Origin: Diacronema lutheri
Taxonomy: Eukaryota > Haptophyta > Pavlovophyceae > Pavlovales > Pavlovaceae
Assembly: GCA_019448385.1 (NCBI GenBank)
Contig: JAGTXO010000001.1
Span: 124,001 to 188,000 of the forward strand
DNA: 64,000 nt
Direction of reading: 5' to 3'
Part shown: positions 1 to 64,000 of the stretch, piece after piece
Numbering within the stretch: the stretch's first letter is position 1
Layout of the letters: every line of letters begins with the position of its first letter
Notes under the pieces: model-generated
The model's input: the letters and a program-made list of their open reading frames with translations, nothing else
Databases searched by the model: none
What the model was told of the DNA's origin: nothing
Program-made: the position numbers and the translations under genes

Positions 1-1768
1 CCGTGCAAGGGCGTGCACGCGCAGTCGTACAGCAACTGGCAGTCGCACGTCACTGCCGAGTACGGCGGGCCCCTCGAGTTTATCTTCGCCGTCGAGTCGG
101 AGGACGACGCCGCGTATGCACTGATCTCGCAGCTCATCAACGTGAGCGCAGCGGGGGGGAAGGTGGGGGGGGGGGGGGGGGGGGGGGGGGGGAGCCGCGG
201 CCACGCGTGCGCTTGTCGCCTCACGCGCCCCACCCGCAACGGTGCGCGCGGCTTTAGGAGATGAGTGGCCGCTCAATCCAGCTGGTTGTTGCGGGCATCT
301 CCTTCCACTGCTCGCAAAAGGTGCACAACCAGCTCGAGGCAATTGCACTCGCCTCGCGCCGCTCATCGTATCTCGTGATCCTCGACGACGACATCCAGCT
401 GCACGCGCACTCCATCCACGAATGGGTGACAGAAATGGAGGAACACCCGTCGCTCTTTGTGAGCTCGGGCTATTCGTTCGACTGGCCGGCGCAGAGCGCG
501 GCGACAACGCCCACGCTCCTCGTGCTCGTGTGGCGCATGCTCGCGATGGCCGCGTTCAGCAGCACGCGCCCGTCTAACGTGTGGGGCGGTGCCCTCATCT
601 TCCGCCGCGAGGCGTTGCAGCGAAACTTCCACTCGCTTCTCGACGCGTGGCGGGATGGCGGCTACTCGGAGGACTTGATCACGATCGCGTTGTGCCGCAA
701 GCACTGCCTGCAGATCGCTGTGCCCCTCTCCGCCATCTTCCCAAACCGGCTTGCCGAGCCCCTCAGCTGGGCACGCTACTGGGGCTACGTGTGCAGGCAG
801 GTCTTCACGCTCAGCACGTGGGCCTTCCCCTTCCACCACTACATGGCGATGCAGATGCAAGCGACGCTCTTCGCGCACAATGGCGTCTCCGCCCTCGCCG
901 TCCTCCTCCTCCTCGCCCTCGCCGTTGGAGCCGGCGGTGCGCTCGGCGCGCCGGCGCTCGCCGCCGCCGCAGCCGCCGCGCGCGCGGCAGCGGCCGCGCG
1001 GCCGCCGCCTAGTTGGGCGCAGCTCGCGCACGCCGCGCTGAGCGCCGGCGGGTCCGGCGCGCGCGCGGCGGCTGCCGAGCTCGCGCAGCCATGCGGCCGC
1101 ACCGGACTGTACGCGGTCGTGCAGGCGTGTGCGCTGCTCGCCCTCGCTCTGAGCATCAAGGCAAAACGCACCGCCGTACCGCCGCCGTAGCGCCGTGCGC
1201 CCCGCCGTCACCGTGCGCCCCGCCGTCACGCCAACCTGCCCGCCATGCTCGCGCGTCGCCTGCCCCGCTGCGCGCCACGCCTCGCCCCCCCCCCCCCCCC
1301 TTCCCCCTTTCCCGATCCCTTTCCCGATCCCTTTTCCCCTTTTCCTTTCCCCCTAACCCCCTTTCCCTTTCCCCTGTTGCCCCATCACCGTGCGGGCAGA
1401 TGTCGATCCGCTGCCTCGCCGAGCTGTGCAACGCGCTCGCGCCCTCCGACGCGGCGAGGCGGCGCGGCCGGCCGCACGTGTGCGTCAAGCACATCAGCGT
1501 GCTCAGCCTGCTCGCCACGTACTGCCTGCACGTGCTGATCGTCACGTGCGCCTACGTGCGCACGAAGCTCGACCACAGCATCGTCTGGTCGGCCGTGCGG
1601 TACACAATCCGCGACGGGCGGATCTGGCGGATGGAGCGGCAGGACGCGGCGGGGCGCTGGTACTCGCGCGGAAAGGAGGAGACGCTCGAGCCCGCGCTTG
1701 ACAAGGCCGCGCGCCAAGCCGTCTGTAGGCTCAGCGCGGGAGGGGCAACGACATCGACGAGCAGATGA
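1..1768 (+). CDS. Ceramide-glucosyltransferase-like GT21 glycosyltransferase, 5' partial
   Basis: Exons 1-141, 258-1160 and 1400-1768; the 5' end lies outside the window. Joined exons give a family 2/21 glycosyltransferase: a DDDIQLH metal-binding motif, a later GGYSED acidic motif and a WARYWGYVCRQ segment in the place of the Q/RxxRW motif, followed by hydrophobic C-terminal segments. This is the order seen in UDP-glucose:ceramide glucosyltransferases, which make glucosylceramide at Golgi/ER membranes. Intron 1 is GTGAGC...TTTAG, phase 0, and contains a 28-G run. Intron 2 (1161-1399) reads AAG|GCAAAA...GCAG, a GC-AG intron; the phase-0 join restores a conserved-looking tail (VWSAVRYTIRDGRIWRMER). 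Substrate is inferred from family only; another sphingolipid or sterol acceptor is possible. Confidence 0.72.
165..192. repeat. Poly-G tract in intron 1 of the GT21-like gene
   Basis: An uninterrupted run of about 28 G lies inside the first intron. It may form G-quadruplex structure and is a likely length-polymorphic or sequencing-error-prone site. Confidence 0.9.
1286..1380. repeat. Poly-C and C/T-rich tract in intron 2 of the GT21-like gene
   Basis: A run of C followed by repeats of the type TTTCCCGATCCC and CCCTTTCCC fills the middle of the GC-AG intron. It resembles an extended pyrimidine tract upstream of the acceptor at 1399. Confidence 0.8.
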
Positions 1769-2077
1769 CGCGAGCGGTCTCCTCCTCGCCCTCCGCCTCT
1801 GGTGGGGAGAGGAGAAGGCGCCCTCGCAAGTCATGGCCCCCTCGCTCCATGGCCCGCTGCTGGTTAATTGGAACGTGCAGTCTGATCCGGCGGGGGTTGG
1901 GGGGGGGGGGGGGAGGGCGTGCCGCGCGCGCTGCGACCGCACGCTCCTCCCCAAAAAGTGAAACAGCCACCGACCCGGGCGAGGGGTCGATGCGCACGCG
2001 CCGGGCCCGTCGTTAGGCGCCAGCGGGCGCACAGCGCGCCATGCCAGCGCCAATCGACAAATCGCGCGCGCCGCACG

Positions 2078-3305
2078 TCACTGCGCCTTGGCCGTCGCGG
2101 CCTTGGCCTCGAGCGCTTGCGCCTTGGAGGCGCGCTCCTTTGCGTACGACTCGTTGTAGAAGCGCGTGAAGAGCACGAGCATGCTGACCATCACCCACAC
2201 CTCGACAAGGCAGATACGCCACGGGTAGACACCCGTCACGGCCGCCCAAATTGAATGTGCGAGACAGACGCAAAACTGGAGCAGCTGCGCCTGCGTGAGG
2301 TAACGCTTCCACGGACAGCTCCAGCCGAGCAGCGCCATCGTGTAGTACGAGTACATCATCACGTGGATGATCTGCGCGACGACGCGCGCCGGGAGGGCGG
2401 CGGCACGCGGCGGCGGCTGAGCGGCGCAAGCGCCGGTGCGGAGGGGGGAGCGTGGGGGGGGGGGGGGGGGCGCTCGCGCGGGCCTCCGAGCGCGAGCTGT
2501 GCGGCGCGGCAGCGCACCGAGTTGAGCATGCCGCCAAAGTAGGCGTCACCTCCGTTGCCAAACTTGATGACGATGAACCACGCCCACATGAGGAGGCAGT
2601 GGTGGTAGACGTGCAAGAAGGAGACCTGCGCGCTCTTCTTGCGCAGCACCATCCACACCGTGTCGAGCAGCTCGACGTACTTGTTGTTGTAGTGCACCCA
2701 CGTCACAAAGCCTAGCCGGAACGAGCTGGGCCCCACGTCCACCTTGTTGCCGACCACGCTCATGCCCGCGCGCCGCACCTCGACGAGAAACGCGACGATG
2801 CACCACACGTTGATGATCACCTGGTAGAGGTTGTACGTGAACATGTAGTCCTTCAGCCCGCTCATCGGCTTGCGCGACTCAAAGTATTTGCTCCCGCCAA
2901 ACACCATCGCCAGGTAGAGCGCCGTCATCGTCGCAGGCACGCCCGGCCACGCGGTCGAGTAGGCGCCGTTTGGGTTGTCGACGTGCGCGTGAAACGACGC
3001 GCGGTTGGCCGAGAGCACGAGAAGATAACCGGCGGAGAGCAGCATTGGCAGCCTGCGTAGCACGCATGGACCATGCGCACCGCCCGCCACCCCCGCGTGA
3101 GCGCCGCCGCCGCGAGCCGGCGCGCGGCGCGTGCGCGGACGCGACGCGCTGGCGCGCGGGAGCGCTGCCGAGCGAGGAGGCTCGCGAGCGCGCGCGCAGC
3201 TGCGCGCGACGGGGCAGCGGCCGAGCGGCCGAGCCGTGCCGCGCACCAGAGCCCGGCGGTCAGCCGCTCCGCCTCTTGTTGCACTTTGCCCGCCGCGGCC
3301 TTCAT
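2078..3305 (-). CDS. ELO family very-long-chain fatty acid elongase (3-ketoacyl-CoA synthase)
   Basis: Exons on the minus strand: 3305-3247, 3052-2518, 2371-2078; 295 aa. The protein condenses malonyl-CoA with acyl-CoA in the ER membrane, the first step of chain elongation. Diagnostic features are the histidine box HVYHH after a lysine-rich loop (VLRKKSAQVSFLHVYHH), the MLNS-IIHVMMYSYY segment created exactly by the second splice, and six to seven hydrophobic segments. The C-terminus is alanine/lysine-rich and may serve ER retention. Introns (194 and 146 bp) both start GTGCGC; exon 1 encodes only about 20 residues and its start is supported by the clean phase-2 join. Acyl specificity cannot be read, though HVYHH rather than Q-x-x-HH is typical of the ELOVL2/5-like polyunsaturated group. 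Confidence 0.88.
2454..2470. repeat. Poly-G/C tract in ELO intron 2
   Basis: Seventeen G on the plus strand, read as a C tract in the intron of the minus-strand elongase gene. Confidence 0.85.
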
Positions 3306-3421
3306 CGGGGCTGTCGGGGGAGGCCCTGGCCACGACAAAGAGATGCACGGCGCCTGGATCCGCTCCGCAAGGGGCGAACAAGTTTAGAACTTTCCTCAAC
3401 GGCCCGTGGGCGGGAGCGGCC
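3306..3421. promoter_or_regulatory. Bidirectional promoter region, ELO / DUF7705-GH79
   Basis: The two start codons are 116 bp apart and point away from each other, so regulatory sites for both genes must lie here or inside the genes. It contains a short AT-richer patch (AAGTTTAGAACTTTCCTC). No TATA box is evident. Confidence 0.5.
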
Positions 3422-6400
3422 ATGGCGGCAAAATTATTCATGAGGGAAGGAGGGCAGCGCGCAGCGCGTGCGCGCCCAGCCAGAAGTGGCGCGTGCACGG
3501 GTCCGTGCGCCCTTCTGCTCGCCGCGGCGCTCGTGCGCGCGCCGCGCGCGGCAGGCGCGGCGGGCGCGCCCGCGTCGCAGCACGACATCGGGTGGGAGAG
3601 CATCGTGGGCGACCCGGGCATGCTCGACGAGCTGCCGCGGCTGATGCTCGAGGGCTGGAGCTTTTGCAACCGCGCGTGCGCGCCGGCGGACAGCTCGTGC
3701 GCCGTGAGCCCGCGGTACGCGGACTGCGCGGCGGAGGACGGGCCAGGCCCGTACGGCAACCGCGTGAGCCTCGCCGACGAGGCGATGGGCGCGTGGCCGT
3801 ACGAGTCCTCCGACGAGGCCGCCGTGCGCAAGGAGGCCCACCTCGCGGCGCGGTGCGCGCGCCCGTTTGCGCGCGCGTCGCTCGGCACGAGTCACTTCTG
3901 GACGGCGATGCTCAAGTCAGGGAATGCGATCGACGCGCCCGAGTGTGGTGTGGGCGGTGGCGAGTGCACGGCTTACTACGCGCGCGGCACCGCGCCACGC
4001 CTGCCCGTCGCCGAGGCGGCCGACGTCGCGACGGAGGGCGCGGCCGCCGCGCGCCTCGCCGGCGACGTGCCGCCGTGCGCAGCACCGGCCGGCCGGTACG
4101 CGGGCGACGCGGCGGCGTGGGCGCCGCTCGACGGCGCCGTCGGCGCGTGCGAGGCCATGCCGCGCCCGTGGTACGCGAATCGACTGCCGACCAATCAGCC
4201 GCAGGTCGCGCACGAATGGACGCGCGCTCGGCGCGGCTATGATGGTGGTGGCGGCGACGACGACGGCGGCGGCGCGCTCGTGCGCTCGGGCGGCTTCGAC
4301 GCGACGTACGGCAACGGCTCGAGCGCGAGCGTGCGCTGGCTCGTACCCTCACGCGCCGCGCGCCGCGCCGACGCGCGCGCGCGCGCGCCGGTGGGCGCGC
4401 GCTACTCGTGCGAGCTGCGCACGTCGGCACGCTACCCTTGGCTGATGCTCTACGTGGGTGCGGATGCGGCACGCGGGCGCAAGGGCGGCGTCGCGTACGA
4501 CGGGCGGGGCATGCTCGCCACGCCGCGCGCGCACGCGCTCGCCGCCGCCGCCTCGCGCTCCGCCGCCGCCGGCCTCGTGCCCCACGTGCCGTGCATGCTG
4601 TCCTTCGCCCTCGCGCTGCGCACGCTCTCGCCGCACGATGGCGGTTGCTTCTACCTGCTCAACCTGGGCGGCTGCTGGACGCTGCGCGGAGAGCCGTGCA
4701 CCGGCGACACGCGCGTCGACGTGACGCGCTACGCGCTGCTCGACGTGAGCGGCCCGCCCCTCTGCTCCGCCGGCGCGCAGCGTAACTGCCCGCTCGCGCA
4801 CGTCTTTCGGAACGGCACCGTCGTCTGGCGCTCGGAGACGCGCGCCTTCCCGTACGGCGCGTACAAGTACTACTGCGGGCCGGCGGACGGCGGGTGCGAC
4901 GCCTTCTCCAACCCGCAGCAGCAGGAGATCCTCAAGCTCGCGCCCCATGCCGAATGGGCGGACATCGGGCTGCCGGCCGAGCCGCCGGCCGTTGATGGGC
5001 GATGGCGGCGGTACTCCTTCGACATTGGCCTGCTCAGTGCGCGGCTGCGCTTTGCGGGCGCGCCGCCGTCCGTCGCCACGCGCTGGTGGACCACGGCGAA
5101 CGTCGGCGCCGAGGCGGGCATCCCCGGCGTGAACAGCGCCGGCGGCGGCTCGGTCGCGCGCTGGGCCCTCGGCGAGATGGACGTGCGAGTGCACTCGAGC
5201 GTCCTCGACGGCGGCGTCCTCGACGGCGGCGTCCTCGACGGCGGCGACGGACGGCCGGGAAGCGGCGGTGCGGTCGGCGCGCGCGCGCGCGCCGAGGCAC
5301 GAGCGCAGCCGGTGGACGAAAAGGGGGCGCGCGCGCGCCGTACTGCCCCGCCCACGCCGCCCGCGCCGCCCACGCCGCCCGCGGCGGCCGCGGCGGCCGA
5401 CTTTGCGCTGCTTGTCGGCACCAAGCCGGTCGCCACGACGGACGACGTGTTCATCTGCGCGACGCTCGACTGGTGGCCGAGCAACAAGTGCGACTACGGC
5501 CACTGCCAGTGGGCGGGCGCGGGGCTGCTCGAGGCGCCGCTCGACGACGAGCGGCTGCTCCGTGCCATGCGCTACCTCGCGCCGCTCACGCTGCGCGTCG
5601 GCGGCACGTCGCAGGACAACGTGACGTATGCGCGCTTCGGTGGGGCAGCGGAGCAGACGGACTGCCCGCCCTTCTCGCCCGCGCCGCCGCAGCCGTCTGC
5701 GCGCTTCAGCGGCGGCTGCCTCCTTCCCGCGCGCATCGACTCCTTGCTCTCGCTGGGCGGCGATGCGCGTGCGCGACTCGTCTTGTCGATCAACGCGGTG
5801 GTGGGCAGGGGCAACGCGTCGCGCGGGCTGCGGCCGGAGGAGGACGCGTGGGACCCAGCGCAGGCGCTCGCGCTGCTGCGCCACGTGGCCGCGCGCGCCG
5901 CCGCGTCGCCCGCCGCGTCGCCGTTGTGGGGCGTCGAGTACGGCAACGAGCCCGGTCACGTACCCCCATCGTCCTACGTCTTCTGCGAGCTGGGCAGCGA
6001 CGGGCGGGCGCGCTCCGAGGCGTGCGCGTGGCAGAGCGCGCGCACGGCCGCGACGCTGCAGGCGGACGGCCTGCGCGCCCTCGACGATGCCGTCACCGCC
6101 GTCTTTGGCCCGCGGCGGCCGCCGACCGGCGGAGGCGCTGACGAAGGCGGCGGCGGCGGCGGCCGGCGACCGCTCGTGCTTGGCCCGGCGTGGACGTCGT
6201 TCAGCGCGCCCTTCGCGAACGACTACTTGCGCCGCGCGGGCGCCGCGCTCGACATCCTCACGTACCACGCCTACCCGCTCGGTCCGGCGTACGGCGCGCC
6301 CGGACTGCTCGCGCGAATGCTCGGCTACCGGCCAACGCGTGCCGAGGCGACGATGCGCGCCGCGCGCGCGAGCGTCGACGCGGCGGCGCGCGAGGCGGGG

Positions 6401-7219
6401 CGCGCGCGCGCGGCGCGCGTCTGGATTGGCGAGTCGGGCGGTGCGTACAACTCGGGCCACGCGGAGCTGAGCGGCTCGCTCGCAAACTCGTTTTGGTACG
6501 CGCCATTCCTCGGCGCCAACGCACGCGCGGGTGCGGCCGCCGTCTGCCGGCAGACGCTCATCGGCGGCGGGTACGCGCTGCTCAACCGGAGCACCTTCGC
6601 GCCACGCGCCGATTTTTATATCGCCGCCCTCTTTGGCGGGCTCATGGGCCGCGTTGTCCTCGCCGCGCAGCTCGTCGCGCCGGCAGCGGGCGCGGCGCCG
6701 CCGTCGGCGTCGGCGCCGCGCGTGGCCGACGGCGCGCCCACGCCGTCGGCGTTCGCGCACTGCGCCAAGCTCGCGCGCGCGCGCGAGGCCGACCTCGCGC
6801 CCGCCGCCGCGTCGCTCGGCGCGCGCGCGTGCGGCGCGCTGCCCGAGCTGTGCGCGCGCGGCGCGGTCGCGCTGCTCGTCGTCAACCCGACGGCGGCCGA
6901 GCTGCGGCTTGAGCTGGGCGCGGTGCAGTCGGGCGCGGCGCAGTCGCAGCCGCGCGCGCCGCCACGCGGCGCAAGCGTGCCCTCGGCTCTGCCACGCCTC
7001 GAGTACAGCCTCACGTCGGTGGATATCGAATCGCCATCTGCCGCGCTCGCGCTGAACGGAGCACCGCTCGACGTCGGGCCGGGCGGCGAGCTGCCCGAGC
7101 TCGCGCCGAGAATCGTGCGCGACGCGCCGGACGCGCGCATCGGCGTCGGTCCGCTCAGCGTCAGCTTCTTCGTGCTGCCCGCCGGCGAGGGGGGCGCGTG
7201 TGCGAGGGCGGAATCCTAG
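3422..7219 (+). CDS. Secreted fusion protein: plant-type DUF7705 region plus GH79 (heparanase-like) glycoside hydrolase
   Basis: Intronless ORF of 1265 aa (start 3422; 3440 possible). A basic then hydrophobic N-terminus looks like a signal peptide. Residues about 50-590 match a plant secreted family of unknown function that I recall as DUF7705: GDPGM, EGWSFCNR, YPWLMLYVGADA, DVTRYALLDVSG and FSNPQQQE blocks, with many cysteines. A VLDGG-repeat, proline-rich linker follows. From about residue 660 a GH79-type barrel appears: ATLDWWPSNKCDYG, LRVGGTSQDN, the acid/base motif VEYGNEP (Glu about 843) and the nucleophile motif WIGESGGAYNSG (Glu about 1004). GH79 enzymes are retaining beta-glucuronidases/heparanases; the target here may be an acidic extracellular polysaccharide of the cell covering (inference). 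Both catalytic glutamates are present, so activity is plausible. Confidence 0.85.
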   Translation: MAAKLFMREGGQRAARARPARSGACTGPCALLLAAALVRAPRAAGAAGAPASQHDIGWESIVGDPGMLDELPRLMLEGWSFCNRACAPADSSCAVSPRYADCAAEDGPGPYGNRVSLADEAMGAWPYESSDEAAVRKEAHLAARCARPFARASLGTSHFWTAMLKSGNAIDAPECGVGGGECTAYYARGTAPRLPVAEAADVATEGAAAARLAGDVPPCAAPAGRYAGDAAAWAPLDGAVGACEAMPRPWYANRLPTNQPQVAHEWTRARRGYDGGGGDDDGGGALVRSGGFDATYGNGSSASVRWLVPSRAARRADARARAPVGARYSCELRTSARYPWLMLYVGADAARGRKGGVAYDGRGMLATPRAHALAAAASRSAAAGLVPHVPCMLSFALALRTLSPHDGGCFYLLNLGGCWTLRGEPCTGDTRVDVTRYALLDVSGPPLCSAGAQRNCPLAHVFRNGTVVWRSETRAFPYGAYKYYCGPADGGCDAFSNPQQQEILKLAPHAEWADIGLPAEPPAVDGRWRRYSFDIGLLSARLRFAGAPPSVATRWWTTANVGAEAGIPGVNSAGGGSVARWALGEMDVRVHSSVLDGGVLDGGVLDGGDGRPGSGGAVGARARAEARAQPVDEKGARARRTAPPTPPAPPTPPAAAAAADFALLVGTKPVATTDDVFICATLDWWPSNKCDYGHCQWAGAGLLEAPLDDERLLRAMRYLAPLTLRVGGTSQDNVTYARFGGAAEQTDCPPFSPAPPQPSARFSGGCLLPARIDSLLSLGGDARARLVLSINAVVGRGNASRGLRPEEDAWDPAQALALLRHVAARAAASPAASPLWGVEYGNEPGHVPPSSYVFCELGSDGRARSEACAWQSARTAATLQADGLRALDDAVTAVFGPRRPPTGGGADEGGGGGGRRPLVLGPAWTSFSAPFANDYLRRAGAALDILTYHAYPLGPAYGAPGLLARMLGYRPTRAEATMRAARASVDAAAREAGRARAARVWIGESGGAYNSGHAELSGSLANSFWYAPFLGANARAGAAAVCRQTLIGGGYALLNRSTFAPRADFYIAALFGGLMGRVVLAAQLVAPAAGAAPPSASAPRVADGAPTPSAFAHCAKLARAREADLAPAAASLGARACGALPELCARGAVALLVVNPTAAELRLELGAVQSGAAQSQPRAPPRGASVPSALPRLEYSLTSVDIESPSAALALNGAPLDVGPGGELPELAPRIVRDAPDARIGVGPLSVSFFVLPAGEGGACARAES

Positions 7220-7331
7220 CCAGGTGGGCGCCGTGTGCGGGTCGGGTCGTAATACGGGGTACGACTCTGGAAGCGCCCCTTTTGCGTCCTTGCACCTCCG
7301 CCGCCGGTCGTTCTTGCCGTCCGACGTTTTG

Positions 7332-8969
7332 ATGGGGAACGCGTGGCTCGTGGGCTTTCCGCTGCCGGCGCCGGCGGCGGCGGCGGCGCCGCCGCCGGCG
7401 GCCAGCGCGTCCGAGGCGACCGCCGAGCCGCGCACCGCGGCGCGCGGCGCCGACGCGCCGCGCTCGACCACGTCCCAAGCGGCGCCGCCGTCGAGCCAGC
7501 ACGCGCTCGCCGGCTCGGCGCAGCCGTGGCGCACGGGCTCGATGAAGCGGCGGTGGGTGAAGGACTCGACGCAATCGGCGCTCGCGCCGCTGCCGATACC
7601 GCGCCTCTCCATCGCCATCCTCGTCGTGGGCACGCACGGCGACGTGCTGCCCTTCATCTCGCTCGCGCTCGCGCTGCAGGCGAGGGGCCACCGCGTGCGC
7701 ATCGCGACGCACGTGCACCACCGGCGGTTGGTGCGCTCGTACGAGTGCGAGCACTTCCCCATCGGAGGCAACCCCGTGCAGCTCTCCAAGTGGATGGTCG
7801 AGTCAGGCGGCACGGTCGCCGGCGAGGTGCTGCACTACGCGCCCGCGAAGATCGCGATGCTGCGCGACGTGATCCTCTCGCTCTGGCCGGCGGTCACGAG
7901 CAAGGACCCGTTCGATTTCGAGGCGAAGCCGTTCATCGCCGACGCGATCATTGCCAACCCGCCGTGCATGGGCCACTTGCACGTCGCCGAGGCCCTCGGC
8001 GTGCCAGTGCGCGCGCGCGTGCGGCCGCGCGCGCGCGCGTGGCCGCGCGCGCGTCGGCGCCGCGCGCGCGCGCGCGCATTCACCGCGCTGGTGGCGCGCG
8101 CCCGCCGCGGCCGCGTGCGCGCAGCTGCATGTCATGTTCCCGCAGCCCTGGCTGCCGACGCGCCAGTTCCCGCACCCAATGTCCGGCCTGCGCGTCGACG
8201 CTCCGCCGTCTGAGCTCAACTCGCTCTCGTACGTGCTCGCGGACGAGGCGATGTGGGTGGGCAATGCGGCGGTGATCAACGCGTGGCGCAGGTCGAGGCT
8301 GCAGCTGCCCGTGCTGCAGATCGGCACCGTCGGCGGCACGACCAACATCTGCGAGCGCTTCCGCGTGCCCTTCTCCTTCATGTGGTCGCCTGCCTTTGTG
8401 CCCAAGCCTGACGACTGGGGGGAGCACGTTGAGGTCGTCGGCGTCTTCCCGCCGCCGCCGTCGGATGCGCCGGTCGGCCCGGCGGCGGGCTCGAGCTCGG
8501 GCCCGGCGGAGCCGACGTGCGCCTCGCCCTCCGCCTCCGCCTCCGCCTCCGCCTCCGCCGACGGCGGCCGCTTCCCAGCGCTGCAGACGTGGCTGCGCTC
8601 CGCGCGCGGCGCCGTCGTCTTCGTCGGTTTCGGCTCGATGGTGATCGAGGACACGGCGGCGCTGGCGCAGACGATTGTGCAGGGGGCCAAGGCGAGCGGC
8701 GTGCGCTGCCTCGTGCAGTCCAACTGGTCCAAGCTGAGCACCGCCGAACCAAGTCACGGTCGCTGTTACGACATTGGGCCCTGCCCGCATGATTGGCTCC
8801 TGCCGCGCGTTTCCGCCGTCGTGCACCATGGCGGCGCGGGCACGACGGCGGCGGGGTTGCGCGCGGGCAAGCCGACGCTCGTGTGCCCCTTCTTTGGCGA
8901 CCAGGTGCGCCGCGCGCCGCGCCGCGCTGCACGCAGGCGCGTGCGCCTGCACGTGCGGCGCGCGCTCAC

Positions 8970-9004
<35 letters not shown>

Positions 9005-10508
9005 TCGCGTCGCGTCGCGTTGTTAGTTCTTCTGGGGCGAGATGGTTCGGCGCGCGGGCATTGGCCCCGAGCCGTGCCCGATCGGCCAGCTCAACGCCGA
9101 GCTCTTCGCGCAGAAGCTGCGCGTGCTCGCCGACCCGGCGACGGTCGCGGCCGCCGAGCGGCTCGCGCAGCGCATGCACGCCGAGGACGGCGTTGCCGCA
9201 GCGGTGGCGCACTTTGAACGATGGCTGCCGCGGCAATCGATGCTCTGCGACGCGTCGCTGCTGCTCGACGTGCCCGAGCACAAGATTGCGCGCTTCCGCC
9301 TGAGCAACTGGCGAGGCGGGTACGCGCTCAAGCTGAGCTCCGATGCCGCCGCGATTCTAAATCGGAAGGACCTGGTGGCACGCGTTTCGACGACGGGCGA
9401 GCGCGCGCGCGCGTCGCTGCGCTGGCTCGGCCACCATCGCGCGAGCAAGTGGGGCATCGCGCGGCTGCCCGGCTGCGCGTCCGGCGTTATTGCGGGCATC
9501 GTCGGCTTCTTCGCAGAGCTGCTCTCATTGGTGGGCGACCTGTACCACCTGCCCGACGACTTTGCGCGCAGGGGCGGCTGCGTGTGCTGCCTCTTTGGCA
9601 TGCTCCTCCTCCCCGCTGTCGTCTGCCTCCGCCTCGTCCATGCGCTCATCATCCTGCTCGACCGCCTTGTCACGGGAGCGTACAACACCTGGGCGGCGCG
9701 AGATCCCGTTGACGGTGCGCTCGCCGCGCGCGGCGCGCGGCGCGCGGCGGCGCGGCGCGCGGCGCGCGGCGCTCGCAAACCGAGACGCGCCTTGCCCGTC
9801 CGCCACGCGCCGCCGCGATTCCGCGCCTCCGCGAGCGCAGGCTACCTGGGCATGCGCGACTTCACCCTCGACCCGTACCTGTCCATTGAGGCGCGCCGAA
9901 GCATGCGCCGGTCGCTCAAGCTCGAGGCCGTCGAGCAGGAGCTCGCCGAGGCGTCGGCGGCGAGCGCGCCGCGCGCGGCGGCGATGCTCGACGCGATTGA
10001 CCTCGCGATCAAAGCGCGCGCCGTCTATTTGCGCGCGGCGAGTGGCGGGAACAAGCAGGTTTGCACGTCGGGCGACATCCTGCAGCTCTCGCGCGCCGTC
10101 GCGACGAGCGCAAAGGCCAAGGACGGGCTCGACGTGAGCGATGCGGCGGCGGCCGCGCTCGCGGACGATTTGATCCGCTGCGGCGACTTTTGCTCCTTCT
10201 CCATGTTCTGCGTCCTCCTCCAGCGGCGGAGGGCAGAGCTCGGCAAGCTCGTCCGCGCCGACACAAAGCGAAGCCACGCGTCGCGCGTCGAGCGGCTGCG
10301 CACGACGCTCTTCGGACGGCGGTCGTGGCTCGCGCAGATCCGCACCAACCTGGGCGAGCTCAGCGTCGGCGCCCTCGGAGCCGTGCCCGAGCAGCGGCAC
10401 GCCGACTTGTGTGACCCGGCCGAGGTGCAGGTCACGCGTGACATCAGCGAGCACTTCGTGACGCACAGCGGCACGGGCGCGGATGTCGCCAACTACCACG
10501 CGGTGTAA
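7332..10508 (+). CDS. Sterol 3-beta-glucosyltransferase (UGT80 type, GT1)
   Basis: Exons 7332-8006, 8125-8904, 9027-9714, 9841-10508; 936 aa. It transfers glucose from UDP-glucose to sterols, giving membrane steryl glucosides. The N-terminal glycosyltransferase-28 half begins [17 protein letters not shown]; the C-terminal donor-binding motif [18 protein letters not shown] (about residue 459) runs through FFGDQ|FFWGEMV, rebuilt by splicing. All introns begin GTGCGC; the third (126 bp) is in frame and stop-free, but its removal gives a tidy [10 protein letters not shown] join. Unlike most UGT80 proteins there is an added C-terminal region of about 400 aa with a hydrophobic hairpin (9480-9690) and a helical tail. 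The start is the first ATG before the proline/alanine-rich leader. Confidence 0.86.
8984..9020. repeat. GCGTC pentamer repeat in UGT80 intron 2
   Basis: About seven copies of CGCGT/GCGTC in tandem precede the TGTTAG acceptor at 9026. A simple intronic microsatellite. Confidence 0.85.
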
Positions 10509-10669
10509 AGGCGTAGCGGCCGGGCGAGGAGGCACCAATGCACGTGTGCACTACAAACCCGCGGCCTCCGCCCGGGCTGATCTCCCGCCGGCGGGGGTGG
10601 GCGCCATTTCTTTGCGCCAACAGGCACATTTTGACCCCAAGCATTTGACGAGGGGTGCGCGCCGTACGT

Positions 10670-12511
10670 ATGCAGGTCTTCGTGCGCGCCGAGCGGTCGC
10701 ACGCGTTCGCGGTGCGGCCGGAGACGACGGTCGACGAGCTGCACGCGCTCGTGCGCGCGCGGCTCGGCGCCGCCGCGCCGCCTCGCCTCGCGCTAGGCGG
10801 CCGCGCGATCGCGGACGGGCGCGTCGCGCTGCGCGAATACGGCGTGGGCAACGGCTCGACGCTCGACGCGCTCGGCCGGTTGCGCGGCGGGTGCGCGGTG
10901 GTGGCGGTGGTGCTCGCTGACGAGAGCATGCACGTTAACCAGATGATCTTCGACGCGCTCACCGTGCTGCAGCACCGCGGGCAGGACGCGGCGGGCATCG
11001 TGACCAACGAGGGCAAGAAGCTGCACCTGCGCAAGGGCAACGGCCTCGTTGCGTCCGTCTTCACGCAGGACTCGATGCTGCAGATGCGCGGCGCGATGGG
11101 GATTGGGCACTGCCGCTACCCGACCGCCGGCTCGAGCTCGAGCGCAGAGGCGCAGCCGCTCTACACCAACTACCCGTACGGCCTGTGCATCTCGCACAAC
11201 GGCAACCTGACCAACGCGCACGCGCTCAAGGGCGACGTCGAGGCGCACTGCCGGCACGTGAACACGGCGTCGGACTCGGAGCTGCTGCTCAGCGTGTTCG
11301 CGCAGGGCCTCGCCAAGGTCCGCTCCGAGGGCACCGACACGCTCGACGCCGACGCCATCTTCTACGCGTGCTCGGTTGCGTTTAAAAAATGCGTTGGCGG
11401 GTTCGCCGTCGCGCTCCTCATCAACGACGTTGGCGTCGTGTGCTTCCGCGACCCGTTCGGGATCCGGCCGCTCATGTTCGGCCGGCGCGCGCAGACCCAC
11501 GGCCGCTACGACTACGCGATCGCCTCCGAGTCCGTCGGCGTCGACATGCTGACGGACTCGTCGGGTGAGCTGTTCGAGCTCGTGCGCGACCTCGCGCCGG
11601 GGGAGGCGGTCTTCTTCCCAAAGGGCGGGCTGCCGCCACTCTCGCGCCACTGCGTGCCCAGCGCGCGCCTCTGCCCGTGCCTCTTCGAGTATGTCTATTT
11701 TGCGCGGCCTGACTCGGTGATGGACGGCGTGGCCGTGTACGAGGCGCGGCTGCGGATGGGCACGACGCTCGCCGCGAAGATCCAGCGGCAGCTCGGGCCG
11801 ATGTGGGAGGAGATCGACGTGGTGATCCCCGTGCCCGACACGAGCCGCACCTCCGCCCTCTCCCTCGCCGAGGCGCTCAACCGGCCATACCGCGAGGGCT
11901 TTATTAAAAACCGGTACATCGCGCGCACCTTCATCATGCCGGGCCACGAGGCGCGCAAGAAGGGCGTGCGCGTCAAGCTGAACACGATCAAGTCAGAGTT
12001 CAAGAACAAGGCGGTGCTGCTCGTCGACGACTCCATCGTGCGCGGCACCACCTGCTCCGAGATTGTGCAGATGGCGCGCGACGCGGGCGCGGCGAAGGTC
12101 TTCTTCTCGTCCGCCGCGCCCGCCGTGCGCTACCCAAATGTGTACGGCATCAACATCCCCACCAAGAGGGAGCTCATCGCGCACGGGCGCGAGGAGGCGG
12201 AGATCGCCGAGCTGATCGGCGCGGACTGGGTCGCCTACCAGGAGCTCGCAGACCTCAAGGCTGCCGTGCAGGACATCAACCCGGCATTGCGCGGCTGCAC
12301 CTTCGAGGCGTCCGTCTTCGACGGCGACTACCTGACGGGCGACATTGGCGAAGATTACTTCGCGCGAGACGAGGAGGACAGGTCGAGGCACGGGCGCGGC
12401 GGCGGCGAGATCAACATCGTGCAGATCCCGCGCGCTCTCTCGATGAAGGACCGCCGCCCGTCGATGGGCAACGCGCAGCGCGTCGCCTACCTCGGCGAGA
12501 CGCAGGACTAG
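10670..12511 (+). CDS. Ubiquitin-like domain fused to amidophosphoribosyltransferase (PurF/Ade4)
   Basis: Intronless ORF of 613 aa catalysing the first committed step of purine synthesis (glutamine + PRPP to phosphoribosylamine). Residues 1-74 form a ubiquitin-like domain that starts MQVFVRA and ends LRGG; it aligns without gaps to the 74-residue FUBI (FAU) leader and retains the C-terminal RLRGG of ubiquitin. Residue 75 is the catalytic N-terminal cysteine (CAVVAVVLADES), followed by LQHRGQDAAGIV, GIGHCRYPTAGSSSSAEAQP and HNGNLTNAH of the glutaminase domain. The phosphoribosyltransferase half has CLFEYVYFARPDS and the PRPP loop VLLVDDSIVRGTT (about residues 450-462). It resembles the E. coli/yeast class that lacks a propeptide and iron-sulfur cluster. 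There is no plastid leader, so a cytosolic site is likely. Processing after GG would expose Cys75, replacing methionine removal as the maturation step (inference). Confidence 0.95.
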   Translation: MQVFVRAERSHAFAVRPETTVDELHALVRARLGAAAPPRLALGGRAIADGRVALREYGVGNGSTLDALGRLRGGCAVVAVVLADESMHVNQMIFDALTVLQHRGQDAAGIVTNEGKKLHLRKGNGLVASVFTQDSMLQMRGAMGIGHCRYPTAGSSSSAEAQPLYTNYPYGLCISHNGNLTNAHALKGDVEAHCRHVNTASDSELLLSVFAQGLAKVRSEGTDTLDADAIFYACSVAFKKCVGGFAVALLINDVGVVCFRDPFGIRPLMFGRRAQTHGRYDYAIASESVGVDMLTDSSGELFELVRDLAPGEAVFFPKGGLPPLSRHCVPSARLCPCLFEYVYFARPDSVMDGVAVYEARLRMGTTLAAKIQRQLGPMWEEIDVVIPVPDTSRTSALSLAEALNRPYREGFIKNRYIARTFIMPGHEARKKGVRVKLNTIKSEFKNKAVLLVDDSIVRGTTCSEIVQMARDAGAAKVFFSSAAPAVRYPNVYGINIPTKRELIAHGREEAEIAELIGADWVAYQELADLKAAVQDINPALRGCTFEASVFDGDYLTGDIGEDYFARDEEDRSRHGRGGGEINIVQIPRALSMKDRRPSMGNAQRVAYLGETQD

Positions 12512-12647
12512 CGCGCGTCGCAAAGGCGGTCGCACTGCGCTCGCACGCGCGCCGCCACGTCGCGGCGGGCGACGACGCGGCGCGCGGCGGCGCGGCGCGC
12601 GCTCGGCGGGAACGCGGCGTCGTGCGTTTCGTGCGTTCGGCCGCTCA

Positions 12648-15363
12648 TCACGGCGGCGGGTTGAGCCACTCGGAGGCGAGCAGCTCGGCCTCCGTCAGCT
12701 GCGCGTACTCGGCCGTCGCGTCCGAACCGGCGCTGCCGCCGCCCGCCGCTTCGAGTTGCGCGCCTGCGTGCCAGCCGTACGCGAAGGCCTCCGCTTCGGC
12801 CGACGCCGGAGCGGCCGCTGCCGCGCGCGACTCGACGAGAGGATAGGCGGCCGCCTTTGCGCGCAGCGTGAGGAGACCAACCTCGTATTGACTGGCGAGT
12901 GTAGGCCGCAGCTGCTCGAGCAGATACTGTGCGCAAGCGAGGGGGGGGAGTTGAGTGACACACGTGCGGCGAATGGGGCGGGGTCACGTCGAGGCGGCGG
13001 GGCGGGAGGAGCAGCGGCGCGCGGACGCGCGATGGCCGCGTGCCCTCCTCCAACTGCCGTCGGGCAGCCGCGCGTTTGCGGAAGGCGGGGGGCTGCGCAC
13101 GCGCGCGCGCGCACCCGCACGCGCCGCTTTCTGAAAAAGTCAGTCGAGAGGACAGACACTGACTCTGCGCCCAGCTGCTCGGCGGCGAGCGCCTTGCGCG
13201 GGGCGAGCGCGTACCGTGCGAGCAATCCGAGGCGTCGCTCAAGCGGCTCGGCGCACACGGACCGGCCGCCGAGCGCGAGCAGCTCGCGCAGCACCAGACG
13301 CCATCGCCGCGCGCCCGCCGCCGCGCCCGCCGCCGCGCCCGCCGCCGCGCTCGGCGGTGCAAGCGCACCGACGAGGAGAGAACGGTCGGGCAAGCCGGGC
13401 AGCTGCACCGCCGTCAGCTGCCACACGTCCGCGCCCGGTCCGACGCTGCCGCTGCCACCGCCGCGTTCGACCTGCGCGCTCGCCTGCGCGGCCGCCGCAG
13501 CCGCAGCCGCTGGCGCTGCCGCAGCCGCTGCCGCAGCCGCTGCCGCCGCCGCCGGCGCGGATTGGCGCGGCTCATGTTGCGATGGCGCGAACGCGTCCCT
13601 CCCATCCGAATCTATGGCGCGCTCGAGGCAGGCGTACGCCTTGCCCTCAAGCCAAAGCAGCGCGCAGTGCACGCCACTCGCCTCCCGCCCACCCGGACTC
13701 GCCTTGCCCTCAAGCCCACCGGACTCGCCCACTGCCCTCGCACTTGAGCTGCGCTGCGCGCGCGCCATGCTCGGCTCAAGCGCCGCCAGCCACCCGTCGT
13801 CGTCGGGTTCGCGCCCGCCGCCGTGCTCACGCGCGCGCGCGCCGTGCGCTGCGAGCGCGCGCGCGCAGAGGGGCGGAGGCTGCGCCCATGCAAAGCCGAG
13901 CGGCGCGGTCACCGTGCGCTGCTGCGCGCCGTCACCGCCCGCCGCCGGGTGCGGCGCCGTGTCCGCGGGCGGCGGCAACCCGACGAGCGAGCAGCAAATG
14001 CGCCGAGCGCGTTCGCGGCTGCCGCTGAGCACCGGGACCCCCATAGGCCGCACGCGCGGCACGCGCGCGCCAGCCGTGGCCGCGGCCGCAGCCGGGTGCG
14101 ACAGGTCCGGGAGCGGCAGGTCCGGGAGTGGCAGCATGCTGCCGCGCAGCGCGCTGCTCGACGTCTCCTCGCGCGGCCGCTTGCCCCCCGCGCCGGCGCT
14201 CGGCACGGGCCCGCCGTCGGCCGCGCCGCCGCCGCAGCCGCCGCCGCAGCCCGCCGCCACCGTTGACAGTGAAGGCGGCGGCTGCGCCGTTGACAGTGAA
14301 GGCGGCGGCTGCGCGAAGACGGGCACTGGCGGGCGCGGCGGTCCGGCGCGATGCGCGGCCATGCCGCCGTGCGCAGCTCCCGCGCCGTGCGCCGCTGCCG
14401 CGGGTGCCCCCTCGCCCGCCCCCTCGCCCGCCCCCTCGCCTTGCGTCCGTCCGCCCGATGCGCGCGCGCTCGCCGCCACGGTCGGCGGTCGCCTCACCGC
14501 CGCCTCCGCCTCGTGCAGGCGCGCGTGCCACGTCGGCCACTGCTCGGGCGGGAACCAGCCGCTCGCCACGTGACTGCCCACCGCCGGCATCGCCTGGCGC
14601 CGGCGGCGGCGGCGGCGGCGCGCGGCGCGGCGGTCACCGCCGGGCTGTGAGTGCCCACGCGCGCGCGCCGCGCGGCGGCTTCGACGGGCGGCGTGCCTGG
14701 CGCGACGAGCGGGGCCGTACACACCTGCCGGTGGAAGCGGAAGAGCGCCTCGATGAACGCCCGGTTGTACACGCCCGGCGGCCGCGCGTCGGCAAACGCG
14801 CTCAGCGCCGTCTGCGCGGGCACGTGCACGGCGGCGATCAGAAAGTGGCAGATGAGGAAGCCGGTCACGTTGTAGCCCGTATTGCAGTGCACCGCGATGC
14901 ACCGCTGCGCATTGACGTTCAGCGCGGACGGCTCGGACGACGACACCGCCCAGAAGGCGGCGCAGCGCTCGACGAACTGCGAGACGAGCTGAGGCGGCGG
15001 CAGCTGCTCAGAGAAGCCACTCACGCCGTCGCGCCCGATGGCGAGCGGCGCCGCGCACGGCACCGTCGCAAACTCAACGTCCCAGTCCTCCCATTCGGCG
15101 GCGGGCCCGGCCCACGCGTCGGAGCCCGGGGCGAGCGCGCTCTCCGCCGGCGCGCGCGGCGGCTGCACGAGCAGCGAGATGGCGAGGCCGATCGGCGCCT
15201 TTGCGTGCAACTGCCGCTCGACGAGCATCGTCGTCGTGAAGCGATCGGCCTCGTCAAGGCCAAGCGCAGCCGACGTGGCCTCGTCGAGCGGCACCTTGTG
15301 CGGCACGAAGCCGCGGAGCACCCGGCCCTGCCGCGGGCAATCAGCCCACATGCGCAGCGCCAT
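12648..15363 (-). CDS. mRNA-capping-enzyme homologue lacking catalytic residues (probable pseudoenzyme)
   Basis: Minus-strand exons 15363-14725, 14593-13115, 12926-12648; 798 aa. Residues 1-213 match the RNA 5'-triphosphatase domain of metazoan/plant capping enzymes (WADCPRQGRVLRGFVPHK; FADARPPGVYNRAFIEALFRFH), but the phosphatase signature reads HCNTGYNVTG, with valine where HCx5R requires arginine. After a Gly/Ala/Pro-rich linker, remnants of the guanylyltransferase fold are visible: SGVHCALLWLEGKAYACLER where KxDG is expected, SLLVGAL where DGE is expected, RRLGLLARYALAPRKAL, DFFRK, and VGLLTL where motif IV DGLI is expected. The chain ends 92 residues into exon 3, so the OB fold is short. 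Exons remain open and join in phase 0, arguing against a decayed pseudogene. It could be a scaffold or RNA-binding regulator; a genuine capping enzyme should exist elsewhere. Confidence 0.7.
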
Positions 15364-15401
15364 CGCGCGGCGCGCTTCCTTGCGGGGACGGCTGGGAAAC
15401 G
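15364..15401. promoter_or_regulatory. Very short divergent promoter, capping-like gene / CapZ alpha
   Basis: Only 38 bp separate the two start codons. Transcripts of one gene probably start inside, or overlap, the other, unless one true start codon lies further downstream. Confidence 0.4.
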
Positions 15402-16688
15402 ATGGCCGCCGCGCCGGACATCGCGCGCCGCCTCGTGCGCGACGCGCCGCCTGGCCAGCTGCGCGAGGTGCTCGCCGGCGTGCGCGCGCTCGTGAGCTTT
15501 GACGAGCGTGCCGCTGTCGAGGCCGCGCTACCCGCCGTCGTCGCCGAGGTGCACGCGCGCGACTATGCGCTCGTCACGCTGCCGTCCGGCGATGCGGTGC
15601 TCCTCACGCCCGACGGGCTGCGGCCGGGCGAGCCGCCGAGCTTCTACGATCCGGCGACGAAGCAGCTGCTCGACATTGACTTTGGCGCCGCGCCGCGCGC
15701 ATCAGCGCCTGGGGTGCGCGCGCGCGCCGCGCGCCGTGCGCGCGCGCCGCGCGCCGTGCGCGCGCGCGACCCCCCCCCCCCCCCCCACCCCCCCGGCCCG
15801 CCCATCCGGGCCCGCCCATCCGGCCCGCGCCGCGACCACCACCCACCCGTCGCGCGGCAGGTGGCGGTCTGCACGGGCGTGTCGCCGCTCCCTCCAGCCG
15901 ACGTCGCGCGCCTCGAGCGGGCCGAGCCACTGCGTGCCGCCGTCGAGCGCCTCCTCGGCGCGTACGTGCGTCAGAACTACCCGTCGGCACACCTGACGGT
16001 CTACGCGCTGGGAGGAGGCGACGAGGGGGCGGAGGGCGACGAGCAGGTGGTCGTCGCGTGCTACGGCGCGAAGAGCGTCGCGCTGGCCAGCATGTACGCG
16101 GGCGCGCTCACCGCGCGCTGGGAGCTGCGCGCAACCGCCGGCGCGGCATCAGCGCGCGGCCATGCGCGCGCGTGCCTTCATACTTTCGAGGAGGGCAACG
16201 TGCGGCTGGACGTCGAGCGGAGCTGGCGCGCGCAGCTGGACGAGGTGGACGGCGTGGATGCGCTCGCCGGTGCGCTCGTCACGCTCGTGCGCCGGAGCGA
16301 GGGCGAGTGGCACGAGGAGCTGCTCGATGGCTTTGCAGATCTCGGAGGGCACGCGATCAAGGCAAGGCGCGCAGCGGGGTGCAGCGGGGCGGGGCGGACT
16401 GGGGCGGAAGGCAGGGGCGCGCAGCCGGTTGGCCGCGCTGTGCGGAAGCCGGGCCTTTCTCTTCTTCTTTCTTGATCTCTTTCCTTGCCTTTTTGCATTC
16501 GCCGCACCCCGCGCGTCAGCTCCACGCCGCACCGGCGCCGCGCGCCGCCCTCGCCGCTGCCTCCGCGCGCGCCCCGCCATCGCGCGCAGGCGCTGCGCCG
16601 TCCGCTGCCGATGACGCGGACGAAATTCGACTGGGAGCGGGCGACCGTGCACGGGCTGGCCGACGAGCTTGCGCAGGCCAAGATCTGA
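15402..16688 (+). CDS. CAPZA: F-actin-capping protein subunit alpha
   Basis: Exons 15402-15713, 15861-16361, 16590-16688; 303 aa, close to the family length of about 286. CapZ alpha/beta heterodimers cap actin barbed ends and also belong to dynactin. Matches include the N-terminal APPGQLREVLAGVR, the middle AYVRQNYPSAHLTVYAL and HTFEEGNVRLDVE, and the hallmark C-terminus ALRRPLPMTRTKFDW built across the last intron. That intron (16362-16589) is AAG|GCAAGG...GCAG, a GC-AG intron strongly supported because the family motif is only restored by this join. Intron 1 is 147 bp, in frame, with a long C run. The beta subunit is not in this window. Confidence 0.9.
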
Positions 16689-16747
16689 GGACCGAAGGCG
16701 AAGGGTTGCACAGGGCCTACGCGGCGCGCAAACCCGGCGCCTAGGCC

Positions 16748-18646
16748 TCAGCCGCGCTCGGCGCGCGCATTGGCCGGCAACTGCGCGCCTGCACACGATG
16801 GCGGCCGTTGCTCAAAGTTGGCAGCGTCCGCGTCGCGATCGAGCACCGCCGAATGCATCGCCAGAAGGAAGGGCGCATAGGCCAGACTGCCCTCGCCACC
16901 CGCCTCGGCGTGCGCGAGGAGCGGCAGCCGGCGGAGCGACCGTCCGGACCATCCGTCCGTGGCCTGCGCGAGCATCAAGAGCATGAGCGAATACCGGAAG
17001 GCGGCGGCAGCGCGCTCGCGCTCGGCGGGCGGCACCTCGTCGTCCATCGCGTCGCGCGCGCGCGCGGTGGCGCTGCCCTGCTGCGCGGTCAGCCGCTGGA
17101 TCGCGGATAGATCGAGCCCTCCCGCGGGCACGAGCGCGACGAGCGGCTCAAACTCGCCCGGCTCGCACACGTCCGACACGACCGCCGCCCTCGCCAGCTC
17201 CTTGACGCACGAGGCGAGAATCATGTATCTGCGCACGGCAGGCGGCGCGGCGGCGCGGCGGCCGACGCTGAGCTCGCGCGCGCGCGACCACGGCGCGACC
17301 ACGGCGCACGCGCGCCCGCGCCGCCGCGCGGCAGTGGACGCGCGCGCCACCTCGCCCACACCTCGCCCTCATCTGCGGCAGCCCGATGAACACGGAGAGG
17401 TCGGCACGGTCCGCGAAGGCGGCGTCGAGGGCGGCGGTGATGTTGGACGTGGCGAGGACGAGCACGTTGGCATACGCCTTGAGCGAGTCGAGCTGCGTGA
17501 GTACCGCGTTCACCACGCGCACCGCGTCGGAGGGCTCCGAGCCGTTGAGCGCCGCGGCGCGGGACGCGGCAAGGCTCTCAACCTCGTCGACGAGCACGGC
17601 GACAAACGAGCGGGGGTCGTCGAGCAGCTCGCGCACCTTTGCGAAGACGGCGCCGACGAGCTTGCCCGACTCGGAGAACCACTTGGAGAAGAGCGAATGC
17701 GCGTTGAGCTCGATCAGCTGGCCGGCGGAGAAGGCGTCGGCGCAACGTGCGAGCAGCTTGTGCGAGAGCGCTCTGCACAGCGACGTCTTGCCCGTGCCGG
17801 GTGGGCCGTGCAGCAGCAGCAGCCGGTGGCAGCTCACAAGATGCGTGTCCACGCCCGAGCTCGCGAACGCGAGCGCCGAGCGCGCATACGAGAGCAGCTT
17901 GTGCTTGACGGAGATGTCAAACAGAAGCGACTCCTGCAAACCGATCGGCCGGCGCGGGCGAGGTGCCGCTCAGCAGCCACGCGGAGCGGCACGCGGGGGC
18001 CTCCGCGCGCGAGGTCTTGGCCGCGCCGCGCGTCGAGGGCGCACGCGCGCACCCAGTGCCCGTCGAGCGAGAGGGCGGGCAGGAGCGTCTGCGTCCACGC
18101 GACGCTCTCCTCGTCACTGGCGCCCATCCCGTCCGTGTACTCGTCGGTAGCGCCCTCATCGTAGAGGGCGTGCACGTAGACGCGCGGCGGACTGGTGAGG
18201 CCCGGCGCGGGCCGCGCGGCGCCCGGCCGCTCGCGGCGCTGCGCCGCGGCCGCCGCCGGACTCCACGGCTCGGCGCCGCCGCGCACGGTCGCGCGCGCCG
18301 AGTGCACCGCCTTGGCGAGCACGGGGTCCGCGCTCAGATCGAGCGAGCCGGCTGGCGACACGGCGGCAAGCGCGACGACCCGCTGCGCGATCTGTTGCCG
18401 CTGCGCGCTCGAGCTCGGCTTGAGGCCGATCTGAGCGGCGCGGCGGCAGGCGCGTGCGCGGAGTGCGAGCGCCGATGTGCGCGCGCACGGAGCGCGTGAG
18501 CCGCCGAGCGTGCGGAGAGGCGCTCGGCCGTGCGACACCCGCCGAGCGACAGCGAAACCAGCGCGCACGCGCGAGCAAGCGCGCGCCCGGACGCGCGCGC
18601 GCGCGCGCGCTCGCACCTCCCACTCGATCTCCGCGCTGCCCGACAT
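16748..18646 (-). CDS. TRIP13: TRIP13/Pch2 AAA+ ATPase (HORMA-domain remodeller)
   Basis: Minus-strand exons 18646-18617, 18430-18053, 17933-17362, 17228-16748; 486 aa. TRIP13/Pch2 hexamers unfold HORMA proteins (Mad2, HORMADs) in the spindle checkpoint and meiosis. The adaptor-binding N-terminal region is followed by Walker A ([10 protein letters not shown], about residues 178-187), [16 protein letters not shown], Walker B (LVDEVESL), [19 protein letters not shown] and sensor region TSNIT, then FVDRADxxxFIG-like [14 protein letters not shown]. The phase-2 join after FIGLPQMRA gives exactly the family spacing to SCVKEL. The C-terminal lid has LSGRxLRKLP-like [15 protein letters not shown]. 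Exon 1 encodes ten residues only. The gene suggests meiosis or checkpoint function in this alga. Confidence 0.9.
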
Positions 18647-18724
18647 CTTGGACGGCAACGGCCTCCCTCGCCCCCCGACACGAGATCCCGCGCTCCCCTA
18701 GCCACGAGTCACGGCAAAGGCGCG
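18647..18724. promoter_or_regulatory. Bidirectional promoter, TRIP13 / FKBP
   Basis: 78 bp lie between two divergent start codons. No TATA-like element is seen; C-rich stretches dominate. Confidence 0.5.
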
Positions 18725-20449
18725 ATGGAGGTGCTCCTCCCACGCGACTTTTGCGACAAGCAGCCGAAGCGGTGGAAGAAGGACGCGTCGCGGCGCGGCG
18801 CGACGCGCGCCATCTCCAAGATCGAGAAGTCGCACGCGCAGCGTGTCGCCGGCAAGCTGCGCGAGCTCGCCGGCGACCCGCGGCTCGAGCGCGACCGCGT
18901 GGCGCGCGTGCGCAAGGCGTCCGACCGCGCCGCCGCCGACAGCGCGGCGCGCGCGGCGGTAGATGCGGAGGACGCGGTCGAGCGCGCGCTCGTCACGAGC
19001 ACGTCTATGCCCTTCGCCGCCGACCCCTCGCGCGGCGACCGCTTCTGGGCGTGCGAGCTGCGCGAGGGCTCGGCGCTCGTCGTGCGGCTGCCGGCCGACG
19101 CCGTCCTCACGCTCACCGCGGCGGTGCTCGTCGAGGCGGCGGAGGGCGCGGCGGCGGGCGCGGTATACGCGCTGCGTTGTCGCACGCCCGCGTACCGCGA
19201 GCCCGCGTGCCTCTGCGCGCTCAGCCGCGCTGCCGCCGGCGCGCCCAACGAGCTCGAGCAGCACAGCCTCAATGTCGACTTCACGGCGGATGGCGACGGC
19301 AAGCTCGCGCTCGCGCTCGAGCCAGTGAACGCGCCGGCGCTCGCGGCGGCCGTCGCGCACGCCGAGCGCGCTGCGCCCGAGGGCGACGCAGACGAGCGCG
19401 TAGGCACCGCACCCGCGCGCGAGCGCGCGCCGCTGCGCGCGCGTGCCCACGTGCACGGCATTGTGCGGCGGGGCGCTCGGCCGGTTGCGCGCGCGCAGCA
19501 GCGGAGCGAGGCGCCGCCGGGCGCGCTCGTGCCCGCGGCGGGCGAGGCTCGCGGCGCGCGCGCGACGCACGCCGCCGCTGCGCTCGCCGAGCGCACGCGC
19601 GCTACCGAAGCGACGCGCACGGAACGCGCGGCGCGCGTGCCGTTGGCCGAGCCGGCCAACGCGGCTGCTGATGGCGGCGTGGCGCACCTCAAGCGCCCGC
19701 GACAGGCGGCGGGCGCGGACGGCAGCGGCATGCCAACGGAGCGCGTCGCGCCACCCGACGGCGCCGCCAAGGAGACGCCCAAATTGAAAGCCTCGCGCCT
19801 CAAGCTCGCGCCCGCGCGCGAGCAGACGGAAGGTGGCGCGACGGTCGTCGAGCTGGGCGACGGGCTCAAGGTGGTGGACAACAAGCTGGGGCAGGCGCAT
19901 GGCGGCAGGCGGGTCGCGACGGGCGACAAGCTCACCGTCCGCTTCCAGGGCCTCGTGCACGGCCCTCCCGTCGGCGCGAAGCGCGCGCGCGGCGGTGACG
20001 ACGAGGACTCTTGGAAGGTGCGAGGCGGGGTTTTTTGTGGGTGGGGGGGGGGGGGGGGAGGAAAGCAGCTCCTCGCGCGGAGCCAGCCGTGCATTGTGCT
20101 GAAGCCCGTGCACCCCCCCCCCCCCACCCCCTCCCCTCCCCCCCCCTCCATGCGCCCCATTCCCCTTGTCCCGCTCCCTTCCCCTTCCCCTTGTCCTTGT
20201 CCCTGTCCTTGTCCCGCTCAGGAGTTTGAGCGCGGCACGCTCAGCTTCACGCTCGGCGCCGGCGACGTGATCAAAGGGTGGGACCGCGGGATCGTCGGCA
20301 TGCGTGTCGGCGGGCGCCGCACGCTGATTGTGCCCGCGCACCTCGCATATGGCAGCAGGGGCGCGCCGCCGAAGGGCAACGGCGGCGGAGTGGGCATCCC
20401 GCCATACGCGACCCTCGTCTTCCGGCTCGAGCTGCTCAACGCGCAGTGA
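18725..20449 (+). CDS. Nucleolar-type FKBP peptidyl-prolyl isomerase with nucleoplasmin-like N-terminal domain
   Basis: Exons 18725-20017 and 20222-20449; 506 aa. The architecture is that of FKBP39/46 and yeast Fpr3/4: a nucleoplasmin-like domain ([33 protein letters not shown]; about residues 100-200), a long Ala/Arg-rich basic middle, and a C-terminal FKBP domain. FKBP motifs are [53 protein letters not shown] and [14 protein letters not shown]. These proteins act as histone chaperones and proline isomerases in the nucleolus. The 204-bp intron sits inside the FKBP domain, starts GTGCGA, holds a G tract and a long C/T tract, and is in frame without stops, so retention would add a large insertion. 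Confidence 0.9.
20041..20058. repeat. Poly-G tract in FKBP intron
   Basis: A G run shortly after the donor, followed at 20109-20220 by a C/T-rich tract leading to the CTCAG acceptor. Confidence 0.85.
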
Positions 20450-20530
20450 CTTGGGGGACCTGCCGCCGGCACAGCCCCGCCCGCAATCGTCCAGCCCGCC
20501 GCCGCCGCCCAGCCCACCGCCCAGTCCCCC

Positions 20531-20741
20531 GGGAACCCCCACTCAGACCTCTCCTCTGAGTTGGGGTTCCCGGGGGAACCCCCACTCAGGCCTCTCCTCT
20601 GATTGGGGTTCCCGGGGGAACCCCCACTCAGACCTCTCCTCTGAGTTGGGGTTCCCGGGGGAACCCCCACTCAGACCTCTCCTCTGAGTTGGGGTTCCCG
20701 GGGGAACCCCCACTCAGACCTCTCCTCTGAGTTGGGGTTAG
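20531..20741. repeat. Tandem array of 43-bp palindromic units
   Basis: Units start at 20531, 20574,20616, 20659 and 20702 (spacing 43, 42, 43, 43). Each unit is itself a near-perfect inverted repeat: arm GGGAACCCC plus ACTCAGA, loop CCTCTCC, then TCTGAGT plus GGGGTTCCC. The second unit carries a one-base deletion and a substitution. The array fills most of the gap between the FKBP stop and the next start codon. It is not CRISPR, as there are no spacers. Confidence 0.92.
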
Positions 20742-20799
20742 ATCGACGGGATTGGTGGGTAGAGAGGTTTCCCCGAATAGAGATCGCTTTGATCGAGCG

Positions 20800-22985
20800 A
20801 TGCAGACGAGCAAACCGACGTGTGCGGAGGCCTCGCACGTCGGCCCCGCATCTGGCCATCTCTGGCTCGCCAGCGCGGGCGGGTTGCTCACCGCGTTCAT
20901 TGCCCACCGCGCGGAGGTGCACGCCGGCGAGCTCCTTCTTTGGAGCACGCGCGGCGCCTCCGCGCCGCCCATCGTCGCGGCACGCGTCATCGCGCTCGCC
21001 GGCGCGAGCATATTCCCCGTCGGCCGCACGGGCTTTCGGAGCTGGTGCTTTGCGGTGGTGCCCGACGGCGAGACTAACGGGCACACGTTCGCCGCCGCGT
21101 CGGAAGTCGAGCTCGCGTGCTGGCTGCGAGATCTGCGCGTGGTGGCGTTCGAGCTGCGCAGCGTCGCGCGGCCGCGGCCGCGCCGCGCGCTGCTGCTCTA
21201 CGGTCGGGGCGGGGGCGGGCACCTCGCATCCGCACTCGCCGTGCGCGACTGCCTGGCAGGCCCGCTCGAAGGGCGAGCGGCCGCGATGCTCGCCGAATGC
21301 TACGCCGCGGAGGCCCGTGCAGCCACCGTCGCGCCCGCCGTCGAGGCGTCAGCGTGCAAGGCCGAGCTGCCTGCGGCGCCACCCGAGCTCGAACTCGTCG
21401 ACGTGGGCCGGGTGGTGGACGAGATTGTGCTGGGCGGCTGGCTATCGCGCGCGCTCCCCTTTGGCGGCGATGACGTGTACAACTGGCTGCTATCGCACGG
21501 CTGTTACGCTCTCGCTGCGTTGGGCACGAGGCTGAGCGCGCGTGTGAGCGCGCGCGCCGGCGTGGGGCGCGGGCTCGCGCGCGCTGGCCACGCGGCCGCG
21601 CAGCGCGGCGCGCAAACCGGCGCGCCTTCCCGCGCAAACCGGCGCGCGTTCCCGCGCCTTACCGCGCACAGGGCGCGGTGCGTCTTGAGGCGCAGATCGT
21701 GGTCGGGCTTTGCAAGCTGCTCGCTGCGCGGCGTCCCGCCATCGTGGTCAGTTGCGTGCCCATCCTCAACGCGGCGTTGCGTGACGCGCTCCTCGAGGTG
21801 AGCGCCGCGAGACGAGCGCGTGCGCGCACGGTTCCGCACGCGCGCCGCCGCGCCGCCTCCACCGCCCGCCCGCCCGTCCGTCCGCCTCGCGCGACCGACG
21901 GGGACCCTCACACGCCTGCACGGCGCATGGCGCCCACCGGCGCTTGGCGCCCACCGGCGCATGGCGCCCACCGGCGCATGGCGCCCACCGGCGCATGGCG
22001 CCCACCGGCGGCGCAGGCACTGCCGGGCGTACAGCTCCTCACGCTCGTGACCGACATGGCGTCGTCGCACGACCACCCGTGGATCGCGCCCTACGTGCGC
22101 GCGCCGCACGCCGGACTGCCGGGCACGCCGCTGCCGCGCTCGGCGCTGCACACCGTCGTCGCGGGCGGAGCGCGGTTGCAGGCACAGGCGGAGGCGTCCG
22201 GGTACCCGCCGGACCAAATCCTGCGCACGGGCGGGATGGTCGTGCACCCGCGCTTTTACGCGCACGGCGCGGTCGCGGGCGCGGCGGGCGCGAGCGCGGA
22301 CGGCCGGCAGAGCATCGTGCTCGCATTTGGAAGCCACGCGCCGCCGCGCACGCTCGCCATCACGCGCGCGCTGCTGCGCACGCTTGGCGACCGCGCGCGC
22401 ATCGTTGCGCTGTGCGGCAAGAACGGCACGCTGCACGCGCGCATCAGCAAGCTGGTTGGCGACGCGAGGCGAAACGGCGTGGGCGCGGCGCGGCGAGAGG
22501 GATGGGCGCGCGTGCTCGCCGAACCCTTCTTGCCCGCGCACGCGATCGTCAGCCACTTACGCTCGGCCGCGTGCGTGCTGGGCAAGCCCGGACCAGGCAT
22601 GGCGAGCGAGGCGGCGGCGATGCGCGTGCCGTTCGTGAGCGAGAGCGCGCACAGCGCGGTGCTGCCGCAGGAACGTAGCGTGCTCGAATGGCTGCATGAG
22701 AGCGGTTTCGGCCTCGTCCTCCCCTCGCTCGAGCACCCGCCTGTCGACCTCCTCGAGCGCGTCGCCAGCTGCCGCGCCGCGCTGCAGCAGCACGACAACC
22801 GCGCCGTCTTCCAGGTCGCCGCGCGGTTGCGCGCGCTACTCGACGAGGGCCGCGCGCCGCTGGGTGGGCCCGTGCGCGCCACGGTTGCCGACGACCGCTC
22901 GGACGCCGGCCCAAGGCAATTCACCGGTGAGGTGCGCGGCCACAGCGGATGGCACCCACCGTGGTCAGCGTCAGCCTTCGAGTGA
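20800..22985 (+). CDS. PH domain plus MGDG-synthase-like GT28 glycosyltransferase
   Basis: Exons 20800-21543, 21672-21797, 22017-22985; 612 aa. Residues about 12-115 read as a pleckstrin-homology domain (SGHLWLASAGGLLTAF at the start, EVELACWLRDLRVV as the C-terminal helix). The rest follows monogalactosyldiacylglycerol synthases: ALLLYGRGGGGHLASALAVRDCL (GGGH loop, about residue 136), RPAIVVSCVPI, TDMASSHDHPWIAP, GGMVVHPRFYA, and the donor-binding GKPGPGMASEAAAMRVP (about residue 479). MGDG synthases transfer galactose from UDP-galactose to diacylglycerol in plastid envelopes. No plastid leader precedes the PH domain, so a phosphoinositide- or diacylglycerol-rich membrane elsewhere in the cell is possible. 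Both introns start GTGAGC; the second is in frame and contains a 17-bp repeat. Confidence 0.78.
21927..22011. repeat. 17-bp minisatellite in intron 2 of the PH-GT28 gene
   Basis: Five tandem copies of ATGGCGCCCACCGGCGC (one with TT for AT) lie just before the GCGCAG acceptor at 22016. Confidence 0.9.
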
Positions 22986-23197
22986 CTGCGGTCTATATCA
23001 ATCTCCGCTGCGGAGTGGGGAGACGTGCATCTTTCGTGCGACGCGTCCCAATCCCGCTCGCCTGCGCTCATTATGCCGCCATCCCTCAGCGCATGGTGGG
23101 CGAGAGGGTAGAGCGAGGCTGGCGTTGTCCGAGCCCACGCACCGCGCGATCGGATGGCGTCCGATCACCCTGCGGCATCGGCGGGCGTATCGCGCGC

Positions 23198-23762
23198 TTA
23201 GCGCGTTTTGTCAATGCCGTCGAAAAAGTCGTCGTCCGGGAGGCTGCCGGCGTTGGAGAGGTACAGCGTGAAGATGAGCCCGCTCACGCCGACAAGCACG
23301 AAGAGGAGCGTGTTGTCGTTGATGCCGAGCGCGTCGCTCGTGCCCTCGCCGCCGGTGCCGTACGGCGACACGGAGAGCGCAAAGTCCTGGCGCGCGAGCG
23401 GTGCCGCGTAGCGCGCGCGCCGCGTGAGGGGGACGCAGCAGGCAGCAAGCCGGGGGCCGTGCGGGTCGTGACACAATGGCGACAAGGGCCGCTTCGATCA
23501 CGCATGCCCAGGTGAAGCAGCGCCCACGGCGCGCGGAGTAGCGACGCGCCGCGCGAGGCGGCGCGCCGGGAGGCGGGCGGGCGGCTCTTGTCACCTTGGC
23601 CCACACGGGCGCCGCGGAGAACACCGCCGGGAGCGCGGCCATCGCGCCAGCCTTCGCCACGGGTGCCGCAACGCGCGAGCGCCCGATCTTGCCGAGCGGG
23701 GCCTTGAGCGCGTCGGACGAGCCGACGAGGGCGACGAGTGCAACGAGGGCGACCTTGTACAT
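23198..23762 (-). CDS. psbW: Photosystem II PsbW-like protein, nucleus-encoded plastid precursor
   Basis: Minus-strand exons 23762-23595 and 23386-23198; 118 aa. The mature part (about 62 aa) has the PsbW pattern: a short luminal segment GTGGEGTSDALGI, one membrane helix (NTLLFVLVGVSGLIFTLYL) and an acidic stromal tail (SLPDDDFFDG). PsbW stabilises PSII-LHCII supercomplexes in green plants. The leader is tripartite: a signal-peptide-like start (MYKVALVALVALVGSSDA), a basic transit stretch and a thylakoid-transfer segment ending AAPVWA, as expected in complex plastids. The intron is GTGACA...CGCCAG, phase 0, 208 bp. PsbW in red-lineage algae is divergent, so a related one-helix PSII subunit remains possible. 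Confidence 0.78.
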
Positions 23763-23844
23763 GGCGAGGCTGATGTGGGGCACTCTGCGTGCGCGCACAA
23801 TTCTCAAAATTAAGCCCGGACGGCCGCCCCACCCCCGGAGCGCG
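23763..23844. promoter_or_regulatory. Bidirectional promoter, PsbW / secreted hydrolase-like gene
   Basis: 82 bp separate the divergent starts. The centre holds the only AT-rich patch (ACAATTCTCAAAATTAAG), a candidate core promoter. Confidence 0.5.
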
Positions 23845-26393
23845 ATGGCGGCCGTCCGAAGACGGGCGGTCGGGCTCGTGTTCGTGTCGCTTGCCTCCGC
23901 CGCCCGAGCGGGAGCGGGCGCGTGTCCGGCTGAGGGCTCGGACTGGCTGACGGACGACACGCACCCGCCCGCGCGCGTCTGGTTGGAAGACGGGCGCGTC
24001 ATCCTCGCCAACGGCCTCGTGCGCCGCGAGTTTGTCGTCGAGCCGAACTGGGCGACCGTCGAGCTGCTGCACGAGGGCACGGGGCACGGCTTCCTGCGCG
24101 CGCTCGCGCCCGAGGCGCAGCTCGAGCTGGGCCTCGCGGTGGGCTCCACGACGCTCTGCACGCAGCGCGCCGACGTTGGCGGCGCGCTCAGCCCGAGCCG
24201 CGGCGCGATCCTCGAGCTCGGCGCGCTCGGCGCGCTGCGCGCCGACGGGTCGGCGTTCCGCTACGTGCGGCACGAAGTGGGCGCGGTGCACACGCGGTTC
24301 GAGTGGCGGCCGCCGGCGTGGCGCCGTGCGCCCAACGCCTCGTGGCCGCCGCGCGGCGTGCACCTCGCCGTCCACTTTGCGCCGCCCGCGCCGCCGGCGG
24401 GCGGCACCTGCGCGCAGCGCGCGGCCGTCGTCGTGCATTACGAGCTGTACGACGGGCTGCCACTGCTCGCAAAGTGGGTGGAGGTCGCGCACGCGCGCGA
24501 CGACGGTGCACAGCGCGGCCTCGAGCTCGTGGTCATCTCGCTCTCCTCGGAGCTGCTGCGCGTGACCGAGGGCGCCGAGCCGCTCGTCGGCGTCGAGACG
24601 GACTTCATGCCGCGCAAGACCTTTTGGCGGCGCGCGCACGGCCTCGCGCCGCTCGCGACCGGCCCGTACGCGAGCCGACGCCTCGACTACCCGCACTGGC
24701 GCAGCGACGTCACGTACTCGGACAACTCGGCGTTCCACGCGCTGCAGGCCGACGCCGCATGGCCGCTGCTCGTCGTCAACGTGAGCTACCCGCTCGGGCC
24801 CGATCAGCCGATTGGCGCCGGCGTCTCGTTCGCCTTCATGCGCGTTCATGTGCTGCTGCACGACTCGGCCGCGGCCGAGCGCCAATCGCTGGGCCGCAGG
24901 CGGGTCCTCAGGCTGCTCGCGCCGCAGCTGCTCGAGGCGCCACTCTACTTTGCGACCAACGACGCGTCGGCCGCGAACGTGCGCGCGGCGGCCGAGCAGC
25001 TCGCGCGGCTGCGCATCGACGCGCTCCTGCTCTCCTTCGGCTCGGGCGTCGAGCCGGCGAGCGAGGACGACGGGTACATTGAGCGCGTGCGCGCGGACGT
25101 GCAGTACGCCATGTCGCTCGGCGTGCGCGTCGGGTCGTACACGCTGATGCAGGCGAGCGCGCGGCGAGCGGCGACGCGCGCGAGCACGCGCGCCGGCTCA
25201 CCGTGCGGCGCGCGCCGCGCCGCGCTGCGCCGCAGAACCCGCCCAACCAGTCGGCCGACGTCGAGTGCGTCGACCCCGACTCGCGGCTGCCCGCGGGCAT
25301 CGCCGACTTAACGACCGTTTCGCATGACGCGTACCGCGCGCGCGTGCTCGCGTTCGCGCGGCGCGTCGGTCTGAGCATGCTTGAGTGCGACGGCCCCTTC
25401 GAGGGCGCGGCGTGCCTGCCGGGCGCGCACTCGCGCTTCCGCTCGCTCGCAAACTCGCAGCTCGCGCAGTACGGCGCGACCGTCCGCTTCCTCGCCGAGG
25501 CGGCGCGCCGTGGCATCTATTTGACTGTGCCCGACCCTTACTTTCTCTCCGCCGGCTCGAACCGCGAGCCGATGGGCTACACGGACGAATGGACGCGCGC
25601 GGTCGCAGACAACTGGGAGCACCTCACGATCGGCCGCATGTATCTGCACGATGGCACGACGCACAAGCCACCCACCGCTGGCTGGATGGTCTTTGACCTC
25701 GAGCGCCTCCCGCCGGCGCGCGCAGACGGCAGCGCGACGCCGGAGCGGCTTGAGCTGCTCGAGTGGGCGCTCGCGTCGTACGTGGGGCAGGGCAATCGGC
25801 CCGCCTTCCGCGGACGCACGCCCTACCCGCCCGGCGCCGACGCGGGCGCCGAGGCCGAGTTGTGGCGCGCGTGGCTCGCGCACTGGCACGAGCATCGACA
25901 AGTCCTCGCCGCCGATGTGCTGCACGTGCGCCGGCCCAACGGACGTTCGCTCGAGCTGAGCGTGCACGCGCTCGCCGGCCGCGCGGCCGGCGCCGAGCGC
26001 GCGCTCGGCTTCGTTTTCAACCCGACCAATGCGTCGCTCCGCTCGCACGCGCTCACCGCGCCCCTGCACTACGCTGGGCTGTGCGCGCGCGGCCGCGTGC
26101 GCTGGGGCGGCTCGCGCAGGCGCGACGCCGCGTGGCCTGTGCCCGCGCCGACGGTCGAGCAGCTCGACGAGCGCGCACGGCTGCCGCTCGGCTGGCTGCG
26201 GCTGCGCGGCCGGTCATTCGTTTGGTTTGTCGTCGAGGCTGCAGACGATGCGCCGGAGGCGGGCGACGCGCCCGTCGGCGGCGACGCGGGCGGGCGGCGT
26301 GGCGAGCCCACGCCGCCCGTGCAGCCGCGGCATGCTGACAGCACGTACGCCCGAGTGCAGCCGCGCCCCGACCAAAAAGCGTCGTTGGAGTAG
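23845..26393 (+). CDS. Secreted glycoside-hydrolase-like protein, bacterial-type family
   Basis: Exons 23845-25152 and 25236-26393; 821 aa with a signal peptide (RRRAVGLVFVSLASAARAGA). The N-terminal half is beta-rich; the C-terminal half looks like a TIM barrel: DALLLSFGSG, YIERVRADVQYAMSLGVRVGSY, GLSMLECDGPFEG, GIYLTVPDPYFLSAGS, MGYTDEW, YLHDGTTHKPPTAGWMVF and AADVLHVRRPNG. I recall this block order from uncharacterised secreted proteins of Bacteroidetes/Planctomycetes annotated as alpha-galactosidase-like, but cannot name a GH family. Catalytic acids are not assigned. The 83-bp intron is CAG|GCGAGC...CGCAG, apparently a GC-AG intron, the shortest in the window. Horizontal origin is possible. 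Confidence 0.68.
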
Positions 26394-26847
26394 CCCCGTT
26401 CTGTTCACCACCTCGCGGCGGGCCTGAGCATGACTGTATCTGTGCACGCAGCCGCCGGCATGAGCCTCGAGGGGGGTCCGGCAGCTGACCCTGCTATGGG
26501 CGGAGCTCTCCTCCTCTCGTGCCGGGGACTTGCCTCCGGGGTGTGGCGGGCGAACCGTCATCCCTGGGCAGCTCGGCGCAACGTCGCTTTCGCTCTGAGA
26601 AACACATGGCGGTTTATGAGCGCGCAAAAATTGGTCCGTCGCGCCCATTGTGGGCGCGGAAATAATATGAACGGGAGCTGGGATCAACCCGCGAGCGCGC
26701 GCCGCCGCGCGCGTGCCGACGGGTGCGCGCGAGCGCGGGGCAACGACCGCCCGCCCGCTTTGAGGCCTTGCCCGTCCAATTGGATGCGTCAGCGAGCGTC
26801 CGACCCGCTCAGTCGCCACGTCGGCCAAGTCAACAGACAACACATCC
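26394..26847. other. Intergenic region, convergent gene ends
   Basis: 454 bp between two converging genes. No convincing ORF. It holds a perfect hairpin GCGCCCA-TTG-TGGGCGC at 26640-26656 and, read on the minus strand, AATTTTTG just beyond it (about 26628), which resembles an Sm-binding site. Otherwise nothing recognised. Confidence 0.4.
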
Positions 26848-27780
26848 TCAGTGAGGGTGGTGCAGGGCCCAGTCGTCCACCGACCAGACCTCGACGGCCG
26901 CCACGTCGAAGAAGCGCGCGTCCACGTCGTCGCGCGCGCCCACCGCCGCGCCCGCGCGCGCGGGCGGTTGCGCCGGCCGCGCGGGCGGCTCGCCTCGCGC
27001 GCGCGCTCGCAGCGGGAGCGTGCCGAGCGGCGGGTTGCGGAAGGTGGCGCCCGCGCCGGTGCGCCCACGCTGCAGGTCTCCGTCGAGGCGAAGTCCGTAG
27101 TGCCCGCCACCGCCGCCGATCGCGAGGAAGTCGTGGTGCGACGCGACGAAGAGGTCGTCCGCGTGCGCCCAGCGGTAGGCGCACACGGAGACCTGCGGCG
27201 GTGCCGAGCCGTCGAGGAGCGGCGGCAGGTGGCCCATCGGCAGCACCTCGAAGAGGAACGTCTCGCCGTGGCCGTGGAATGAGATCGCGTCGCCCGGGTT
27301 GACCGTCCCTAGGTGCCCCTCGCCGAGCGAATGGCCCGGGTGTGGCGGGAGGAGGGCATGCGCGATGTACGCTCCGAACAGCGAACCGGTCGTGTCGCGC
27401 ACGAGGAGGAGGAGCGGGCCGCGGTCGCACGCGCGGCGGTAGAGCGTGGCAAGCGAGTAGCCGTCCACCCCCGTCGAGAAGAGTAGCGTCCACCGCGCGA
27501 TCGAGTGCCGGCGCGGCAGCCACGACGCGAGCTGGCCGATCGCGCCGTCCGCGCTCGTCAGCAGCAGCTGCTCGCCGGCCACACCCCAGCCGTCGGGCAC
27601 GTCGAGGTCGGGGATGGTCCACGCATCCGACTGCTCGTCCGCCCACTTGGCGCGCGCCGCGCCGCCCGAATCCTCGCCCGGCTGCCGCTCCGGCGGCTGC
27701 TCGATGTTCATCACGTGCCGGTACACGCTCCGGCCGACCGCGACGGCGGCGAGGCCCGCGCTCGCGAGGACGAAGACCAT
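26848..27780 (-). CDS. TLDc domain protein (OXR1/TLDC family)
   Basis: Intronless 310-aa ORF starting MVFVLASAGLAAVAVGR, a probable membrane anchor or signal. The TLDc domain covers most of the rest: LASWLPRRHSIARWTLLFST, DGYSLATLYRRA, LLLVRDTTGSLFGAY, ETFLFEV, FLAIGGGGGHYGLRLDGDL and VAAVEVWSVDD. TLDc proteins are linked to oxidative-stress protection and V-ATPase regulation. A basic Ala/Arg-rich insertion near residue 270 could be an unrecognised intron but has no clear splice pair. The gene converges with the preceding hydrolase-like gene and follows the ARF-GEF on the same strand. Confidence 0.87.
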   Translation of the reverse strand: MVFVLASAGLAAVAVGRSVYRHVMNIEQPPERQPGEDSGGAARAKWADEQSDAWTIPDLDVPDGWGVAGEQLLLTSADGAIGQLASWLPRRHSIARWTLLFSTGVDGYSLATLYRRACDRGPLLLLVRDTTGSLFGAYIAHALLPPHPGHSLGEGHLGTVNPGDAISFHGHGETFLFEVLPMGHLPPLLDGSAPPQVSVCAYRWAHADDLFVASHHDFLAIGGGGGHYGLRLDGDLQRGRTGAGATFRNPPLGTLPLRARARGEPPARPAQPPARAGAAVGARDDVDARFFDVAAVEVWSVDDWALHHPH

Positions 27781-28101
27781 CGGGCGCGGCGGGCGCGGCG
27801 AGCTCGCTGCGCAGCCGGCTGCGCAGCCGGCCGGAACTCGTCGGTCTGCCACCGCGGCTTGCCGGCCTGGCCCGGAGGCTCCGCGCCTACGACCCCGCCC
27901 CTGCTGCGGTTCTGAGTGGTGGCCACAGCCAGCAGCACAGTCAGAAGCGGTGTGGCGCCCAGTTCCGGCAGCACGAGTCCGTGGCTCCGTGCCCGCCACC
28001 GACTCGACCCCGCCTCCGGCGACAAGCCGACAACCGGAGCCACGGCGCGCGCGCACGGCGCTTCAACAGCCGCGCACGCGACACGACGACCCGCGGCCGC
28101 G
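27781..28101. other. Intergenic, upstream of the TLDc gene
   Basis: 321 bp between the ARF-GEF stop and the TLDc start. The TLDc frame stays open upstream but without an ATG that gives a better protein. No other feature seen. Confidence 0.4.
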
Positions 28102-28731
28102 CTACTCGGCGGCGGGCGCGGTGCTCGGAGCGTCGGCGAGCGCGGCGGCGATCGAGTCAACCGTCTCAGCTGCGCACAGGCTCGCGCGCACGATCTCGAG
28201 CGCGCTCCGGCGTGTGGTCGGCTGCAACTCGGCCGCGGCGCAGAGCAGCAAGTTGAGCACGGCCTGCTCCACAAGCTCGAGCTCGTCCGCGCCGTCCGCG
28301 CCGCCGCCGTCCGCCGCGCCGCGCAGCGCGTCGACGCACGCGCACAGCGCGCCAAGGGCCTCGAGCCACGCGTCGCACGCGCGCGCGCCGCGCGGCGCTC
28401 CGGAGAGGAGCAGCAGCTGCGCGACGGCGCCCGTCGAGCGCGCGAGCATCTCGGTGGCGGACGGCGGCGCGGCGGCGGCGGGCGCGCCGCGCGCGCCGCG
28501 CGCGCACGCATCGGCGCGCTCGCGCGCGATCGCGCAGAGCGCGCGCAGCGCATCGGTGCCGACGCCTTGGCTGCCGAGCAGCGCGGCGTGCGCGGCGTGC
28601 AGCGGCGCGAGCAGCGCGCCGGGCCGCGCGAGGCCGGTGCGAGCGGCGGTGACCGCGACCGTCGCGCACTGTGCAAGCGCCGCAGAGCCTTGGTCGCATA
28701 GTGCAGTCATCGCCGTAGAGCCTTGGTCGTG

Positions 28732-28815
<84 letters not shown>

Positions 28816-31800
28816 GCCGCGCGGCGCGCGCGCGGCGCAAAGCGTAACGGCCGCGGCGCAAAGCGTAACGGCCGCGGCGAGCGCGTCGCACACGTCCGCG
28901 GCCACGCGCTCGTCGGCGACGGCGGCGAGGGCCTGCAGCAGCGCGAGCAGCTCAGTGCACGGTGCGTCCGCCTCGCCCACGCCCGCGCTCGCCGCCGCGC
29001 GCAGCAGCTCGGAGGCCGTGCGCGCGATGGTGAGCGACGAGTTGCAGAGCGTGTCGTGCGGCAGCGCGAGCAACGGGCCGAGCGCGTCGCACACGCTCGG
29101 CGAGCCGTCGTCGTCGGCGGCGGCGGCGCCGAGCGCGGGCGGCGCGCACGCGCGCCCCGCGCCAGGCCACCGCGCGAGCGTGACGAGCGCACGGAGGCAC
29201 GTCGTGACCGTGTGCGCGGCGAGCGGCGCGTCCGGTGCGAGCGCCGATTCCGGATGGGCGAGCGCGCTCAGCACCTCGCGAAGCGGCGTCCAGAGCGCGC
29301 GCGCACCCGCCGCGTCGGCGCCGCGCCCGCGCGCGCCGGCCACACCTGCCGGCTTGGCGGATTTGAAAAAGAGCGCCGCCATCGTCTCGAGGCATGCGAC
29401 GGCCGAGCGCTGGTCGGGGTCGCGCGACGCGTCCGCGCACGCGCCGTGCAGCGCGGACTGGAGCGCGCGCATCAGCCCGAGCTGCGCGCCGAGCTGCCAG
29501 CGCCGCGCGGAGTGCACGGACAGCGCCTCGTCGAAGCGCACGCACAGGGCGAGCGGCAGCGCGGCGCCGTCGACAGCGCGCGCGCCCCAACGCCCGTGCT
29601 CCTCGTCGTGGTCGCCGGTGCCGTCGTTGTCGCTATCGCTGTCGCCGTCGAAGATCGCGCCGCACGCGCGTCCGTCCGCCTTGTCGCCGTCGTCGCCGTC
29701 GGCGCCGTTGGCAGCCGCCGCGGCGGGCGCACCGTCTGCGCCCTGCGAACCAAAGGGCAGCACGTGCACACCGCCCTCTGCGCCTTGCGAACCAAAGGGC
29801 AGCACGTGCACACCGCCGTCTGCGCCCTGCGAACCAAAGGGCAGCACGTGCACCCCGCCCTCTACGCCTTGCGCGGGCGCGGGCGAGAGCGAACCAATCA
29901 GCACGCGCACGCCCACCGCGCCCGCGCCCACGCCCGCGTCCACGGCCGCGCCACGTGCGCCCGCATCCGCCTCGCTCAGCGCGAGCAGCAGCTCGACAAA
30001 CTCGACCCACGCCTCGACCAACAGTGGCGCAAACGCGCGTGCCAGCCGTACGCACGCGCGCACGGCCTCCGCCGCCTTGGACGGCGCGCGACGCGCGGCG
30101 CGGCCGGACGGGCCGTCGGGCGGCGGAGCATCCGCGCGCGCGCCCGGCGGCGGCTCGGCCGCGCTCGCCGCGCGCTCGCGCGCCGCGCCGCCCGACGGCT
30201 GGTGCTGTGCGACGGGCTCGGCGGTGGCGGTGGCGGTGGCGGTGGCGGTGGCGGTGGCGGTGGCGGTGGCGGTGGCGGCGACGGTGGCCGTCAGCGTTGC
30301 GCCGCCGTGGCGCTCGTGCGCGTACGACGTGCGCTGCTCTGCGCGCGCGAGGCGCATCGCCTGCATGCAGAGGGAGATGAGAAGGCGGTCAAGCCGCTCG
30401 CGCAGGCCGTGCGCGGCCGCGGCGTTGGCGAGGAGCCACAGCCCGCGCAGCGCGAGGCGGACGGAGCCGGCGCTCGTTGCCGCATCGAGCGCGACCGAGA
30501 GCGCCGCGAGGACGGGGCCGAAAGAGAGTCGCAACATGTCGCACGCGTGCTCGCGCGTGAGCCGCGCGTCGCGCGCCTCCGCCAGCCGCGCGGCCGCCGC
30601 GGCCGACGCGGCGGTCACGCGCTGCGCCGGCCGTCGCGCGCCGACGAGCGAGCCCTCGGACGCGACGCGCAGAACGGCCGCGCCGCCCGCCGACGGCGTC
30701 GCGCTCAAGGAGTCGGCGCGAGCGCGCGCGCCTGCGCTTGTCGTGCCGAGCAGCGCGACGAGCTCGCGGAATGGGTCGTGGCGCGCGGCCGCGCGAGGGG
30801 CGAACGGTGTGTTTGACGAGCGGCGGCGTGCGCCGCTGCCGTCGGCGCGTGCGTGCGCGCGCGCGTCCACGCCCTCATCCGCGGCCTCGGCCGCCTCGTC
30901 CCCTCTCTCCTCGCCCTCGCCCTCGCCCTCATCGCCCTCATCGCCCTCATCGTCGCCGTCATCATCGCCATCGTCGTCGCCGTCGTCTGCCGAGCTGACC
31001 GCCGAGTCGGCAGCGGCGGCGCCACCGGCGGCGGGGCTCGCGCTGGGCGCAGCCCCGTGGCGTGGGCGCTCTGCGAGCGCGATCTGCTCCTCCTTGATCT
31101 GCGCGTAGATGGCGCGCAGCAGCTGCTCGTCAAAGTTGCCGCCCGCGTTCACGCCGCGGTTCGCGCGCACAAAGTCGTCGGCGCTCATCTTCCGCTTGAC
31201 GTGCGGGTTGTGCAGGTCGGTGTTGAGCATGATCACGGCGTACGAGAGCACGTACACCGAGTCGGTCGAGCCGAAGCTCGCGCCGTCCAGCCCCGCGCGC
31301 GCGTGCTCGGCCGCGAAGGCCTCGAGCACGCGGCTGATCTTCTGCGCCTCGCCGGGCAGGCGAAAGAGGCCGAGCAGACGGCGGAGCGCGGCGAGCAGCG
31401 GCAGCCCGCCGAGGCCGGCACGGCGCACGTACGCGCCAAGCACGCCGCTCTCCTCCGCCGCCGGCTCGCCCAAAAAGTCGCCGACTGCCGCCTTGCTCAG
31501 CGCGGGCGCCGCGTGCAGAAAGGCGGCGACGCGCTCGGCGTCCGTGCCGTCGGCGGGCAGGATGCCGCGCTCGCGCAGCAGCAGCAGCCCCTTCTCCGGC
31601 TTGGTGTTGAAGTGTGCGCTCGCGAGCGCGAGCAGCCGCTTGAGCTCGCGCCGCGAGCGCACCGCCGCCGCGCGCGCCGACGGCTGCGCGCGCCCTGCGC
31701 CGCCGCCCTCGTCGTCGTCGTCGCCCTCGTCGTGCGCGTCGCGCGCGCGCGCGCGCGACATGTCCGAGCGCGAGCGGCGCATGAGCGCGCCAACGGCGCG

Positions 31801-32504
31801 CGCAGCCCCGTGCGCGCGCGCCGGCGTGGCCGCGTCAGCCGCGCTCCCGCCGCCGCCGCCATCACCACCGCCACCACCGCCGCCCGCCGTGTCGGCCGCG
31901 CCGACCGTCGCGCGGCGCGCGGCGCGCGGCGCGCCGTGGCGGTGGAGCGGCGGCGCGCGCTGGCGCGCCGGCGCGAGCTGCTCGATGAGCGCGACGAGCG
32001 CGCCGAGCGCGAGCGCGCACGTCGCGCTGAGCGGCTCGCCGTCCGAGCGGGGCATCGCCTCGACCGTGAGGAAGGAGACGGTCGCCTCGAAGATGTTCGC
32101 GCCGCCGAGCGCGCAATCATAGTTGACGTAGAGGAAGCCGCACAGCCCGCGCAGCAGCAGCAGCGAGCCAAGCGCCTCAAGCAGTAGCTCGAGGCGCTCG
32201 ACGGGCGCGCCTCGCTCGAGCAGCACGCCGCCCCAGTAGGCGCAAATCGGTGCTCGAAGCACGTGCCGGTGCTCGGCGACGCTGTGCGCGAAGAGGCGGA
32301 GCGACGCGACGAGGCCCAGCGACGGCTCGCGGCCGGCGCGCGCGCAGTCGAGCGCGGCGGGCAGCACGCGCGTGCGCACCGCCGCGACGAGCGGCGCGCA
32401 CGCGGCAAGCGCCGCACCGGCCGCGTGCAGCGCGCACAGCGTCGCGTCGAGCGAGAGCGGGCTGCGCGCGGGCGGCGGCGCGCGCGCGCGGGTGGCCGGC
32501 AGGC

Positions 32505-32536
<32 letters not shown>

Positions 32537-33386
32537 GCGCGCGCGCGCGCGCGCGCGTGCGTCAGCGGGCCGGGAGCGCAGGGGCGAAAGAAACGGCGCC
32601 AAACGACGCGGCGGGTGGGTGGGGAGCGAGGCGCGCGCGCGTTGCGCGCGCGCACTGTGTCGCGCGGTCGGCGAGCGAGCCGAGCAGGGAGGCGAGGTTG
32701 TCAACAAGGGTGTCGACGAGCGCGTCGTCGTCGTCGTCCCCGCGCGCGCCCGCATCGCCGAGCGCGAGCGGGAGCTGGCCGAACGCGCCGCGCGTGAGCT
32801 GTAGCAGCGCGCCCTCCGCCCCGACGCGCGCCGAGAGTGACGCCGAATCCGAGCACGCGCCGGCGAGCGCGGCGCGCACGGCGGCGCAGAGCGTGGACGG
32901 CGGGAGGAGCGCACTTGGCAGCTGCGTGAGCAGCACCAGCAGCCGTTGCGCGAGCGGCTCGAGCACGTCGGCGCTCGCGAGCGCGCCGCCGCCGAGCTCG
33001 GCACGCGCGAGCCGCGCGACGACCGCGTCGCACAGCGCGCACGCGGCCGCGCGCGCCGGCGCATCGGCGCGCGCGAGCGCGCCGTGCGCGACGAAGCGTG
33101 AGAGCGACGCGGCTGTGGCGTGCAGCACCGGCGCGTGCGCGTGCGGCGAGGCGAGCACGCCCACGAACGGTGCGAGGACCTCGCGCACGTCGGCGGGCGC
33201 GCCGGCGTGCGCGCGCGCGCTCAGCTCGCGGAGCGCGCAGACGAGCGGGTGCTCGAGCTCGGGTGAGAGCTCGCGCTCGAAGCGCAGCTGCGGCATCCAC
33301 CGCCCCGTCGTCAGCCGCATCGACGCGAGCACAGCGGACGCCTCCGCGCGAATCACGACCGGATCCATCGCCGCGTCCACGGCCAT
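28102..33386 (-). CDS. Large ARF guanine-nucleotide exchange factor, GBF1/GNOM type (Sec7 domain)
   Basis: Minus-strand exons 33386-32656 and 32461-28102; 1696 aa. It activates ARF GTPases in Golgi/ER vesicle traffic. A helical N-terminal DCB/HUS region contains FLYVNYDCALGGANIFE, the HUS-box equivalent of the NYDC motif. The Sec7 domain (about residues 525-715) has FNTKPEKGLLLL, FRLPGEAQKISRVLEAFA with the catalytic glutamate near residue 614, and SYAVIMLNTDLHNPHVK. Long helical HDS regions follow. Low-complexity insertions break the chain: an Ala-Thr run from GGTGGC repeats, an Ala-Gly run from GCGCCC repeats and three copies of GGVHVLPFGSQGAD. Intron 1 is GTGCGC, phase 2, 194 bp. Hidden in-frame introns in exon 2 cannot be excluded. 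Confidence 0.85.
28735..28815. repeat. GCCCGC hexamer repeat coding Ala-Gly in the ARF-GEF
   Basis: About thirteen copies of a 6-bp unit, translated as alternating Ala-Gly near the ARF-GEF C-terminus. Confidence 0.9.
29729..29862. repeat. 42-bp minisatellite in the ARF-GEF coding region
   Basis: Three near-identical 42-bp copies (TCTGCGCC.TGCGAACCAAA core) encode a 14-residue unit, GGVHVLPFGSQGAD/E. The frame is preserved, so copy-number change would not break the protein. Confidence 0.9.
30220..30278. repeat. GGTGGC repeat coding Ala-Thr in the ARF-GEF
   Basis: A hexamer microsatellite, about nine units, inside the coding exon. Confidence 0.88.
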
Positions 33387-33731
33387 CGTTCCGCGCGCGC
33401 CCAACGCCCCGGACTGGCCCTCCGGATTCGGGCGGGCTGTTGACTCCGATGGAAAGGTCGAGCTTCGAACTTCGAGCTGGGGGCTAGAAAAACGCAGGCG
33501 CGCGTGCGGGCCAGAGAGCGCCGAGCGCGGTGTGTGGGCGGGAGCGGGCCCCGACGGCGCCGGCGGCGGCGGCCGGCCAACGTGCCCGGCGGCGCGCGGC
33601 GCGCGTTGAATCGGGCGCACCCGCTGTGGGCTCTCAGCTCTCGGCTCGGCGCGACGCGCTCGGCGTCGCTGCCCCGACGGCGCGGAAAGCGGCGGCTGCG
33701 CGCGGCCGCCTTGCTCGGCGCGGACGATCGT
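33387..33731. other. Intergenic, upstream of the ARF-GEF
   Basis: 345 bp between the ARF-GEF start and the H1 stop. One AT-richer patch (about 33440-33495, with GAACTTCGAGC repeats) may be the ARF-GEF promoter. No ORF is convincing. Confidence 0.4.
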
Positions 33732-34722
33732 TCACTTCTTCTTGGGCGAGGCCTTTGCCTTCTTTGTGATCGCCTTCTTGGGCTTGGCCGCGGCCTTAGC
33801 CTTCGGCTTGGCCGCCTGCCACCGCCGGGCGGGGCGCGAGGGGCGGCGCGAGCGGGTGAGCGTGCGAGGCGCGCGCGCGCGTGCGGCGCGCGGCGTGCGC
33901 ACCGACTTCTTGGCCGCCGGCGTCGCCTTCTTGGCCGCCGCCTTCTTGGTAGACTGCGCCGCGCGCGCAGGGCGCAGGGCGCAGATGAGCGCCCGGCGCG
34001 CGGTCGCTCTGCTCCCAACGTCGCACCACCGGGCACGCGCCGGGCGCGCGTTGGCGCGCGCGTGCGCGCGCACGGGCTTGGCTGAGGCCTTCTTCACCGC
34101 GGTCTTCCCCTTGGAAGACGCCTTCTTCTTCGTCTCCGCCGGCGGCGCCTCGGCCTCGTCGTCGTCGTCCGTGTCGGCGGTTGGCTTCTTTGCGCCCTTC
34201 GTGCTCGCGCCCTTGCTCGCCGCGGGCTTCCTCTTGAGCGTCTTCTTCGCGTCGGCGGAGACCTTGTACGAGGCCTTCACCTTTACAAACGCGCCTGACG
34301 TGACCGCGTGCTTGAGCGCCTGCTTGAGCGCCGGCTCGTTGGTCGCGTTCGGGTAGTGCTCCTTGAGCCACTTTTTGATCGCGGGCAGCGACGAGCCGCC
34401 GCGGCCCTTCATCGCGAGGATGGCCTGCTCGCGCGGGGGCGGGAGAGCAGCGCGGAAGATGGCCGTCGGAGTGCCGTTGACCACTTGCGCGCGCGCGCGC
34501 GCCGCCGCCGCTGCTGCGCGCGCGCGCAAGGCAGGAGGGCGAGGCGCGTCCCCGCCGGCGGGCGCCGGCCGCCGCGCTGGCGCGCGCACACGCCACACTC
34601 GGAGGCGTGCGGCGTGCCAGAGCGGCGACTGGGCGTGGCGCGCGACCGGCGCGCACCTCCTTGGCCATTTCGCCGTACTTGGGGCCCGAGGGCTTCTCCG
34701 CCGGCGCGCTCTTTGGGGCCAT
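33732..34722 (-). CDS. Linker histone H1
   Basis: Minus-strand exons 34722-34657, 34424-34074, 33953-33903, 33815-33732; 183 aa. The winged-helix globular domain is assembled across intron 1: YGEMAKE joined to AILAMKGRGGSSLPAIKKWLKEHYPN, ending AFVKVKASYKVS. The rest is the lysine/alanine-rich tail (KKAAAKKATPAAKKS, ending KASPKKK) with an acidic patch DTDDDDEAEA. H1 binds linker DNA and compacts chromatin. All three introns start GTGCGC and end CAG; introns 2 and 3 (120 and 87 bp) are in frame, encode arginine-rich sequence if retained, and are recognised because the lysine-rich tail resumes cleanly after them. Classical core-histone nuclear chromatin is implied. Confidence 0.9.
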
Positions 34723-34865
34723 CTCAAACTGGGCAAAGTGTTCGCAGGAAGGCTGAAGGCGGCAGCTCACCACAGCAGCACCGAGCGTTCGAAAAAAAGC
34801 TGAAAAAGCCTGGGAGAGAGAGAGTCGTTGGAAAGGCGCGCGGCCCGAGTCGGCGGGGCCGACCG
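34723..34865. promoter_or_regulatory. Bidirectional promoter, H1 / MFS-like transporter
   Basis: 143 bp between divergent starts. It contains an A-rich block (TTCGAAAAAAAGCTGAAAAAG) and a GA repeat. Confidence 0.5.
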
Positions 34866-37051
34866 ATGGTGGCGTGGGTGCCGCCGTTGCTCACGGCGGG
34901 CAGGTGGCTGCTGCTGCTGCTTGCCAACCCCAACTTGCTGCTCATCTTTCAGAAGCTGGGCGTGCGCGTCGAGAACAAGACGCTCTATTTCGACGTCAAG
35001 CTGCTCTCGCGCGAGACGCTGATGGCGAAGCCGCCCGCGCTCCGGCTGCCCGAGCCGCCGCGCGGGCGCGCGCCGCCGCCCGCGCCGCTCGACTACGGCA
35101 AGCTGCTCAGGCCGATCGCGACGGGCGGGCTCCTCGCCGGTGGCGCCGCCGCCGCGCTGCGCAACCGCGAGGCGCTCCCCCGGCTGCTCGGCGCTGGCCA
35201 GCGGCGCAAGCTGCGCGCGGCGAAGCCTGCGCCTGCGCTGCGCGCGCCGCCGGGCGACGCGGAGGCGCCCGAGCTGGTGGCGGCGGCGCCGACGATCGCC
35301 GCGGCGATGCGACAAGGCCTGCGCGTCACGCCCGCCCCGCCCATCGCCACCGGCCCGCCGTCCATCTCCTCCCGGCCGCGGCGTGCGCCGCGCGCCGTGC
35401 CGCGCGCCGGCCTCCGCTCGACGCTCACGTCGGCTCGCGCGACGTACGGCTACCTGTCCCTGCTCGCGCTCTCGGCGGGGCTGATGAAGCCGGCGTGGGA
35501 GCACGTGCACGCGCCCGACGCGTCGCCCTCCGCCGACGCCGCCCTCTCGTCCTGGCCGCTGATCTGCGGCGCCCTCGCCGTCGGCCACTGCGCCGACCGT
35601 TTCGGCCATGCGGCGGTGCTACGAGCGCTCGCGGGTGCATCGGCGGCGACGCTGCTCGCGGCGGGGTGCTCGATGCAGCTGTCGGTCGCCAAGCTCGCGC
35701 GCGCCGCCGAGAGCTACGCGATGCTCGCGCTGCCCGTCGTGCAGGCCGCCGTCGCCGAAGGCACGGCGCGACTCCTCGACCGTTCGGCGCTTTTCGGCCT
35801 GCTCACCGCGGCGATGGCGTTGTGCATGGTCGGCGGTTCGGCCGCGTCGGTCGCGCTGCTGCAGTACGCGGGGATCGGCGGCGATGGCGCCGAGCCCGCC
35901 GCGGCGGGCAGCGAGGCCGCGCTCGCCGCCACCGCGGTCGTGCGTGTTGTGGTGCTCGGCGCGGCCTTGATGTCCGCCGGTGCTCTCGCGTGCACCGCGC
36001 TCTTGCGCGCGCCCGACGGCGGCATGGCTGGTACGGGCAGGCAACCGGCGGCGGCAACGGCGGCGGCGGCGGCGGCGTCAGCATCAAGCGGCGGCGCGAG
36101 CGGCCCCGCCACCGCCGACGACGACGACGGCGAGCACGCCGACGCGCACAATTACCGCCTCACGACGCCGAGCAGCGCGCTGCCCCCGCTGCCATCTTCG
36201 CAGCTGCCCACGTGGCTCTTCCGCGCGCACGCGGCGGCGCCGGCCGGCGGCGCGCGGCGCGGCCACTCGCGCATCTCGCCATCAACCCTCGCGGCGGCCA
36301 TGCTGATTGCAACGACCATCTCCAACCCGGGCACCTTCTTCGAGGTCTGGGACGGCGTGTACAACTGGCACCGGCTCGGCGGCGAGCCGCTCGACGAGCT
36401 CGCGCGCGCGGCGCTCTTGCTCGTCGGCGTGCAGGCCGGACTCCTCCGCCCGCTCGCGCGCCTCGCCGGCGGCTCCCACCGCCTGCTCAGCGCGGCGCAC
36501 GTGGGCATGGCGATCACGTTCATGTTGCTCATGCGAGTTGAGGGTGGCAGTACGCTCAGCTACCCGCTCTTCGCGCTCTTCCTCGCCGCGCACTCTCTCG
36601 TCGATTCGCTCACCGCCACGCTCGTCTCCGCATACGCGCCCGTCGGCAAGCAGGTGCGCGCGCAGCGCGCGCCTCGCGCGACGCCGCGCGCGACGCACAC
36701 GCCCGACGCGCACGCCGCTCGCCCGCCGCGCCTCGCGCGCGCGCGCGCGCGCTCGACCGCGGCGTGCAGGGCCTGCTCCTCGGCCTCAACCACGCGGCGC
36801 ACCTCGTGATGCTTCCGCCGCCCATGAGCACGACCATCATGTGCGCCGCGAGCAGCGGTGGGCGCGACGCGCTCGCGCCAGACGCGCGCGGCAGCCGCCC
36901 ACGCGCGCGGCGTTTGCTCGCGCGCCCGCCGCCCCTCTTGCGCGGCAGGCCGTTCGTCAACGCGATCGTGCCCATCTTGCTCTTCCCGCCTGCGCTCCGC
37001 CAAATCCGCTCGACCGTCTCCGAGCTGGCCGCGGCCATCGCTGACACTTGA
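34866..37051 (+). CDS. MFS-like multi-pass membrane transporter
   Basis: Exons 34866-36653, 36770-36840, 36949-37051; 653 aa. An N-terminal hydrophobic segment (LLLLLANPNLLLIFQ) is followed by a Pro/Ala-rich stretch and then repeated membrane helices. GHCADRFGHAAVLRAL matches the loop 2-3 motif of the major facilitator superfamily, and APVGKQGLLLGLNHAAH, formed across intron 1, matches the equivalent region of the second half. A His/Asp-rich loop (TADDDDGEHADAHN) separates the halves. Both introns start GTGCGC; intron 2 (108 bp, in frame) splits a methionine codon. Substrate unknown; drug or metabolite efflux is typical of this type. Confidence 0.7.
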
Positions 37052-37446
37052 GCCGAGACGCGGATGGGCCCGGGCATGGTGGCGGTGGCAGTTGGCACTC
37101 GTCCGCGGCTCCTGTGCGCTTCAGTCACCGGCAGCCGGCACCTCTCTCCTAGCCAGTATGGCGCCAGCGCGTTCAGCTCGCCCTCCACCGCCGCCACCAG
37201 CACGGGCAGCTCGCCCTCCTCCGCCGTGGGCGGCGGCGGCGCGGTGCTACGCGCGCCCTGAATGAACTGCCTACAGGCGGTGCAGCCAGCAGCGCTCGTC
37301 CCGGCGAAATGGGGTTTCGCTGGCCACCAATGGGATCCGCCGGCGGACATCCGCCATGCGTGTCACACGAACATGCAGTCACGCTCACACATGCTGCGCT
37401 CAGACACAATGCCGCCCCGTCCCCGGCTCGCGCGACGTGGGCGGCG
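37052..37446. other. Intergenic, convergent gene ends
   Basis: 395 bp between the MFS-like gene and the HicA-like membrane gene, which converge. A minus-strand frame is open here (start about 37350) and has a fairly protein-like composition for about 90 residues, but it runs into the MFS exons and no family is recognised. Confidence 0.35.
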
Positions 37447-40344
37447 CTACGTGCGCCCCGCGCGCGCCTTGCGCTTGCTCGCCTTGGAGCCCGGCTGTGC
37501 ACCGCCGGGCGCGCCGCCGGCGCAGCCAGCGCCGCCGCCGTCGTCGCCCGCCGCGGCGTGCGCGCTCGCGGCCTCGTCGGCCTTGCGCAGGTTGCTCAGC
37601 ATCGCGCGGCTGGCGTTGCGAGCGGAGGGCGTCGCGGACTGCACGTGCGTCTGCGTGCGGCCGCCGATCCGGCGCTTGAAGACGACGTGCGTGCGCTTAC
37701 GAACCAACTCCCACCCGCCCGCCTTGAGAGCCTCCTCCACCGTGCGCGCGCCGGCGTGCGGTCGCGGCCGAGGCGCGCGGCCGCTCGGGCGCGGCGTGGC
37801 CTGCGGGCCTGTCAGCAGCGCAGCACCACCCAACGGCCTCGGCCCTTCGGCGTTTGGCACGCCCGCGCTCGCGAACGCTCCGGCGAGCAGGCGCTGCGAG
37901 TGCGTCATGGCACTCTCCTCCTCCTCCTCCTCCTCCTCCTCCTCCTCCTTGCCGCCGGCGGCGCACGGGAGGCGGAGGAAGCGCTCGGCGGCGTCGAGCC
38001 CGCCCGGCAGCAGCGCGCCGCCGTCCGCCTCCGCCTCCGCCTCCGCCTCGTCCGCCTCCTCCGCCACCTCCTCCGCGCGCGCGTGTCGCGCCGACGCCAC
38101 CGAGCTGAGCGCGGCGTAGCGCGCGAAAAAGCGCGTGCGCCACGCTCGCAGCTTTCGGCCAACGTGCGTGTACCGCCACGCGTGGTGCACGCTGCGCCGC
38201 GCCGTGCCGCGCGCGCGCTGCGCGGCGAGCAGGTCTTGGAGCAGGCCGGCAGCGGCGCCCTCGCCGATCCGCTCGCGCCGCAGCGCATCGTGGAAGGCGC
38301 GCTCGGCGAGGCGGCCGGTCCACACCGCGGCAAGAGCAGAGCAGTGCGCCTCGAGCAACCGCAGCGTGCGCTCGATCGGCGGCTCCCAGCGCTGCGCACC
38401 GGCGAGCGACGCGTACGCGCGCAGCTGCAGCTCGGCAAAAACCTGAGCGGCTCGCACGCGCGGCCGAGGAGGGACGGAAGGCGTGAGCGGCGCGGGGCAA
38501 CGCAATGCAGACGGACGATGCGCGCGAGCAGCGCGCACGTCCTCCGGCTGTCGCTCGAGATAGAAGGCGAATCCTGCGCGCACGCTGCGCAGCGTGAGCG
38601 CGCCCAAGAAGAGGTAGAGCGCCCAGCCCAGCCGCGCAAGGTTGTGCTCGCCTCGCAGCGCATCGGGCAGCGCGTCAAGCAGCGCTTGGCCGGCGGCGCC
38701 GACGTGGCACCTGACCATGCGGCGCGAGGGCGTGGCCATGAAGGAGAGCCAACTGAACAGTAGCCAGAGCAACGCGAGCACCGCCAAGCAGCCCGCCACA
38801 AACGGCGGAGGCAGCGACGCAAAGCGGGGAGCGCTGCTCTGCCGCTTCCACGCGCTCTCGCGCAGGAGCAGCCGCATGCGCAGCCGCGTGGGCGCCGCGC
38901 CCGTAACGAGCCCGATGCTGCCCAGAGCCTCTTCACTCGCCGAGCTGTCCTCGAGCACGTCGGCGGGCGCGGAACCGTCGGCGAGGCTCGGCACGACGTG
39001 CAACCGGATGCGCACGAGCTTGACGTAGCTGTCGACAAAGGCCACCACCTCGCGCCTCACCAGCGCAGCGCCTTTCGCGTCATCGGCGGGAGGCGGCACC
39101 GTCTTGAGCAGCGCGGCGTGCAGCGCAGCGCCGCCCGTCGCGTCGAGCGTGAGCAGCTGCTTCGCGTCCTCTGCGCGCAGCGCGCCCAGCCAGTCGCGCT
39201 GCAACACGCGCAGGTTTGATGCGCACGCCGCGAGGTGCTCGAGCGGCACGTGCCCTCGCCGCCCTTGTACGCGCGCGACGAGGGCGTCGAAACGGCGTGC
39301 GATGGCGCGGCACTGCGCGGCGTGCTCAAGCCAGGCGAGCAGCTCACTCGCGCGGCTCGCGTGCGCGGCGGCCTCCCTTGGCAGCGCGGGCGGCCGCGCG
39401 GCAAGCGGCCTGGCGGTCGCAAAGTCGAAGACCATCTGACCGCCCTCGCCCCCCCTGCATGTCACCTCAATCTTGGAGAGCGGGAAGGTGGCGAGGGCGA
39501 GCACGGTCGGCTCGAGGCGCTTGTGCAGCGTGGTGGGCATCGTCACCCTCACCGTCGCGGTCGTCGGCTGCCTCGCCACCTGCCCGACCCGTTCCTCAGT
39601 GTGCTCGGACCAGATGCCCACGCGCAAGCCCAGAAGCGCGGCGAGCGCAGAGAGTGGCTTGATCATGCCGAGCGTGAGCGCGGGCACCGCGAAGAGGCGC
39701 AAGGCGTACTTCTCTGGATGATCGTTGAGCGCGCTGAGGCTGAGGACGGCGCCCCACCCGTTCGCCGGCAGCAGGTCAATCGTCGCGCCTGCGCCGTTCT
39801 CAAACACGCTCTCTCTCGCGCGCGCCTCGAGGAAGGCGCAGATGGCGAGCACATCCGCGCTGCTGATGCTCGAGACGGGGAGGCCGAGCGCGCGGTCCGA
39901 CGTGCCGCCGTCGAAGATGTCCGCGAGCGTGGCTTCGATCGTGGTCTCGCGGCCGCACATCGCACGGCCATCGTCCGAAGCCAGCGCGACCGCCAGCGCC
40001 ACCTCCGACGCGCGCGCGACGCCGTCGCGCGCGCGCACGAGCGGCAGCGAGAAGCCGTGCGCGCGCGCGTGCGCGCGCCTGCACAGCGCCCACGCGTGCA
40101 CGCGGGCGATGAGCTGCTTGGCGAGCTTGCTGCCCAGCTCGGCAGTGTTCATGCGCCCGCGCATCCGGCGGAGCGCGTCGACACCGCGCGCGGCGAGCTC
40201 GGCCTCGAGCTTGCACAGGCGCTCTTCGTCCGCGCGCTCCGCCTCCCTCTTCTCGTTGTCGGCAAGCTGCTGCGTGTGCCACGTGTAGGCCGCTACGCCG
40301 CCGCCCGCGACCATCGCGGCGCCAACCACGAATTTGTTCGCCAT
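37447..40344 (-). CDS. Large membrane protein of unknown function with a C-terminal HicA-like domain
   Basis: Minus-strand exons 40344-38539 and 38442-37447; 933 aa. The N-terminus is a short membrane anchor (KFVVGAAMVAGGGVAAYTW) followed by a charged helix, as in tail-out organelle membrane proteins. Two closely spaced hydrophobic segments occur mid-chain (VAGCLAVLALLWLLFSWLSF; LARLGWALYLFLGAL). Residues about 840-895 (GGWELVRKRTHVVFKRRIGG, ASRAMLSNLRK) resemble the HicA fold, a small double-stranded-RNA-binding-like domain of bacterial toxin-antitoxin systems that also occurs as a domain in eukaryotic proteins. A poly-Glu run is encoded at 37917-37950. The 96-bp intron starts GTGCGC and is in frame. 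Overall function not recognised. Confidence 0.7.
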   Translation of the reverse strand: MANKFVVGAAMVAGGGVAAYTWHTQQLADNEKREAERADEERLCKLEAELAARGVDALRRMRGRMNTAELGSKLAKQLIARVHAWALCRRAHARAHGFSLPLVRARDGVARASEVALAVALASDDGRAMCGRETTIEATLADIFDGGTSDRALGLPVSSISSADVLAICAFLEARARESVFENGAGATIDLLPANGWGAVLSLSALNDHPEKYALRLFAVPALTLGMIKPLSALAALLGLRVGIWSEHTEERVGQVARQPTTATVRVTMPTTLHKRLEPTVLALATFPLSKIEVTCRGGEGGQMVFDFATARPLAARPPALPREAAAHASRASELLAWLEHAAQCRAIARRFDALVARVQGRRGHVPLEHLAACASNLRVLQRDWLGALRAEDAKQLLTLDATGGAALHAALLKTVPPPADDAKGAALVRREVVAFVDSYVKLVRIRLHVVPSLADGSAPADVLEDSSASEEALGSIGLVTGAAPTRLRMRLLLRESAWKRQSSAPRFASLPPPFVAGCLAVLALLWLLFSWLSFMATPSRRMVRCHVGAAGQALLDALPDALRGEHNLARLGWALYLFLGALTLRSVRAGFAFYLERQPEDVRAARAHRPSALRCPAPLTPSVPPRPRVRAAQVFAELQLRAYASLAGAQRWEPPIERTLRLLEAHCSALAAVWTGRLAERAFHDALRRERIGEGAAAGLLQDLLAAQRARGTARRSVHHAWRYTHVGRKLRAWRTRFFARYAALSSVASARHARAEEVAEEADEAEAEAEADGGALLPGGLDAAERFLRLPCAAGGKEEEEEEEEEEESAMTHSQRLLAGAFASAGVPNAEGPRPLGGAALLTGPQATPRPSGRAPRPRPHAGARTVEEALKAGGWELVRKRTHVVFKRRIGGRTQTHVQSATPSARNASRAMLSNLRKADEAASAHAAAGDDGGGAGCAGGAPGGAQPGSKASKRKARAGRT

Positions 40345-40447
40345 CGAATCCCGCGCGGCCGCCGCGACGCGTGCGCTCGACGCCCGACTCAGACGGTTCA
40401 GAGGGTCCTTCCTCCTCCAAGCCGACAAGCGGCCTTGCTTGACTCAT

Positions 40448-40456
40448 CAAAATACC
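40448..40456. repeat. Left 9-bp target site duplication of the MULE
   Basis: CAAAATACC, identical to 44508-44516. Confidence 0.95.
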
Positions 40457-40803
40457 CGCCCGTCGTGCAACGAGATAATCTCCTGGGGAGATAATCTCCC
40501 GGGGAGACTATCTCCAGCCGCCATAAGCTGGAGACTGTCTCTTCAGGCCAAGAGACTAGTGCTAACGGCGCAGCGCGCGCGCGCGAAAAAGGTGCGCGAC
40601 GCGCGGCAGCGCGCGACGCGCGGCGGCGCGCGGCGCAGCGCGCACGCCGACCGCGTGCACCGCGCCGCGCGCACCGCGCCGCCCGATCGCGCTCTGCGCC
40701 GAGCTCACACGCGCCCGCGCGCGCCGCGCCCGCGCGCCGCGCGCCCGCGCGCGCCGCGCCGCGCGCCCGCGCCGCGCCGCGCCGCGCGCAGCGTGATGCC
40801 GCT
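40457..40803. repeat. Left terminal inverted repeat of the MULE
   Basis: The outer 100 bp hold nested palindromes (GAGATAATCTC twice, GGAGACTATCTCC, GAGACTGTCTC); the inner part is almost pure GCGC-rich sequence after GCGAAAAAGGTGCGCGACGCG. Confidence 0.92.
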
Positions 40804-41108
40804 TGGAGGTGGCCACACGGCGACAACCAGGCGGCTTCGATGTATGCTCGAATGACGCCCCGCGGTTACAATGCTCGTAGGATGCACACATACGCGAGAG
40901 CGCGCGCGGCGCGCGCGGCGCGCGTGGCGCTGCGCGTGTAGCGCGGCGCGATGTCCCGCGGCTGGCGCGCGCGGCGTGACCGTGAACGAGCTATCAAGTT
41001 TATAGACGAACCAAGGAGCTGGCGTATGCTCCGGTGCGCGGGTCCCGCGAGGATGTCCGCCAGCTCAGCACTGAACAAAAGAGTCCCGCACGTTGAAGAT
41101 CATTTGTG

Positions 41109-44100
41109 TCATTTGCGGCCGTGTTCGTGAACGCCCGGGAGGCGCTTCTGACTTTTCGCGCCCGGCTTGATGTGCGCCGGCGGGTTGAGGACAAAGGCGC
41201 CGTCATCGTCTTCCACCTCGTGCTCGCCTGCCTTATCGCGCGTTGGGTCCTTGCCTTTGCGCTTCTTCTTGGCCGCGACGTTGCCGCCTGCGCGTTATCG
41301 ATCAGCGGGCGGTGCGCGCGCAATGCAGGCGCCAATGCATCAAACACTTGGGCAAGAAGGACGGCCCGGCCTGCAGCCAAGCGCACGTCGCCCACGCGCA
41401 TACCACGCAAGGCATACCTTTGAGCGCTGCCAGCTTCGGCCACTTGTTGACGTAATTGAGGAAGTCCATCATGTCTTGCTCGCTCTGCGCGATCAGCTGA
41501 GTTATGGGCCGGAGCTGCCCCAACGCGTAGGAGGCGAGCTCGCTTTGCGTAAACGTGATGTCGCGCGAGCTGCTGGGGGCCGATCTGTCGACAATGCGGC
41601 CTCGCTCGCGGAGCAGCCACTCTGTGAACACGCCGGCGCGCTGCGCGAGTGGCGGCGGGCGCGCGTGGCGGTGCGAGACGTCGGGCGATCCGTGGCGATC
41701 ATGAGCCGTTGCACGCTGCGCTGGTGCGCGTCGCGTAAAAGATTACCTTTGCGTCCGTGTGGCTGTTCGCCAGCCATATGGGCGCGACCTGGGTTGTGAC
41801 GAAGGCAGTGAGGCTGCCGACGTCCTCCGTGCCGGCCGAGAGCAGCATTTGGTAGACTGCGAGCTGATGCCGGCACGGAAGCCCAGAGCAGCTCGGCAGC
41901 TGGCACGTGCAGCTCGAGATGGTGACCTCGTGCGAGATGTCGTCCGTGAGTTGCCCGAGATCGGAGTGCAGGACGTATGGTGGAACCACACGCACATCAA
42001 TGCCGTTTAGCAGCGCGTCTTGCGCAGCCTCCTCCTCGTCCTCGCCACGCGTTAGCTCGACCGCGCCGATCACCTGCACACGCCACTTGGTCGATGTCGA
42101 CAAGCCCTGCGCGCTGCCGCCCGCGCCGCCCACGTCGGCTTGCGTCACGCAATAGTTAAGCGAGAGGCTCGCCTGCTTACGCACCCGCATCAACGCGTGC
42201 GGCGTGAGGATCTTTGCGAGCAAGTTCTTCACGAGCGCAACATCGAAGTTCATAGGCAAGCCCTGCGTGTAGGGGTGAAAGGGGGAAGGATTAGGTGGAG
42301 AGGGTAAGGAGGGAAAGGGCGGGTGGGACATGCGCGAGGCGCGCGGCGCGCGCGAGTGCTGAGGATGCAGGGCGCGCGCGGATGCTGCTGCACGTGCGCT
42401 CACATGGACCAGCGCGACGCGCTCGTTCTTCATCTGCTTGACGATGGCCTGGTTGTCCTCAAAGCGCTCGAGCTTGTCAAACAGCGTAGCGAGGTTGTCC
42501 GAGTTGCGGATGATGTGCGAGAAAGCGCTGTGCAACGCCTCAGCGCGCTGCGTCGAGTGGATGCCGAGCGTCAGCTTTTGCCACGTCCAGCGCGCCGCCC
42601 ACTTTGACGCGCGAGTTCCGAGGTTGGCGAGCCATTTGAGCGCCTTGCGGCGCTCGTCATCCGAGCCACCTCGCGAGCCGGTCGCGAGGTTGGTGAGAGC
42701 GACCCAGTCTCTGTGAAAGTCATCGACCGACCGGATGTCTGTCTTCTTCGCGATCGACCAGAACTTCGACACGAACGTGCGCCACTCCTTCTTGTCGCGG
42801 ATGAGTCCGTGCATGTGCTTGTAGACGTTGGTGTAGATGTGGTACACGCACAGCAGGTGCACCGTGCCCGCCTTGCTGAAGACAGTCTCTATCGCGCCCG
42901 CCATGCCGACGTCGCCGTCTGTGAAGATGACGGAGGGCGGCGAGAGGTGCTTGGCAAACTGCTGGAAGGCCCAGGTGAAGGACTCCTTCGACTCACCCTC
43001 GTCGACGAGCGAGAAGGCGATAATCCGCGTGTCGCCGTTCTCGTCGACGGACGTCCAGCAGCCAAGCTTACACCGGTACTTGTTAGTGCCGTGCTTGGTG
43101 TCGTAGAGCACGACCTTGGCGTCGCGGAGCGCGGCCCATCGCTCGGCGCCGCCATCGGCCACCCAGAAGGCGGCGACCAGCTCGTTGGACAACGACAGCT
43201 TGAGCTCGTGCGCGCAGCCCGTGCAGCGCTCCCGCTCGCGCAGCCGCTCGCTGAAGAGCTGCACGTCGAACAAGTTCTCCTCGTTCGTGCCGCGGCAGAA
43301 GCAATTGTAGATGTCGTCGGCATTCCACGTCTTTGGAATCTGCTTGGCCTCGGCCTCGCTCGACAGCACCTTGTTTATGTCGGACCCCGACAGCCCACCG
43401 CGTCGCAGCGCCTTGCCGAGCTCTGTGAGCGAGTTTGGGATCTTGCCCTTGCCTGCGGCCGCGAGCGCGTTTGCCGCCTTCTCGCCCAACGGGTCGGAGA
43501 GTGTGTGGTCGGAATGGGTGAAGTTGGCGTTGAGGATGGCCCAGCCCTGGAGCGATTCCTCGAGGAAGATGAAGAAGTTGCACTTCTCGCAGCGGTCGCC
43601 CTTGGCCGTGGTTGCGCGTGCCGTCGCCCCGCTCGGGGCCGCCTTTGCGTACCAGCAGTTGAGGTAGCGCTTGGCTCCCGCTCTGCTTGTCGGGCGCCGC
43701 ACCGATGTCGTGAAGACGAGCCTGAAGCCGTTCCGGAGCGCCCACGCCTGCAAGCAATTGTTCGCGTCCTCAAATTTGGGCCACGGACCCCTCGGCAGGT
43801 CGGAGGGCACCTGGATCTGGAGCTTGTCGAAGGCCGCGTTGACCGCAACGAGCTCGCGGCGCGGGTCCTTGATCTCCGCGAAGTCATCCGCGGCGGCAGC
43901 GGCGGCAGTGGCGACGGCGGCGGGTGATGCGGCGGAGGGCGACCGGCTTAAGAGCCGCGGGCTCGACCGCGTCGGCGTCGGCGACTTGCCGCGGCCCTCC
44001 TGCCGCGTCGGCGACGTCATCGCCGGCTGCGCCGGCGGCAAAGGGCTTGGCGACGCTGTTACGCGACGCGGCGACACCAGCGGCGAACGCGGCGATGACG

Positions 44101-44173
44101 GCGCGGATGACGGGCCGCCCGTCGCGTAGAATAGGCTGGCCGCCGCGCGACCAAACATGGATCCGAGCGGCAT
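41109..44173 (-). CDS. MULE transposase (FAR1-like DNA-binding, DDE, SWIM zinc finger)
   Basis: Minus-strand exons 44173-42404, 42262-41747, 41619-41418, 41287-41109; 888 aa (a start at 44158 is possible). After a Ser/Pro-rich leader, residues about 130-240 form a FAR1/WRKY-like zinc region (CLQAWALRNGFRLVF, RCEKCNFFIFLEES, HSDHTLSDP). The catalytic MULE domain has DAKVVLYDTKHGTNKYRCKL, a second acidic motif IFTDGDVGMAGAIE and LCVYHIYTNVYKH. A SWIM finger follows (CTCQLPSCSGLPCRH). The tail is lysine-rich (GNVAAKKKRKGKDPTR) and ends GRK. The last two exons are inferred from AAG|GTAATC and AAAG|GTATGC donors and clean frame joins; without them the protein would stop soon after the SWIM finger. 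The start lies within the right TIR. Confidence 0.88.
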
Positions 44174-44507
44174 CACGCTGCGCGCGGCGCGGCGCGGGCG
44201 CGCGGCGCGGCGCGCGCGGGCGCGCGGCGCGCGGGCGCGCCGCGCGCGGGCGCGTGTGAGCTCGGCGCAGAGCGCGATCGGGCGGCGCGGTGCGCGCGGC
44301 GCGGTGCGCGCGGTCGGCGTGCGCGCTGCGCCGCGCGCCGCCGCGCGTCGCGCGCTGCCGCGCGTCGCGCACCTTTTTCGCGCGCGCGCGCTGCGCCGTT
44401 AGCACTAGTCTCTTGGCCTGAAGAGACAGTCTCCAGCTTATGGCGGCTGGAGATAGTCTCCCCGGGAGATTATCTCCCCAGGAGATTATCTCGTTGCACG
44501 ACGGGCG
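44166..44507. repeat. Right terminal inverted repeat of the MULE
   Basis: Reverse complement of 40457-40803 apart from a few length differences in the GC-rich interior; overlaps the first codons of the transposase. Confidence 0.92.
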
Positions 44508-44516
44508 CAAAATACC
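44508..44516. repeat. Right 9-bp target site duplication of the MULE
   Basis: CAAAATACC, same orientation as the left copy. Confidence 0.95.
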
Positions 44517-45763
44517 CATGTGTCTTGGCAATGTCGTTTTTGAGAGTGAGTTGAGTGTTGAGTTGAGAGAACTCTCTTGTCGTGCTCAGCTGCGTGTGCT
44601 GTGGCTGCGCGGCGGCCCGCCCACCGCCGCCGCGCTGCTTGCCGCGCGCTGCGCGGGCATCGGACGTGCGGCGGCCGCACGGCGGCCGAGCTGCGCCGCC
44701 TCATCCGTGGGCGTGCCCGCGCGGGTGCGCGCGGCGGCGCGGCGTCATGCGCGCTGCTGCGGCTCGGCCGGGCCCGCTTCGGGCCCGGCGGCGCGGCGCG
44801 CGTGCTCGGGCTGGCTGAGCCGCCCCGCGGTGTGGCTGCAGCCGGCCGACCGGGCGCTGCACCACTCGCAGCTGCGGCGCTGGCCCAGCGGAGGCGCTTG
44901 GCCGTCGGCGTGGCGCCGCGCGTCGGTGAGCTCGAGCCGCTCGCGCCGCCGCCCGGAGCGCCGCGGCTGGCGCCACGGCGGCGCGCGCCACGGCCATCGC
45001 GCCGTGAGCCGCCAGCACCAGCGCCGGCGCTGGGCGCGGCTGTGCCTGCGGTGGCGGCAGCGGCGGCTGCTGCGCCGCCGGCCGTGCGCGCGCCACGGCC
45101 GCGACCGCCGCGTCCGCTGCGCCCGCGTCGCCCGCCGCGCGCGCCGCGCGCGTCGCGCGCGCCGTGCCCGTCGCCGCCGCTGCCGCCGTCGTCTGACGTG
45201 CCGGCCTCGTCGGCGCCCTCCTCGTCCTCCTTGTGCTCCTGGTGGGTGCGGAGCGCGCGCGCCCAGCCTTGCTTGACGCGCTCGAAGCGGCCGCGCTCGG
45301 ACGTGATGCGCTCACGCATGCCGAGGTGGTCGGCGACATGTCGAGCACGTCGTGGTAGATGTTGCGCGCTGCCGTCCAGTCGCGGTGGTAGAGCGTGCCG
45401 CACGTGTCGCACCGCGCCGCCCGCCACGCGCCGCGACCGCCCGCCGCCGTGCGCGCGTACGGCTGCAGCGTGCCGGCGCAGCGCTGCACCGGCCGCGGCC
45501 CGCCAGCCGCGGCTGGGCCAGCCGCCGCCGCCGCCGCGGGCGCGCCGGTGGCGTCCGCGGAAGGCGCCGCGCTCCGAGCGGGCGCGCCGCGCTTCACCTC
45601 GCGCAGCTCCGAGCAGCAGCCGGGCGGGGGGCGGCCTCCACTGCAGCGCAAGCTCGGGCTGGTGAGCGCGGGCGGGGGCGCGATGAGCGCTGCCGCTCGA
45701 GACGAGCGCGAGGCGCGCCACCGCGCCCGCCTCCTCTTCTTCGTGATGAGCGTGCGGTGGCAA
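44508..45763 (-). pseudogene. Fanzor/TnpB-like RNA-guided nuclease fragment, frameshifted (copy 1)
   Basis: The minus strand at about 45650-45343 encodes a TnpB-like C-terminus: CCSELREVKRG, then RCAGTLQPY, then CDTCGTLYHRDWTAARNIYH, the zinc ribbon plus the final RuvC Asp motif (RDxxAARNI). Coding signal then shifts frame: from 45335 on, GMRERITSERGRFERVKQGW and an acidic/Gly tail (HKEDEEGADEAGTSDDG) parallel the tail of copy 2. A one-base loss between the two blocks explains the shift. The upstream part has TSPSLRCS but no clear glutamate motif and no RuvC-I. I read it as an inactivated, truncated Fanzor relative; a sequencing error could mimic the frameshift. Its 3' end abuts the MULE. Confidence 0.55.
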
Positions 45764-45887
45764 TTACCGTTGGCGCGATATACGCGCGCTCGCGGCCGGC
45801 GCGCGGCTGGGCAGCGACGCACCGCCGCTGGCGCTGCGAGCGGAGGTGGCACGGCGCATGCCGCGAGCACGGCGGCGCGGCTCTGCG

Positions 45888-47029
45888 TTAGCACGGCCGA
45901 GCGCGCGCTCGACGCCGGCGATGGCCTGCTCGCGCGACGCCCGTCACCGTCGCCAGCGCGCGGCGCGCAGCGTCCGGCGCGGCCGGCAGAGCGCGCGGCG
46001 ACGGACGTGGCGGCGTGGTAGAAGGGCGCGAGCGCGCCGGTGGCGCGGGCATTGGAGAGCGTCCACCGCGCGCGCGCGCCAGCTCGCGCGCGCCCGCGTG
46101 CCACGCGCACAGCGCCGCGCCGAGAGCGCGATCGTCCGAACGCGCCGTGAGCTCGAGCAGCCTGCGCGCGGCGAGCAGCCGGTCTGAGCGGGCGAGCTGC
46201 GCCTGCTGCTTCGTCACGATCTCGCGCAGCCGCAGCATACGCGACGCGTCGCTCGCCGAATCGGCGGTCGACGGGCGCGCGAGCAGGGCGGGTGGCGACG
46301 GCGCGGCCGGCGCGGCCAGCCCAGGCGGCGCGGGCGGCGGCAGCGGCAGCGGCTGCGTGTAGTGGCGGTGCTGCGGCGGGTGCTGCGGCATGGCCAGCTG
46401 CGCGGCCGGCTGAGAGAGCGGTGGCTGCGCCCACTGCGCCACCTCCGCCGAGGGGCTGTGGGAAGGACCCCTTGGCCTTTCCCCGCCCGGCTGGGCGGGC
46501 GCCGATGACGGCGGCACCGCTGGCCCAAGCGGCGCGCATGCCGCACGCGCGAGGGGCGAGCGCGGATCCGCGCGAATGCACGCCACGCGCGCCGCGGCGC
46601 TTGCGGCGCCGCTCTGCAGCGCGCCGCCGTCAGCGGCGCCAAACGGGGCGCGGCCAGCAGGAGGCGGCGGCGATGCGGGCGGCGCGGCTGCGGGCGGCGG
46701 CGGTGGAGGAGGAGGAGATGGCAGCGGCGACGCTTGCCGCTGCCCAGCGCTCTCGCGCGCGGCGGAGCGGACAGATTCACCGAGACAGCGGGCGCGGCGC
46801 GCGGCGCGTCGAGCGCGCCGCCGCCGGCCGGCCCAGCCGAGATGGCGAAACGCGGCGGTGCGCCGTCATCCGCGTCCCACGGCCCGAGCGCGTCCCCCGC
46901 CGCGCTCGGCTCTGCCCAAGCCGGCGCACGCGCCGTGCGCACGCCCGCGGGAGGCGCGCGGGCGTCGGCCACCGCCGCGCCGAACGCCGTGCTGAGGAGC
47001 GCCTCGAGCACGTGGACGCGCAGCTGCAT
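45888..47029 (-). CDS. Hypothetical protein, Pro/Ala-rich with a helical segment
   Basis: Tentative minus-strand model: exons 47029-46781 and 46613-45888 (intron TCG|GTGAAT...CTGCAG, phase 0), 324 aa. It begins MQLRVHVLEALLSTAFGAA, continues through a proline-rich region (MPQHPPQHRHYTQPLPLPPP), then a helical stretch (SRMLRLREIVTKQQAQLARS, LLAARRLLELTARSDDRALG, AALCAWHAGARELARARG). The composition is more protein-like than either shadow frame. The 3' end is uncertain: the stretch after ARELARARG is Pro/Arg-rich, and another frame resumes at AIAGVERALGRANAE. No family recognised. Its start is only 28 bp from that of the plus-strand Fanzor-like fragment. Confidence 0.42.
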
Positions 47030-47057
47030 GCTGTAGACGTACGCGTCCAGATCGGCG

Positions 47058-48248
47058 ATGGACGAGGCGCGGCTTGGCGAGGCGCAGAGCGCCAAGGTGC
47101 TCGACGCGAAGAGATTCGTCGCCTTCCACCGCGCGAGCGCGTCGGTGCGAGAGCGCGCCGCCGAGCACGTGTACGACGCGCCGGCGCGCCGCAAGGAGCG
47201 CTGGCGGCGCGACAGCGGCGGGCGGTCCAACGCGGCGCGCGTCGCCGAGGCGCTCATCGCGGCGCACTGCGTCGACGGCGTGACGCGCGACCGGCTGCTC
47301 GTGTGCGTGGGCAAGTGGCTGCACGACCACAAGGGCGCGCAGCCCAAGGGCGCGCCGCCCGCCTTCCAGGTGGGGCTGCTGCGCGAGCTGCGGCGGCGCG
47401 GCGTCGCGGCCGTCTTCGTGCCCGAGCCGTACACGTCGATGCATTGCTCGATGCCGCGGCGCGCCGGGGGCGGCAGGCTGCAGCGCTGCGGCGCGGTGGT
47501 CGCGCAGGATCCACGCCTGCCCGTGGCCAAGGGCGGCACGCGCACGGTGCACGCGCTCGTCGTCTGCCCGACGTGCAACGGCGGCAAGAAGCCCGTGCAC
47601 AGCGATTACAACGCCGCGCGAAACATCTTCTACGACGTGCACGACAGTGCGGCGCACGCGGCCGGGCGCGACACCACGTCGACGCCTGAGCGCTTTGCCC
47701 TCGTGCTCGCCTGGTGGGAGCGCGGCGAGGTGTGGGAGCTTGAGGAGCGCATGGTGCACGGCGAGGGCGACGATTGCGACGACGAGGGCGGCGGCGGCGA
47801 CGAGGGCGACGGCGACAGCGACGGCGACGACGGCGACGGCGGCGACGGTGACGGCGACGGCGACGGTGACGGCGACGGCGACGGCGACGGCGGCGGCGGC
47901 GGCGGCGACGACGATGACGGCGACGACGGCGGCGGGCGCGGCCGCGGTGGCGACGACGGCGGCAAGCGCGGCGGCGGTGGCGGCGGCGGCTCTCGCGCCC
48001 GCACCCCCGCCCGCGGAGCTGCGGGGGCCAGTGCCGGCGGCGGCAGCGCGCGCGATCCGAAGCGCGGGCCGGCGTTGACGCACGGCCGAGCCGCGCAGCG
48101 GTCGACACTACGCGGGCTCTTCCCGGGTCGCGCGCGGCGGAGACGCGTGCCGCGCGCGGCACGCCCGTCTACGCCGTCGCCCACGGCCGAGCGCGTCGCA
48201 CCAGCCGGCCCGCACGCACGAGCTGTGCGGATCACGGTCGCTCGCTAG
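47058..48248 (+). CDS. Fanzor/TnpB-like RNA-guided nuclease, C-terminal half (copy 2)
   Basis: ORF of 396 aa. Arg-rich helical region (SVRERAAEHVYDAPARRKER), then LVCVGKWLHDHKGAQPKG, FQVGLLRELRRRGVAAVFVP, EPYTSMHCS, RLQRCGAVV, VVCPTCNGGKKPVHSDYNAA and RNIFYDVHD. The TSxxCS, CPTC and SDYNAARNI series is the TnpB/Fanzor zinc ribbon with the last RuvC aspartate; the Glu in PEPYTS lies where Fanzors place their relocated RuvC-II glutamate (family knowledge). The first RuvC aspartate and the N-terminal lobe are not found upstream, so this is either a truncated copy or the last exon of a longer gene (an acceptor-like TCCAG ends at 47048). The last 140 residues are acidic/Gly low complexity. Such genes encode OMEGA-type nucleases in eukaryotes. 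Confidence 0.62.
   Translation: MDEARLGEAQSAKVLDAKRFVAFHRASASVRERAAEHVYDAPARRKERWRRDSGGRSNAARVAEALIAAHCVDGVTRDRLLVCVGKWLHDHKGAQPKGAPPAFQVGLLRELRRRGVAAVFVPEPYTSMHCSMPRRAGGGRLQRCGAVVAQDPRLPVAKGGTRTVHALVVCPTCNGGKKPVHSDYNAARNIFYDVHDSAAHAAGRDTTSTPERFALVLAWWERGEVWELEERMVHGEGDDCDDEGGGGDEGDGDSDGDDGDGGDGDGDGDGDGDGDGDGGGGGGDDDDGDDGGGRGRGGDDGGKRGGGGGGGSRARTPARGAAGASAGGGSARDPKRGPALTHGRAAQRSTLRGLFPGRARRRRVPRAARPSTPSPTAERVAPAGPHARAVRITVAR
47775..47935. repeat. GACGGC/GGCGAC microsatellite in Fanzor-like copy 2
   Basis: Hexamer-type repeats encode an alternating Gly-Asp tail; similar but shorter Asp/Gly coding follows the same domain in copy 1. Confidence 0.85.
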
Positions 48249-48535
48249 TCGCTACGGCTCGTCGGCGCGCGTCACCTGCGCCGGCGGCCTCGGCGCTGTC
48301 CGCTCCGGCCTCGTCTCGAGCCGCCTGCCCGCTGCTCGCCGCCCGAACGCCGCCGCAGCAACGCTGCGCGTCTTGCTCCCGCGCTCGCCATTCGACGAGC
48401 TCCCTCACAAGGACATCCATTCGAAACGGCCCGCGCTGCACTCGGAGCGCTCTACCGAGCCCTGATGGGAAATTTGGCTTGACCCGCTCGCTATGCGCGT
48501 CCCAAAAACGTACCGCCACCAGCCGCGCCGCGTGC
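48249..48535. other. Intergenic, 3' of CCDC61 and of the Fanzor-like ORF
   Basis: 287 bp between converging genes. A minus-strand frame reads through it with moderately protein-like composition (RFWDAHSERVKPNFPSGLGR), out of frame with CCDC61; no family recognised. Confidence 0.3.
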
Positions 48536-50862
48536 TCAGTCCATCGCTTTGGCCTTGCGCAAAAAGTCTTGCAGCGCGGAGAGGCGCGAGTCGATGTCCT
48601 TGATGTCCACGCGCGCGCCCGCCCCGGCCTTGGCACCCGCACGGCCCGCGCCTGCGCCTGCGCCGCACGCGGCACGGCGGAGGCGGGCTAGCGCGATCAC
48701 GATGGGCGCTCGCTCGCTGCGCGCGCGGCGCGGCGCGCGCACCGTCGCCTCCTGCCACGTTGGGCGCGCCCGCCACGTTCTCCTTGCGCGCGCGCGCGCT
48801 CGCGAGCAGCTCGGGCTCCGATTCCGATGAGCGCGACGAGCCGCCGTCGGACGCGCACTCGACTCCGGACGCGCGTGCGCGCGGTGCTGGCACGGCGCGC
48901 ACGCGTGCGGCGCCGAGCGTGCTCACGCCGGGCACGCGCACGGCGCGGCGGCTCGGCTCGTCCGCATCGCCGTCCGAGTCCGTCGCCGACGACTCGCGCG
49001 CGCCGGCGTGCGCCGCGCGGCCGTGCGCGCGCGGCGCGCCGGTCGAATCGGCGGTCGCTAGCGCGCGCGTCGGCGGGCGGGGCGCGGGCGGCCGGCCGCG
49101 CGCGCCGTCGGAGCCCACGCGCGCGCCATCGTACGGCCGCGGCGAGAGGCGCGCCGACCGGTCGCGCGCCCCGCCGGCGGCCGCGCCGTCGCGTGCGCGC
49201 GCGCCGACCGGCGACGACGCGGCGCGTCCAAACGCAACGGCGGCGCGCTCGCGGCCGGCCGCATCGCCGCCGCGGCTGCCGGACGGCGACGGCGACGGCG
49301 ACGGCGACGAGCGCCGCTCGCGCCAGCCACGCTCGCCGCCCGCGCCGCCGTGCGCGCGCTCGGTCGACGGCGCGCGCGACGACGGCGCCGAGCGCGGCGG
49401 CGCGCGCGCTCCGCCGTACGATGGCTGCCGCGGCTCAGGCCGGTGGACGTGGCGCGGCTGGTACAGGTGCGGCGAGACGGCGCGCGACGGCGCGCGCGAC
49501 GCGGGCGCGCTCCCGGCGCGGCGCGGCGCCGGCTGGCGCGGCGACGGCGAAAGCGCCGACGGCGCGCGCGACGAGGCGGGCGACTGCGCGCGGCTGCCCG
49601 TGCGCCCGGCTGAGCCGCTGCGCGACGGCGCGCGCGACGAGGCGCGCGAGCCGACGGGCGTGCGCACGCCGCTGGCCGCACCTCGCGCCGCCGCGCCGCG
49701 CGTGCCGCCGCTCACCGCCGTCGCGCCTCCGCCCCCTCCGCCCTTGGCGCGGAGCCACGCGAGCTCGGACGCGGCGGAGCGCAACCGGAGGCGCATCGCG
49801 CTCTCGCCCTGCGCCGCGCGCTGCGCGTCGAGCAGCGCGGCGTCGCGCTCGCGCAGCGCGCGGCGCAGCTCGCGCGCGTGCGCCTCGCGCCCGTCCGCCA
49901 CCTCCGCCTCGAGCGCCCTCAGCCGCTTGCGCAGCGCCTTGGCGTCGGCGGCGGCGGCCGCCCGTCGCTCGGCTTCGGCGGCGAGCTCGCGCGCGGCGGT
50001 GCCGTCGGGCGCGCCGTCGGCGTGCTCGCTCGCGAGGCGGGCGCACTCGCGCTTGATCGCCTTCACCTCGCGGTGCGCCTCGCGCCGCACCGTCTCGAGC
50101 GCCTCCTCGAGCTGCGCGTTCGCGCGCCGCAGCTCGTCGTACCGCGCCTCGAGCTCGGCCGCGTCGCCCAGCCGCCGCTCGGCCGTGCGCGCGTCGGCCG
50201 TGCGCTTCTCGAGCTTGGCGCGCAGCTCGGCGCACTCGCGCTCGAGGCGCGCGCACTCTGCCGGCGCGCGCCCGCCCCCGCGGCGCAGCGCCTCCACCTC
50301 GGCGCGCAGCTCGCGCAGCTGCGCGCGCATCTGCGCCGCCGACGGTGCGAGCTCAAACGCGAGCGGCAGCGGGTAGTGCACGCGGTCGTATTCGGCGACG
50401 TACGTGATGATGAGGTAGCGCTTTGACGAGGTGGACGATGGCGCCGCGCCGTCCGCCGACGACGCGTGCAGCCGCTTAGACTTGAGCAGCTCGAGGTCGG
50501 CGGGCGTGAGGAGGTCGAGCGACAGCGAGTCGGAGCCGCCGCACACCGCCGACCGGAGCATCTGCGCGAAGACGCCGAAGCGCTTGAACGAGCCCGTCTT
50601 GTGCGTAATCTCCTCCACGTCTGCGCGCCGCGCGGGCCTCGCGCTGAGTGCGCGGCGGCGCGCCGCGGCGGCGCGCCGCGCGCCGCGCGCCGCGCGCGCG
50701 CGCGCCGCGCGCACAAGCGGCGGCAAATGTCGCCTTCCAGCGGTCGCCGTTGGTCACGAGCTCGCACGCGACGTCGAGCTCGTCCCCACGCACGGCCACG
50801 GACACCACGTACGGCTGCCCGTGCAGCATGAGCTGCGCCTCCTCGCCCCAGGCCTCCGCCAT
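48536..50862 (-). CDS. CCDC61: CCDC61/VFL3 basal-body coiled-coil protein
   Basis: Minus-strand exons 50862-50715, 50620-48743, 48657-48536; 715 aa. The N-terminal XRCC4/SAS6-like head is clear: FAAAY joined to VEEITHKTGSFKRF, SLDLLTPADLELLKSKR and RYLIITYVAEYDRVHYPLPL. A long coiled coil (residues about 130-330) and a Ser/Arg/Pro-rich basic tail follow, ending with the conserved C-terminal helix DIKDIDSRLSALQDFLRKAK. CCDC61/VFL3 orients basal bodies and associated fibres, so the organism is or can be flagellated. Both introns start GTGCGC; the last has two in-frame acceptors 6 bp apart (48658 and 48652), giving a possible two-residue variant. Confidence 0.9.
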
Positions 50863-50945
50863 CGAGCCCGGCGGCACACCGAGGGTGTGAAGACCGTTGG
50901 CCCGCGGTTGCCCCTGCTCAAACGCACGCTACGCGCCAAAAGCGC
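50863..50945. promoter_or_regulatory. Bidirectional promoter, CCDC61 / mitochondrial RRF
   Basis: 83 bp between divergent starts; GC-rich, no TATA box, with CAAACGCACGCTACGCGCCAAAAG near the RRF start. Confidence 0.5.
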
Positions 50946-51749
50946 ATGGCCGCCATGCGCACGATGGCGCGCGGCGTGGTGAGGATGTGCCGCGGAGACG
51001 CGGTGTGCTTTGCCCGCGCGGTGGCGCTGCCGGGCGCCCTGCGCGCGCCACCGCCGCTCGCCCTCGCGGCGGTCAGCGTCCGGCTCCTCGCCACCAAGGG
51101 CGCGAAGGGCAAGGCGCGCGCCAAGCCGATCGGCAAGGGCGGCAGCGACGCCGCCGCCGACGACGCGGACGATGACGTCGAGGAGGACGGCGCGGCGGGC
51201 CTTGACATGGGCGTTTTGCGCCAGCGCATGGATGCTTCCGTTGCCCGCTTTGTCAAGGAGCTCGCGCCGCTCCGGCCCGGCCGCGCCGTGCCCGGGATGC
51301 TCGACCACGTGCTCGTGCCGGCCGCTGACGGCTCGGGCCCCTCGCCCCTCGCCGCGGTTGGGCGCGTGGTAGTGCGCGACCCGCAGAAGCTCGAGGTGAC
51401 GGTCTTCGATCCCGCGCTCGCCTCCGCGGTCGCCAAGGCGATCGCCGCCGCCGGCCTCGAGCTCAACCCGTCGTTCGAGCGCAACGTGGTGCACGTGCCG
51501 CTACCGCGCATCACCGCCGACCAGCGGCGCGCGCTCGTCAAGGCGGTGCACGCGCTCGCCGAGAAGGCGAAGACGACCGTGCGCAAGCTGCGGCAGGCCG
51601 CGCTCAAGCAGGCCAAGGCGCTCGAGAAGCAGCTCCCCAAGGACGAGCTCAAGCGGCTCGAGGGGCAGGTGCAGGCGCTCACCGACGCTGCGGTCAAGCA
51701 GCTCGGCGACGCGTCCGCCGCGAAGGAGAAGGAGCTTCTCGAGGGGTAG
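50946..51749 (+). CDS. Ribosome recycling factor, mitochondrial (RRF)
   Basis: Intronless, 267 aa (starts at 50955 and 50964 are also possible). An Arg/Ala-rich leader ending RLLATKG looks mitochondrial. The RRF domain follows: VLRQRMDASVARFVKELAPL, RPGRAVPGMLDHVLV, VGRVVVRDPQKLEVTVFDP, IAAAGLELNPSFERNVVHVP, LPRITADQRRALVKAVHALA, then the long helix pair with LPKDELKRLEGQVQALTDAA. RRF splits post-termination ribosomes together with EF-G. The leader lacks a signal peptide, arguing against the plastid. Confidence 0.92.
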   Translation: MAAMRTMARGVVRMCRGDAVCFARAVALPGALRAPPPLALAAVSVRLLATKGAKGKARAKPIGKGGSDAAADDADDDVEEDGAAGLDMGVLRQRMDASVARFVKELAPLRPGRAVPGMLDHVLVPAADGSGPSPLAAVGRVVVRDPQKLEVTVFDPALASAVAKAIAAAGLELNPSFERNVVHVPLPRITADQRRALVKAVHALAEKAKTTVRKLRQAALKQAKALEKQLPKDELKRLEGQVQALTDAAVKQLGDASAAKEKELLEG

Positions 51750-51822
51750 GTCGGGACCACCCTCGCGTGCGAGCGCAGTGTGCACTAGGCCTGTAAGTTG
51801 TTAACCTGGAGGGGTGGGGCCG

Positions 51823-54085
51823 CTACAGCGTCTGCACGGCGCTCGGCGGCAACGGCGTGGATTGGCGCCGCGGCGGCCCCCTGCCAGCGGCCGCACGCGC
51901 CGACATTGGCGACGGCTGGCCGAGCGAGCTGCAGCGCGAGGCCGCGGGCGAGGATGCGCCGACCGACGAGCCGCCCGTGGACGAGCGGCGCGGCGAGGCC
52001 ATGAGCGAGACGAGGTTGCCAAACGAGGCGGACAGGCGGCTCTTCCGTTTGATGCGTGCCGCGCCCGAGGCGCCGAGCGCCGCCGTGCCCTGCGTGCGCG
52101 GGGCGCCGCGCGCGGGCGAGGAAGGGTGGGCGGGACGCGGGCGCGGAAGGTTGACGAGCGCGCGGCGAGCGCGGCTGGCCGAGCGCGGGCGCCCGCGGCG
52201 GCAGCGAGGCCAGCCGGCGGCCCTTGCGCGCGCCCGGTCGGCTGCGCGCGCGGCGGCGCGCGGCGGCGCGCGGCGGCGCGCGGCGCGGCGCGGCGCGGCG
52301 CACGCCGCCGGCGCAGGCGCGCGCGCGTGCGCTCGCCGCGCAGCGCACCTCCGTTGGCGAGGCGCTCGCCTCGACGCGCGCCATCCCCGCGCGCGGCGCG
52401 TCGCCCGCGAGCGCGATCGTCGCCCACTCGTCCTCCTGCTCGGCGGCGGTGAAGCGCGCGCGTAGCCTCTGCAGCTCAGGCGAGAGGAGCTCCTGCGGCG
52501 CGCGGCGCGGGCCCGCCGCGTGCCCGCCCGGCGTGGACGGCGCGCGCGCGCCGCCGTCCGCGCCCTCGTGCTCGGCCACGCCGGTTGAGTGCGCGCGCGA
52601 GAGCGACTCGGAACCCATCTCCGTCCCCTCCTCGGCAAGCGGCTCGAGCTCACGCGACGACGACGACGTGGGCAGCCGCGGCGAGTGCGTCGCGCGCGCG
52701 GCGCCACCATTCGCCGCCTCGGCCGCGCGCTCGGCCTCGAGCTCCGCCTCGAGCATCGCCGCGGCCGAGCCGTAGGTGTCGAGCGCGCGGTCGATCTCGC
52801 GCAACGCGTCGAGCGCATGCACGCTCAACGTCACGGTGCCGAGCTGCTCGTTCGCGGCGTTGGTGATGGCGAGCGGGTGACCGTGCAGGTCGCGCCCGCC
52901 TTCGAGCAGCTCCTCCAGGTTGAGCACCGCGCGTCCGAGCTCCGTCGGCTCGCTCTCGCTGTCAAACGCGAGGAGCACGAGCGGCACGTTCGACGCGCGC
53001 GCGTCGTCGTCTGTGAGCGCGCTCGCGACGCGCGCGCGCGCGCGCGTCGCCGGGCGCAGTGACAGCGTCTTATCAATGGCGCACGAGTAGACGCCCGCGT
53101 CGGCCGTCGGCTGCAGCTCGGCGGCCGCGCCCTCGACGCCGAGCAGGTCGAGCTCGAGCAGCAGCCGCGGCTCGTCTGCCGGCACTGCGCCCGATGCGAG
53201 GAAGACGGAACTTGCCGTCAGGCGGAGGTGTGGCTCGCGCTTGGGAGCACCGATCGATGGCGCTAATGCCGCCGACACCTCTGCGCCGCGCGTGCCGCCG
53301 GCCTCGTCTCGCGCCTTCTCCCGTTCGTCCTCGTCGCCCTCACGCTCGTCGTGCGGCGGAGCGAGGAGGCGGTCCGCCTCTGCGCCAGCCTCGCGTCGCG
53401 CGTCCGCGTCGTGCGCCTGCTCGTGCGCGCCGCGAGCCCAGAGATCTTCGCGCTCATCGGAATCCTCGCCCCCCTTTCTCTCGTCCGCCCCGTCCGCCTC
53501 GTCCGCTGAGTGCGCAGCTTCCTCGGCCGCAGCTGACACCACACGCGTGCGCGTGGCGGGGTGCGCGCTCTCGTCGGCATACAACGAGACGACGATTGGA
53601 ATGCCCGCGCGCGCGCTGCTGCTCGGTCGGAGCTCATCCGGCAGCGTCGGTTGCGCCACTTCCCTCGACGCGACGGCTGCGCGCGCGTGGCCTGCGCTGG
53701 GCCGATCGGTCGCGTCGCCGCTTGGGAACGCCATGGCGACAAGCGGCGGCTCGCGGTCGAGGGCGTCGCCGCTGTCGGCCCCGTCAAAAGCGCGGCCGAG
53801 GATGGCCGCGAGGCTCGCCGCGAGGCTGCGCACCACCGAGTCCAGGTCGCTATCCAGCGCGCCCAGGTCCTCGCCGAGCTTGACGTGCTCGCGCGAGGCG
53901 AGCTGCAGCATCTGCTTGGCGGACTGCGCGCGCTGCGCTTGCGCCACGTGGAGCTCGTGCTCGGCGGCCTGCTGCTGCTCAATGATTCGTTGCAACTCGC
54001 GGTATTTGCGCTGCCACCGCTTCGCCTCGCGCCGCGCCTCCTCGAGCTTGGCCTCGAGCGAGTCGGACACGGCGGCCGTCACCAT
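51823..54085 (-). CDS. Coiled-coil protein with a C2-like domain
   Basis: Minus-strand exons 54085-52349 and 52089-51823; 667 aa. The N-terminus is a coiled coil (KLEEARREAKRWQRKYRELQ, HELHVAQAQRAQSAKQMLQL). An acidic, disordered region precedes a C2-like beta sandwich at about residues 280-420 (PHLRLTASSVFLASG, PRLLLELDLLGVEGAAAELQ, VPLVLLAFDSESEPTELGRA, QLGTVTLSVHALDALREIDR). The C-terminus is Ser/Pro/Arg-rich. C2 plus coiled coil recalls transition-zone proteins such as RPGRIP1L, and the neighbour CCDC61 is a basal-body gene, but I cannot assign a family. The intron is GTGCGC...ACGCAG, 259 bp, phase 0. Confidence 0.65.
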
Positions 54086-54392
54086 GCCCGGCGTTTTTGA
54101 AGTTGGGAAGCTCGGAGAGTTAAAATTAGGGGCAGTACATGACTCGAGCGCAAGTCAGAAGTCAGGGTTGCGACGGGCGAGAATGCCCGCGCCGTTCGGG
54201 CGGGTCGGAAGAAAGAGCGCCGGTCGGACGCGGCGGAGCAGTCGTTCGCCGCGTAAGAACACTAGCGCGCCAGGCGCGCGTCCGACCGTCGCCGTGTGCC
54301 GCACGCCGCGCGACCTGACCTTGGCGGGCGAACCGCTGTGCGGCGGCTGCAGTTTGGGGAGGGTAACGAACACGTGCGCGCCCACGCCGCAT
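54086..54392. other. Intergenic, promoter of the C2 protein and 3' end of cyt c6
   Basis: 307 bp. An AT-richer patch (GAGAGTTAAAATTAGGGGCA, about 54114) lies 30-50 bp upstream of the C2-protein start. No ORF supported. Confidence 0.4.
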
Positions 54393-54812
54393 TTACCAGC
54401 CAGCCTTGGCCTTGCTCAGCACGTACGAGGCGACATCCGCGATCTCGTCGTCCTCGAGGCGGCCGCCGAACGCCGGCATGGCGTTCTTGCCGTTGGTGAC
54501 CTGGTAGACGATGGCGGACTCGTCGCCGTTGAAGTTGGCGAGGTAGGACTTGAGCGACGAGAGCTCAAGGGTCTTCTCCTGCTGCACCGAGTTCTGGCCG
54601 CCCGCGTGGCACGCGGCGCAGTTGCCCGTGAACACCTGCTCGCCGTTGGCGATGTCACCCGCGAACGCGGGCATCGACACCGCGAGCGCCGCGGCGGCGA
54701 GGCCAAGCTTCACGTTGTCCTGCAGCGACATCTGCACCGCCGCCTTGCCGACCGACGAGCGCGAGAGCGCCGGCGAGGTGAACGCGGCCGCGGAGAGGAG
54801 CAGGGCGATCAT
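54393..54812 (-). CDS. petJ: Cytochrome c6, nucleus-encoded plastid precursor
   Basis: Intronless 139 aa. Carries electrons from cytochrome b6f to photosystem I in the thylakoid lumen. The leader is tripartite: a hydrophobic start with an AFTSP motif (the phenylalanine after the signal-peptide cleavage site typical of red-lineage complex plastids), a short stroma-targeting part (KAAVQMSLQDN) and a thylakoid signal ending MPAFA|GD. The mature protein has the haem motif CAACHAGG, the family stretch NGEQVFTGNCAACH and the axial methionine in KNAMPAFGGRL, ending DVASYVLSKAKAGW. Confidence 0.97.
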   Translation of the reverse strand: MIALLLSAAAFTSPALSRSSVGKAAVQMSLQDNVKLGLAAAALAVSMPAFAGDIANGEQVFTGNCAACHAGGQNSVQQEKTLELSSLKSYLANFNGDESAIVYQVTNGKNAMPAFGGRLEDDEIADVASYVLSKAKAGW

Positions 54813-54896
54813 TTTCGAGCGTCCGAGAAAGCACTGCCGCAAATTACTTCGGGTCGTAAGGTCCGGCTTGGGTCGGTCCGGGTTTGGCGACCAACG
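54813..54896. promoter_or_regulatory. Bidirectional promoter, cyt c6 / CX3C protein
   Basis: 84 bp between divergent starts; the AT-richest element is GCAAATTACTTCGG near the middle. Confidence 0.5.
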
Positions 54897-55349
54897 ATGG
54901 CGGAGGTTGCGGACTTTTTGCGCGTGATGCTGCGGCAGGGCTGCATGGCGCACTGCAATCCGAGCAGCTTGAGGCAGCGCCTTGTCCATGCGGCAGATCA
55001 CCATCAGGCGCACGAGCAAGAGATGCAGACCTCCAAGCAGATGTGCGTTCGCGGGTGCGCGATGGCGGAGCGCGAGCTGCTCGCGAGTTCGCGGCTCGCC
55101 GAGCTGCCAGACGAGGCGATGCACGCGGCTGTCGTGGAGACTGCCAAGATCGCGATGCTCAAGGCGAGCGCCGTCGACGCGCTGCACCGCGCGCGCGACG
55201 CGTGCGCCGAGCGGTGCGCAGCTGAGTGCGAGCGCCAAGGGGTCCCGCGCGAGGCTGCGCATTTCCAAGGCTACGACCAGGCCAAGTGCCACGCGGACTG
55301 CGAAGGCGGGTGCGCACGATACATCGAAGTGCTCAAAGACGCCTTCTGA
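54897..55349 (+). CDS. Small cysteine-rich protein with CX3C motifs
   Basis: Intronless, 150 aa, helical, no signal peptide. Four CX3C pairs are visible: CMAHC, CVRGC, CAERC and CHADC, with additional cysteines (CAAEC, CEGGC). CX3C pairs in helical hairpins are typical of mitochondrial intermembrane-space proteins imported by Mia40, such as the small Tims, but the pair spacing here does not match the Tim9/10 pattern. No family recognised; an intermembrane-space role is a guess. Confidence 0.7.
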   Translation: MAEVADFLRVMLRQGCMAHCNPSSLRQRLVHAADHHQAHEQEMQTSKQMCVRGCAMAERELLASSRLAELPDEAMHAAVVETAKIAMLKASAVDALHRARDACAERCAAECERQGVPREAAHFQGYDQAKCHADCEGGCARYIEVLKDAF

Positions 55350-55710
55350 GGCGTAGCAGCGCGCTGCGTGCGCGCGCCTGGCCGCGAGCATCGTGCAGCA
55401 CGGCGCTGCCCCTCGACCCGGCCGCCTCGCTCGGAGCGGATGCCGGCTGCCTCGCGCGGAGCGGATGCCTCGACCACGCGCAGCGCGCGCGCACGCCGCC
55501 GCGACGGGGCCGGCAGGCTGTTCACCTGGCCACCGTTTAGAGGGCGTACGTCCGTGCCGATGCCCATGCGCGCGCGCGCGCCACCCCCGCAGTTGCGCCG
55601 CGAGGGTCCTGCCCAGCTGGTCCTGCCGCCGGCCGCCGCAGGCAGCAAAAGGCCCAGCACAATTTCAAAGAGAAGTTTTTTTTTCCTGCTTTTCTCGATT
55701 TTCGAGTTCC
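55350..55710. other. Intergenic, upstream of the CDGSH gene
   Basis: 361 bp. Contains a strongly T-rich leader (TTTTTTTTTCCTGCTTTTC) directly before the start at 55711. No ORF is supported. Confidence 0.45.
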
Positions 55711-56112
55711 ATGTCGTCGAACATCGACCCGGTGTCACTCACGCTCGGCCTCGGGCTCGGCATGGTGCTGATGGCGAGCATCCGCCGCCTGAGCACTGCT
55801 GAGAAGGCGGGCCTGTGCAACCCGGGCATCATGAAAGACCAGCCCAAGGTGGCGACGATGGCCAAAGTGAAGGACGTGGAGGACTTGCTCAAGGAGAAGC
55901 CCGCCGTCGCGTACTGCAGGTGGCCGCGCCCTCGGGCGCCGCGCGCCGTCAGCCTCCTGTTGCGCGTGCTGACGCGCGCGCGCACGCGGCGTGTGCCATT
56001 CCGCCCTCGTGGTAGGTGCTGGCGGAGCAAGACCTTCCCATTCTGCGACGGCTCCCACGCCAAGTTCAACGAGGCGAGCGGGGACAACACCGGCCCGCTC
56101 GTCTTCAAATGA
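55711..56112 (+). CDS. CDGSH iron-sulfur domain protein (CISD/mitoNEET type)
   Basis: Exons 55711-55919 and 56016-56112; 101 aa. One N-terminal membrane helix ([16 protein letters not shown]) anchors a soluble CDGSH domain: [17 protein letters not shown], with three Cys and one His ligating a 2Fe-2S cluster, then [16 protein letters not shown]. Members sit in the mitochondrial outer membrane or ER. The 96-bp intron splits the first CxC pair (TGC-AG|G-TGC) and is in frame; retention would insert 32 residues inside the cluster site. Confidence 0.95.
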
Positions 56113-56202
56113 AACTGCGCGCGTGGGGCGAGCGCCACGACGGTCGGGCCGCAGGCAGCACACGCTGCGCGCCGGGCGTCGTCAGCTCACAGCGCATCTC
56201 GT

Positions 56203-56203
<1 letters not shown>

Positions 56204-56239
<36 letters not shown>
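56204..56239. repeat. Poly-G tract, intergenic
   Basis: About 36 consecutive G downstream of the CDGSH gene, the longest homopolymer in the window. Confidence 0.9.
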
Positions 56240-56367
56240 CTGGAGGGGTATGTGGGGTGGGGTTGGGGGCTGCGCCCTCGGCCTGCCCGCGTGTACATCA
56301 TGAGCAACTGATCATGAGCGTGAGGTCGTCTCCGTCCGTCCCGGGTGCTACAGTACGAAGTAAACCG

Positions 56368-57642
56368 TCAGAAGGAGCTCTCGTGGTCTTCGGTCGTGAG
56401 AGAAGCCGGCCGCGCGGCCGCAAGCTGGACCGTTGCTCGGAAGGCATTGGAGACCTTCTGCGCGACGCGCGACGACGAGACGACGTCGGTGAGCCGCTTC
56501 GGCTTGCTCGGCGCGGCGGAGCCGGGGAGCGCGCCGAGCTTCTGGCTGAGCATCTGCACCTGGGGCACAGCGCGGTCGATCTCATCGAGCAGCCGCGCCG
56601 TCCTTACGAAGAAGGCGCGGAAGCGCGTGTACGCGCGCTCGGCGCCGCGGAAGAAGATGAGCCAGACGACGAAGCCGAGCTTCGCGCCGTAATACAGGGT
56701 GTCGTACCGCGAGAGGATGACGTCGGTCAGCCGCTCGAAGACGGCGAGGCAGAAGGTGATGATCCAGAACGTCAGCCACTGCTTGTCATCGTCCCAGCCG
56801 TCCGTCTCAAGCGCGTGGATCGAGAGGAAGAAAGCGAGAACGACGAGGAGGAGCGCGAGCACCTCGCACACGAAACCGACGCCCGTGCTCCGCGTGACGC
56901 AAAAGTGCGGGCTCGCGCCCGCATCGCTGCAGTAGGGGCGCGCGGCGAGCGCGAACGCGAAAGCGCCCACGTTCTGCTGGATCACACCCTTCCACTTGTT
57001 CCACACGGCGAGGCCCGGGAGGAGCTCGCAGCGCGGACGCGGGAATGCGGGCACCAGCCGGCACATGTTGCGCGGCTCGCACGCGAAGAAAGGCATCCGC
57101 AGCACGCACTCGGGCGGCTCGTCGACGTCGGGGCACATCCCGATCGACACGCATGGGTAGCGCGACGACTCTTTGAGCGCGCGGATGAGGCTGGTGCACA
57201 CGCTGAGGCATGATTTGATCCCAAACGGACAGAGCTCAGAGCAGTCGATGTCCTCCGGGCTGTTCTCGTCGAACTTGAGGATGAGCCCCATCAGAGAGTC
57301 GCACAGCGCGCACGCGGCGCCCTCCTTTTGCATCAGCAGTTGCATCGTCAGCTTGAGGAGCCGCTTGTAGTCCTGAATCGAACTGGCAAAGCCGAGGAGC
57401 ATCCAGATCACCATCCACGGCCCGGACGGCACCCAGTCACCCGTGATCAGCTTGCCAAAGAACCAGTTGAACGGGACGAGCGCCCAGCGAAACGGCGTCG
57501 CAAGCCGGTGCGCCCACAGCGCGCGCACCACGCCCAGCGCGCGACTCGCGGCGTGGACGATCGGAGCGGACGCGCGCGCGCCTAGGCTAAGCGCCTTCGC
57601 CGCGTCGGTGCCGAGCCGCACGCCTAGCAGCAGGCCGGGCAT
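56368..57642 (-). CDS. Saposin-like cysteine-rich region fused to a TB2/DP1/HVA22 (REEP) domain
   Basis: Intronless, 424 aa. After two N-terminal hydrophobic segments, residues about 108-200 carry a saposin-B-like cysteine pattern (CALCDSLMGLILKF, CSELCPFGIKSCLSVC, YPCVSIGMCP) plus further cysteine pairs. A membrane segment (VCEVLALLLVVLAFFLSIHA) leads into the HVA22/REEP signature ETDGWDDDKQWLTFWIITFC and a hairpin (LTDVILSRYDTLYYGAKLGF, VVWLIFFRGAERAYTRF), ending in a charged tail. REEP/HVA22 proteins curve ER membranes; saposin-like domains bind lipids on the luminal or extracellular side. The combination is unfamiliar to me. Confidence 0.8.
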   Translation of the reverse strand: MPGLLLGVRLGTDAAKALSLGARASAPIVHAASRALGVVRALWAHRLATPFRWALVPFNWFFGKLITGDWVPSGPWMVIWMLLGFASSIQDYKRLLKLTMQLLMQKEGAACALCDSLMGLILKFDENSPEDIDCSELCPFGIKSCLSVCTSLIRALKESSRYPCVSIGMCPDVDEPPECVLRMPFFACEPRNMCRLVPAFPRPRCELLPGLAVWNKWKGVIQQNVGAFAFALAARPYCSDAGASPHFCVTRSTGVGFVCEVLALLLVVLAFFLSIHALETDGWDDDKQWLTFWIITFCLAVFERLTDVILSRYDTLYYGAKLGFVVWLIFFRGAERAYTRFRAFFVRTARLLDEIDRAVPQVQMLSQKLGALPGSAAPSKPKRLTDVVSSSRVAQKVSNAFRATVQLAAARPASLTTEDHESSF

Positions 57643-57725
57643 GTGCTCCGAAGGACGCGCGCGCCCGTCCGAACGCCGCCACGAACACTGCGAATTCCTG
57701 CGTTTGAAACGAGAGCACGGGAGGA
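57643..57725. promoter_or_regulatory. Bidirectional promoter, saposin-HVA22 / fatty acid hydroxylase
   Basis: 83 bp between divergent starts. A weak AT-richer element, CTGCGAATTCCTGCGTTTGAAAC, is central. Confidence 0.5.
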
Positions 57726-59025
57726 ATGGGCGGTCGTGTTGTCGTGCTTCTCGCGGTGGCGTTTGCGTGCGACAGCGTCGGATGTGCCGCGGCGCGAGGC
57801 GGCGTGCACCGGATCGCGGTGCCGCGCGCTCTGTCCGTCAGCGCGCGCGCGCGCGCGCGCGCGAGCTCGGTAGGCGAGGCACCGGAGGCCCCGCGCACGC
57901 CCGCGTTCCTGCGGCCTGCAAACGTGCTCCCGCTCGCGGCCGCGGCGTTCTACGCGGCACAGCCGGCCACCCTCGACGACGCGGTGGCAGCTTGCTGGCG
58001 CGCGATATACGCATGCGACTTCGTGCACTCGCCCATGTTCGAGGCGCAGGTCGCCTCCACCTCGTTTGTTGTATGGATCGTGTTCTTCTCGTCGCTCCAC
58101 CTCGTCCTCGGCAAGCGGGCGGCGCAGCACCGCTTCGACGGCGCAATGCCGCACGACCCGTTCTCGTGGGCTCGCCCTAGCAATTGGTTCGAGGCAATCA
58201 ACCCGCTCTTCTCGTACCTCGGTTCGATCCAGCTCTGTGCGCGCGCCATGCGCCGCACGGCACGCGTGCGCGTGTCGCGCGCGCGCGCGGTCCACGTATG
58301 GGGCGCGGTGCGCTGAGCGCGGCACCGCGCGGCTGCGCGCAGACCACATGCTGCACTCCAAGGCGCCGCTCGTGGAGGCCGCGCCATCATTTGGCGTGCT
58401 GTGCGCCGAGGTTGCGCTTGGCCTCGTGCTCTACGACCTCTGCTTCTGGCCGCTCCACCTTCTCATGCATCGCGGCCCGTTCAGGCAGCTGCGCAGCGCG
58501 CACGGTTACCACCACCGCAAGGGCCACACGCTTAACGCGCTCGAGACGGTGCAGCACTCGTACGCGGACGGGCTGCTGCAGGTCGTCGTCAACATTTGCG
58601 TGCAGCAGCTCACACCGTTTGGGCCCGTGGGCTGCAAGCACCCGCTCAGTCGGCTGGTGCACAACGTGGTCGTCACGTACCTGCTCTGCGAGGCGCACTC
58701 GGGCTACACTGACCTGCCCTTCATGAGCCACCGCCTTTGGCCCGCCGTGTTTGGCGGCGCACCGCGGCACGAGCGGCACCACCACGACGGCAAGGTGGCC
58801 TTTCAGCAGTTTTTCACGTATCTCGACGACCTCTTCGGCTTTGGGCCGGTCGATGAGGGCGCGCATGCGGCGCCCTCACCGACGACGACGCCGTCCGACC
58901 GGCTGGAGGCGCGCACGGGCGACGCGCTCGGACTTGCGCCAACGTCGACAATCGGTGAGCATGCCACGGGCGCGGACGCCGACGCACGGCCGCGCGCCGG
59001 GGCGCGGACGTCCCAAAACGCCTAG
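57726..59025 (+). CDS. Fatty acid hydroxylase / sterol desaturase superfamily protein
   Basis: Exons 57726-58236 and 58343-59025; 397 aa. A signal-peptide-like N-terminus (GGRVVVLLAVAFACDSVGCA) is followed by a basic stretch that could be a plastid transit region. Several membrane helices carry the di-iron histidine clusters: HLLMH, HGYHHRKGH and HERHHHDGK. The superfamily includes C-5 sterol desaturase, C-4 methyl oxidase and 25-hydroxylase. The substrate cannot be read; plastid lipid or carotenoid hydroxylation is possible given the leader. The 106-bp intron is GTGCGC...GCGCAG, phase 1. A hydrophilic tail of about 60 residues follows the last histidine box. Confidence 0.82.
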
Positions 59026-59069
59026 TCATCATAAGGGGCCGTGCGTTCCCTTGCATCTCGATTCCTCGG

Positions 59070-59173
59070 CCTGATAGAGCATGCGGGCTCGCGGCTGCGG
59101 AAGCGCACAGGAGGCCGTGCGCTCCAGCATGCGCGCACGGCGACGACTGCTCTATCAGGCATGCTCTATCAGG
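59070..59173. repeat. Inverted and direct repeats around CTCTATCAGG
   Basis: CCTGATAGAGCATGC at 59070-59084 is the reverse complement of GCATGCTCTATCAGG at 59159-59173; a further CTCTATCAGGC copy lies at 59150-59160, flanked by CGACGACTGC direct repeats. It may be a footprint of a small inverted-repeat element. Confidence 0.8.
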
Positions 59174-59196
59174 CGACGACTGCGTGACAGCACAGC

Positions 59197-59523
59197 TCAC
59201 TTTGGCGGCGCGACGGGCGTGGTGGACGCGTCCGCGACCGCCTTCATCTGCGTGATGGCGCTGTCGCGCAGGAAGAGCGTGACCTTGTCCATGTGCTCGG
59301 GTAGCGTGTAGAGCACGACCTCGTCCTCGCGGCTGAGCGTCGCGGTGGTGAAGCGCGGCAGGTAAGAAGCAACCTTCTTCGTCAGCTGTTCCGCCTCCGT
59401 GTAGTTTCCGGCCTCCGTTGACACGAGCCGTCGCGGCGCGGTGAGCACCGCACGAGCGAGCGAGGTCCGCATTCCCTCGAGCACTGAGCGTCGGGAAACA
59501 AGGCCCGGCAGTATGTCGGACAC
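59197..59523 (-). CDS. Short protein resembling the N-terminal part of complex I subunit NuoC/NDUFS3
   Basis: Intronless, 108 aa. An Arg-rich N-terminus may target mitochondria. The stretch SYLPRFTTATLSREDEVVLY, then TLPEHMDKVTLFLRDSAITQ and MKAVADA, matches the start of the 30-kDa complex I subunit (LPKYVQ..., FLRDHTNxQFKSLxDL). The catalytic-neighbour half, including the RIRVK and DMFGI regions, is missing: the frame stops after ASTTPVAPPK and no continuation is found before the next gene. Either a truncated duplicate, a split subunit, or a different protein using the same fold. Confidence 0.55.
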   Translation of the reverse strand: MSDILPGLVSRRSVLEGMRTSLARAVLTAPRRLVSTEAGNYTEAEQLTKKVASYLPRFTTATLSREDEVVLYTLPEHMDKVTLFLRDSAITQMKAVADASTTPVAPPK

Positions 59524-59589
59524 GCCTTTTGAACCGGGGGGGCCGCGGGAGCTCTTTCACTGAAACTGCACCCGCTCCACCGCGTGTCC
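59524..59589. promoter_or_regulatory. Bidirectional promoter, NuoC-like / five-repeat protein
   Basis: 66 bp between divergent starts, with CTCTTTCACTGAAACTGCACC on the side of the five-repeat gene. Confidence 0.45.
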
Positions 59590-59781
59590 ATGGACAAGGG
59601 CGAGCTGCTGCTGCGGCTCGCCGGCGTGTCCGTGGCCGATCTTCCCAGCCCTGAGATCAACGAGATAGCCGGCGCGATTGCCAAGCTCACGGAGGGCAAG
59701 GCGCCCGCGACGATGGGCCAGAAGCGCAATTTCATCGAGAACTGGTTCTCCGATAACAAGGCGGACATGCCGGCTGGCGGT

Positions 59782-59812
<31 letters not shown>

Positions 59813-61886
59813 GCGGCAGGGCGGCGAGCGCGGTGCAGCATGAGCCGGAGGGCGAAGTGGAGGTTCGCACGCCCAGCCGGGGCGGCGGCGGGGGCGGCGG
59901 CCGCCGCGCTGGGGGCGGGCTCGCACGCTCGCCGCGCGGCGCGCCGGCGACGCCGCCGCCCGAGGTGAGCGTCTCGGCAGCGGCCGACGGGCCGTCCGGG
60001 CCACCGCCGCTGCCGCCTAGCGCGCTGGACTCGGTCGACGCGATTCTCACCGCCATCAGCCAGTTCCGCGGCGGCGAGATTCCCCTCGGCGCCGTGCACG
60101 CGATCGCCGACGCGATCCAGCGGATCGACAACAGCAGGCAGCCGGGCGCGCTCGAGCAGAAACGCATCTACATCGACGACTTTTTCCGCTCCAAGACGGG
60201 CGCGTCGATCGCCGCGAGCCCGACCGACGTGTCCTACGGCCAGCACGCGCCCGCCCATCTCCGCCCGAGCGGCCCGTCCCTCGCGCTGCAGGAGATCGAT
60301 TCGGGCGAGGCGCTGCTTGACGCCGTCCACCAGCGCATGCTCAGCGGTGCGGGGTGGCTCAGCTCGATGGATGAGGCTATCCCGCTCGCGCGCGCCGTGC
60401 ACACCTTTACAAACATGCCCACAGATGGCGCCGACCCGCAGATGTGCGTGCCGAGGCGCGCGCCGACCGCGCGCGCGCGCGGCCGCGCCGACCGCTCGCG
60501 CGCCACACGTCGCATACCTGCGCGCGGCGCAGGTATGTGGCGGACTGGTACAACTGGGTGCGCCACACGTCGCAGCCGTTGCCGCTGCCCGCCGTGCCGC
60601 CGCACGACGACGCGTCGTACGAGATCGGGCTGGGCGGCGACGAGGACAAGGAGGGCCTGCGCAAGGAGATAGCCGAGCTCAACTACCAGGTGCGCACGCT
60701 CAAGGACGCGCCGCATGCGCAGCCCGCAGCGCAGCCCGCTGCGGCCGAGTCGGGCAAGGAGAACGCGCTCTGGGCGATGATTACGACCCTCACGTCGCAG
60801 GTGCAAAACCTGACCACGCAGGTCGCCTCATCCAATGAGAAGGCGAGCGCGCAACAGGCGCAGATGCTGCAGCAGCAGATGGCCACGCAGGCGCAAATGG
60901 CGCAGCAGACGCTCAACGCGATGATGGCCATGTCCGTCGGCGGCTCGGCGCGCGCGCCCGCGTCGCCGGCGGCGAGCGGCGGCGGCGGCAACGACAACAA
61001 CAACGGCGGCGGCGACGCGGATGGTGTGGAGGAGGCAACCCGGCCCGAGCCCGGCAGCCGCGCGGACGTTGAGCTGCAGCTGATCGAGTACCTCGCCAAG
61101 TTTTACGAGGCGGGCAAGGACGTGCCGCTCGACAACTTGGGCAAGGTGCGTGCGCGCGCGCGCGTGGCTCGCGCCGAGCCCCGTCTGCGCCGCCAGCTGC
61201 CTCGCGCCACGCGCCACAACGTGCGCGCGGCTGCGGCCGCGGCGCGCGCGTGGCCCACCCCCCGCCCCCCTTGCCCCCCTCTTGGCCCTGGGGCTGCGCT
61301 TCGCCAGGTGTGCGAGCACATCTGCGCGCTGAACGGCAAGGAGGTGCCCAAGCAGCTCGCCAAGAAGCGGGAGCTCGCGCATGCCTGGTATCTGGCGCAC
61401 AAGAACGCGCAACCACCGCCAGGCCGGGGCGGAGGCGGCGGCGGCGGGCAGCAGCGGCCGCAAACGGCGCCCGCCGCGCCGTCGCACGACAGCGCCGGCG
61501 GGGTACGGCCCGAGAACCTGCCGACGCCGCGCAACGCGGGCCAGCTGCTCGAGCTGCTCCACTCCGTCTTCCGCGGCGATCCGGATATGGATTTACCCCT
61601 CCCACTCGTGCGCGCGCCGCGTGCGAGCCCATGCGTGGCTACAGCAGCGTGGCAGCGCCAAGCGCGCCGCGCCGCGCTCTCGGCGCAGCCGCCGGCAGCA
61701 GCGCTGGTGCCCTCTAGATCCCCTTCCTCCCGGCGCGCGCGGTGCATGCAGGTGCCCAAATTCTCGAGCAGCATCGCCGAGCTCTCCTCCAAGAACGCCC
61801 CCAAGCTGATCAAGGACAAGCGCGAGTTCATCAAAGAGTACTATCGCAAGCAGATGGCGCAGGCCAAGCTCGAAGGCCGAGGGTAA
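59590..61886 (+). CDS. Hypothetical protein with five copies of a ~55-residue helical unit
   Basis: Exons 59590-60443, 60533-61145, 61308-61607, 61752-61886; 633 aa. Five units share the pattern L-x-L...I..I..L....P......KR.FI..W/FY: residues 1-56 (KRNFIENWFSDNK), about 149-204 (KRIYIDDFFRSKT), 239-305 (RYVADWYNWV-like after splicing: MYVADWYNWVRHT), 464-520 (KRELAHAWYLAHKN) and 565-625 (KREFIKEYYRKQM). Gly-rich spacers and a Gln-rich coiled coil (SSNEKASAQQAQMLQQQMAT) separate them. All donors are GTGCGY; introns 2 and 3 are in frame. Two introns fall inside the repeat units. No known family recognised; a protein-binding scaffold is likely. Confidence 0.78.
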
Positions 61887-61995
61887 TTCGCGAGGAGGCC
61901 CGCCGCGCCCGCCATCCATGCGACTGTGAGTGTGGGACTCTCTCAGTCAGTCGTGTGTCTAGACTCGACAAGCCAGAAACCGGGTCCACGTCAGC

Positions 61996-63531
61996 ATGGC
62001 GCGGCCACGTCAGCGATGGCTGCGAATGGCGACGGTGCTCGCCGTGCTTGTCGGGATGGCGCTGTGCGACGGCGCGCTGCCCTCGCTACAGGAGGAGGAC
62101 CCGCAGACGCTCTCGCAGATGCTCCAATGGTCGCTCGAGCACCAGGACCTCGACGCGCTCCACGCCAAGGCGGAGGCGATCCGCGACGCACAGCGCGCCG
62201 CGCCGGCCGTACTGGAGGGCGGCGCGATGCGGCGCGCGCCGGCGGCGCTGCCCGACGGCGACGGCGGGGGCCCGCGCATCCGTCCAGTGGGCGGCGCCCC
62301 GGTCGACCCGCTCGCCACCGCCCTCCGCCAGCGTGAGCTCTCCGAGGCGTGGGGAAGCCTGATGCCTGACATGGTCGCGCGGCTCAAGGGCGCGCTCGCG
62401 CGCGCGACGGCGCCCGAGCCGGCGGTGGGCGGCGAGGGCGCGGCGGCGGTTGAAGCAGCGGTCGAGTCGTCGTTGGCCCAGCTGCCCGCCGCCGACCTCG
62501 CCCGGCTGCCCGCGGGCATCGCGCCCGCCGCCGCGTCGCGACTCGTCGCGCTCTGGTCGCTCGAGGAGCTTGTCGAGGACGTCGACCTTGCGCACGACTT
62601 TGCGAGCTTTGGCGGGTTTGGCGAGCTGATGCCGCTGCTCGAGCCCGCGCGCGCCGGCGCGACCGCGCTCGACGCGCTGCGCGTGCGCGAGGCCGCCGTG
62701 TGGGTGTTCGGCACCGCGGCGCAGAACGAGCCGCGCGTGCAGACGGAGCTGCTGCGGCTGCGGCTGCCGAGTGCTCTCCTCTCGCTCCTGCTCGAGCCGG
62801 CGAGCGCGGGCGAGGCGGAAGCGGTGCGCGGTGCGCGCGAGGCGCTCCGCTCCAAGGCGCTCTTCACCCTCTCCGCCGTCTGCCGCTCGTCGGCCGCCGG
62901 CGCGCGCGAGCTGCTCGGCAGTGACGGGCTGCGCGCGCTCGCGCTCGCGACGGCCGACGGGAGCGCGCGCGTCTCGCGCCGAGCGCTCACGCTGCTCGCC
63001 GACGTGGCGCGAGCCGCGCTCGACGAGGGCGCCGCCGAGACGACCGCCGACGACGCACCGCTCGCCGAGCCGATGCGCGACGCGCTGCTGCGCAACGGCA
63101 GTGTTCTCTGCGGCGCGCTCGGCGAGCAGCTCGCGCGCGCCGCCGAGACGGCCGACCTCGACGGCGGCGAGAAGGCGCTCGAGGCGGCGTGGGCCTTCTT
63201 CGACCTGAGTCGACGCGTGGGCGGCGCGGCCGCCGGTGCCGAGCACCCGCCCGCCTGGCCGTGCGCGCGCGCACTCGGGCCCGCTCTCGTCTCCGTCGCG
63301 CAGCGCGCGGCGGGGCTCGCGGCGCGCGCGGCCGAGCCGGCGGCGGCGGGCTCGGCCGGCGCGCCGGACATTGAGGCGCTCGAGCTCGAGCGCGAGTTCG
63401 ACGACGTGGAGGCCGGCCGCGCCGAGCTCTGGGCGCAGCTTGGCGAGAGCGCGCGCGCGCTCGTGAGCGCCGTCGGCGGCACGGCCGCTGCGCCGCTGTC
63501 GCCCCGACCGCGGCCAAGCGCGGCGCGCTGA
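61996..63531 (+). CDS. SIL1/Fes1-like Hsp70 nucleotide-exchange factor, ER-targeted
   Basis: Intronless, 511 aa with a signal peptide (ATVLAVLVGMALCDGAL). The Fes1 N-terminal motif is present (LSQMLQWSLEHQD) and armadillo-type repeats follow: EELVEDVDLAHDFASFGGFG, REAAVWVFGTAAQNEPRVQ, SKALFTLSAVCRSSAAGARE, LLGSDGLRALALATADGS. Fes1/HspBP1 family members release ADP from Hsp70; the signal peptide points to the ER and BiP, as for SIL1. There is no obvious HDEL-type retention tail (ends SAAR). Confidence 0.8.
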   Translation: MARPRQRWLRMATVLAVLVGMALCDGALPSLQEEDPQTLSQMLQWSLEHQDLDALHAKAEAIRDAQRAAPAVLEGGAMRRAPAALPDGDGGGPRIRPVGGAPVDPLATALRQRELSEAWGSLMPDMVARLKGALARATAPEPAVGGEGAAAVEAAVESSLAQLPAADLARLPAGIAPAAASRLVALWSLEELVEDVDLAHDFASFGGFGELMPLLEPARAGATALDALRVREAAVWVFGTAAQNEPRVQTELLRLRLPSALLSLLLEPASAGEAEAVRGAREALRSKALFTLSAVCRSSAAGARELLGSDGLRALALATADGSARVSRRALTLLADVARAALDEGAAETTADDAPLAEPMRDALLRNGSVLCGALGEQLARAAETADLDGGEKALEAAWAFFDLSRRVGGAAAGAEHPPAWPCARALGPALVSVAQRAAGLAARAAEPAAAGSAGAPDIEALELEREFDDVEAGRAELWAQLGESARALVSAVGGTAAAPLSPRPRPSAAR

Positions 63532-63551
63532 CGGCGCGGTTGGGCCGCGCT

Positions 63552-64000
63552 CTACTGGCCCATCATGATGGCCGCCTGGTGGCTGAACGCCTGCTTGCAG
63601 AGCGGCGTCGCGATGCGCGCGCTCGGCATCCGCTCCTTGATGAACTGCTGGAAGAGGTCGTTGGTCCGGCTGCGCTTGCCGCCCTTGCTCTCCTGCCACG
63701 CGCGGTACGCGCGCGAGTGGTCGTGCGGCACGTGGATCACAAAGCCGCGGCCCACGACGGCGAAGAGGAAGCCCGCCATCCTGAGGTGCTGCACAAACTC
63801 GATCTTGTTCTTGCCGTACCCGGTGAAGCGCTCGTCAAAGCGCGGCGTGCTCTCCGCATCGACCTGCGCGCGCGCACGGCGGCGGGCGCGCGTGCCTCAC
63901 CGCAGGCCGCGCCGCACACCGCATCGCAAACGGCTCGTCGGTGCGCGCGCTCGCGCGCGACGCCGCGCGCGCGCACCGGCACGACGACGTATGGCTCGTA
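63552..64000 (-). CDS. LARGE/B4GAT1-like glycosyltransferase (GT49), 5' partial
   Basis: Minus-strand exons 64000-63977 (partial) and 63863-63552. The visible C-terminal 112 residues read YEPYVVVP joined to VDAESTPRFDERFTGYG, then KNKIEFVQHLRMAGFLFAVV and FVIHVPHDHSRAYRAW, the signature of the GT49 domain found in LARGE and beta-1,4-glucuronyltransferase 1. These Golgi type II enzymes extend glycans with glucuronic acid or xylose. The intron (113 bp) is GTGCGC...CGCAG. The N-terminus is outside the window. The GH79-like gene near 3.4-7.2 kb might act on related acidic glycans (speculative). Confidence 0.8.

Follow-up and report, generated by a model that had tools for sequence, protein, structure and literature searches.

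A ubiquitin-like leader that ends exactly at the catalytic cysteine of amidophosphoribosyltransferase in Diacronema lutheri, a candidate substrate for deubiquitinases

A gene of the haptophyte Diacronema lutheri encodes, in a single uninterrupted open reading frame of 613 residues, a ubiquitin-like (UbL) leader followed by a complete amidophosphoribosyltransferase (PurF), and the GG at the end of the leader directly precedes the catalytic cysteine, Cys75. The gene lies in the window, the whole stretch of 64,000 nucleotides analysed here (C9:124001-188000), and the genome searched comprises 43,492,796 bases in 103 contigs. Ntn amidotransferases work through a free N-terminal Cys. We consider it probable, at about 0.8, that the product is a UbL-PurF precursor which a deubiquitinase (DUB), probably of the USP type, cuts after Gly74, giving PurF with a free Cys75 and its glutaminase switched on, together with a 74-residue UbL in a 1:1 ratio. 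We infer the cleavage itself, the DUB as its agent, the activity of the product and the fate of the UbL from the sequences described below.

The fused reading frame and its PurF part

An in-frame TGA, separated from the start codon by seven codons, makes the ATG at 10670 the first in-frame ATG (Table 1). Residues 2-86 hold no Met and the second Met of the frame is residue 87, so that Cys75 can be freed only by a cut between Gly74 and Cys75. The initial annotation had read here a continuous frame in which a UbL runs into Cys at the exact GG boundary, and both the frame and our reading of the junction bear this out.

Table 1. Features of the UbL-PurF gene, in positions of the window
Feature	Position	Strand	Remarks
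In-frame TGA stop	10646..10648	+	5' of start codon
Open reading frame, 613 residues	10670..12511	+	
UbL domain, residues 1-74, no Lys, last residues GRLRGG	10670..10891	+	
GGC GGG / TGC, Gly73-Gly74 / catalytic Cys75, putative scissile junction	10886..10894	+	GG-Cys kept in 5/5 fusions
PurF, amidophosphoribosyltransferase, residues 75-613 and stop	10892..12511	+	TIGR01134; E. coli PurF 1ecb
GATase_6 match, part of Ntn glutaminase domain, residues 137-273	11078..11488	+	
Phosphoribosyltransferase domain, residues 360-477	11747..12100	+	Pfam score 23.8, just below the cut-off of 26.3

Residues 75-554 score 443.4 bits against TIGR01134, the PurF equivalog model (cut-off 350), and Cys75 is position 1 of that model. 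The glutaminase motifs GHCRYPTAG, HNGNLTN and SDSELLL are intact, and so is the PRPP loop VLLVDDSIVRGTT of the phosphoribosyltransferase domain; we take these motifs to have their catalytic roles here. In all five fusions described below, the catalytic Cys, the glutaminase motifs and the PRPP motifs are kept. A GARS domain, which belongs to a later step of the purine pathway, is also encoded in the genome. The top-scoring solved relative is E. coli PurF (1ecb, E 1.8e-154), and the window PurF gives 518 bits against the E. coli enzyme, 252 against that of B. subtilis and 248 against that of Arabidopsis. By sequence, it is of the E. coli class, which has no Fe-S centre and no propeptide, as is described for the E. 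coli enzyme itself (PMC7056826). The same source describes Cys87 of AtGPRAT2, which is exposed after removal of a leader, as essential, its mutation abolishing activity (PMC7056826).

Further fusions and their relatives

Is the window gene the only one of its kind? With the whole protein as query, the genome yielded 20 rows, namely the window gene, three pieces of a PurF on C71, one GlmS-like gene and 15 ubiquitin matches, and the PurF genes detected are two, that of the window on C9 and C71:526274-528459, both of the form UbL-GG-Cys. By our own splicing, two introns of 113 and 111 bases divide the C71 gene into three exons, the first of which holds both the leader and the catalytic Cys (junction RLPGG-CGV). 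As the assembly is reported to be 80.8% BUSCO-complete (PMC8379373), a third, unfused PurF could be absent from it. The initial annotation had proposed to check its reading by looking for UbL-PurF fusions in relatives, and, besides the C71 paralogue, at least three were found, all of them JGI proteins: P0002 (618 aa), P0018 (623 aa) and P0016 (629 aa), the last with a leader incomplete at its start. With window residues 1-90 as query, the only fusions among 4231 candidates were the window protein and P0002; with residues 1-130 of the C71 protein, all but four of the best 120 of 5895 matches were ubiquitin-domain proteins, and weaker fusions may be hidden. P0002 and P0018 read unbroken across the junction. 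The tails of the leaders are GRLRGG in three fusions, GRLPGG in the C71 protein and GSLKGG, so that the residue preceding the invariant GG-Cys varies (R, R, R, P, K). Among the best matches in the open-licence literature, judged on titles and the starts of abstracts, no description of a UbL-PurF fusion was found, which is no proof of absence in print.

Among the nearest PurFs listed, the best 120 of 8000 scored candidates, 110 start with Met-Cys. The other ten are four fusions (that of the window included), five models without the Cys and one with a 14-residue extension which ends in Met-Cys. In a midpoint-drawn tree of 40 rows, consisting of 39 of these 120 and the C71 paralogue, the fusions form a single clade (100/100) together with P0121, from Pavlovales sp. 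CCMP2436, and P0122. This clade is divided into clade A, with the window protein, P0002 and P0018 (100/99), and clade B, with the C71 protein, P0016, P0121 and P0122 (98/94); the clade nearest to the fusions, as the tree is drawn, consists of P0156, P0175 and P0188 (95/90), all with Met-Cys starts. P0121 and P0122 are not counted as fusions since their models begin downstream of the catalytic Cys, and because they are coded as unfused the label "fused" needs three changes on the tree. The public model of P0121 probably has a mis-annotated start, which could hide a UbL leader. The simplest history would be that a UbL replaced the initiator Met once, in the pavlovophyte line, before the duplication into A and B. 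The architecture, the exact GG-Cys boundary and the need to free Cys75, as claimed at the outset, are supported, and gain strength from the second fused PurF of the genome, the three further fusions and the Met-Cys starts that prevail among the best-listed PurFs.

Another kind of fusion was met in the same set: in P0188 and P0200 (940 aa), PurF starts with Met-Cys and is joined to AIR-synthase domains (PF00586/PF02769), and P0188 sits in the group adjoining the UbL-PurF clade. A scan of viral contigs gave eight loci with PurF relatives, the best at 54% identity. Within the up to about 30 residues printed before the Cys, seven of the eight read Met-Cys and L027 reads Val-Cys, for which a GTG start would do; a UbL precedes the Cys in none of the eight over that span, and a viral origin of the fusion was rejected.

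The leader as a ubiquitin-like domain

In sequence and in the beta-grasp fold of ubiquitin, the leader belongs to the ubiquitin superfamily. Taken alone it scores 25.4 bits against PF00240, exactly the cut-off, and 19.4 within the whole protein, while the P0002 leader stays under the cut-off at 18.2; a PF00240 scan of the genome (32 rows) contains the C71 leader and not that of the window, so that such leaders are easily overlooked. As a single sequence, the window leader matches FUBI at E 1.9e-5 and wild-type ubiquitin at 7e-5, and a profile of the five leaders matches a single ubiquitin at E 3.2e-14. Identity to the ubiquitin of the same genome is 34/71 for the C71 leader and 26/71 for the window leader, and Phe4, Val5 and Arg6 are invariant in the four complete leaders. 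An AlphaFold model of the full-length protein gives the leader a low pLDDT; that of the leader alone, with four rows, is better, and both its ends are still weak. None of the three clade A leaders has a Lys in its 74 residues, whereas both of the clade B leaders that were read contain two. The chance of having none at the Lys rate of PurF is about 0.05-0.07 per sequence, and, together with the Lys residues of clade B, this led us to set aside selection against chain building as the reason for the Lys-free leaders, which are suggestive only. In the window itself, a 67-residue frame from 53063 onward on the + strand gives a weak, partial match to the PurF-leader profile (E 0.0024), which is probably due to chance in G+C-rich sequence.

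Is the leader maintained as a protein? Between the two paralogues, 36 of 72 residues (50%) are identical in the leader and 378 of 485 (78%) in PurF, that is, the leader evolves fast relative to the PurF part. Differences at codon positions 1, 2 and 3 number 26, 24 and 27 of 72 in the leader and 76, 61 and 146 of 485 in PurF, naive counting gives dN/dS of 0.92 and 0.33, respectively, and fourfold sites differ at 4/19 and 55/145. With third positions at 89-96% G+C, however, dS is understated and neither dN/dS nor the fourfold counts are decisive, and a neutral simulation was used therefore, in which 200 runs were matched on third-position change and the window leader was taken, as a simplification, as the ancestor. 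Only 4 of the 200 neutral runs reach the observed 36/72 identical residues, and both ends remained GG in 15% of the runs; the second-position G+C of the leaders is 0.57 and 0.43, against 0.74 in the simulation. That the leader is selected as a protein is supported in this way, though not overwhelmingly.

The likeness to FUBI that was seen initially stands in some points and fails in others. Like FUBI in FUBI-eS30 (FAU), the window leader has 74 residues, a two-residue deletion near Leu8, Gly69 in place of Leu71, a GG junction and a fast evolution (PMC10611586), and Gly69 is found in all five fusion leaders. His11 and Phe13 of FUBI are present in the window leader but not in the other three complete leaders. 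Unlike FUBI, which has Val40, Pro47 and an RXLGG tail, the window leader has Arg39, Ala46 and RLRGG at the places mapped via an alignment with ubiquitin (PMC10611586); among the five leaders, Arg stands for Val40 in all, Pro47 is found in one (P0018) and RXLGG in none. FUBI is described as varying widely outside the Phe4 patch, the tail and two patch residues (PMC10611586). Since the window leader lacks the pair Val40 and Pro47, the RXLGG tail and eS30 as its partner, we do not class it as FUBI. The eS30 of this genome (C50:58095-58271) appears to be unfused, with a predicted MGKVHGS start read by eye across one intron, and in 5 kb beside it no UbL was found (best E 0.32 with the PurF-leader profile; no match at E 1 with ubiquitin). 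A move of FUBI from eS30 to PurF is possible but unsupported, given this apparently unfused eS30 and a leader without the diagnostic FUBI residues. A separate candidate UbL-GG precursor was seen at L041 (C28:12500-16500, locus 1414-2763, +), where the UbL tail VHALGRLRGG is in frame with an Rtf2 RING-finger protein which starts GGDGG (PF04641 126.2 bits, PF00240 35.9 bits).

Proposed exposure of the catalytic cysteine

The UbL occupies the place where most of the nearest listed PurFs have the initiator Met alone. How, then, would the Cys be exposed? The Met-Cys relatives presumably get their free Cys by removal of Met. In UbL-PurF, a DUB, probably of the USP type, would cut the Gly74-Cys75 bond after translation and would thus expose the Ntn nucleophile in place of methionine aminopeptidase. 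The predicted Cys-first chains after the cut would start CAVVAVVLADESMHVNQ (C9) and CGVAGVILADENK (C71); Cys75, as the free N-terminal nucleophile, would switch on the glutaminase of the first committed enzyme of purine synthesis, and for every PurF one UbL of 74 residues, ending in a free GG, would be produced. A ubiquitin fold with its GG at the Gly74-Cys75 bond is the kind of substrate that DUBs cut. Strong matches to the USP family occur in the genome, many of the 103 rows of that search being weak copies of a single repeated element. The genome also encodes ubiquitin precursors that have to be cut after GG, namely polyubiquitin and, as read by eye, Ub-L40 and Ub-S27a. Because both detected PurFs are fused and have their motifs intact, purine synthesis would depend on removal of the UbL. 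The GlmS-like gene of this genome encodes another Ntn-Cys enzyme, in which Met immediately precedes the Cys, and UbL fusion is therefore no general device for Ntn enzymes here. As to the kind of DUB, FUBI with Arg restored at its tail place is described as gaining partial reactivity with USP42 (PMC10611586), which together with the ubiquitin-like RLRGG tail makes a general DUB plausible; by analogy with FUBI, Gly69 and the two-residue deletion could favour a USP36/USP16-like enzyme, and Pro just before GG might slow the DUB on the C71 protein. In the search for USPs (149 of 217 candidates scored), 30 places on many contigs, such as C4:445095, C70:231634 and C75:1026584, gave near-identical weak scores in open frames of 439 residues, as would be expected if a USP-like protease domain were carried by a repeated and possibly mobile element.

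The main rival to the DUB is self-cleavage: like members of the B. subtilis/plant class, PurF itself would cut off the UbL, which would serve as a folding aid or an inert propeptide, and a DUB would be superfluous. Autocatalytic removal is reported for PurF propeptides, eukaryotic PurFs being stated to carry a short one (PMC7056826), and the junction lies directly at the Ntn Cys. Nevertheless, the window PurF is by its scores of the E. coli class, whose E. coli enzyme has no propeptide, and self-cleavage would not explain why a ubiquitin fold with GG is kept in all five fusions; we regard it as unlikely. Of the proposal in the initial annotation that a DUB matures PurF, the architecture and the GG-Cys boundary hold, the DUB is suggested by the ubiquitin fold together with the GG that all five fusions keep, and self-release stays beside it as a rival.

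Might the UbL be left in place, with PurF dependent on ammonia, or with the UbL gating PurF or targeting it to the proteasome? Many UbL domains stay attached permanently, and a domain under loose constraint would be in keeping with how fast the leader evolves. Permanent UbL domains are stated, for example, for ribosome assembly factors (PMC8122580). However, GG is placed exactly at the Cys with no evident reason unless it is cut, and the glutaminase motifs kept in 5/5 would be unexpected if the glutaminase were dead in both PurFs detected in the genome, as it would be without the free N-terminal Cys that Ntn glutaminases need; we find an uncleaved UbL very improbable. Even harder to credit is an artefact of the gene model, in which the UbL stretch belongs to the 5' UTR or forms an exon of its own and the enzyme begins in some other way. 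Although the opening ATGCAG-GTC might in theory be taken for a splice acceptor, leader and catalytic Cys share one exon in both paralogues, P0002 and P0018 are unbroken through the junction, the window frame has no Met between residue 1 and Cys75, and the composition at codon positions suggests a leader selected as protein.

Cleavage by a DUB is then to be compared with known systems. By analogy, the closest mechanism is that of Sde2, and the closest algal architecture is that of ubiquitin-NiSOD, in whose mature form, too, the N-terminal residue serves in the active site. Like UbL-PurF, Sde2 has an N-terminal UbL whose GG lies directly before the functional chain; this UbL is removed right after GG by DUBs, Ubp5 and Ubp15 in fission yeast, and both this removal and the residue that it brings to the front of the chain are described as necessary for the function of Sde2 (PMC9508853). 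A need for the exposed Cys would likewise be expected in the activity of UbL-PurF. Unlike UbL-PurF, Sde2 (UbL-GG-Lys) is a splicing regulator and its exposed residue is no catalytic nucleophile; the two are likened here by architecture and mechanism. Ubiquitin-NiSOD fusions, in which an algal enzyme carries N-terminal ubiquitin, are described from haptophytes and other phototrophs (PMC6332867), and differ from UbL-PurF in having true ubiquitin and a metalloenzyme partner. PurF does not appear among the ubiquitin-fusion partners of B. natans and G. theta in Tables 1 and 2 of that study, nor does "purine" in its main text (PMC6332867), and the significance of such ubiquitin fusions is called unknown in a review (PMC8122580). 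Propeptide PurF/PPAT of B. subtilis, plants and human resembles UbL-PurF in that a leader has to be removed to expose the catalytic Cys; its leaders are short and reported to be self-cleaved (PMC7056826), whereas UbL-PurF has a folded UbL on a PurF of the E. coli class.

One may go further, tentatively and with more doubt than belief, and suppose that in pavlovophytes PurF is born inactive and a specific USP-type DUB sets the amount of active PurF, while the released UbL, Lys-free in clade A, serves as a signal or modifier which reports the output of the purine enzyme; the nucleophile of an Ntn hydrolase would then be unmasked by the ubiquitin system, not by methionine aminopeptidase or by self-cleavage. 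Should the cleavage be confirmed, a deubiquitinase would be the obligatory maturation protease of a central metabolic enzyme, and purine supply would be tied to DUB activity in a group of algae used in aquaculture; we know of no other enzyme in which a DUB is the route to Ntn activation. A wider idea is that a cut directed by GG can expose whichever N-terminal residue is chosen, and that ubiquitin fusions have persisted for this reason. If this is true, Sde2, ubiquitin-NiSOD and UbL-PurF would share one logic.
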